This document shows, in pieces, positions 1-33,125 of a stretch of 33,125 nucleotides of DNA. This DNA is from Candidatus Endomicrobiellum siamense (lineage in GTDB: Bacteria > Elusimicrobiota > Endomicrobiia > Endomicrobiales > Endomicrobiaceae). The notes under the pieces are model-generated. The model was not told the DNA's origin and searched no databases. It was given only the letters and a program-made list of their open reading frames with translations. Location of the stretch: NCBI GenBank assembly GCA_031268145.1, contig JAIRXS010000001.1, positions 1-33,125 on the forward strand. Reading direction: 5' to 3'. The translations under genes were made by a program, and so were the position numbers. How positions within the stretch are numbered: position 1 is the stretch's first letter; every line of letters begins with the position of its first letter.

Positions 1-570
1 GTTGGTTTGCATTATGCTCAATTTGAACTCCTGTACTTTGATTAGTGAGCGTATAGGTATAATCTGCAAGACGTCTCTGAAAACCTGATCTTGTAATTGT
101 TATATCAAATGCTGGAGCACCTGACACTACAATATCTAAGTTCCTTGTTCCGTTAGGAAATAACATATTATTGGTGCCAGATTCTTTTTCTAAATGGAAA
201 GATGATGTGTTATTAGCATAATTCCCAGCTATTACACAAACTGTTATTGAGCTGTTTACACAAGTGTCTAATGTTGAGCTGTATACATCATTCCTGCTAA
301 AAAGGCGCCCATAGTAGGAAGGGGCATATTTAGAGACTCAGAAACTAATAAAATGCCTTCTCTTACAAAATAATTTATTATCTCTGCAGTTAGGTCTCCC
401 AGCATCACATTTATCAAATAAATTTCTGCTTCAGGTGCCATTTCATGAAAATGTTGTGCCATACCAGTTCCATGAGTACCTCCACCAGGATTATCTGCCA
501 ATGGTGTATTACCAGGAAAGCTTCTGGCATGTGCAGAATTAACATAACTTAAACTTTTCCACCCATACTT
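1..570 (-). pseudogene. Subtilase (peptidase S8 family) remnant, frameshifted and cut by window edge
   Basis: Two minus-strand reading frames together resemble the middle of a subtilisin-like peptidase. The first (about 570 down to 268) carries GGGTHGTGMAQ followed by APEAEIYLINV, which fits the catalytic-His region of S8 peptidases. It ends at a stop at 268-270. Homology then continues in another frame from about 340 to the window edge, with DTCVNSSITVCVIAGNYANN, which fits the region of the oxyanion-hole Asn. A frameshift between about 305 and 345 is therefore needed. The N-terminal Asp region is missing; that side is occupied by the 62-residue ORF at 569-757. The catalytic Ser would lie beyond position 1. 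I see no intact start. This was probably a secreted or surface protease that has decayed. The family call rests on motif recognition only. Confidence 0.6.
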
Positions 571-757
571 ATTTATGCTTGGACAAATCTTTTTGATTAA
601 AATCATATCTATTTGAAACTGTTCCATCTGGAAAAACAAAAATTATATTGCCATTTATAGAATAGACATTTGGCAATCCCTGGCGTATATTTTCCCTTTG
701 CGCCTTCTTAACTGCTCTGTTCCCAATTCTTGTCATTTTATCAGCTAACTTTGTCAT
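569..757 (-). CDS. Small basic protein coupled to zeta-toxin-like kinase (possible TA partner)
   Basis: 62 residues. The N-terminal half is basic and probably helical (KMTRIGNRAVKKAQRENIRQ). A short beta-like segment follows, PNVYSINGNIIFVFPDGT. Small proteins of this layout (AVxxAQxxNxxxGxPNVYSxNG) are, as I recall, common next to zeta-toxin-like genes, but I cannot name a Pfam family. Its ATG overlaps the stop of the kinase gene by 4 bases (ATGA at 754-757), so translation is probably coupled. It could be the antitoxin or an accessory protein; the order kinase-then-small-gene is unusual for a zeta antitoxin. Its last residues overlap the point where the subtilase remnant begins, so the C-terminus may not be the original one. 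Function not established. Confidence 0.55.
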   Translation of the reverse strand: MTKLADKMTRIGNRAVKKAQRENIRQGLPNVYSINGNIIFVFPDGTVSNRYDFNQKDLSKHK

Positions 758-1329
758 TTTATATTCCTTATAAACATTTTATATAAATCTTCATCTAAAA
801 TATTAATCCCATCTTTCTCCTTCTTGCCTACAAGGATATATCTACTCATACCATTATAAAAGAGCATCCAGTCTTCAACTAAATCCTTATATTTATACCA
901 AAAATTAAATCTACTCCTGAAGAAGCGCCTTCTGACATCTTCTTCAGGAACATCATGTCCGCCTTTTAGTACACGAAATTTTATTCTATTTATGCAAATC
1001 TGCGGATTATCTACAAAAGAATATACTATTACCGTATAATAATTTAACTTTTTAGCTTTATCTATAATTTTTATATAATTATTTCCTGACAAAGTTGTTT
1101 CTATAGCTATAGACGATTTTTCCTCAAATAGAATATCTAGTCTTTTGTATAATTCCTTTGCAGCTGATATTTTTACTTTTTCAATATTGTTTGGGGAAAT
1201 ATTATAAGCAATGTCATCAGCATTCAAAAAAACTAGTTCTCTTTCTTCTTGTAAAAATTCTTTTGCTAGAGTGGTTTTGCCACTTCCGTTTGCTCCTGCT
1301 ATAAAAAATAATCTTCTTTTAGAGCTCAT
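754..1329 (-). CDS. Zeta-toxin-like P-loop kinase
   Basis: About 191 residues from the ATG at 1327-1329. A GTG at 1360-1362 would add 11 residues (MNFKYFYYNTF) with no better ribosome site, and the kinase homology starts at KRRLFFIAGANG, so I prefer the ATG. Visible motifs: Walker A GANGSGKTT near residues 7-15, NADDIA near 38-43, ETTLSG near 78-83, and the basic segment GGHDVPEEDVRRRF near 125-138, which matches the lid/substrate region of zeta-like kinases. Zeta toxins phosphorylate UDP-N-acetylglucosamine to block peptidoglycan synthesis; many chromosomal relatives have untested substrates. The frame is intact. It overlaps the 62-residue gene downstream and lies beyond the terminator of the por operon, so it is probably transcribed separately. 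No clear promoter seen. Confidence 0.75.
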   Translation of the reverse strand: MSSKRRLFFIAGANGSGKTTLAKEFLQEERELVFLNADDIAYNISPNNIEKVKISAAKELYKRLDILFEEKSSIAIETTLSGNNYIKIIDKAKKLNYYTVIVYSFVDNPQICINRIKFRVLKGGHDVPEEDVRRRFFRSRFNFWYKYKDLVEDWMLFYNGMSRYILVGKKEKDGINILDEDLYKMFIRNIK

Positions 1330-1404
1330 AAAAGTATTGTAATAAAAATATTTGAAATTCACAATTTTTGTCTTGCAAATTTCTTTAAATTTACTAACAT
1401 AACT

Positions 1405-1434
1405 ATAAAAAAGTCACCAGCAACGCTGGTAACT
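1405..1434 (-). terminator. Intrinsic terminator after porB
   Basis: On the minus strand a 10-base stem (AGTTACCAGC / GCTGGTGACT, one G-T wobble) with loop GTT is followed directly by a run of six T. It lies about 20 bases past the porB stop and ends the dnaX-recR-por transcript. Confidence 0.88.
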
Positions 1435-1455
1435 TTAACTTTGACTATAACACAA

Positions 1456-2391
1456 CTAAATATTACAAGCTTCTGATGCTCTGCGTTGAAGGCGTTCCCA
1501 TCTTAAATCTACGTCTTTTTGAATTGACTCTAACACATGAGCATTTTCAGATTTAAATAAATGTTTAAACCTGCCTTGAGGTTTTAAAAATTCTTCAATA
1601 GATTTTTTTTCTTTTGGAATAACATTTATCTTATATATACCATTTTCAACTTCAAAAGCTGGCCATATGCATGTTTCAACAGCAAGCCTAGCTAGTGACA
1701 TTGTATCTTCTGGCTTATAGTTCCAACCAAGTCTGCAAGGCGTAAGAATATTTATAAATGATGGACCATCAACAGCTAAAGCCTTTTGTACTTTTGTTAT
1801 AAAATCATTCCAATTGCCAACATAAGCCTGAGCAACATAAGGCATGTGGTGAGCTACCATAATTTCAGTTAAATCTTTTTTGTTTTGTTCTTTTCCAGGT
1901 TGAGACTTCCCTGCAGGAGCAGTAGTAGTATGCGCTCCTTTCGGGGTAGCTCCTGATCTTTGAATACCAGTGTTCATATATGCTTCATTGTTATAGCATA
2001 TGTAAAGCATTCTATGACCTCTTTCCATAGCACCAGATAAGGATTGTAACCCTATATCGTAAGTTCCACCATCGCCTCCAAAAGCTATAAATCTAATATC
2101 TTCTGTAATCTTTCCTTGCTCCTTTAAACTTCTATAAGCTGTTTCTATTCCACTACAAGTTGCAGCAGAATTTTCAAAAGCACTATGAAAAAATGAAGTT
2201 TTCCAAGATGTGTAGGGAAAAATTGTTGTAGAAACTTCTAGGCACCCCGTAGCGCTTGTAACAACAACTGGAGTATTCCCAGCAGCTATCATAGCTTGTC
2301 TTGCAACTATACCTGCGCCACATCCTGCGCAAAGACGATGACCACCTGTTAATCGCTCTTGATTTTTGCTCAACTCTTTTAAATTTGCCAT
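1456..2391 (-). CDS. porB: 2-oxoacid (pyruvate):ferredoxin oxidoreductase, beta subunit
   Basis: 311 residues, the thiamine-diphosphate-binding subunit of the cytoplasmic four-subunit enzyme that oxidises pyruvate (or another 2-oxoacid) with CoA to acyl-CoA and CO2, passing electrons to ferredoxin. Visible features: CAGCG (Cys21, Cys24), ATGC (Cys50) and a later TPC, matching the Cys ligands of the PorB [4Fe-4S] cluster; GDGGTYDIGLQ at 106-116 and NNEAYMNTG at 134-142, the ThDP/Mg site. The start is supported by AGGAG a few bases upstream. It is the last gene of the por cluster, 52 bases after porA. Substrate preference cannot be read from sequence; pyruvate is the most common and fits a fermentative anaerobe. 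Confidence 0.93.
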   Translation of the reverse strand: MANLKELSKNQERLTGGHRLCAGCGAGIVARQAMIAAGNTPVVVTSATGCLEVSTTIFPYTSWKTSFFHSAFENSAATCSGIETAYRSLKEQGKITEDIRFIAFGGDGGTYDIGLQSLSGAMERGHRMLYICYNNEAYMNTGIQRSGATPKGAHTTTAPAGKSQPGKEQNKKDLTEIMVAHHMPYVAQAYVGNWNDFITKVQKALAVDGPSFINILTPCRLGWNYKPEDTMSLARLAVETCIWPAFEVENGIYKINVIPKEKKSIEEFLKPQGRFKHLFKSENAHVLESIQKDVDLRWERLQRRASEACNI

Positions 2392-2443
2392 TCTATTCTC
2401 CTAAAAGCTTCGGGACAAAATCCCTAGTCTTTTTTCTTACATT

Positions 2444-3649
2444 TTATTTTATTCTCACGTTTACGTATTCAACTTGGTTTGAAGACTTTTGTAATCCTGA
2501 GACAATTTTGCCAAGATTATCATAAATTTGTGCAATATGTTCTGTATTAATTTCTCTGCCACCAAGCCCATAAACATAATTTTCTACTTTAGGAGTTACA
2601 ACTCCAGCAGAATATAAAGATGAAACCACATCTGAATACAGCGGAGCAAACCCACCAGAGCAAGAGTCTGCTCTGTCCATAACTGCAATAGCTTTTACAT
2701 GCGCTAAATCCCTAACTATTTGTTCTGTAGGAAAAGGTCTAAATACTCTTATTTTTAAAAGACCTGCCTTTATACCTTTAGATCTAAGTTCGTTTACCAC
2801 TACTTTTGCCGTACCAGCTGCTGAACCTATTATAACTATTGCAACATCTGCGTCATCAAGTTGATATTTTTCGTACATATCATACTTGCGACCAAAAGCT
2901 TGTTCAAAATCTTTTGCAACTTCTAAAATTATATCTTTTGCATCACGCATAGCTTGCGCAAGTTGGTATCTATGCTCAAAATAATAATCTTGTAAATCTA
3001 TAGAACCTAAAGTGTAAGGTCTTTTAGTGTCAAGAAGGTATCTGCCTGGTTTATAGTCTCCAATAAATATTTTTACGTCCTGATCTGGATAAAGTTCTAC
3101 AACTTCCATACAGTGAGAAATAATAAATCCATCAGTGGTTACCATCACGGGAAGTTTTGCTTTTTCTGCTATTTTTATAGCTTGTATCATGTTATCATAA
3201 GCTTCTTGAGAATTTTCTGAATAAATCTGAATCCAACCAGAATCTCTTGCTCCCATGGTATCAGATTGATCCCCATGAATATTAATTGGAGCAGAGATAG
3301 CTCTATTGACTTCTGCCATAACTATAGGGAGTCTAAGACCAGAAGCTATGTAGAGCATTTCCCACATAAGACAAAGCCCTTGAGAAGATGTGCCTGTCAT
3401 TGCTCTTGCGCCTGCAGCACTAGCAGCTATTGTAGCTGACATCGCTGAATGTTCACTTTCCACAGCGACATATTTACTCTTTACAACTCCATCTGCTACA
3501 AACTGTGAAAAGATTTGCACAATTTCTGTTGCAGGCGTTATAGGGTAGGCAGCTACAACGTCTGGTTCTATTTGACGCATCGCTTCTGCCATAACTTCAT
3601 TGCCTGTTTTTGCAACAAGTTTGCCTTTAGAATATACAGTCTTTATCAT
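2444..3649 (-). CDS. porA: 2-oxoacid (pyruvate):ferredoxin oxidoreductase, alpha subunit
   Basis: 401 residues, near the usual length for a stand-alone PorA. The N-terminal pyrimidine-binding domain shows AYPITPATE (34-42), ESEHSAM (64-70) and TGTSSQGL (85-92), which belong to the ThDP pyrimidine/substrate pocket. The C-terminal part (VAIVIIGSAAGTAKV onward) is the transketolase-C-like domain II. It pairs with PorB to form the active site, while PorC and PorD complete the CoA-binding and electron-transfer parts. Spacing to porD is 52 bases. A GGGG-rich ribosome site precedes the ATG. Intact, nothing unusual. Confidence 0.93.
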   Translation of the reverse strand: MIKTVYSKGKLVAKTGNEVMAEAMRQIEPDVVAAYPITPATEIVQIFSQFVADGVVKSKYVAVESEHSAMSATIAASAAGARAMTGTSSQGLCLMWEMLYIASGLRLPIVMAEVNRAISAPINIHGDQSDTMGARDSGWIQIYSENSQEAYDNMIQAIKIAEKAKLPVMVTTDGFIISHCMEVVELYPDQDVKIFIGDYKPGRYLLDTKRPYTLGSIDLQDYYFEHRYQLAQAMRDAKDIILEVAKDFEQAFGRKYDMYEKYQLDDADVAIVIIGSAAGTAKVVVNELRSKGIKAGLLKIRVFRPFPTEQIVRDLAHVKAIAVMDRADSCSGGFAPLYSDVVSSLYSAGVVTPKVENYVYGLGGREINTEHIAQIYDNLGKIVSGLQKSSNQVEYVNVRIK

Positions 3650-3701
3650 TTATTAACCCCTTAACGAGTCTAGTCTTATAATATTTCAGACTCTTAATAA
3701 A

Positions 3702-4016
3702 TTATTTTGTTTCCTGCTGCATTGTAATTGCTTTGATTTTTACTGGACATTCGTTTGCGCAAATTCCACAACCTTTGCAATGATCATAATCTATTCCTGT
3801 AACAACAGTAATTTTCTTTTCATCTGAAGTTATTTTTATAGAATTATCTGGACAAGAAATCCAACAAACTAAGCAATGGATACACTTATTACTATCCCAA
3901 ACTGGTCTTTGCGAACGCCAACTCCCAGTATGGAATTCTACAGCTGTACTTGCTTCAACAATATCACCAACGGGAAGTTCTTGAGCTGTTAATTTTCTGC
4001 TTTCTTCTTTTTTCAC
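3702..4016 (-). CDS. porD: 2-oxoacid:ferredoxin oxidoreductase, delta subunit (2x[4Fe-4S])
   Basis: 104 residues. Two bacterial-ferredoxin motifs: Cys45-48-51 with Cys55 (CIHCLVCWISCP) and Cys80-83-86 with Cys90 (CKGCGICANECP), each binding one [4Fe-4S] cluster. It relays electrons from the ThDP site to external ferredoxin. The start is GTG, 6-7 bases after a good GGAGGA site. The N-terminal 30 residues before the first cluster are usual for PorD. It lies between porC and porA in the common C-D-A-B order. Confidence 0.92.
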   Translation of the reverse strand: MKKEESRKLTAQELPVGDIVEASTAVEFHTGSWRSQRPVWDSNKCIHCLVCWISCPDNSIKITSDEKKITVVTGIDYDHCKGCGICANECPVKIKAITMQQETK

Positions 4017-4067
4017 TTTATTCCTCCAAGAGAAAAAACCCTTTCTAGTTTAATATTTTTTTATTTA

Positions 4068-4649
4068 CTAATTTTTAACTTCATCATAAGCGCGTTTTAT
4101 AGAAGCAACATTACCGTCAATAACTTCAGGTTTATGTCTAAACTTTGCAGTGAGTTTAGTTCTAGTATCTTCTAAAACCCTGTTAATATCTAAGGTGCCG
4201 ATAACCTTAACTAGTGCTCCAAGCATTGGAGTGTTAGGAATATTTTTACCAATAGTCTCTTGTGCTATTTGGCTTGCATTAACTACATAAGCCTGACTTT
4301 CATTTATACCCAACTGAGTTGCTATTTCTTTTGCGGGCAAAGAAGTGTTTACTATAATTTTGCCATCTTGACCTATACCGTCTGCAACTGGGACAACTTC
4401 CATTAAAGACTTATCTAAAATAACTACATAATTAGGATTTATAATACCCGAATGAATTGTTATAGGTTCTTCACTTATCCTATTAAAAGATTGTACAGGA
4501 GCACCCATTCTTTCTGGGCCATATTCTGGGAATGCTTGAATATATTTGCCAGTCGCCATAACAGTCTCTGCAAACAAAAGCGCAGCTGTCTTAGCACCTT
4601 GCCCTCCACGACCATGCCAACGAACTTCAATCATTTTTGCCGACATCAT
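4068..4649 (-). CDS. porC: 2-oxoacid:ferredoxin oxidoreductase, gamma subunit
   Basis: 193 residues. The signature WHGRGGQGAKTAA at about 11-23 opens the gamma/CoA-binding domain, and EYGPERMGAPVQSF follows, both typical of the POR gamma subunit. AAGGAG five bases before the ATG at 4649 supports this start, although the domain itself begins at the third Met (MIEVRWHG). First por gene on the transcript; it follows recR by 45 bases with no terminator visible between, so it may be co-transcribed with dnaX-recR. Also named porG in some systems. Confidence 0.92.
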   Translation of the reverse strand: MMSAKMIEVRWHGRGGQGAKTAALLFAETVMATGKYIQAFPEYGPERMGAPVQSFNRISEEPITIHSGIINPNYVVILDKSLMEVVPVADGIGQDGKIIVNTSLPAKEIATQLGINESQAYVVNASQIAQETIGKNIPNTPMLGALVKVIGTLDINRVLEDTRTKLTAKFRHKPEVIDGNVASIKRAYDEVKN

Positions 4650-4694
4650 TTTACTCCTTGTGTTAATTTATATAAATTAAAAATTGACGCAAAT

Positions 4695-5291
4695 TTACAT
4701 TTCTTTGCGCCCTGCTATTGCTCGAGAAATGGTTACTTCATCAGCATATTCAATGTCACCGCCAACAGGAAGTCCATAACCTAATCTTGTAACTTTGATA
4801 TTTAATTTTTTTATAAGTTCTGCAAGATATACAGCAGTCATTTCGCCTTTAGAATCTGTGTCTGTAGCAATTATTACTTCGCTAATGCAATCACTTTTTA
4901 ATCTTTTTATCAATTTATCAACTTTTATGTCATCAGGACCTATAGCTTCAAGAGGAGACAACGCACCACCTAAAACAAAATAAAGGCCTCTATATTCTTT
5001 AACCTTACTTACTGCTATCAAATCCTGAGGGGTCTCTACAACACATAACATGTGTCTTTCTCTTGAAATATCAGAACATATAGGACAAGGATCGTGCTCG
5101 CTTAAATTATAACAACAGCTACAGCTTTTTATTATTTGCCTAGCTTTTTGTATAGAATCTAAAAGTTTGTCAATTTCATGTTCAGACATTTTAAGTATAT
5201 GATAACTTAAACGTTCAGCCATTTTAGGACCTACGCCTGGTAATCTTTTTATTACATCTACCATTTTCTCTACTGGAAGAGGTCTATTCAT
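4695..5291 (-). CDS. recR: Recombination mediator protein RecR
   Basis: 198 residues, standard length. In order: helix-hairpin-helix LPGVGPKMAERL (17-28), zinc finger with Cys57, Cys60, Cys69, Cys72 (CSCC...CPIC), and a Toprim domain from about residue 80 (VVETPQD, ATDTDSKGEMTA). RecR forms a DNA clamp with RecO/RecF and loads RecA at gaps. It directly follows dnaX (15 bases), a pairing conserved in many bacteria (often with a ybaB gene between them, absent here). AAGGA lies about 12 bases upstream of the ATG, a somewhat long spacing. Confidence 0.95.
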   Translation of the reverse strand: MNRPLPVEKMVDVIKRLPGVGPKMAERLSYHILKMSEHEIDKLLDSIQKARQIIKSCSCCYNLSEHDPCPICSDISRERHMLCVVETPQDLIAVSKVKEYRGLYFVLGGALSPLEAIGPDDIKVDKLIKRLKSDCISEVIIATDTDSKGEMTAVYLAELIKKLNIKVTRLGYGLPVGGDIEYADEVTISRAIAGRKEM

Positions 5292-5306
5292 TTTACTATA
5301 ATATCC

Positions 5307-6890
5307 TTAAATTTTCTTTACTATAGAACCAAACTTTTTTGCTATTTCATCTATATGTTTTGGTATTGCAGTTTTAGAGGTCTCTTGAAAATCTTCTTTT
5401 ACAATGTACTCTTTACTTTTTAAAGATTCTTGTTGCGGTACAATTATTTCTTCTATCTCAACATTACCAGCACAACTATCATTTTTCTCAAGAACTATTT
5501 TAATTAACACTTCAAGACCTGTTTTTCGTTTAAAAAGTTTGGATATTCTCTCTCTAAAGTCTAAAAGACCTTCATAATCAAATTGGTTTGAAGCTGACAG
5601 TTGTATAGAAGAATCCCCTAATACTTTAACAAAAGCTTTCTTCAATGATTGAGCTGTAAGAGGATGCTTTTTTATTACTTCTTCAACAATTTCTGTCCAA
5701 ACGTTTATTAAATCTATAGATAAAGTGACTTCGTCTATAGGCTGCCCTTTACTTGTGACAGTATTTTCTTTTTCTAAATCTTTTATTTTATCTAAAAGTT
5801 CTCCGACATTATAGTAAGGCTCTGCCATCTTTAAAAGATACATTTCTAAAATTATTCTAGGATCATCGCTCCAGCGCATTTCGTCTAATGCTCTTGATAA
5901 AAGGTTACTCATTCTTACATGGCAAGAGATGGAAAATAAGCTCTTTTGTATTTCAAAAAGCTTTTTATCTTCGCAGGGAACTTCTGAAATTTCAGGATTA
6001 ATTGAATAAATCATAACTTGCCTTAAATAACTACGTAGATCTCTTGCAAACTGTAATATATTATAACCTTGCTCTGTAATTTCTTTTACAGTCTTTAAAA
6101 TAGACTCTGCTTGGCCTTTGGCGATATTTTCCGTAACAGTAGCAATAATATCTTTTGGGAGAAGGCCAAGTATTGTTCTTACATATTCCCCTGTTATCTT
6201 GCCTGAATTCAAAGATACAGCTTGTTCTAAAAGACTTAAAGCATCTCTCATTGAACCGCCTGAAGCAGTTGTAATTATATTTAAGGCTTCATCATCAATT
6301 TCAAAATTTTCTTTTTGGGCAATACCTTTTATAGACTTAACCATTTGGTTCTTATATATAAGCTTAAATCTATACTTTTGGCATCTTGAAAGAATTGTAA
6401 CAGGAATCTTGTGTTGTTCGGTAGTAGCTAAAATAAAAACAACATGTTCTGGAGGTTCTTCAAGCGTTTTAAGCAAAGCATTAAAAGCCTGTGTCGTTAT
6501 TTGGTGCGCTTCATCTATAATATAAATTTTATATTTTGAGTTTGCGCTAGCAAATTTTACATTTTCTCGTAAAGTTCTAATTTCATCTATACCATTGTTT
6601 GAAGCGCCATCTATTTCCAACACGTCAATACTTGAACTTTTTGAAATTTCTATGCAATTTTCACATTCCCCACAAGGCTGACAAGAAGTTCTGTTTTTGC
6701 AATTTAAAGCTTTAGCTAGAATCCTTGCCATAGTCGTTTTACCACAACCTCTAGGACCACTAAACAAATAAGCCTGAGCTACTCGATTTTCGAAAATCGC
6801 GTTTTGTAGAGTTTGCGAAATATGTTCTTGACCTATAACATCTTCAAAAATTTGAGGTCTAAACTTCCTAGCTAAAACAAGATAAGACAT
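5307..6890 (-). CDS. dnaX: DNA polymerase III gamma/tau subunit
   Basis: 527 residues. AAA+ clamp-loader ATPase: Walker A GPRGCGKT (45-52), zinc-binding Cys64, Cys73, Cys76, Cys79, Walker B with DEAH (126-129), sensor region LATTEQHKIP and SRC near 160-170. Clamp-loader domain III follows (about 220-340), then a C-terminal part of about 180 residues that may be a short tau-like region. It loads the beta clamp and organises the replisome. AAAGGA precedes the ATG. First gene of its minus-strand run and divergent from rsmG. I see no obvious slippery A6/G site for programmed frameshifting. Confidence 0.95.
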   Translation of the reverse strand: MSYLVLARKFRPQIFEDVIGQEHISQTLQNAIFENRVAQAYLFSGPRGCGKTTMARILAKALNCKNRTSCQPCGECENCIEISKSSSIDVLEIDGASNNGIDEIRTLRENVKFASANSKYKIYIIDEAHQITTQAFNALLKTLEEPPEHVVFILATTEQHKIPVTILSRCQKYRFKLIYKNQMVKSIKGIAQKENFEIDDEALNIITTASGGSMRDALSLLEQAVSLNSGKITGEYVRTILGLLPKDIIATVTENIAKGQAESILKTVKEITEQGYNILQFARDLRSYLRQVMIYSINPEISEVPCEDKKLFEIQKSLFSISCHVRMSNLLSRALDEMRWSDDPRIILEMYLLKMAEPYYNVGELLDKIKDLEKENTVTSKGQPIDEVTLSIDLINVWTEIVEEVIKKHPLTAQSLKKAFVKVLGDSSIQLSASNQFDYEGLLDFRERISKLFKRKTGLEVLIKIVLEKNDSCAGNVEIEEIIVPQQESLKSKEYIVKEDFQETSKTAIPKHIDEIAKKFGSIVKKI

Positions 6891-6910
6891 AAAAGATCCT
6901 TTATTTTTTA

Positions 6911-6916
6911 ATTATA
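6911..6916 (-). promoter_or_regulatory. Candidate -10 element for dnaX operon
   Basis: A perfect TATAAT on the minus strand about 20 bases before the dnaX ATG, which would give a very short leader. No good -35 box lies 16-18 bases upstream (AACATT at best), and the region is AT-rich, so chance occurrence is possible. Confidence 0.35.
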
Positions 6917-7045
6917 GTAAGTTTAGCAAATATAATGTTTTTTTTAAATGGCATATAAAATTTACACCATATACGTTACTTTAATATTATTTCACCACTA
7001 AAGAAATAAGTTATTTGAAAAATTTGTTTGTAATAATTCGGTTGT

Positions 7046-7075
7046 TTTTCAAAATATTTAACAAATTTATATAAT
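7046..7075 (+). promoter_or_regulatory. Candidate promoter for rsmG and its leader ORF
   Basis: TTTTCA (7046-7051), an 18-base spacer and TATAAT (7070-7075). It lies about 50 bases before the short leader ORF and 105 bases before rsmG. The -10 is perfect, the -35 weak. The rest of the dnaX-rsmG intergenic region (6891-7125) is AT-rich with no recognisable RNA or repeat. Confidence 0.4.
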
Positions 7076-7125
7076 ACCTTTATATTTAATGAATAATTAA
7101 ATAGCTTGATTTCAAGGATTTTAAG

Positions 7126-7179
7126 ATGATATCAGTATCAGAACAGACCGGCAAAAGCCAAATAAAGGTACCAATTTAG
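7126..7179 (+). CDS. Possible 17-codon leader peptide upstream of rsmG
   Basis: ATG at 7126 with a well-placed AAGGA (7114-7118), encoding MISVSEQTGKSQIKVPI and ending in TAG at 7177-7179, one base before the rsmG ATG (TAG-T-ATG). It is less AT-rich than the surrounding intergenic DNA. It could be a leader that couples translation into rsmG, which has no strong Shine-Dalgarno of its own, or the first codons of a lost gene. No homologue recognised. Low confidence that it is functional. Confidence 0.35.
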   Translation: MISVSEQTGKSQIKVPI

Positions 7180-7180
7180 T

Positions 7181-7930
7181 ATGTATAATAATATAATATT
7201 TAAAGATTTCCAAGAGTATGTAAAAACGTACTTAATCTCATTTTTATCAGAGGAAATGACAAAACAGTTTGAAATATATTTTAATGAACTTATAGAATGG
7301 AACAAAAAAATTAATCTTATATCTTATAAAACAGAAAAGGACATACTATATAGACACTTTTACGATTGTCTTTACAGCGCAAAAATAATAACCGAACTAG
7401 AAAAAAACTTAAAAGATATAAAAGTAGCAGATTTAGGGACTGGCTCAGGAATGCCAGGAATACCTGTAAAAATTGCACTTACAAACATTCAAATTACATT
7501 AGTTGAATCTATAACCAAAAAATGTAAATTTCTTGAAAATGTAAATAACAAACTTAAATCTAATATAGAAATATTAAATACAAGAGCAGAAGAAATAGGC
7601 CAAAACTCAAAATATAGAAGCAAGTATGATTTTGTTTTATCTAGAGCTGTAAGTAAATTTTCTCCTAACTTAGAAATTTCAATTCCTTTATTAAAGGTAG
7701 GAGGCTATTTTTTAGTACATAAGACAAAAGAGTCAGTTTTAAGTCCAAAAGAAGGATGGCCGTCTATAGAAAATGCCCTTAAACATCTTGGAGCAAAGCT
7801 AGAAAAAACTATATCTTATAACCTGCCTAATCAAGAGTTAGACTATTGTATTCTAATATTTAAAAAGCACAAAGAAACCCCTTTACAATTTCCCAGAAAA
7901 GTTGGAATACCAGAGAAAAAACCTTTATAA
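7181..7930 (+). CDS. rsmG: 16S rRNA (guanine-527 N7)-methyltransferase
   Basis: 249 residues. RsmG (GidB) uses S-adenosylmethionine to methylate N7 of G527 in the 530 loop of 16S rRNA; loss gives low-level streptomycin resistance in other bacteria. Motifs: NKKINLIS (41-48), RHFYDCL (58-64), the SAM-binding loop DLGTGSGMPGIP (84-95), LSRAVSKF near 150, and a C-terminal YPRK-type tail (FPRKVGIPEKKPL). The end is therefore complete. No strong ribosome site precedes the ATG; a 17-codon ORF ends one base upstream. Its last 14 codons belong to the left copy of a direct repeat flanking the AbiE island. Confidence 0.93.
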   Translation: MYNNIIFKDFQEYVKTYLISFLSEEMTKQFEIYFNELIEWNKKINLISYKTEKDILYRHFYDCLYSAKIITELEKNLKDIKVADLGTGSGMPGIPVKIALTNIQITLVESITKKCKFLENVNNKLKSNIEILNTRAEEIGQNSKYRSKYDFVLSRAVSKFSPNLEISIPLLKVGGYFLVHKTKESVLSPKEGWPSIENALKHLGAKLEKTISYNLPNQELDYCILIFKKHKETPLQFPRKVGIPEKKPL

Positions 7931-7996
7931 TAAAAACCACTTAAATTATTTACTTTCAAATAGACAAAGGCGTTGTAGGACTAACTTCTTTTGAGG
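7889..7996 (+). repeat. Left copy of direct repeat (rsmG 3' end + rluD 3' end)
   Basis: Bases 7889-7930 are the functional end of rsmG. Bases 7931-7996 match the rsmG-rluD spacer and the 3' end of rluD found again at 9453-9536. Between 7911-7960 and 9433-9482 I count 43 of 50 identical bases, mostly transitions at the rest. Read on the minus strand, 7946-7960 still spells FESK-stop, the RluD C-terminus. About 17 bases present in real rluD (9483-9499) are missing here, so this rluD tail is non-functional. Confidence 0.8.
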
Positions 7997-8002
7997 AAAA
8001 GA

Positions 8003-8017
8003 TCAAGGGTACCTTGA
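8003..8017. promoter_or_regulatory. Inverted repeat over -35 box: candidate AbiEi operator
   Basis: TCAAGG-GTA-CCTTGA, perfect 6-base arms with a 3-base centre, overlapping the -35 box (8014-8019) of the abiE promoter. AbiEi antitoxins of characterised type IV systems repress their own operon by binding inverted repeats in the promoter, so this placement fits. The link is inference from position. Confidence 0.5.
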
Positions 8018-8042
8018 CATAATCCTTAAAAATGTTTATATT
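8014..8042 (+). promoter_or_regulatory. Sigma-70-type promoter of the abiE operon
   Basis: TTGACA (8014-8019), exactly 17 bases, then TATATT (8037-8042). This is the best promoter match in the window. It lies 58 bases before the abiEi ATG and just after the left direct repeat, as expected if the island carries its own promoter. Confidence 0.72.
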
Positions 8043-8099
8043 TATTACCTAGAATTAAGTGTCGTGTTTTTGCAAAAATGAAATGAAAGGATATATAAT

Positions 8100-8513
8100 A
8101 TGTACAGAAAAAAGAGTCTGCTCTCCAAAATATATAAGAAAATTCAGAGGTCTAAAGACTTGGCCTTTGTGCTCAAGGATTTCTATAGGTTCAGTACGGA
8201 TACTGACCAGCTTATACGAGCATTACGCAAACTCACTAAAGATAAGCTTTTGATCAAAATAGGAAAAGGAGCTTATGCAAAAGCAAAAAAGTCTGAACTT
8301 ACTGGTAAGTACATACCAGCTGGCGGGCTTATTAATTCTGGCAAACAGGCTTTGGAAAAATTTGGTGTAAAGACATTGCCTTCATCTTCTACCACTGCAT
8401 ATAACCAAGGCAAAACAACCCAGATTCCTACAGGCAGGACAATAGGTGTTAATCGCAGAGTTAGCAGAGAAATCAGTTTTAACGGGATAAGTTTAAGCTA
8501 TGAAAGAGTCTAA
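8100..8513 (+). CDS. AbiEi-type (DUF6088-like) antitoxin of a type IV TA system
   Basis: 137 residues, intact. The N-terminal part (about 1-60) reads as a winged helix (FYRFSTDTDQLIRALRKLTK, then LLIKIGKGAYAKAKKS). The second part has NQGKTTQIPTGRTIGVNRR and a terminal SREISFNGISLSYERV, the pattern of DUF6088/AbiEi antitoxins. AbiEi proteins bind DNA to repress the operon and counteract the AbiEii nucleotidyltransferase without direct contact. The start has AAAGGA about 7 bases upstream. It overlaps the abiEii start by 14 bases, the standard coupling. Here the antitoxin survives while its toxin is broken; it may still act as a repressor or simply not yet have decayed. Confidence 0.8.
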   Translation: MYRKKSLLSKIYKKIQRSKDLAFVLKDFYRFSTDTDQLIRALRKLTKDKLLIKIGKGAYAKAKKSELTGKYIPAGGLINSGKQALEKFGVKTLPSSSTTAYNQGKTTQIPTGRTIGVNRRVSREISFNGISLSYERV

Positions 8514-9408
8514 ACCAAATATCAAACTTATTGAGCTAATAGCAGAAGACTTGACCATAGATTCTTCTTTCATAGAAAAAGATTGGTATGTCACACAAAT
8601 TTTACACATCATGCAGACATTGAATAATAAAAAACACTGCTTTATATTCGCAGGAGGAACATGCCTTTCAAAAGCATACAAAATTATAGAAAGATTTTCA
8701 GAAGATATTGATTTTAAGATATCTGGCAATTTCTCAGACAGAAACGAAAGAAGAAAATTATGAGAAACCCTTGTTCATGCTTTAGAGAAAAACGGATTAT
8801 TTAAAATAGTGGACGTTAAATCAGAAAATAAAAGCAGTAAAATTACAATCGAACTAGATTATAACCGCATTTTCATACATCTTCCACGTTAAGAACGCAT
8901 ATAAAGATAGAAATTGTTTTTAGCGAACCGATATTGCCAATAGAACAGAAAAATATCAACTCTTTTTGCTCAAAATATAGAACAGATATTGATGAAAGAT
9001 TTTCTCTACATTGTATAAATCCTACAGAAACCGCAGCAGAAAAATTGAGTGCATTCGTCTGGCGTGTACCCTCGACAGATAGAACAGAGAAATTGTACAG
9101 TAAAAAATGACCCAACGCTAATGCGTCACTTATACGATTTGGTAGCTTTAAAAGATATTATATTCAATAACTGCTTTCTTTTTACGAAACTTGTTAAAGA
9201 ATTATACGAACAAGACAAGAAACGCAGCGCTTTAAGCGAAGATAAAACTTTAAAGCAGGCAATATCAGCCACAGCAAAAAAATTAACGGAAGATAAGGCT
9301 TTTGAAAACGATTATACAAAATTTGTTCAAAACATGAGTTATAGTACTAATAAAATCTCCTTTTCTTCCGCTATCAATAACTTCAAAAAAATATCAGAAA
9401 CCTTTTAA
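8500..9408 (+). pseudogene. AbiEii toxin (nucleotidyltransferase), inactivated by one stop and two frameshifts
   Basis: The first 87 codons are open and hold the nucleotidyltransferase core: AGGTCLSKAY (51-60) and RFSEDIDF (65-72), with the paired Asp69 and Asp71. An in-frame TGA at 8761-8763 follows NERRKL; the same frame then continues with ETLVHALEKNGLFK. At about 8887-8892 the frame shifts (HLPR-stop becomes LRTHIKIEIVFSEP), continuing through NPTETAAEKLSAFVWR. A second shift between about 9070 and 9115 leads to NDPTLMRHLYDLVALK, and the frame stays open to 9408. All AbiEii segments remain in order, so decay looks recent and mutational. A functional toxin would need readthrough plus two frame corrections. 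Confidence 0.88.
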
Positions 9409-9410
9409 TA

Positions 9411-9536
9411 TTTTTCTTAAAAATACTAATATCAGAAAAAAAGCCCTTATAATAAAAACAGCTCAAATTATTTGCTTTCAAAAATTTCTGACATATCTTT
9501 AGGCAAGGGCGCTGTAAAACTGATTTTTTTTGAAAT
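9411..9536 (+). repeat. Right copy of direct repeat (rsmG 3' remnant + rluD 3' end)
   Basis: Bases 9411-9452 align codon by codon with the last 14 codons of rsmG and end SEKKPL-stop (rsmG itself ends PEKKPL-stop). Here no rsmG gene precedes them; they follow the dead abiEii directly. Bases 9468-9536 are the functional 3' end of rluD. The 15-base spacers between the rsmG-type stop and the rluD stop have the same length in both copies, 12 of 15 bases identical. See the left copy at 7889-7996. Confidence 0.8.
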
Positions 9537-10355
9537 GTTTGGATGAGTAAATGTTACACTATAAGCGTGCAACATTTGTCTTTTATAATTTCTACCATTT
9601 ATTATTTCTGGACCACCATATTGGAAATCCCCTACAACCGGATGATTTATATACTTCATATGACTCCTTATTTGGTGAGTTCTTCCCGTGATAATCCTTA
9701 CTTCTAAAAGAGTATACCCATCTTTTCTTGAAATAACCTTAAACTCTGTTATAGCCATTTTTTTTGCTAAAGAGTTTACTGACATTAACTTTCTATTTTG
9801 AGGAGCCCTTCCAATAGGAGCTTCTATACGCCCTTTATTTTCAACAATTATTCCTTTAACTGCCGCATAATATATTTTTTTTACAGCTCTATTTTGTAAT
9901 TGCTTAGAAATACTTATTTTAGATTTTTCATTTTTAGCAAAAATTATAATACCTGAAGTATCCTTGTCAAGTCTATGAACTAAATAAGGTCTATATTTAC
10001 CATTTGAGTGCGCAACTAATGCATTAAGAAGAGTCCCCGAAGTATGCCCATATGACGGGTGGACAACAATGCCGGCTTGTTTGTTTATTATTACTATATC
10101 TTCATCTTCATATATAATGTCAAGTTCTATGTTTTCTGGATTTATTTGAAGAGATTCTTCTTCTTTAAATTTAAAAACAACCCTATCATTATGTTTTAAT
10201 TTATAACTTGACAACACAGGTCCACCATTTACAAAAACTTTTTGGTCCAAAATAAGTCTTTGAAAATATGAACGCGAAAAATCTTTGTATATAGAAGTTA
10301 AATAAGAATCTATTCTTTCATTTTCAAATTTTTCGTAGCGTAGCTTTTCTTGCAT
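9468..10355 (-). CDS. rluD: RluA/RluD-family 23S rRNA pseudouridine synthase
   Basis: 295 residues from the ATG at 10353-10355, which has GGAG nine bases upstream. The frame is open 7 codons further to a TTG, but that start lies within the ribosome site region and is unlikely. An S4 RNA-binding domain (about 10-70) precedes the catalytic domain with HRLDKDTSG (127-135; Asp130 is the predicted nucleophile) and GRTHQIRSHMKY. The RluA/RluC/RluD subclass cannot be fixed by eye; RluD-like length and the lgt-adjacent context make RluD likely. It overlaps lgt by 32 bases, so the two are probably translationally coupled. Its 3' end forms part of the right direct repeat. Confidence 0.88.
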   Translation of the reverse strand: MQEKLRYEKFENERIDSYLTSIYKDFSRSYFQRLILDQKVFVNGGPVLSSYKLKHNDRVVFKFKEEESLQINPENIELDIIYEDEDIVIINKQAGIVVHPSYGHTSGTLLNALVAHSNGKYRPYLVHRLDKDTSGIIIFAKNEKSKISISKQLQNRAVKKIYYAAVKGIIVENKGRIEAPIGRAPQNRKLMSVNSLAKKMAITEFKVISRKDGYTLLEVRIITGRTHQIRSHMKYINHPVVGDFQYGGPEIINGRNYKRQMLHAYSVTFTHPNISKKISFTAPLPKDMSEIFESK

Positions 10356-11094
10356 ATATAAATACTCCAACAACAAATAAAATTATAGATATATTTTGAG
10401 AAATTGAAAATCCAAAGTAATACATCCCTCTATCATCACCTCTAAAATATTCAACTACAAACCTTAAAATAGCATATAGTATTAAATAAACAGCAAAAAC
10501 AGTACCAGTTTCTCTTACCTTTTTCATATAAAAAAGTAAGATTAAAAATATAAACAAATTTCCTAATGACTCATAGATTTGCGTTGGATGTAAATGTTGT
10601 CCTAAAACCGCTAAAGACTGTTTGTCTTTAAAAACAACACTCCATGGCATGTTAGTTTCTCTTCCATAACAGCAACCTGAAAAAAAACATCCTATTCTAC
10701 CTATGGCATGCCCTAAAGCAAGAGCAGGAGAAAAAAAATCTCCAAGTAATAGAATTTGTATATTTTTAACCTTACAATATATTATTGAAAAAGTAACTAT
10801 AGTTATAAATCCGCCATAATAAACTAGACCCCCTTGCCAAACTTTAAAAATATCTAAAGGATTAGTAATATAATCTTTTAAATTCGTTAAAACATAAAAA
10901 ACTCTAGCACCAACGATACCAAAAAAAACTAAATATACAAAAAAAGTATAAAGTTCATCTTGTGTAAAAATTTTTGATTTTAATTTACTTAATGAATAAG
11001 AAAGATAGTGCATTGAAGTAATAAAAGCTACAGCTACAAAAAGACCGTATGAAAATATTTTTAAACCGCCAAAACTAAATAGTACAGGATACAT
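10324..11094 (-). CDS. lgt: Phosphatidylglycerol--prolipoprotein diacylglyceryl transferase
   Basis: 256 residues from the ATG at 11092-11094, preceded by AAAGGG; the frame extends 12 codons upstream into lspA but those residues (MTFWYLTEKGCK) are not Lgt-like. Lgt is an inner-membrane enzyme that transfers diacylglycerol from phosphatidylglycerol to the lipobox Cys of prolipoproteins. Seen: several hydrophobic membrane segments, the Lgt signature GHAIGRIGCFFSGCCYG, and LHPTQIYES. The start lies one base past the lspA stop (TAA-A-ATG), so the two lipoprotein-maturation genes are adjacent and coupled. Confidence 0.94.
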   Translation of the reverse strand: MYPVLFSFGGLKIFSYGLFVAVAFITSMHYLSYSLSKLKSKIFTQDELYTFFVYLVFFGIVGARVFYVLTNLKDYITNPLDIFKVWQGGLVYYGGFITIVTFSIIYCKVKNIQILLLGDFFSPALALGHAIGRIGCFFSGCCYGRETNMPWSVVFKDKQSLAVLGQHLHPTQIYESLGNLFIFLILLFYMKKVRETGTVFAVYLILYAILRFVVEYFRGDDRGMYYFGFSISQNISIILFVVGVFIYARKATLRKI

Positions 11095-11095
11095 T

Positions 11096-11563
11096 TTACA
11101 CCCTTTTTCTGTTAAGTACCAAAATGTCAAAAAGTATTATACAAACTGCTATAAAAATACAAGAATCTGCAACATTAAAAGACGGCCATCTTAAAGAATT
11201 AATACCAAAATCTAAAAAATCTACAACCGCACCACGAAATATTCTATCTATAAGATTGCCAATACCTCCTGACATTATAAGGCAAAATGAATATCGCCAT
11301 AGTAAACTTATCTTATCCCATGATTTATAAAGGAATACAATTATTAAAATTAAAACCAAAAATATGCCAATAGAAAATATAAAGTTTCTACCCTGCAACA
11401 TACTAAAAGCTGTGCCCGTATTTCTAACATTTACAAGATTAAAAAAATCTAAAAAAGATATTACGTTTATAAAATGGCCGAAATTAATAAAAGTGCTCAC
11501 AATATATTTTGTAACTTGGTCTATAATAAGTAAAATTACACATACAACAATAGGTTTTTTCAT
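11096..11563 (-). CDS. lspA: Lipoprotein signal peptidase (signal peptidase II)
   Basis: 155 residues with four hydrophobic segments. The aspartic-protease pair is visible: Asp115 in GAVVDFLDF and Asp133 in FNVADS, with the conserved NVRNTGTAFS near 45-54 and GGIGNLIDR near 99-107. LspA cuts the signal peptide of diacylated prolipoproteins, the step after Lgt. Its ATG overlaps the ileS stop (ATGA at 11560-11563), the classic ileS-lspA arrangement. Confidence 0.95.
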   Translation of the reverse strand: MKKPIVVCVILLIIDQVTKYIVSTFINFGHFINVISFLDFFNLVNVRNTGTAFSMLQGRNFIFSIGIFLVLILIIVFLYKSWDKISLLWRYSFCLIMSGGIGNLIDRIFRGAVVDFLDFGINSLRWPSFNVADSCIFIAVCIILFDILVLNRKRV

Positions 11564-14349
11564 TTAATTGACTCAGAACATCTCGGGCATAAATCTTCAA
11601 CTATGTTGTCTATATGTCTCCAACATCTTACACATTTTTTATATTCTGATTTTTTTGCTTTTATTATTAATTCATCTTCTTTGCTTGATTGTTTAGCACT
11701 TATATCCCAACTTCCTAAAACTAAATTTACAAGATTTTTATCTATAAAAAAATTAAGATATTTGTCACCATAAGTTATCTCTAAAGAAGCTTCTAAATTT
11801 GAACCTATAATTTTATCTTGTCTTAATTTTTCATAAACTGATAAAACTTCTTTTCTAACATAAAGAATTTTATCCCACTTCTCTAAAATTTCAGCTTGAA
11901 GAATAAATTTACTATTTTCCACAGGAAGATCTGTAAGAAAAACTGATTCTGGCAAAGAAATATCTATTTTCTTTAACTCTTTAAAGGCTTCTTCACAGGT
12001 AAAAGATAAAATAGGAGCAGTCAACCTTATTATAACCGAACATATTATAAACATAGCAGATTGAGCGCTTATTCTTTCTGTACTATCTTTTTTATCGCAA
12101 TATAAAGTATCTTTAAGAGCATCTAAGTAAAATCCACTTAAAAAAACAGCACAAAAGTTGTTAATTGATGTCGCTGCTTTATGAAATTCGTAGCTTCCAT
12201 AAAAAGAAGAAACTATTGAAATTAAATGTTGCAATTTACTAAGAGCATATGTATCTATTTCTTGCATATCTTTAAATTCCAAAGAGCTATTTACCTTAAA
12301 ACCATCTAAATTACCAAGCAAAAATCTCAAAGTATTTCTTATTTTTCTATACGCATCGCTTAAACCCTTTATAATCTCATCTGATATTCTAATATCTTCT
12401 CTATAGTCACTTGTAGCTATCCATAAACGCACAATATCTGCGCCATATTTATTTATCAATTGTTCACTAGAAATAACATTTCCTATAGATTTAGACATTT
12501 TCTTACCTTGTCCATCTACAGTAAAACCATTTGTCAAAACGTTTCTATAAGGAGCAACCCCTTTAAGCGCAACTGAAGGAATCAGAGAAGTCTGAAACCA
12601 ACCGCGATGTTGATCACTTCCTTCAAGATATAAATCTGCAGGGAACTCTAAATCTTTATAATTCCTGCTTGACAAAACAGCTTCGTAAGACACCCCTGAG
12701 TCAAACCAAACGTCCAAAATATCTTCTTCTTTTTTAAAAACAGAAGATTTACAAACAGAACACTTAACGTCTATACCACTTAAAAGTTCTTCTTCAGACA
12801 TTTCAAACCAAGAATCAGAACCTTTCTGTTCAAAAAGCTCAGAAATCTTACTTATGACTTGATAATCAACAAGAGGCTCTCCACATTCTTTACAGTAAAA
12901 TACTGGTATTGGAACACCCCACAAACGTTGACGACTTAAACACCAATCAGGACGACTATCCAACATAGAACTAATTCTTTTTTCGCTATATTTTGGTATC
13001 CAGTTTACATCTTTAACAGAATTCAACATTTTTTTTCTTAATTCATTATGCTCTACTGACAAAAACCATTGAGGAGTAGCTCTAAAAATTATTGGTTTTT
13101 TACACCTCCAACAATGAGGATAGGAATGTTCCATCTTAATTTTTGCAAGAATTTTACCCTCTTTTTGGAGCTTTTCAATAATTATAGGGTTAGCTTTAAA
13201 AACGTGAATATTTTCTAATTCAGGTACTTCATTTGTATATAGTCCTTTACTGTTAATAGGAGACAAAATTTCTAAACCATACTCTAACCCTGCATGATAA
13301 TCCTCAGGGCCATGTCCTGGAGCAATATGTACTATACCAGTACCTTCTTTCATACTTACAAATTCTGCAATAATACCTTGAGATTTCTTATATTCAAACA
13401 AAGGGTTTTGACATTTTATATTCACAAAATCAATACCCTTAAATTCCATGATTATTTTATACTCAACAGCTTTTATATTATTTTTAACATTTTCTATTAA
13501 TTCTTTTGCAACTATAAGCTTCTCTTCTCTACAATCTTCCATCTTATAAACAATCGCAACATATTTTGATTTTTCACTAAAAGCTAAAGCAACATTTGAA
13601 GGGAGCGTCCAAGGGGTAGTAGTCCAAATCAAAATAGAAAAATCTTTTAATAAAGATTCTTTTGTGATAAGGAGGATACTTGGAACAGTTATAATTTTAA
13701 ACTTTACAAGAATAGAATCTGAAGAATGGTTATCGTATTCAACTTCCGCATCAGCCATAGCTGTTTCACATGTAGGACACCAATATACAGGTTTTTTCCT
13801 TCTGTAAATAAAGCCTTCTTTTACTAAGTCTCCGAAAACTTTAATTATAGATGCTTCATATTTTTTGTCTAAAGTCAAATACGGATTATCCCAATCTGCA
13901 AGCATACCAAGTCTTTGAAACTCTATTTTTTGTATCTCAACAAACTTCTTTGCAAAATCTGCAGCTTGTTTTCTAAAAACTAATTTATCAACTTTATTTT
14001 TATCAGTCTTTAATTCTTTCAAAGCAAGTTGCTCTATTGGAAGACCATGACAGTCCCAGCCCGGAGTAAATGGAACATAATTTCCAGACATAGACCGATA
14101 TTTAATTATAAAATCTTTTAACACTTTGTTAAGCGCTGTGCCTATATGTATATGAGCATTTGCATATGGAGGTCCATCATGAAAAACAAATTTTCCTTTA
14201 TCCTTATTTTTTGCACAAAGCTTCTCATAAAGTTTAGTTTCTTTCCATTCTTTTACAAAAAATGGTTCTCTTTGAGATAAATTTGCCTTCATTTGAAAAT
14301 CTGTCTTAAGGAGATTTACAGTTTTTGAGTAATCTTTTTGTTCTGACAT
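11560..14349 (-). CDS. ileS: Isoleucyl-tRNA synthetase (class I)
   Basis: 929 residues from the ATG at 14347-14349, which has AAGGA eight bases upstream. An upstream in-frame ATG at 14373 (adding MKALRIKK) has no ribosome site. HIGH-type signature in GPPYANAHIHIGTALNK near 60-76, the CP1 editing domain with WTTTPWTLPSN, DGQGKKMSKSIGN carrying the KMSKS loop, the anticodon-binding domain, and a C-terminal zinc finger (CVRCWRH...CPRC). That makes it the bacterial-type, mupirocin-sensitive-like architecture. It charges tRNA-Ile and hydrolyses mischarged Val. Overlaps lspA by 4 bases. Intact. Confidence 0.96.
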   Translation of the reverse strand: MSEQKDYSKTVNLLKTDFQMKANLSQREPFFVKEWKETKLYEKLCAKNKDKGKFVFHDGPPYANAHIHIGTALNKVLKDFIIKYRSMSGNYVPFTPGWDCHGLPIEQLALKELKTDKNKVDKLVFRKQAADFAKKFVEIQKIEFQRLGMLADWDNPYLTLDKKYEASIIKVFGDLVKEGFIYRRKKPVYWCPTCETAMADAEVEYDNHSSDSILVKFKIITVPSILLITKESLLKDFSILIWTTTPWTLPSNVALAFSEKSKYVAIVYKMEDCREEKLIVAKELIENVKNNIKAVEYKIIMEFKGIDFVNIKCQNPLFEYKKSQGIIAEFVSMKEGTGIVHIAPGHGPEDYHAGLEYGLEILSPINSKGLYTNEVPELENIHVFKANPIIIEKLQKEGKILAKIKMEHSYPHCWRCKKPIIFRATPQWFLSVEHNELRKKMLNSVKDVNWIPKYSEKRISSMLDSRPDWCLSRQRLWGVPIPVFYCKECGEPLVDYQVISKISELFEQKGSDSWFEMSEEELLSGIDVKCSVCKSSVFKKEEDILDVWFDSGVSYEAVLSSRNYKDLEFPADLYLEGSDQHRGWFQTSLIPSVALKGVAPYRNVLTNGFTVDGQGKKMSKSIGNVISSEQLINKYGADIVRLWIATSDYREDIRISDEIIKGLSDAYRKIRNTLRFLLGNLDGFKVNSSLEFKDMQEIDTYALSKLQHLISIVSSFYGSYEFHKAATSINNFCAVFLSGFYLDALKDTLYCDKKDSTERISAQSAMFIICSVIIRLTAPILSFTCEEAFKELKKIDISLPESVFLTDLPVENSKFILQAEILEKWDKILYVRKEVLSVYEKLRQDKIIGSNLEASLEITYGDKYLNFFIDKNLVNLVLGSWDISAKQSSKEDELIIKAKKSEYKKCVRCWRHIDNIVEDLCPRCSESIK

Positions 14350-14382
14350 TTTTTTTATCCTTAAAGCTTTCATATTAATAAT

Positions 14383-14646
14383 TTATGGTATTGTATCTAA
14401 AACTTCATCTAACTCTTCTTCCGAACGGCCTACAATTTCAATCGTTTTTTCTCTTCCGCGTTCGCCTTTTCTTAAAAAAATCATTGACCTTTTTACATCA
14501 AAAAAATCCGCCAAAAAATCGCAAAGTTCTTCATTTGCTTTTCCATCAACAGCAGGCGCAACAACTTTTATTCTTAGAATAGACCCTACTCTGCTTATCA
14601 CTTCGTTTCTTTTAGAATTAGGTATAACTCTTACTTTTATTATCAT
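14383..14646 (-). CDS. DUF167 (YggU) family protein
   Basis: 87 residues, full family length. Seen: VRVIPNSKRNEV at the start, IKVVAPAVDGKANEEL in the middle and FLRKGERGREKTIEI near the end, the three conserved stretches of DUF167/YggU. The family has a small alpha/beta fold and no established biochemical role. A strong AAGGGGG precedes the ATG. It sits between proC and ileS in a chain also seen elsewhere as yggS-proC-(yggT)-yggU-ileS, here without yggT. Confidence 0.88.
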   Translation of the reverse strand: MIIKVRVIPNSKRNEVISRVGSILRIKVVAPAVDGKANEELCDFLADFFDVKRSMIFLRKGERGREKTIEIVGRSEEELDEVLDTIP

Positions 14647-14664
14647 TTAAATCCCCCTTTGTCA

Positions 14665-15477
14665 TTACTTGCTAAGTTCTTTAGATCTCTCCATAGCTTG
14701 AAACATCGCATTATAAACTATATTTGAAAGGTTTTGAGATTCAAAATATTTTAAAGCTGCTTCCGTTGTGCCTTTAGGAGATTTCACTTTCTCTTTTAAA
14801 ATACCCGCAGGCTCATTTGTCGCGTCTAACATCTTGCCAGAACCGTAAACCGTCTGTACAGCAAAACTTTTTGCTATTTCTTGACTTAAACCCAACCTAT
14901 AAGCAGCATCCTGTAAAAGCTCGCAAAAATAAAATATATAGGCAGGGCCAGATCCTGATAATGCCGTTATAATATCAAAGTTATCTTCATCAATAATTTC
15001 AGCTTTCCCTATAGCAGCAAACAAACTTTTTGCCTTCTGAAGCTGCTCATTAGTAACAAATCTTCCCTTACATAAAGCAGTAATTCCACAACGTACCAAA
15101 GCAGGCATATTAGGCATAGCTCTAATAACTGCAACATTTTTTTTAATATTTTCCTCAATAAACCTTGTTGTTATTCCAGCAGCTATTGAAATAATAATCG
15201 TATTCTTTTTAATAAAATTTCTTATTTCATCAAAAACATTCAATATACTTTGAGGTTTTACAGAAAGGAAAACAATATCAGCATCTATTAATGCCTCCCC
15301 TTTATCTTCTGCTACAGATATACCAAACTTTTGCTGGAGATTTAAAACCTTTTTCTTTACAACATCATTACAAATAATGTTTTGAGCTTTTACAAGTTTA
15401 GTTTCTAAAAGACCGCTTATAATAGCTTGTGCTATATTTCCTGAACCAATAAAAAAAAGTTTTTTACTTATTTCCAT
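14665..15477 (-). CDS. proC: Pyrroline-5-carboxylate reductase
   Basis: 270 residues from the ATG at 15475-15477, with GGAG nine bases upstream; the GTG ten codons further up (MVQQYLEKET) would include the ribosome site. It catalyses NAD(P)H-dependent reduction of pyrroline-5-carboxylate, the last step of proline synthesis. Rossmann motif IGSGNIAQAI near 9-18, RAMPNMPALV near 118-127, and LSGSGPAYIFYF and VKSPKGTTEAAL in the C-terminal dimer/substrate domain. It overlaps yggS by 14 bases. The rest of the proline pathway (proB, proA) is not in this window. Confidence 0.94.
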   Translation of the reverse strand: MEISKKLFFIGSGNIAQAIISGLLETKLVKAQNIICNDVVKKKVLNLQQKFGISVAEDKGEALIDADIVFLSVKPQSILNVFDEIRNFIKKNTIIISIAAGITTRFIEENIKKNVAVIRAMPNMPALVRCGITALCKGRFVTNEQLQKAKSLFAAIGKAEIIDEDNFDIITALSGSGPAYIFYFCELLQDAAYRLGLSQEIAKSFAVQTVYGSGKMLDATNEPAGILKEKVKSPKGTTEAALKYFESQNLSNIVYNAMFQAMERSKELSK

Positions 15478-16159
15478 AGTTTCTTTCTCCAAATATTGCT
15501 GCACCAATTCTAACCATTGTTGAACCTTCTTCTATGGCAATTTTATAATCATTAGACATTCCCATAGACAGAATTTTAAAATTGTTATCAGCAAAACTTT
15601 CTTGTATATATTTGAATAAATTATATGCCTGTTTAAAATATGACCTTGAATCGCTAGGGCTATCGCTATAAGGAACTATAAGCATAAGCCCTTTAATGTT
15701 AATGTTAGAAAGATTTTTACATTCTTTATAGAAATCTATAGCAAAACCTGGACTAACGCCTTTTTTAGAAGTTTCTTTAGAAAATTTTACTTCTATAAGA
15801 CAATCTTGAATTTTATTAATACTCTTAGCGTGGCGATTTATATCATAAGCAAGTTTAGTGCTATCTAGAGAATGTATTAAATCAAATACTTCTACAACTT
15901 TTTTTGCCTTATTTGACTGCAAATGCCCTATGAAATGTTTAGTAGTCCCAACAAGAGTATGCCCAATTTGCTCAAATTTAGCAAGCGCTTCTTGAACCTT
16001 ACTTTCGCCTATATGTTTAATCCCACATTTTAATGCTTCTAAAACAAAGGAATACGCAAAAGTTTTTGTTACCACAACTAAATCAACAGTACCAGAAACT
16101 TTTTCCAATGATTTTATAGTATTATTAATACTTTGTATATTTTGGCAAATATAGCTCAT
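15464..16159 (-). CDS. yggS: YggS/PLPBP family pyridoxal-phosphate homeostasis protein
   Basis: 231 residues forming a TIM-barrel fold-III PLP protein without known enzymatic activity; relatives control vitamin B6 pools and affect amino-acid balance. The PLP lysine is Lys32 in VVVTKT. Also seen: HIGESKVQEA, HFIGHLQSNKAKK near 75-88, and the phosphate-binding end LSMGMSNDYKIAIEEGSTMVRIGAAIFG. Its ATG has no clear Shine-Dalgarno and it is the first gene of its minus-strand run, divergent from the antiporter gene, so a leaderless or very short leader is possible. Conserved neighbour of proC. Confidence 0.93.
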   Translation of the reverse strand: MSYICQNIQSINNTIKSLEKVSGTVDLVVVTKTFAYSFVLEALKCGIKHIGESKVQEALAKFEQIGHTLVGTTKHFIGHLQSNKAKKVVEVFDLIHSLDSTKLAYDINRHAKSINKIQDCLIEVKFSKETSKKGVSPGFAIDFYKECKNLSNINIKGLMLIVPYSDSPSDSRSYFKQAYNLFKYIQESFADNNFKILSMGMSNDYKIAIEEGSTMVRIGAAIFGERNYGNK

Positions 16160-16347
16160 TTTCTATTTATATCTATATATTGTAGCATATTTTAACCTAA
16201 AATCGTTTTTTAAAGCTATTTCTAATATTGTAACACAAAATACTCTGCAATTATTTTAACAAGATCATTTTTATTTTGAATTAGGCAACATTTTTAGTAA
16301 TATATATTTACAGTAAAAAAATCATTGAAAAATATAGGCAAATTAAA

Positions 16348-18123
16348 ATGCACGATTACCAATTATTACAAATAATGGCTGTTGGGTTTACTCTTTCTTT
16401 AATATTTGGGTTCATAACGGAAAAACTAGGTCTTTCTTCCATTGTTGGTTACCTTCTTGCAGGCTTTTTGATAGGCCCTTCATCACCTGGATTTGTTGCA
16501 GATTATAGTTTAGCATTTCAACTTTCAGAAGCTGGCGTTATACTTTTAATGTTTGGAGTAGGGTTACATTTTAAGACAGATGACCTCTTTGCAGTTAAGG
16601 GTGTTGCTATACCCGGAGCTATTATACAAAGCATGGCAGCTACAATTTCTGGAATTTTTCTAGGGACATTGCTTGGAATTGATTTTAAATCTGTATTAAT
16701 TTTAGGATTAGGACTTTCAGTAGCAAGCACTGTTGTGCTTTTAAAAGTTTTGGAAGACAATGATTCCCTAAATACAGTCCATGGGCATGTAGCTGTTGGT
16801 TGGCTTGTCGTAGAAGACATTTTAACCGTACTAATTTTAGTTGTACTTCCTAGTCTATCTGTTGTGCTTTCAAATGCTAATGCATCATCTTTAGGAACAA
16901 TCGAGATATTTAAAGCTTTAGGCATTGCTTTAATAAGAGTAATATTATTATGGTTGCTGGTGATAAAAATTGGAGAACGGTTTGTTCCTTGGCTATTATC
17001 AAAAATAGTTAAAACACGTTCTCAAGAACTTTTTACATTGACTGTTTTAGTTATAGCTTTTGCAACTGCAGTTATCGCAGCATTTGTGTTTCAAACTTCA
17101 TTTGCTTTAGGGGCATTTTTAGGCGGTATGGTTGTTGGCAAAAGCAAAGTGAGCCACCAAGCAGGAGCAGATATTTTGCCGCTAAGAGATGCTTTTGCGG
17201 TATTGTTTTTCTTATCAGTTGGAATGCTTTTTGACTGGAAATTTATTCTAGAATATCCTTTGCTTGTATGTACATGCTTGATTATAGTTTTATTAATCAA
17301 ACCTATAATAGCTTTAATTGTTGTTTCTGTCTTAGGATATTCTACAAGAACAGCTCTAACTGTAGCTGCAGGACTTGCTCAAGTTGGAGAATTTTCTTTT
17401 ATATTAGCTCAAGAGGCTAAACGTTTAGACCTTGTTGCAGATTTAGTTTACAATTCTATAGTTATATGCGCCATTGTATCTATAACATTAAATCCCTCAA
17501 TATTTAAAAAAATTCCTAATTTTGAAAGATTTTTACGTTCAAAAAACAAAATATGGAAAATATTAAACTTTTCAGCAAATAAAAAATACAATAAAGTTAA
17601 CGAAATAGCAAAAAATTTACTTCCTGCAGAAGAATATCTTTCTGAAAAAACCGCTATAGTCGTAGGATATGGACCAACAGGGAAAAAAGTTACTCAGGCT
17701 TTAATAGAACAAGGAGTAAAACCTGTTATAATAGAAATAAATATAGATACTGTAAACTACTTAAGCTCTCAAGGACAAGTAGCAATATATGGAAATTCTA
17801 CAAGAAAAGACATCTTAATTGCTGCGGGTATAAAAAAAGCAAGCTATCTAATAATTACCGTTCCATCTTTAAATATGACACTAGAAACAGCGTCTTTAGC
17901 TTCTTCATTAAATCCTAAAACTCGTATTATTGTTAGAGCTCGTTTCTTAGACCATAAAGAAAACCTTAAACAACTTGGCATTTCTGCAATTGCTTTTGAA
18001 GAAGAAGAGGTAGCAAAAGCTTTAACTTCTTTAGTTCTAGATGACTTAGAACAACAAAGTTTGCTTGCTGCAGCTTCAGAAATAGCATCACAAACTGCGC
18101 AAGAAAATAGAAATAATAAGTAG
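16348..18123 (+). CDS. Kef/CPA2-type cation:proton antiporter with RCK (TrkA-N) domain
   Basis: 591 residues. The first about 390 form the CPA2 antiporter membrane domain with 12 or so hydrophobic segments; GLSSIVGYLLAGFLIGP near 28-44 and ASTVVLLKVLEDND are typical of the KefB/YbaL group. A linker follows, then a cytoplasmic RCK domain with Rossmann motif VVGYGPTGKKV near 440 and IYGNSTRKDILIAAGIKKA. No TrkA-C domain is visible. It would exchange K+ or Na+ for H+, with NAD(H) or a similar ligand acting on the RCK domain; the ion cannot be deduced. The ribosome site is weak (TAGG). YbaL-like is the nearest label I would use. Confidence 0.88.
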   Translation: MHDYQLLQIMAVGFTLSLIFGFITEKLGLSSIVGYLLAGFLIGPSSPGFVADYSLAFQLSEAGVILLMFGVGLHFKTDDLFAVKGVAIPGAIIQSMAATISGIFLGTLLGIDFKSVLILGLGLSVASTVVLLKVLEDNDSLNTVHGHVAVGWLVVEDILTVLILVVLPSLSVVLSNANASSLGTIEIFKALGIALIRVILLWLLVIKIGERFVPWLLSKIVKTRSQELFTLTVLVIAFATAVIAAFVFQTSFALGAFLGGMVVGKSKVSHQAGADILPLRDAFAVLFFLSVGMLFDWKFILEYPLLVCTCLIIVLLIKPIIALIVVSVLGYSTRTALTVAAGLAQVGEFSFILAQEAKRLDLVADLVYNSIVICAIVSITLNPSIFKKIPNFERFLRSKNKIWKILNFSANKKYNKVNEIAKNLLPAEEYLSEKTAIVVGYGPTGKKVTQALIEQGVKPVIIEINIDTVNYLSSQGQVAIYGNSTRKDILIAAGIKKASYLIITVPSLNMTLETASLASSLNPKTRIIVRARFLDHKENLKQLGISAIAFEEEEVAKALTSLVLDDLEQQSLLAAASEIASQTAQENRNNK

Positions 18124-18132
18124 AATCTTTAT

Positions 18133-18474
18133 CTGAAAATGAATATAAACTATGTTTTAAACCAACTAGTGGAAAGTTAAAAGCAGCAGATTCTTACAAG
18201 ATAGTTTTATTTGGGTCTTATGTGTACTGGCACTGCTACGCGTGATATTGATTTGATGATAATTTTAGACAATTATCTTATTTCAAAGACGTATAGTGAA
18301 GATGTTAAAAGATATATTGCTATAAGAAAACTAATCTTGGATATAAATTCTCAATATTCAAGGGACTTAAAAATTTATTCTCGAGCTGAGTTTCAAAGAA
18401 AAAAAGAAAGTGGTAATTTTTTTATCAGAGAAATAGAAAAAACGGAAAAAACTATTTATGAAAAACAAAATTAA
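18133..18474 (+). pseudogene. MNT-type nucleotidyltransferase (antitoxin of MNT/HEPN pair), frameshifted
   Basis: KIVLFGSYVY (about 18190-18222) is the start of a minimal nucleotidyltransferase GSxxxG motif. The next codon is broken by one extra T (TAC-T-GGC), and the sequence continues in the next frame as GTATRDIDLMIILDN to LKIYSRAEFQRK and a stop at 18472-18474. Relatives usually have two more residues in RDSDIDL, so a small deletion is likely too. No ATG opens the first frame. The ORF from TTG at 18211 is only the second part. In MntA/HepT pairs this protein AMPylates the HEPN toxin. Non-functional here, I infer. Confidence 0.72.
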
Positions 18475-18832
18475 AGATTGGATAGAGATTGCAGATGAAG
18501 ATATTGTATCAGCGCAGGTTTTAATGGCGGATGGGCGTATTAACTTTTCATTATAGAAAAATACTTTAAAGCGTATTTATTAGAGCATGATTGGGAATTC
18601 AAAAAACACATGACTTAATGAGATTATATATTGAAATAAAGAAAATAAAAGATTTACGAATAGATGAAGATACTCTTAATGGAAATAGATAGGATTTATA
18701 TAAACAAGATATCCTGATGATTATATTGAACCATCAGAGAGAGAGATAGAAAAATTCTATGAGCTTGCTAAAAAAATAGACAAAAAAATTAAAAGAGAAT
18801 TAGGTATTAACTCCGAACTTGTCTGGTTTTAA
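18458..18832 (+). pseudogene. HEPN-domain (HepT-like) toxin remnant, multiple lesions
   Basis: Starts with an ATG overlapping the MNT end: KDWIEIADEDIVSAQVLM is a typical HEPN helix 1. The frame stops at TAG 18554-18556, and about 20 bases corresponding to the usual CFHxQQA segment seem deleted. Further pieces follow in other frames: EKYFKAYLLEHDWEF, then THDLMRLYIEIKKIKDLRID, then RYPDDYIEPSEREIEKFYELAKK. All pieces are in the right order. The 3' end runs into a minus-strand AbiEii-like fragment, so the last residues may be foreign. HEPN toxins of these pairs act as RNases; this copy cannot. Confidence 0.75.
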
Positions 18833-18967
18833 TTTTTTTACTATTCTGCTTAATGCATTATTTATGTTTGCGAAAGCTTTTTCTCTGCCTTCAAAACCGA
18901 TATAAGTTAAATCTATGTCAACGGACACTCTTGGAAACAGGATTATATTCTTCTTAATATATTCAAA
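18800..18967 (-). pseudogene. Fragment of an AbiEii-like nucleotidyltransferase
   Basis: The minus strand from 18967 to 18800 is open and reads FPRVSVDIDLTYIGFEGREK, followed by FANINNALSRIVKKLK, which fits the active-site region (SxDIDLTY) of a different AbiEii subfamily from the one at 8.5 kb. The N-terminal GGT motif and the rest of the protein are missing. Its upstream side abuts the argG 3' end (in-frame stop at 18968-18970) and its downstream side overlaps the HEPN remnant. A leftover of an older TA module. Confidence 0.55.
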
Positions 18968-18975
18968 TTAGTACC

Positions 18976-20193
18976 TCACTTATTTTTTCTACGCATTGCC
19001 AAAACCTTAGTAGGAAGTCCCCAAAGATTTATAAAACCTTCTGCATCTTTATGATTATATATTTTATCTTTCTCAAAAGTAGCAAGCTCCTGAGAATATA
19101 AAGAATATTTTGCTTCTCTTGATATTGGAGTAATGTTGCCTTTATAAAGCTTTAACTTTATAGTTCCTGTAACATGCTCTTGAGTTTTATTTATAAATGC
19201 ATCTAATGCATTTTTTAATGGAGAAAACCATAGTCCATAATATGAAAGCTCTGCATATTTGGCAGATAAAGATTGTTTAAAATGGAACGTATCTCTATCT
19301 AGAGCGATAGATTCTAACTCTTGATGAGCTGCGTATAATACAGCTGCGGCAGGAGCTTCATAAACTCCTCTTGATTTCATGCCAACAAGTCTATTTTCAA
19401 CAATATCTGTTCTACCTATAGCATTTTTTCCAGCAATTTCATTTAATCTTGTAATTAATTCAACAGGCTTTAAAACCTTTCCATTAACTGCAACAGGGAT
19501 ACCTTTATCAAAAGTTATTTCCAAATTTGTAGGTTTATTCGACGCTTTTTCTAAAGAAACTGTCATCTTGAACATTGACTCATCATAACCCTTATTTAAA
19601 TTTTCTAAAATGCCAGCTTCATAAGAAACATGCCATAAATTTGCATCTGAAGAATAGGGCTTTGCTTTAGTTATAGGTATGGGAATATTTCTTTTTTTTG
19701 CATAATTTATTGCATCTTCTCTAGATTTTATTTGCCACTCTCTCCAAGGAGCAATAATTTTTACATTTGGAATCAAAGCCTTAAAAGCAAGTTCAAAACG
19801 AACTTGATCGTTGCCTTTACCTGTAGCACCATGACAAACAGCATCAGCGTTTTCTCTTTTTACTATTTCGGCAATTTTTTTAGCGATAATAGGTCTTGCT
19901 AAAGCTGTTCCTAAAAAATATCTGTTTTCATAAAGCGCTTGAGATTTTATTGCAGGATAAATATACTCTGTTACAAATTCTTCTTTTGCATCCACTATAT
20001 AAGATTTAGAAGCTCCTATTTTTTTAGCTTTTTCGTTTAACCCTTTAAGTTCACTGCCCTGCCCTACATCTACACAACAAGCTATAACTTCACAGTTATA
20101 GTTTTCTTTTACCCATGATAAAATAACAGACGTATCAAGCCCACCTGAATAAGCTACAACTACTTTTTTTATGTCAGATTTTCCTTGTAACAT
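18976..20193 (-). CDS. argG: Argininosuccinate synthase
   Basis: 405 residues. Joins citrulline and aspartate with ATP to argininosuccinate, the seventh step of arginine synthesis. The N-terminal PP-loop AYSGGLDTS lies at 14-22; HGATGKGNDQVRFE, PYSSDANLWHVSYEAG and KYAELSYYGLWFSP follow in the expected order. Small departures from the common pattern: SYEAGILENL where SYEGGILEDP is frequent, and VYEAPAAAVLY where VYETPGGTLL is frequent; neither suggests loss of function. GAGG stands before the ATG. Last gene of the arg run; argH and argF are not here. Confidence 0.95.
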   Translation of the reverse strand: MLQGKSDIKKVVVAYSGGLDTSVILSWVKENYNCEVIACCVDVGQGSELKGLNEKAKKIGASKSYIVDAKEEFVTEYIYPAIKSQALYENRYFLGTALARPIIAKKIAEIVKRENADAVCHGATGKGNDQVRFELAFKALIPNVKIIAPWREWQIKSREDAINYAKKRNIPIPITKAKPYSSDANLWHVSYEAGILENLNKGYDESMFKMTVSLEKASNKPTNLEITFDKGIPVAVNGKVLKPVELITRLNEIAGKNAIGRTDIVENRLVGMKSRGVYEAPAAAVLYAAHQELESIALDRDTFHFKQSLSAKYAELSYYGLWFSPLKNALDAFINKTQEHVTGTIKLKLYKGNITPISREAKYSLYSQELATFEKDKIYNHKDAEGFINLWGLPTKVLAMRRKNK

Positions 20194-20252
20194 TTTTTAC
20201 CTCATAATTTATTAATATAGTAACATATTTACTAATTACTCTTAATTCTGCA

Positions 20253-21458
20253 CTAGGCAGCGAGTTTAGGATGCAGATTTGTCAATGCCTCATCAATAAT
20301 TTTTATCGCCGCATCAACATCTTGTTTAGTAATGATAAGAGTAGGTAAAAGCCTTAAAACTGTTTCATGAGTACAAGTTATAATCAAACCTTTACTTAAA
20401 CAATAATCTACAATATTTTTACCGCTAATAGACAAATCAATGCCTATCATTAATCCCATACCTCTAATTTCTCTAATTATTGAATGTTTAGTTCTTAATA
20501 GCTCTAGTTTTGAAAAAAGATATTTAGAAACTTTAAGAGACTTATTTAAAAATTTTGAATTCATAATTTTTAAAACAGTAAGAGCAGATGTGCAAGATAC
20601 AGGATTGCCGCCAAAAGTGGATCCATGATCTCCATAAATAAATGCATCTGCACACTTTTTAGAAGCGACAGTCGCACCTAAAGGTAATCCATTAGCTAAA
20701 GATTTTGCCATTGTAACAATATCTGGCTTTACATCATAATTTTCAAAAGCATAAAATTTACCTGTACGGCCTACTCCACACTGAATTTCGTCAAAAATTA
20801 AAAGCATGTTATTTTTATCACACACGGTTCTTAAATCTTTTATAAACTTTTTACAGGCGGGAAATATTCCGCCTTCACCCTGTATAGGCTCTACCATAAC
20901 TGCAACAGTTTTATTGTTTATAAGTTTTTTTACAGATTCTATATCGTTAAACTTAGCAAAAACAAATTTTTTTTGTAATGGTTTTAAATATTCATGAAAC
21001 TTTTTTTGACCTGTAGCAGCTGTCGTAGCCATTGTCCTACCGTGGAAAGAATTGCCAAAACAAATTATCTCATAACGCTTGCCAGCTTTTGATGGATTTA
21101 AAAAACCCCATTTTCTAGCAAGCTTTATTGCGCATTCGTTTGCTTCTGCTCCAGAATTTGCTAAAAAAACTTTAGCGCCAGAAAAGGTTTTTTTAGCAAG
21201 TTCTTGCCCTAATTTAATTTGCACTGGGGAATAATATAAATTGGAAGAATGCATATATAAATCTACTTGAGATTTTATTGCTTTTATAACAAAGTCATTA
21301 CAATGCCCAACATTACATACACTAATACCTGCAAAAAAATCTAAATATTTCTTGCCCTTATCGTCCCAAACAAATTGGTTTTTAGCTTTCTTTATAATTA
21401 AACTACCGCGCTTATAAGTATGCATAAAATATTGATTCTCTAATTGTTTTATACTCAT
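20253..21458 (-). CDS. argD: Acetylornithine aminotransferase
   Basis: 401 residues, class-III PLP aminotransferase. NSGAEANECAIKLAR and GNSFHGRTMATTAATGQ line the cofactor site; FDEIQCGVGRTGKFYA carries the PLP Asp; the Schiff-base Lys is in VTMAKSLANGLPLGA. Converts N-acetylglutamate semialdehyde plus glutamate to N-acetylornithine. Its ATG overlaps the argB stop (ATGA at 21455-21458), so the two are coupled. Related class-III enzymes such as ornithine or succinylornithine aminotransferase are possible, but the argB/argG context decides. Confidence 0.93.
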   Translation of the reverse strand: MSIKQLENQYFMHTYKRGSLIIKKAKNQFVWDDKGKKYLDFFAGISVCNVGHCNDFVIKAIKSQVDLYMHSSNLYYSPVQIKLGQELAKKTFSGAKVFLANSGAEANECAIKLARKWGFLNPSKAGKRYEIICFGNSFHGRTMATTAATGQKKFHEYLKPLQKKFVFAKFNDIESVKKLINNKTVAVMVEPIQGEGGIFPACKKFIKDLRTVCDKNNMLLIFDEIQCGVGRTGKFYAFENYDVKPDIVTMAKSLANGLPLGATVASKKCADAFIYGDHGSTFGGNPVSCTSALTVLKIMNSKFLNKSLKVSKYLFSKLELLRTKHSIIREIRGMGLMIGIDLSISGKNIVDYCLSKGLIITCTHETVLRLLPTLIITKQDVDAAIKIIDEALTNLHPKLAA

Positions 21459-22204
21459 TTTTTTACGACCGTCCCTTTCATTTCTATAACGCCTTTTAAA
21501 CCATCAATTATCCAAACTTCTTTAACACCTTTCTTAATAGAATTTGCACAAGCTTGTATTTTAGGTATCATCCCTCCTGTTATTGTTCTATCTTTTATTA
21601 AATAGTTTACATTTTTTACTTTTATTTCTTTTATAGTTTTTTTATTTCTATCTAAGACACCACAAACATCTGTTAAAAATATTAACTTCTGCGCTTTAAA
21701 TGCAATAGCTAGTACAGAGGCCAATGTGTCAGCATTGACATTTAAACTATTTGATTTATTATCACAAGCTATAGATGCTATAACAGGCAAAAAGTTTTCT
21801 TTAAGTAAAACTTCTATAAGTTTTTTATTTACTTTTATAGGATCCCCAACAAAACCTAAATTTTTAACTTGTTTGCATATTACACTTTTTGCATCTTTTG
21901 CCGATATGCCTACAGCTTTTACATTGTTTTTTAAAAGTCCTGCGACTAAATTTTTATTAATTTTACCGCTTAAAGCCATTTCTGCAACAGATAAAACTTT
22001 TTCATCTGTAAACCTTAAACCATTTACAAACTTACTTCTTATAGAAAACTTTTCAAGTAAAAAACTTACCTCAGGACCACCTCCGTGTACCAAAATAATT
22101 TTCTGTTTCTGCGAAATCTTAGATAGCTCTTTTAAAAACTCTTTTTGAGCTTTAGTGTTTTTAGTTAAACTCCCTCCAAATTTAACAACTATTAAAGGTT
22201 TCAT
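21455..22204 (-). CDS. argB: Acetylglutamate kinase
   Basis: 249 residues, amino-acid kinase fold. VVKFGGSLTKN near 6-16, VHGGGPEVSFLLEK near 39-52, NVNADTLASVLAIA and LTDVCGVLD in the ATP half, and GGMIPKIQACANSIKKGV near the end. Phosphorylates N-acetylglutamate, the second step of arginine synthesis. The length is short and there is no N-terminal extension, so arginine feedback through the N-terminal helix of hexameric kinases is not expected (inference). GAGGGGAG gives a strong ribosome site. TAATG junction with the upstream nuclease gene. Confidence 0.94.
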   Translation of the reverse strand: MKPLIVVKFGGSLTKNTKAQKEFLKELSKISQKQKIILVHGGGPEVSFLLEKFSIRSKFVNGLRFTDEKVLSVAEMALSGKINKNLVAGLLKNNVKAVGISAKDAKSVICKQVKNLGFVGDPIKVNKKLIEVLLKENFLPVIASIACDNKSNSLNVNADTLASVLAIAFKAQKLIFLTDVCGVLDRNKKTIKEIKVKNVNYLIKDRTITGGMIPKIQACANSIKKGVKEVWIIDGLKGVIEMKGTVVKK

Positions 22205-22938
22205 TAACTCCCCTCTTTTTCAGATCCTTTTGAATACTTACATTTAAAACGAAAATCGCAAAAACTGCATTTAGTAGTATCAGCTTCAAAGTTTTCTAAC
22301 ATTATATTTTCTGCCACATCCATAGCAATATCTATAGCTTTATTAATGGCGTTTTGTGTTCTTTTAGTATACATTTTTTTATTTTCAGATAAAAAATATA
22401 CAGATATCTCATCTGGATTAAACCCAAAAACATTTCTACATGCGTAAGCATAAAAAGTTAATTGTAAATCTTTATCCACTTTTTCTTGCGACCAACTTTT
22501 TACATGAGTTTTATAGTCCATAACCTCGTATGTGCCATCTGAATATTTATCTATCCTATCAATAATTCCTATAAACCTATATTTACCTATATTTGCGTCA
22601 AACGATTTTTCAACATATATAATTTCCGTTTTAGATTCTTTAAAAGACTTATAATAATTGTCTAATATGTCATTTCCTCGCATATAATATTCAAAAGTTT
22701 GTTGTGGACTGATAAAGCCATCGTTTTTCCAAGAACTATTATAACAATCTATAAGGTTATCATAAGAGTTATTTTTGCTTCTACAAAATTGTTCAAGCGT
22801 TTTATGAATTATATGCCCAAAAGTGATATCTGCATTAACAGGGACAAAAAGATTATCTATGTATATCAATTTGTACTTTTGTGGGCAAAACAAATATGTG
22901 TTTACCCTTGAATAACTTATTTTAAAATCTTGTTTCAT
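22204..22938 (-). CDS. Stand-alone PD-(D/E)XK nuclease with probable [4Fe-4S] cluster
   Basis: 244 residues. Begins SYSRVNTYLFCPQKYKLIY, the usual entry of AddB/RecB-like PDDEXK_1 nucleases. Catalytic set: His45 (GHIIH), Asp127 (GIIDRID), Asp141 and Lys143 (VMDYKT), with Gln159 as motif-IV-like. Cys18 together with Cys224, Cys227 and Cys233 fits the Fe-S ligand spacing seen in AddB, Dna2 and Cas4. There is no helicase domain and no CRISPR array nearby. It probably cuts single-stranded DNA ends; the partner is unknown. It lies between rsmD and argB in one run, joined to argB by TAATG. Confidence 0.82.
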   Translation of the reverse strand: MKQDFKISYSRVNTYLFCPQKYKLIYIDNLFVPVNADITFGHIIHKTLEQFCRSKNNSYDNLIDCYNSSWKNDGFISPQQTFEYYMRGNDILDNYYKSFKESKTEIIYVEKSFDANIGKYRFIGIIDRIDKYSDGTYEVMDYKTHVKSWSQEKVDKDLQLTFYAYACRNVFGFNPDEISVYFLSENKKMYTKRTQNAINKAIDIAMDVAENIMLENFEADTTKCSFCDFRFKCKYSKGSEKEGS

Positions 22939-22947
22939 ATTGTTAGT

Positions 22948-23520
22948 CTACCTTAAACGTCTATAAAAAGAAATAACAGTATCCCCATATTTTTCTATCC
23001 TGAAACAGTCAAGATCTGTAACTTTTCTGACTGGCTCTTTTATATGCTTTTGAGCTATTAAAACAGAACTTTCTTTTAAAACATCATATTTAATTATATT
23101 TTTCAAAGTAGGTTCAGTTAAAGCAAGCATATTTTTGTCTCCATCTTTATAAGGAGGACCCATAAAAATTATATCGTATTTATCTTGTAAAACAGAGAAA
23201 TCTTTTATCACATCACATTTAATAATTTGCGTCCTATCATTAAACTTTAAAGTATCCACATTAGACTTAATAAGAGTCAATGACTTATTGCTAATTTCTG
23301 CAAAAACTACTTTTTTAGCTCCTCTAGAAAGTGCTTCAATTCCAACAGAACCAACACCTGCAAATAAATCTAAAAAAGTTGAGTCTGGAAGTTGAAATTG
23401 TATTATGTCAAAAATAGACTTTTTCATTCTGCCAAGCATTGGCCGTATAGATAAGTCGTCTTGTGGAAGAGTTTTTAAAAACCTTCCTCTTGCAGTGCCT
23501 GCAATAACTCTTAAGCTCAC
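22948..23520 (-). CDS. rsmD: RsmD-family 16S rRNA (guanine-966 N2)-methyltransferase, altered catalytic motif
   Basis: 190 residues if the GTG at 23518-23520 is used; GGAG lies 7 bases before it, but only 2 bases before the ATG at 23524-23526. The frame stays open to 23622, overlapping ribF, but that part is not RsmD-like. Features: LRVIAGTARGRFLKTL at the start, SIRPMLGRMKKSIFDII, SAM loop LDLFAGVGSVGIEALSRGA. Motif IV reads FMGPPYKDG, whereas RsmD and related N2-guanine methyltransferases have DPPY or NPPY. The Gly (GGT) is one transition from Asp (GAT). The remainder is intact, so activity may be lowered or lost. Confidence 0.87.
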   Translation of the reverse strand: MSLRVIAGTARGRFLKTLPQDDLSIRPMLGRMKKSIFDIIQFQLPDSTFLDLFAGVGSVGIEALSRGAKKVVFAEISNKSLTLIKSNVDTLKFNDRTQIIKCDVIKDFSVLQDKYDIIFMGPPYKDGDKNMLALTEPTLKNIIKYDVLKESSVLIAQKHIKEPVRKVTDLDCFRIEKYGDTVISFYRRLR

Positions 23521-23563
23521 AAACATTCTCCAAATATATAAATCAAAATCACTTAATTTTATA

Positions 23564-24451
23564 TTATAAAAAATTATTTTTATGACTGAAAAAATTTTTA
23601 GCTTTTTTAATATCTTTTGCAATCTGTTTTTTTAAAGTCTCGATACTACCAAATTTCTTTTCGTCTCTTATCTTTTCTAATAATATTACTTTTGTTAAAG
23701 CATATTTCCACATACCTTTAAAGTTTAAAATATGCGTTTCTGGAACAACCTTATCGCCGTTGCTAAAAGTGGGCCTAACACCAATACTCGTAATTGAGTC
23801 ATATATATTTACCCCGTCAGATACCGCACTTATATATACCCCTTTAGGGATCAGTTTTTCTTTATTAACTTTTAAGTTTACAGTAGGGTACCCCAATTGA
23901 GTTGCTATACCTTTATCTTTAAAAGGATGCCCTATAAAAGAATAAAATCTTCCTAAAAATTTTAAAGTGTCCTTAACATTACCAATCTCAACTAATCTTC
24001 TTATGTAAGAAGATGAAACTTTTTGCGACGCGATTTTTAAAGGTTTAACAATCTGAAGGTTTACATTATTGTTTTTTGCTTTTCCTTTTAACCAAACAAT
24101 ATCGCCTTTGCGATATTTTCCAAAAGCAAAATCGCACCCGCAAATTATAGTATCAACTCTTAGCCTGTTAAGCAAAAACTCATCAAAAAATTTATCTGAA
24201 GATATAGATAAAATATCTGAAGGCACTTTTAGCACGTAAATTTCATCAAAACCAAAAGACTTAAATTCTTCTTCTTTTTCTTGATAAATAGTTAAAAATC
24301 CAGAAACCTTTTTTATAGGTTTTTCAAGAGTAATTAAAATACTGCGCAAGTTTTTTTTCTTTGCAATCGATAAGGTTTTTTTTAGAAGTAATTGATGCCC
24401 TTTATGGACACCGTCAAAAGTGCCTATAGTTATAATAGATTTTTTTAACAT
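23564..24451 (-). CDS. ribF: Bifunctional riboflavin kinase / FAD synthetase
   Basis: 295 residues. N-terminal FAD synthetase (nucleotidyltransferase) domain with TIGTFDGVHKGHQ (7-19) and SSSYIRRLVEIGNV; C-terminal riboflavin kinase with GIATQLGYPTVNL, PKGVYIS, GVRPTF and ETHIL. Makes FMN and then FAD from riboflavin. The start lies two bases past the truB stop (TAA-AA-ATG) and no good ribosome site is visible, so translation probably depends on truB translation reaching its end. The truB frameshift upstream could therefore also matter for ribF expression. No FMN riboswitch seen. Confidence 0.93.
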   Translation of the reverse strand: MLKKSIITIGTFDGVHKGHQLLLKKTLSIAKKKNLRSILITLEKPIKKVSGFLTIYQEKEEEFKSFGFDEIYVLKVPSDILSISSDKFFDEFLLNRLRVDTIICGCDFAFGKYRKGDIVWLKGKAKNNNVNLQIVKPLKIASQKVSSSYIRRLVEIGNVKDTLKFLGRFYSFIGHPFKDKGIATQLGYPTVNLKVNKEKLIPKGVYISAVSDGVNIYDSITSIGVRPTFSNGDKVVPETHILNFKGMWKYALTKVILLEKIRDEKKFGSIETLKKQIAKDIKKAKNFFSHKNNFL

Positions 24452-24453
24452 TT

Positions 24454-25171
24454 TTACATACCAATAAGCGTTTCATAAGGAATTATACTTTTTACTATTT
24501 TACCAGACTCAATTTCATTTGAAAAAGACATAGCATCTTTAACATCAAAATTAGATATTTTTTCCCTTCTTAAAGTTTTAACTGTAGCCCCACAACCTAA
24601 AATATCACCTAAATCTTTAGCTAAACAACGAATATATGTACCGCTTGAACAATGTACTCGCACATTAAAAATATCCTCATCAAAATTTAATATATCAAAT
24701 TTATAAACTGTAATTTTCCTAGCGTCACGCTTAATTTCTATACCTTTCCTTGCTAAGTTACACAGTTTTTTACCTTTAACCTTTAACCTTTAATGCAGAA
24801 AACATCGGTGGAACTTGAAAAATTTCCCCTTGGAATTTATTAACTAACATTTTTATTTTTTCATCATTTATATCGGGAATTTCTTTAATTGAAGTTACAT
24901 TGCCGTCTAAATCATAAGTATCTGTAGTTACGCCCAAAAGAAAAGAACTACTATAAACTTTATCCTTTTTCATAAACTTATTTTGAAGTGTAGTAGCCTT
25001 ACCAAACAAAACAAGCAAGAGTCCGGTTGCCAAAGGATCTAAAGTACCGCAATGTCCAGCTTTTTTTACATTGAGAATTTTTCTTAAAATTGTTATGACC
25101 TTAAAGGAAGTAATGTTTGAAGGTTTATCAACTAGCAGCATTCCAGAAATATCGCTGCAACAACTAATCAT
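24454..25171 (-). pseudogene. truB: tRNA pseudouridine-55 synthase, frameshifted by a 7-bp repeat
   Basis: N-terminal part (25171 to about 24776): LLVDKPSNITSF, GHCGTLDPLATGLLL with the catalytic Asp, VYSSSFLLGVTTDTYDLDG, PPMFSALKVKG, then a stop. C-terminal part in another frame: KKLCNLARKGIEIKRDARK, then VRVHCSSGTYIRCLAKDLG to the stop at 24454. Removing one copy of the 7-base unit TTAAAGG restores the exact join ALKVKGKKL and a 236-residue TruB of normal domain order. Everything else in the gene is intact, so the lesion is recent, reversible by slippage, or a sequence error. TruB makes the universal Psi55 in tRNA. Confidence 0.9.
24773..24793. repeat. Three tandem copies of CCTTTAA inside truB
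   Basis: CCTTTAA occurs three times head to tail (24773-24779, 24780-24786, 24787-24793). Two copies keep truB in frame, three copies shift it by +1. Typical slipped-strand tract. Confidence 0.92.
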
Positions 25172-26141
25172 TAAACTTCTCTTTTAAAACTTTACAAATT
25201 AATTTTATTGCTTTGTTAATATTTACATCTATCGTACAGGCTGCAGCATTTTTATGACCACCACCATTAAATTGCTCTACAATATTTAACAAGTCCACAT
25301 CTTTTACTGAACGTAAGCTAACTCTAGTACTATTTTTATCAATTTCTTTAAATAAACAGCCTACCTTAACACCTTGTACACGCAATGTATAGCCTACCAT
25401 ACCTTCAGAATCATTGTATTTAGCTTTACTTTTTTTAAACATCTCTTTAGTTAAAACTATATAAGATACATTTCCATTAAGAATTACTTTCATATTACAA
25501 AGCCCAAGACCTCGCAATCTTAAAGAAGGCAAAGAATCATTTTCATAAATTTGTTTATGTATCTTATTAACATCTATATTATATTCCATGAGATTTGCAC
25601 AAGCTATATGAGAATTTGCAGTTGTGTTCGTATTCTGGAAACGGCCAGTGTCTGTAACTATACCAGTATACAAGCATTCTGCCTCAGCTTTAGTTAGCTT
25701 AACTTTCATAAACTCAAATATCTTTACTATTAATTCTGCAGTTGATGAAGATTCTGGAACAATAAAATTTACGTCCCCGAAATTTGTGTAAGTTTTATGA
25801 TGATCAATGTTAATTATCTTTTTAGCTTGTGTTGGTGTGATTATATCGCCCATTCTGGCAAAATTCATAGACTCAAGTATTATAGCACAGTCAAAAATGT
25901 CAGTTTTATTGACTGAAACTTTTATCTTATTTGAGCCGCTTAAAAATTTTAAATTTGTTGGAATTTTATCTTTACAATAAACACTAGCTTTGTTGCCCGT
26001 TCTGTTTAAAAAAGACGCCAAAGCTAATGCAGACCCCAGGCCATCACCGTCAGGTTTAATATGACTAGCAATAAAAAAAGTTTTTGATTTATTTATGATT
26101 TTAGATATTTCTGTTACATTTTTTAAATCTGAATTTAACAT
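25164..26141 (-). CDS. nrnA: DHH-family phosphoesterase, NrnA-like oligoribonuclease / pAp phosphatase
   Basis: 325 residues. DHH domain with ASHIKPDGDGLGSALAL (25-41), the DHH box NIDHHKTYTNFGD, and IVTDTGRFQNT; DHHA1 domain with FNGGGHKNAAACTI near the C-terminus. NrnA degrades 2-5 nt RNAs (nanoRNA) and 3'-phosphoadenosine 5'-phosphate with Mn2+. The position between rbfA and truB is the common location of this gene in many bacteria. It overlaps truB by 8 bases. No clear ribosome site before the ATG. Confidence 0.92.
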   Translation of the reverse strand: MLNSDLKNVTEISKIINKSKTFFIASHIKPDGDGLGSALALASFLNRTGNKASVYCKDKIPTNLKFLSGSNKIKVSVNKTDIFDCAIILESMNFARMGDIITPTQAKKIINIDHHKTYTNFGDVNFIVPESSSTAELIVKIFEFMKVKLTKAEAECLYTGIVTDTGRFQNTNTTANSHIACANLMEYNIDVNKIHKQIYENDSLPSLRLRGLGLCNMKVILNGNVSYIVLTKEMFKKSKAKYNDSEGMVGYTLRVQGVKVGCLFKEIDKNSTRVSLRSVKDVDLLNIVEQFNGGGHKNAAACTIDVNINKAIKLICKVLKEKFND

Positions 26142-26178
26142 TTTGTTTAGCTCATTTTTTTGTTAAATAAACCTTCTG

Positions 26179-26529
26179 CTATTTTTCATCTTTTATTTTT
26201 TCAAGTATATTAAACACTCTTGAAGCACTTTCTGTTGTATCGTCATAAACAAAAATTATGCTTGGCGTACATCTTAAGTTTAAACGCAAAGCAAGTTCAT
26301 GCCTAACTAAACCTACTGATTTTTTTAAAACTGTATCTACTTTTTGTTTATCATCGGTTGAACCAAAAACTGAATAAAATATTCTACAACTTAACAAATC
26401 GTCAGAGAGTTTTACTCCCATAATTGTAACAAGACCACAATCTAAATCTCTTATTTCTCTTATAATCTCTGAGACGCTTTGTTGTATTAATTCTCCAACT
26501 CTAATAGCTCTTTTATACGGTAATGGCAT
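26179..26529 (-). CDS. rbfA: 30S ribosome-binding factor A
   Basis: 116 residues. KH-like fold: PYKRAIRVGELIQQSVSEII at the start, GLVTIMGVKLSDDLLSCRIFYSV, and LNLRCTPSIIFVYDDTTE, all typical of RbfA. Binds immature 30S subunits and helps 17S-to-16S rRNA maturation and cold adaptation. Between infB and nrnA, the classic order. Confidence 0.94.
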   Translation of the reverse strand: MPLPYKRAIRVGELIQQSVSEIIREIRDLDCGLVTIMGVKLSDDLLSCRIFYSVFGSTDDKQKVDTVLKKSVGLVRHELALRLNLRCTPSIIFVYDDTTESASRVFNILEKIKDEK

Positions 26530-26548
26530 AACAATTTACCTGTGTGTA

Positions 26549-28831
26549 TTAATCATCTAATTTTCTTGCAATTTTTTCTGTAGTAAAGTTTTCAAAAACG
26601 TCGCCAACTTTAATATCTGAATAATTTTCTAAACCTATACCGCATTCATAACCTTTTTCTACTTCTTTAACATCATCTTTAAACCTCTTTAAAGATGAAA
26701 TGTTTCCTTCAAAAACTATAACATTATCTCTTAAAAGCCGCACCTTCGCCCCTCTTTGTATTTTGCCATCTATAACAGAACATCCAGAGATAGTACCATA
26801 AGTTGAAAGTTTAAATACTTGTTTAACAACAGCTTTTCCAAGTATTTTTTCTTTTGTATCAGGATCAAGAAGACCTTCCATAGCGGCTCTAACATCTGCA
26901 ATTAAATCGTAAATAATTCTATATACATTTATGTTTATGCCTTCTTTTTGGGCAAGTTTTTCTACTGCAGCGTCTGGACGTAAATTAAAGCCTATTATCA
27001 AAGCGTCTGATGCTAGAGCCAGAGCTACGTCTGACTCTGTAATAGACCCTGCGCCTCTATGTATTATTTTTAAACTTATTTCAGCAGTAGAAAGCCTTTC
27101 TAAAGCATCACTTAACGCACCCAAAGAACCTTGAACATCTGCTTTTAATATTATTCTTAAATCTTTTACCTGTCCCCTACTTACATCTTCTAGAGACAAA
27201 TGATGTCTCGGTTTTAAAGATGCTTCTTTAACTTTTTCTTTTCTAGACTGCGCTATTTCTCTAGCTTGTGATTCATGGGAGACAACAGTAAATTTATCCC
27301 CAGCTTGAGGGGGTTCATTAATACCTAAAACACCTACAGGAGTACTAGGAGCAGCAGAATTCAATCTTTTACCATATTCATCTGCTATAGCTCTTATTTT
27401 ACCATAAGTAGTACCAACAATCACATTATCTCCAATTTTTAAAGTGCCACTTTGTACTAATAAAGTAGCAACTACACCCTTACGAAAATCAAGTTTTGCT
27501 TCTATAACAATACCTTCTGCATTTTTATCAGGATTTGCCTTCAATTCCATCATTTCTGCTTTAAGCAATATCATTTCAAGTAAAGAATCTATATTTGTTC
27601 TCTGCTTTGCAGAAATATCAACCATTATAGTGTCCCCGCCCCATTCTTCAGGGATAAGAGCATAATTACTCAACTCCTGTCGTATCTTTTGAGGGTCGCT
27701 AGCTGGTAAATCTATCTTATTGACAGCAACTGTTATCGGAACATTTGCAGCTTTAGCATGGTTTATAGCTTCTATTGTTTGAGGCATAATACCATCAACA
27801 GCAGAAACCACTAAAATCACAATATCTGTAGCTTGTGCTCCTCTAGAACGCATAGCAGTAAAAGCTTCGTGGCCAGGGGTATCTAAAAAAGTAACGTAGT
27901 GCCCTGTGTCAGTTTTTACTTTATATGCCCCTATATGCTGAGTAATACCGCCATGTTCGCCACTTACGACATCGCTGTCTCTTATAGCATCTAAAAGAGA
28001 CGTTTTGCCGTGGTCCACATGTCCCATTATCGTAACGACTGGAGCACGAAATTGCAATTTTGATGGGTCTTCTTCTTTTGATTGTATAGCTGCTTCTTCT
28101 GAATAAATAGAATCAATTTTAGCGTCGTATCCAAATTCATTAGCTAAGAGAATTGCAGTATCTGTATCTAGTCTTTGATTAATCGTAGTAAGACTGTCCA
28201 TAGATAAAAGTTTTTTTAATACATCTCCAGCTCTAAGCCTCATTTTTTCAGCGAGTTCTCGCACTGTTATGAGTTCGTTTATTGAAATAGTTGCTTTATA
28301 TTTATTTTCTATAACTTCTTGTTTAGGAATCTCAACTTTTTTAGATTCTTCTTGTTTTGCTTTAACTTTGTTTTTTTTCTCTTCCTCTTCTTTTTTATTA
28401 TCAACTATTGATTCTTTTTCTTCGTTTTCTTCTTTTATATCATTTTTATCTTGTACAATATTAACAGGAATATTTTCTACTGTTTGGCCTTGCTTTTGCG
28501 TTTCTGTTATTTTTTTGTTTACTAAAGAGCTATCTTTTTGCACATCTATTATAATCTCTTTGTCTTGCAAAGCATTACTTTTTGCAGTTTTACTTTTAAC
28601 AGACCGTAATTTAGCTGGTTTTGTTTTAAGAGTTTTTGTATCTAAACTTGAATCTACTTTTTTTGATGCAGTTTTAGTTTTAACCGCTTTTTTAACAACT
28701 GTAGTGGCCTTTTTCGTTGTTTTTTTTTGTTTAGAATTCTTAGTTTTAGATATTGCCGAAACCGCTTTCTTTTTTATAGGTTTTTCTTGAGAGCTTTTAA
28801 CTTTAGATTTGTCAGTCTTTTTTAATGGCAT
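26549..28831 (-). CDS. infB: Translation initiation factor IF-2
   Basis: 760 residues from the ATG at 28829-28831, five bases after GGAG; a GTG two codons earlier touches the ribosome site. Residues 1-180 are low-complexity and rich in Lys, Ser and Thr, then Glu and Lys, as in many IF-2 N-termini. The IF2_N domain is about 185-235. The G domain begins with GHVDHGKT (270-277), then DTPGHEAF and NKID. Domains II, III and the initiator-tRNA-binding domain IV follow. Positions fMet-tRNA on the 30S subunit with GTP. Co-transcribed with nusA. Confidence 0.96.
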
Positions 28832-28875
28832 AAACACTCCTACTTTTCTAACTAAATTTTAAAACGTTTAACACA

Positions 28876-30126
28876 TTAAAGCGCACGCTTTGCAGATTCT
28901 ATAATTCGTTCTGCAGTTTTTTGCCCTATACCCGGCAAAGTTGTAAGATCTTCAACACTAAATGAAGCTAACTTTTTTATATCAGTAAACCCTGCATTAA
29001 CAAGAATTTCTATAATTTTTTCACTAAGACCTTCAAGCTTTTCAAGTGTTTGAATTCTACTTTCAACTTTAGTTTGACTTTCCTGTTTCTTCTGACTTTC
29101 AGATTTTACATCAATATGCCAACCTGTAAGCTTTGCTGCAAGCCTTACGTTATGGCCATTTTTCCCTATAGCTAAAGATAGTATATCATCACTTACAACG
29201 ACTTCAGCTTGTTTATTGTCGCTAGAAACAATAGTTACAGAAATAACTTTTGCAGGAGATAAAGAAGTTGTAATATATTTTACTGGATCATTAGAAAATG
29301 GAACCAAATCAATTCTCTCTCCTCTAAGCTCATCTATAATAGGTTTTACTCTAGCTCCCTTAACGCCAACACAAGCGCCAACAGGATCAACTTTTGGATT
29401 ATGAGAAACAACAGCAACTTTTGATCTTACCCCTGGCTCTCTTACAATATTTACTATTTCAACAATTTTTTCATAAATTTCAGGAACTTCAAGTTCAAAA
29501 AGCCTTCTGACAAGTTCAGAGCTAGCTCTTGAAAGGACAATCCCAGAGCCTCTCATATTCTTATCAACTTTTAATACAACGGCTTTTATATGTTGCCCTA
29601 CGTTAAACTTCTCTTTAAAAACTTGTTCACTATCAGGAAGTATTGCTTCAGTTTTTCCTAAATCAACAACAAGATTTTTATTTAATGCTCTATATACAAC
29701 ACCGTTGATAATTTGTCTTATTTTTTCTTTCATTTCATCAAACAAAAAATCTTTTTCTGACTCTCTAATCTTTTGTACTATAACTTGTTTTGCAGTTTGT
29801 GCCGCAATCCTTGAAAAGTCTTGAGTATCAAGAGGGATTTTAACTTCTGTTCCAACTTCAATAATCTCTTTGATTTTTTTTGCATCTTGAAGACTTATCT
29901 CCAATAAAGGATTTACAACATCTTTAACTACAATTTTAATTACATTTGCAGTCATTTTACCTGTTTGTGGATCAACATTAGCTTCAACATTAACATTTTT
30001 TCCAACATGTTTTCTATATGCTGAAACTAAAGCATTTTCTATTACATTTAAAATTTCTTCTTTCTTTATTTTTTTATCTTTTTCTATTTGCTCAAGAGCC
30101 ATTAAAAGCTCAGGTTTCTCACTCAC
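28876..30126 (-). CDS. nusA: Transcription termination/antitermination factor NusA
   Basis: 416 residues from a GTG with a very good ribosome site (GGGAGG, about 6 bases away). RNA-polymerase-binding N-domain (to about 130), S1 domain (GVVYRALNKNLVVDLG), two KH domains (VDPVGACVGVKGARVKPI, and LSLAIGKNGHNVRLAAKLTG), then a single C-terminal helix-hairpin-helix (LTTLPGIGQKTAERIIES). The C-terminal half resembles the one-repeat versions of many non-proteobacteria. Modulates pausing, termination and antitermination. Ten bases after rimP. Confidence 0.95.
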   Translation of the reverse strand: MSEKPELLMALEQIEKDKKIKKEEILNVIENALVSAYRKHVGKNVNVEANVDPQTGKMTANVIKIVVKDVVNPLLEISLQDAKKIKEIIEVGTEVKIPLDTQDFSRIAAQTAKQVIVQKIRESEKDFLFDEMKEKIRQIINGVVYRALNKNLVVDLGKTEAILPDSEQVFKEKFNVGQHIKAVVLKVDKNMRGSGIVLSRASSELVRRLFELEVPEIYEKIVEIVNIVREPGVRSKVAVVSHNPKVDPVGACVGVKGARVKPIIDELRGERIDLVPFSNDPVKYITTSLSPAKVISVTIVSSDNKQAEVVVSDDILSLAIGKNGHNVRLAAKLTGWHIDVKSESQKKQESQTKVESRIQTLEKLEGLSEKIIEILVNAGFTDIKKLASFSVEDLTTLPGIGQKTAERIIESAKRAL

Positions 30127-30136
30127 TATGCCCTCC

Positions 30137-30595
30137 CTAAAATTCTGTCTCTATATTTGCTTTTTTAATATCTACAAAATTTATATCAATAACACCATTT
30201 GTTATATCGTTTATGGTAACTATGCCATTATTAGAGTTTAAAAGTTGTCCTAAAAAATTTCTTTGATTATTTATAGAACTATGTGTTTGTATTCTCACTT
30301 TACTACCGATAAAACGTTTAAAACTTTTTTCTTGTTTTAACAATCTATTTAACCCTGGAGAGGAAACTTCTAATATATAAGAATCTTGCAATATATCGCT
30401 TTTATCTAATATTTCACTAAAAATATAACTAAACTTTTCACAATCGTTCATTGTAACTTTTGAATCTTCTTTATCTATAAAAATTCTTAAAACCCAATCA
30501 CCATTTTCTTTAACATGCTGCACATCAACAATTTCAATATTGTTTTCACCAACAATTGCGCTAAGCAACTTTTCTATTTCGTTACTTTTGCTCAT
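30137..30595 (-). CDS. rimP: Ribosome maturation factor RimP
   Basis: 152 residues, normal length. IEIVDVQHVKENGDWVLRIFID and LEVSSPGLNRLLKQEKSFKRFIGSKVRI are the conserved RimP (DUF150) stretches. Needed for 30S assembly. First gene of rimP-nusA-infB-rbfA, with AAAGGA about 10 bases before the ATG. The terminator of the ribosomal-protein operon ends only 15 bases upstream, so this run needs its own promoter or read-through; no clear promoter fits in between. Confidence 0.93.
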   Translation of the reverse strand: MSKSNEIEKLLSAIVGENNIEIVDVQHVKENGDWVLRIFIDKEDSKVTMNDCEKFSYIFSEILDKSDILQDSYILEVSSPGLNRLLKQEKSFKRFIGSKVRIQTHSSINNQRNFLGQLLNSNNGIVTINDITNGVIDINFVDIKKANIETEF

Positions 30596-30610
30596 AAATT
30601 TTAATCCTTT

Positions 30611-30644
30611 AAAAAATTATAAGGCGGCATATAGCCGCCTTATA
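30611..30644 (-). terminator. Strong intrinsic terminator after rplA
   Basis: On the minus strand an 11-base perfect stem TATAAGGCGGC / GCCGCCTTATA, loop TATAT, then ATTTTTT. It follows the rplA stop by about 24 bases and closes the tuf/rpmG-secE-nusG-rplKA transcript. The GC-rich stem stands out in this AT-rich region. Confidence 0.93.
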
Positions 30645-30667
30645 CTAAAACATTTATAAAAAAGCGA

Positions 30668-31345
30668 CTATATCCTTTGATCAATAAATATTCCAGGCCC
30701 CATTGTTGAAGAAATAGATGCGCTTCTAATATATTGTCCTTTTGCACTAGAAGGCTTTGCTTTTATTATAGCTTCCAGCAAAGTTTTAATATTCTCAATA
30801 AGCTTTTCTTTATCAAAAGATACTTTTCCAACAGGAACGTGAACTATACCAAAAGAATCATTTTTATATTCTACTCTACCTTTTTTAAGCTCTGTAACTG
30901 TTTTGCCTACTTCAAAAGTAACAGTGCCAGCTTTCGGGTTTGGCATTAGGCCTTTAGGCCCAAGAATTTTTGCAACTTTGCTTAAATCTTTCATAATATC
31001 TGGGGTCGCTACCAAGACATCAAAATTTAAATTCCCTTTTAATATATCCTCAATTAAATCTTCAGAACCTACTATATCTGCACCAGCAGTTTGCGCTTCT
31101 TTTTGTTTTTCACCTTTTACTAAAACAGCAACTTTTCTTGTTTTACCTATACCATGAGGTAAAGAAACTGTTCCTCTTATTATCTGGTCACTCTGTTTTG
31201 GATCAATCCCAAGTCTTACATGAACTTCTACTGTTTCATCAAACTTTGCTTTTGCAGTTTCTTTTACAAGCGTTATCGCTTCCTCGATTGTATAAATTTT
31301 ATTTTTATCAACTAACTTTGATACAGATTCTAATCTCTTGCCCAT
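30668..31345 (-). CDS. rplA: 50S ribosomal protein L1
   Basis: 225 residues. GIDPKQSDQIIRGTVSLPHG near 50-70, GPKGLMPNPKAGTVT near 130-145 and VGKVSFDKEKLIENI are the L1 hallmark stretches. Binds 23S rRNA at the L1 stalk and in many bacteria represses its own rplKA mRNA. AAGGAG precedes the ATG. Followed by a terminator instead of the usual rplJ-rplL-rpoB-rpoC. Confidence 0.96.
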   Translation of the reverse strand: MGKRLESVSKLVDKNKIYTIEEAITLVKETAKAKFDETVEVHVRLGIDPKQSDQIIRGTVSLPHGIGKTRKVAVLVKGEKQKEAQTAGADIVGSEDLIEDILKGNLNFDVLVATPDIMKDLSKVAKILGPKGLMPNPKAGTVTFEVGKTVTELKKGRVEYKNDSFGIVHVPVGKVSFDKEKLIENIKTLLEAIIKAKPSSAKGQYIRSASISSTMGPGIFIDQRI

Positions 31346-31389
31346 TTTTTTCTCCTTGTGGTTACGCTAAAAGCTCCCACACTACATTT

Positions 31390-31827
31390 TTATTCTTTTA
31401 CTATATCTATGCCCATACTTCTTGCCGTACCTTCAACCATAAGTTTTGCAGATTCTAAATTGTCATTTGCGTTTAAGTCAGGCATTTTTTGCTTAGCAAT
31501 ATCTTCAACTTGAGTTTTAGTTATTTTACCAACTTTATTTCTATTAGGAACGCCAGAAGCTTTAGCTATACCAGCAGCTTTTTTTACCAAAGCTGAAACT
31601 GGTGACATTTTCGTTATAAAAGTAAAAGTTCTGTCCTCAAAAACTGTTATAACTACAGGTATTGTCATACCCTTTTCCATAGTTTTTGTTTTTTCATTAA
31701 ACTGTTTACAAAAATCCATAATATTTACACCTTGTTGACCTAATGCAGGCCCAACCGGAGGAGTAGGATTTGCTCCACCTGCAGGAATTTGTAATTTTAT
31801 CATTGCTTTTATTTTCTTTGGGGCCAT
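31390..31827 (-). CDS. rplK: 50S ribosomal protein L11
   Basis: 145 residues. [21 protein letters not shown] at the start and [18 protein letters not shown] form the N-terminal domain; the rRNA-binding C-domain ends [17 protein letters not shown]. Part of the GTPase-associated centre and required for stringent-response sensing. Between nusG and rplA as usual. AGGAG precedes the ATG. Confidence 0.96.
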
Positions 31828-31874
31828 TTTACTCTACTCCTATCTTCTAATAATTACAGAAGGATATATAATTT

Positions 31875-32405
31875 TTATATTTTTTCTACCTGCAAGAAAT
31901 CAAGTTCAACTGGAGTTGGTCTGCCAAATATAGTAACCATAACCCTAAGCTTTCCTTTCTCTTGATTAACTTCTTCAACAATACCGATAAAATGTTTAAA
32001 TGGACCTTCTATAATTCGAACATTTTCCTCTTTATCAAAAGAAACTGCTGGTCTAGGTTTAGAAGCGTCTGGATTAATAATAGCGTTTAAGAGATCATCA
32101 ACTTCGCTCTGAGCCATCGGCACAGGTTTAATCCCTCCCAGAAAACCAGTAACACCCGCAGTATTTCTGATAAGCCAGTAAGTCGTATTGTTTATAGTCA
32201 TTTCAACAAAAATATAACCTGGATAAAACTTCCTCTTTTTTATTCTTCTTTTGTTCTGCTTTACTTCAACAACTTCTTCAGTTGGCACAAGTACCTGAGA
32301 AACAACATCATGCATATTTAAATTTGCAACTGCCATTTCTAAACTTTTTTTTACTTTATCTTCATGTCCTGAATGTGTATGTACAACATACCATTGATTA
32401 GCCAT
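31875..32405 (-). CDS. nusG: Transcription elongation factor NusG
   Basis: 176 residues. NGN domain from MANQWYVVHTHSGHEDKVKK through KFYPGYIFVEM and NTAGVTGFLG; KOW domain VRIIEGPFKHFIGIVEEVNQ to the end. Links RNA polymerase with Rho and the ribosome. GGAG lies before the ATG. Adjacent to secE (13 bases). Confidence 0.96.
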   Translation of the reverse strand: MANQWYVVHTHSGHEDKVKKSLEMAVANLNMHDVVSQVLVPTEEVVEVKQNKRRIKKRKFYPGYIFVEMTINNTTYWLIRNTAGVTGFLGGIKPVPMAQSEVDDLLNAIINPDASKPRPAVSFDKEENVRIIEGPFKHFIGIVEEVNQEKGKLRVMVTIFGRPTPVELDFLQVEKI

Positions 32406-32418
32406 TTTTTGCTCCAGC

Positions 32419-32607
32419 TTATAATATAATACCCACTATTGTGCCCAAAAACAAATCAACTATACTAACAAAAATAGACATTATAATAACAAAAATAATC
32501 ACAACTATAGTAGTGCCAACGACTTCTTTCTTACCAAGCCAAGTTGCTTTAGTAAGTTCATAATATGCACCTATAACAAATCCCATGGCGTTTTTTATTA
32601 AATTCAT
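32419..32607 (-). CDS. secE: Protein translocase subunit SecE
   Basis: 62 residues from the ATG at 32605-32607 (AAGG about 8 bases upstream). The frame is open to 32658, but that extension overlaps the tRNA-Trp gene and is not SecE-like. Minimal single-membrane-span form: amphipathic ELTKATWLGKKEVVGTT, then a hydrophobic span of about 25 residues. Part of the SecYEG channel. Confidence 0.94.
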   Translation of the reverse strand: MNLIKNAMGFVIGAYYELTKATWLGKKEVVGTTIVVIIFVIIMSIFVSIVDLFLGTIVGIIL

Positions 32608-32631
32608 TTCACACCTTACACTTGAGTTAAA

Positions 32632-32702
32632 CAGGGGTGGATGGATTTGAACCACCAAAGCTGGTTTTGGAGACCAGCAGTTTACCGTTAGCTTACACCC
32701 CC
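32632..32702 (-). tRNA. trnW: tRNA-Trp (anticodon CCA)
   Basis: 71 bases on the minus strand. Acceptor GGGGGTG / CACCCCT with a G-T pair at 1-72, discriminator G, anticodon stem CTGGT / ACCAG with loop CTCCAAA (anticodon CCA), T arm GGTGG-TTCAAAT-CCATC. The D stem (AGCT / AACT) has a C-A mismatch and the variable loop is 4 bases. The 3' CCA is not encoded. Lies between rpmG and secE, the usual place for trnW. Confidence 0.93.
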
Positions 32703-32726
32703 ACTAAAAATTAATATTAATTTATA

Positions 32727-32879
32727 TTATTTTGTTTCTTTATGCTCGGTATGCTTATGACAACTTTTACAAAACTTTTTTAAAGCTAATTTTCCTTCTT
32801 GTTTTTTCCCTCTGTCAAAATAATAATTTCTATCCTTGCACTCACTGCAAGCCATTGTTATAATAACTCTTTCTGCCAT
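32727..32879 (-). CDS. rpmG: 50S ribosomal protein L33
   Basis: 50 residues: MAERVIITMACSECKDRNYY onward. Two CxxC pairs (CSEC and CKSC) show the zinc-binding version of L33. The end HKHTEHKETK is typical. GGAG lies 11 bases before the ATG. Between tuf and tRNA-Trp, a common order. Confidence 0.95.
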   Translation of the reverse strand: MAERVIITMACSECKDRNYYFDRGKKQEGKLALKKFCKSCHKHTEHKETK

Positions 32880-32930
32880 CTTTTTTAATTCTCCGATTTA
32901 ATCTAATGTTATAAATACTATATATAATTT

Positions 32931-32936
32931 ATTATA
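32931..32936 (-). promoter_or_regulatory. Candidate -10 element for the rpmG-trnW-secE-nusG-rplKA run
   Basis: TATAAT on the minus strand, preceded by TGTGG, about 50 bases before rpmG. The best -35 (GTTAAT, 17 bases upstream) is poor. No terminator is obvious between tuf and this site, so the run may also be read from tuf. Confidence 0.4.
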
Positions 32937-33027
32937 CCACATTGTTAGATAAAATTAACTCTTTATACACCCACACCATAATATCAAAACGTTCTGTCTA
33001 AAATCACAAACGTTTAAAACATCTCTC

Positions 33028-33125
33028 TTACTCAACAATTTCAGTAACAACTCCAGAACCTACTGTCCTTCCTCCTTCTCTTATCGCAAACCTCAACTGC
33101 TGCTCCATCGCCACTGGCATTATTA
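33028..33125 (-). CDS. tuf: Elongation factor Tu, C-terminal end (partial)
   Basis: Only the last 31 codons are in the window: [20 protein letters not shown], then [11 protein letters not shown] and a TAA. This is the C-terminal end of the third domain of EF-Tu. The gene continues beyond the right edge. It lies upstream of rpmG-trnW-secE, the usual bacterial order. Confidence 0.93.

Follow-up and report, generated by a model that had tools for sequence, protein, structure and literature searches.

A broken AbiE operon between duplicated rsmG and rluD gene ends in Candidatus Endomicrobiellum siamense: a probable transposase-free insertion with long target duplication

The AbiE locus between rsmG and rluD

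The window, a stretch of 33,125 nucleotides of Candidatus Endomicrobiellum siamense (genome G000; assembly GCA_031268145.1, contig JAIRXS010000001.1, positions 1 to 33,125), carries an AbiE operon between two convergent genes. On the left lies a working rsmG for 16S rRNA methyltransferase G (7181..7930, + strand; Pfam GidB, 9e-44), with 80-83% identity in the relatives G005, G006 and G016, and on the right a working rluD for a 23S rRNA pseudouridine synthase (9468..10376, - strand; Pfam PseudoU_synth_2, 2.9e-35, and S4, 3.6e-8). The 3' end of each gene lies inside one copy of a direct repeat, and the two copies bound an inserted segment of about 1.4 kb (7995..9395, + strand) that holds, by the ORF list, the AbiE operon alone. 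The antitoxin gene abiEi, of the DUF6088 type (8100..8513, + strand; PADLOC AbiEi, 1.5e-40; Pfam DUF6088, 5.5e-6), has an open reading frame and is preceded by an imperfect palindrome, TCAAGGGTACCTTGA (8003..8017), read from the sequence and a possible operator. The toxin gene abiEii follows on the same strand in three pieces: a first fragment ending at an in-frame TGA at 8761-8763 (8500..8763; Pfam AbiEii, 5.3e-13; PADLOC, 9e-28), a middle part in a different frame with four stops, recovered by a family search of the own genome (8817..9074), and a last fragment that reaches profile position 304 of 307 (9049..9408; PADLOC AbiEii, 6.4e-21). Gene order (abiEi-abiEii) and protein families are those of AbiE type IV toxin-antitoxin systems, but the TGA and two frame changes break the toxin gene. 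The module is thus no longer intact and is a fossil. A literature search for Endomicrobium pseudogenes with toxin-antitoxin genes found no paper.

No transposase or integrase was seen at or beside the insert, among the window ORFs or in a Pfam search of the island and its neighbours, and a tRNA scan placed the sole tRNA of the window at 32631-32703, away from the insert boundary. The earlier exclusion of an IS, an integrase or a tRNA-site insertion is therefore supported. Islands at the 3' ends of tRNA or protein genes are likewise bounded by a copy of a gene 3' end; in contrast to these, there is no integrase and no tRNA here, the ends of two genes are duplicated, and the repeat is far longer than an att core.

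Direct repeats built from two gene ends

The left copy (7873..7994, + strand; 122 bp) consists of the working rsmG end, a 15-base spacer between the stops (7931-7945) and a dead rluD 3' tail, which reads FESK-stop on the - strand and carries a 17-base deletion (7946..7994). The right copy (9396..9533, + strand; 138 bp) has the reverse division of labour: a dead rsmG 3' tail (...ISEKKPL-stop; 9396..9452, + strand), a spacer of the same length (9453-9467) and the working rluD end. In a gapped local alignment 94 of 121 aligned bases are identical (77.7%), and the score of 79 compares with 21.4 +- 2.9 in dinucleotide shuffles, none of 1000 reaching it. The first-pass annotation had described the junction DNA as present twice in the same orientation, with AbiE between the copies, and its count of 43 identical bases in 50 (7911-7960 against 9433-9482) was reproduced exactly. 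Taken singly, the dead rluD tail aligns to working rluD ends (own genome and five relatives) with a score reached by 0 of 500 shuffles, and the dead rsmG tail aligns to rsmG tails with one reached by 3 of 500. That the right-hand SEKKPL tail is native abiEii 3' DNA can be ruled out, since it lies beyond the abiEii stop and the order of rsmG tail, spacer and rluD is that of the relatives' junctions. The suggestion that the repeats would allow the island to be looped out again fared less well: at 77.7% identity and with a longest exact run of 13 bases, such loop-out looks unlikely today.

Dispersed repeats do flank modules of this kind in the clade. They surround a Gp49-type pair in G000 (L191) and AbiE in G006, where a 90-base repeat has at least 18 copies in the genome; the window repeats might accordingly be read as MITE-like elements, or the module as a composite transposon. 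However, the window repeat is built of gene ends and is the top self-match of the window (1.3e-11; the runner-up has 0.006), a query of 7860-8010 finds just these two sites across the 1.26 Mb of the genome (E<=0.001), and the insert of the window gives no match to the G006 repeat (scores 22-23). This reading is close to refuted.

The ancestral junction

The genus comparison covered 41 genomes including G000, with an rsmG match in 30 relatives. Ten of the 30, among them the close relative G005 (rsmG 80% identical), keep a single adjacent convergent rsmG-rluD pair; in the other 20, G009 has an rsmG remnant adjoining rluD and 19 show no adjacent pair. The rluD tree places G000 as sister to (G006,(G005,(G011,(G001,G016)))), so that G005 displays the ancestral state inside the clade. 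Because these ten retain it, the convergent adjacent pair with one junction is ancestral. The earlier proposal that rsmG and rluD were once convergent neighbours, with one junction copy in relatives that lack abiE, is thus borne out by G005 and nine others. The cargo is confined to one lineage: abiEi was found in 1 of the 41 genomes, that of G000, with 0 matches in the other 40. These data support the view that the duplication belongs to the insertion event.

The first-pass annotation had left open whether the module entered by a single crossover with DNA carrying a homologous junction or together with a duplication of the junction. Both copies carry a C where five relatives have a T, and the two spacers resemble each other more than they do that of G005, the sole close relative with a surviving spacer. 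As the copies share states absent from the relatives, a crossover with a foreign junction seems less likely than duplication of the host's own, a signal that comes from few sites. A Campbell-type crossover could also have involved an AbiE circle bearing a piece of the junction that derived from this lineage or a sibling one. This would give exactly the observed layout, with the repeat length equal to the shared homology, and according to a passage in mBio 2024 the genes for competence and transformation do not differ notably between endosymbiotic Endomicrobia and free-living ones. The circle, however, needs prior acquisition of 140 bp of the junction, and similar cases at other junctions would each require their own host piece. 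Moreover, a pattern scan for abiEi relatives confirmed none in viral contigs, and those on plasmids (36 records) all have less than 60% identity. Entry by such a circle is unlikely.

Other DNA at the same junction in relatives

A two-copy layout at rsmG-rluD appears to be peculiar to G000 among the relatives compared. For G006 and G016, own-tail alignments next to the two genes did not exceed shuffles, and neither did those in the L049, L050 and L051 spacers; the rluD flanks of G011 and G001, tried with the G016 rsmG tail only, gave nothing above shuffles. In 22 comparisons in eleven further relatives with both genes available (G007, G008, G010, G014, G015, G018, G025, G026, G035, G037 and G039), the score was reached by 7 to 191 of 200 shuffles, the best (G026, 7 of 200) being what chance predicts for 22. 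Since the DNA lying there in relatives shows no such layout, insertions at rsmG-rluD need not duplicate their target. In G015 the two genes are convergent on one contig, 6.6 kb apart, and 1.5 kb at each end was tested. In G016 the neighbours of rluD are an AAA-ATPase/PDDEXK gene, with Pfam values of 3.5e-63 and 1.7e-17, and a remnant of IS200-like type whose value of 1.4e-4 falls slightly short of the Pfam cut-off.

The same layout elsewhere in the clade

The expectation that relatives would show the same layout with other modules failed at rsmG-rluD and succeeded at two other junctions of G006. A RhuM-Fic gene lies there between a glycosyltransferase gene and feoA, flanked by 85 bp repeat copies (92% identical) that consist of the end of one flanking gene and the start of the other; G005, G016, G011 and G001 have a single junction at this site. 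A DUF3800 gene lies between an M50 peptidase gene and mnmG, with copies of 71 and 69 bp (93% identical), and the one copy in G005 and G016 runs on into the outer flanks. An array in the same genome is a candidate further case: a methyltransferase tail occurs there in three nearly identical copies, which set apart a gene for a DUF4143 ATPase and one that is weakly PIN-like, with a VapBC pair adjoining.

These cases come from scans for same-strand repeats (E<=1e-6). For G000, 40 stretches totalling 587,860 bases (620,985 of 1,259,240 when the window is added) were searched at a spacing of up to 10 kb. For G006 and G016, 20 stretches each and further ones obtained for other purposes (294,436 and 330,341 bases in all) were searched at up to 6 kb, for repeats with at most three copies. 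Pairs were sorted by eye, with ORFs for part of them, into paralogous genes, dispersed repeats and target duplications. Window-like pairs kept were the window and L197 (ambiguous) in G000, together with L182, for which an operon rearrangement is likelier, and L280, L091 and L292 in G006; the G016 stretch sample gave no clear case. L280 and L091, the two clean G006 cases, had been chosen for other reasons and are not a random sample. Copies in the clade cases are 78% to 99% identical, and three cases have empty sites at hand.

An HEPN-MNT module in G000, with repeats of 359 and 379 bp, is ambiguous as a target duplication; in G005, G016 and G001 the module sits at the opposite side of the glycosyltransferase gene. 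It may partly have arisen in two steps, and the same might be considered for AbiE: a tandem duplication of the junction came first, and the operon later arrived between the two copies in some unrelated way. Bacterial genomes commonly undergo tandem duplication. Yet there is little between the copies besides the insert, both steps would be needed at each of three junctions in two genomes, and those rsmG flanks of relatives that were examined by eye showed no empty tandem copy, which makes this order of events quite unlikely.

AbiE loci across the phylum

At a threshold of at least 38 bits, spanning direct repeats occur at 2 of 20 AbiEi loci of the phylum, one of them the window, and at 7 of 30 AbiEii loci that are among the best-scoring matches (matching genomes, 167 of 334), compared with 0 of 29 rsmG and 1 of 29 rluD control loci. 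Of the 19 other AbiEi-type loci, one has a spanning repeat, of 31 bp. Several loci proved to be something else: the repeat of L129 is dispersed in G006, that of L135 has several scattered copies, and neighbour genes are duplicated at L143 and L145. L124 and L132 are complex cases. The remaining candidates are L112 (31 bp) and L144 (36 bp), the latter with one copy in relatives and weak extra homology on the left. The survey does not by itself show target duplication.

Relation to known insertions with target duplication

Insertion of restriction-modification genes with long target duplication was reportedly described by Nobusato et al. in 2000 and Furuta et al. in 2010. In the available text of two papers, such insertions are found in Helicobacter pylori and others, and share several features with the present case: the addiction-type gene unit brings no transposase of its own, host DNA on either side of it forms direct repeats whose length varies and is on the order of 100 bp, and a relative has the empty site (PMC3874152, PMC1643837). 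Lengths vary here too, from about 70 and 85 bp in G006 to 122/138 bp in the window and 359/379 bp in the ambiguous HEPN-MNT case. The cargo differs, being toxin-antitoxin or accessory genes (AbiE; RhuM-Fic and DUF3800 in G006), and so does the host, an endosymbiont lineage of termite-gut flagellates. The AbiE insert is thus a variant of the restriction-modification pattern with a different cargo. A ParDE-like module of Microcystis aeruginosa PCC 7806 also lies directly downstream of a chromosomal gene, its toxin-antitoxin pair flanked by two long direct repeats (152 bp, identical); unlike the repeats here, which are the ends of both neighbours, those contain a 16 bp inverted repeat and, in the sections available, are not described as gene ends, nor is an empty site (PMC7935541).

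Proposed origin

Given the repeat, a single junction as the ancestral state, a cargo limited to this lineage, the lack of an adjacent transposase or integrase and the two occurrences of the pattern in the close relative G006, we favour a transposase-free insertion of the approximately 1.4 kb AbiE operon with long target duplication, to which we give a probability of roughly three in four. DNA of operon size, with abiEi-abiEii only, would have inserted between convergent rsmG and rluD, duplicating a target of about 140 bp that comprised some 57 bases from the rsmG 3' end, the 15 bases between the stops and some 65 bases from the rluD 3' end. Nothing would have been lost, because each gene's working end survives in one copy; the spare half of each copy would then have drifted, and later the toxin gene too.

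As to the manner of joining, we infer, tentatively and with rather less confidence than even odds, that linear incoming DNA was captured while a broken or widely nicked site was being repaired. The two single-stranded ends of the site, both copied during capture, would have lain some 70 to a few hundred bases from each other. Alternatively, a broken fork might have copied the piece and restarted behind its stopping point, with the same outcome.

Implications

The G006 inserts with the same layout suggest recurrent transposase-free entry of genes into these symbiont genomes. It is conceivable, at a little under even chances, that a general route of this kind operates across the clade, by which toxin-antitoxin and other defence-like genes enter as single operons, each time duplicating a target of some 70-380 bp and leaving the neighbours whole, with one site open to repeated use. 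The question bears on how toxin-antitoxin operons spread without a transposase. With differently aged cases in one small clade, the outcome of insertion may be read base by base and the mechanism becomes testable. The cases also show that organisms that dwell in flagellate cells have gained such genes after their split from the sampled relatives. If the general route is real, the behaviour of restriction-modification genes would extend to toxin-antitoxin genes at large.

The AbiE insert and its flanking repeats

The AbiE operon lies in an insert of about 1.4 kb (7995-9395) between two direct repeats of rsmG-rluD junction DNA (7873-7994 and 9396-9533), in which 94 of 121 aligned bases are identical once gaps are allowed. 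The first-pass annotation had counted 43 identical bases over a 50-base core (7911-7960 against 9433-9482), and an ungapped recount gives the same figure. The repeat alignment scores 79, a value reached by none of 1000 dinucleotide shuffles (21.4 ± 2.9), and it is the top self-match of the window (E 1.3e-11; runner-up, 0.006). The window is the complete contig C33 (33,125 bases), one of the 47 that make up a 1.26 Mb genome, and the repeat matches this genome at these two places only (E<=0.001). The composition of the copies is as first described: the left one joins the working rsmG end to a dead rluD tail (a spare, non-functional 3' end) across a 15-base spacer, and the right one, with a spacer of equal length, joins a dead rsmG tail to the working rluD end. 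When the dead tails are scored singly, that of rluD lies above all of its 500 shuffles and that of rsmG above 497 of 500.

Within the insert, abiEi is open (8100-8513; PADLOC AbiEi 1.5e-40, with a DUF6088 match), and abiEii is split into three pieces by a stop codon (TGA, 8761-8763) and two changes of reading frame. Because the profile match of the last piece runs to position 304 of 307, abiEii meets the right repeat copy at its 3' end; the toxin gene decayed after insertion. The ORFs and Pfam matches of the island include no transposase or integrase gene, and the tRNA scan places the window's only tRNA far from the insert, in line with the earlier description of an island that is neither an IS nor an integrase or tRNA-site insertion. 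Clean loop-out by homologous recombination needs long identical runs. The longest exact run between the copies is only 13 bases, so the excision proposed for this island is now unlikely.

The ancestral junction

Among named genomes, the closest rsmG relatives are MAGs of Candidatus Endomicrobiellum, an endosymbiont genus of termite-gut flagellates according to passages of PMC11257099. Among the 41 genus genomes, 31 have an rsmG match (own included) and 38 an rluD-family match. The suggestion that the two genes were once convergent neighbours is borne out by coordinates in 10 of the 30 rsmG-matching relatives (G003, G004, G005, G012, G019, G031, G032, G034, G038 and G040), where they lie at most about 255 bases apart; 16 bases separate the stops in G005. 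An rsmG remnant adjoins rluD in G009 (G009:C2:194102-194248), and no adjacent pair is seen in the other 19 of the 30, the genes being on different contigs or far apart, or rluD not being found. In an rluD tree of 30 genomes, the window's genome (G000) branches as the sister of a group that joins G006 to the set of G005, G011, G001 and G016, with clade support of 99/97 and a more weakly supported position for G006 (86/65). Given this placement and the one junction in G005 and nine others, the single junction is ancestral. The abiE insertion is specific to the G000 lineage: abiEi is present in one of the 41 genus genomes, the window's own. A phylum search matched the AbiEi model in 43 of 340 genomes, and the closest-scoring match outside the own genome belongs to a different family, f15.

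At the same site, rsmG and rluD lie on separate contigs in G006 and G016, three of these four gene ends being no more than about 430 bases from where their contig stops, and rluD of G016 3.3 kb away. In G011 (99% complete) and G001, rluD is present and the genus search found no rsmG. An AAA-ATPase/PDDEXK gene and an IS200-like remnant stand beside rluD in G016, and 6.6 kb of other DNA, a larger island, separates convergent rsmG and rluD in G015 (G015:C6:9017-15660). Across these relatives, the junction has thus been broken or filled more than once. No tested relative flank or enlarged spacer, eleven further relatives included, carries a dead tail above chance. At rsmG-rluD the two-copy layout is thus seen in G000 alone; the layout expected in relatives occurs in G006 at other junctions.

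Read by eye, the rluD tail has a C in both copies and a T in G005, G006, G011, G001 and G016, the spacers of the two copies are closer to each other than to that of G005, and three further sites are altered in the working copy and keep the relatives' base in the dead one. These readings fit a second copy made from the host junction itself, long enough ago to allow 22% divergence. The signal for host origin is small. Given the few informative sites and the loss of the G006 spacer, the second copy may also come from a donor more closely related to G000 than G006 is.

Duplications at other junctions

In G006, a RhuM-Fic gene (328 codons; RhuM 5.6e-23, Fic 8.1e-11) between a glycosyltransferase gene and feoA is flanked by copies at L280 4184-4268 and 5306-5390 (92% over 84 bases, longest exact run 25), each made of one neighbour gene's end and the other's start. 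The junction is single in G005, G016, G011 and G001, with protein matches 36-47 bases apart; in G005:C6, G016:C49 and G001:C20 the two genes share an open frame of 500-513 codons, a possible gene fusion. Also in G006, an M50 peptidase gene and mnmG have between them a split DUF3800 gene (2.9e-9), bounded by copies at L091 722-792 and 2077-2145 (93%, exact run 43). Single copies stand in G005 and G016; in both, the match extends into the outer flank on the right, and in G016 also into that on the left. A third G006 locus (L292 8379-11998, G006:C9) carries a VapBC pair (VapB 2.9e-15, PIN 6.9e-12), a DUF4143 ATPase gene (6.9e-42) and a weakly PIN-like gene (2.7e-4, below the Pfam cut-off), each followed by a repeat of a methyltransferase gene end (7.5e-12); the three copies are 98-99% identical over 76-97 bases, and the array possibly reflects serial insertions at one site.

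On contig C19 of the window's genome (L197), a HEPN-MNT pair stands between the glycosyltransferase gene and feoA, with copies of 359 and 379 bases and 94% of aligned bases identical. Tandem duplication followed by loss explains this locus as well as target duplication does, because G005, G016 and G001 carry the HEPN-MNT pair on the opposite side of the glycosyltransferase gene.

Other toxin-antitoxin loci and repeats were also observed. In the window, 18124-18950, between a KefB-like transporter gene and argG, holds remnants that by eye resemble a nucleotidyltransferase-HEPN pair, with an ORF (18211-18474) lacking a Pfam match and a reversed AbiEii fragment (18809-18937; 7.5e-4, below cut-off); a zeta-toxin-like kinase gene (754-1362; Pfam 1.9e-10) stands among housekeeping genes. 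The window self-comparison found long direct repeats flanking neither. Elsewhere in the genome, Gp49-type toxin and HI1420-type antitoxin genes downstream of rlmN (L191 4625-5626, G000:C13) lie between two copies (86.5%) of a dispersed 126-base repeat, with a third in G000:C6, and an ATPase-like gene accompanies a STAS-like DUF4325 gene (L182 18616-19599, G000:C4), part of whose start is duplicated on the far side of the ATPase-like gene (68 bp, identical). A similar gene in G006 (L147 6780-7737) lies between the copies of a 35-base direct repeat (88.6%). G006 also has a dispersed, MITE-like 90-base repeat with inverted ends of about CTGACTTGACC...GGTCAAGTCAG, in at least 18 places (L147 5425-5513 and at least 17 more) and sparse in relatives; copies lie directly after rsmG (C34:35916-35995) and 40 bases past one L292 repeat copy. 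In other Elusimicrobiota, two AbiE modules lie between short direct repeats, of 31 bp (97%) in G229 (L154 3131-5117) and of 36 bp (97%) in G312 (L152 2650-4419); relatives of G312 have a single repeat copy, upstream of the gene that follows, by eye argH.

Known systems and proposed mechanism

The insertion of some restriction-modification systems is accompanied by target duplications that are long, variable and on the order of 100 bp (passages of PMC3874152; further passages in PMC3031569 and PMC4978471), and a software paper, PMC1643837, describes an H. pylori case, citing Nobusato et al., 2000. The window fits this pattern in all but its cargo, AbiE. A toxin-antitoxin precedent appears in a passage of PMC7935541, where a Microcystis ParDE-like pair lies between two identical 152 bp direct repeats. 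Among the titles and opening lines of abstracts that the literature search listed, with few subscription papers covered, none reports such duplication for AbiE or Endomicrobia.

To reach the finished structure, about 140 bp of target would have to be copied on both strands, with linear or opened foreign DNA joined in between. The incoming DNA could be captured where a break is widely staggered, or a fork could break and restart behind itself; both routes leave structures that look alike in these data. Uptake of such DNA is plausible, because passages of PMC11257099 report that endosymbiotic Endomicrobia do not differ notably from free-living ones in competence and transformation genes. Selection would then retain those insertions that leave both neighbours an intact end.
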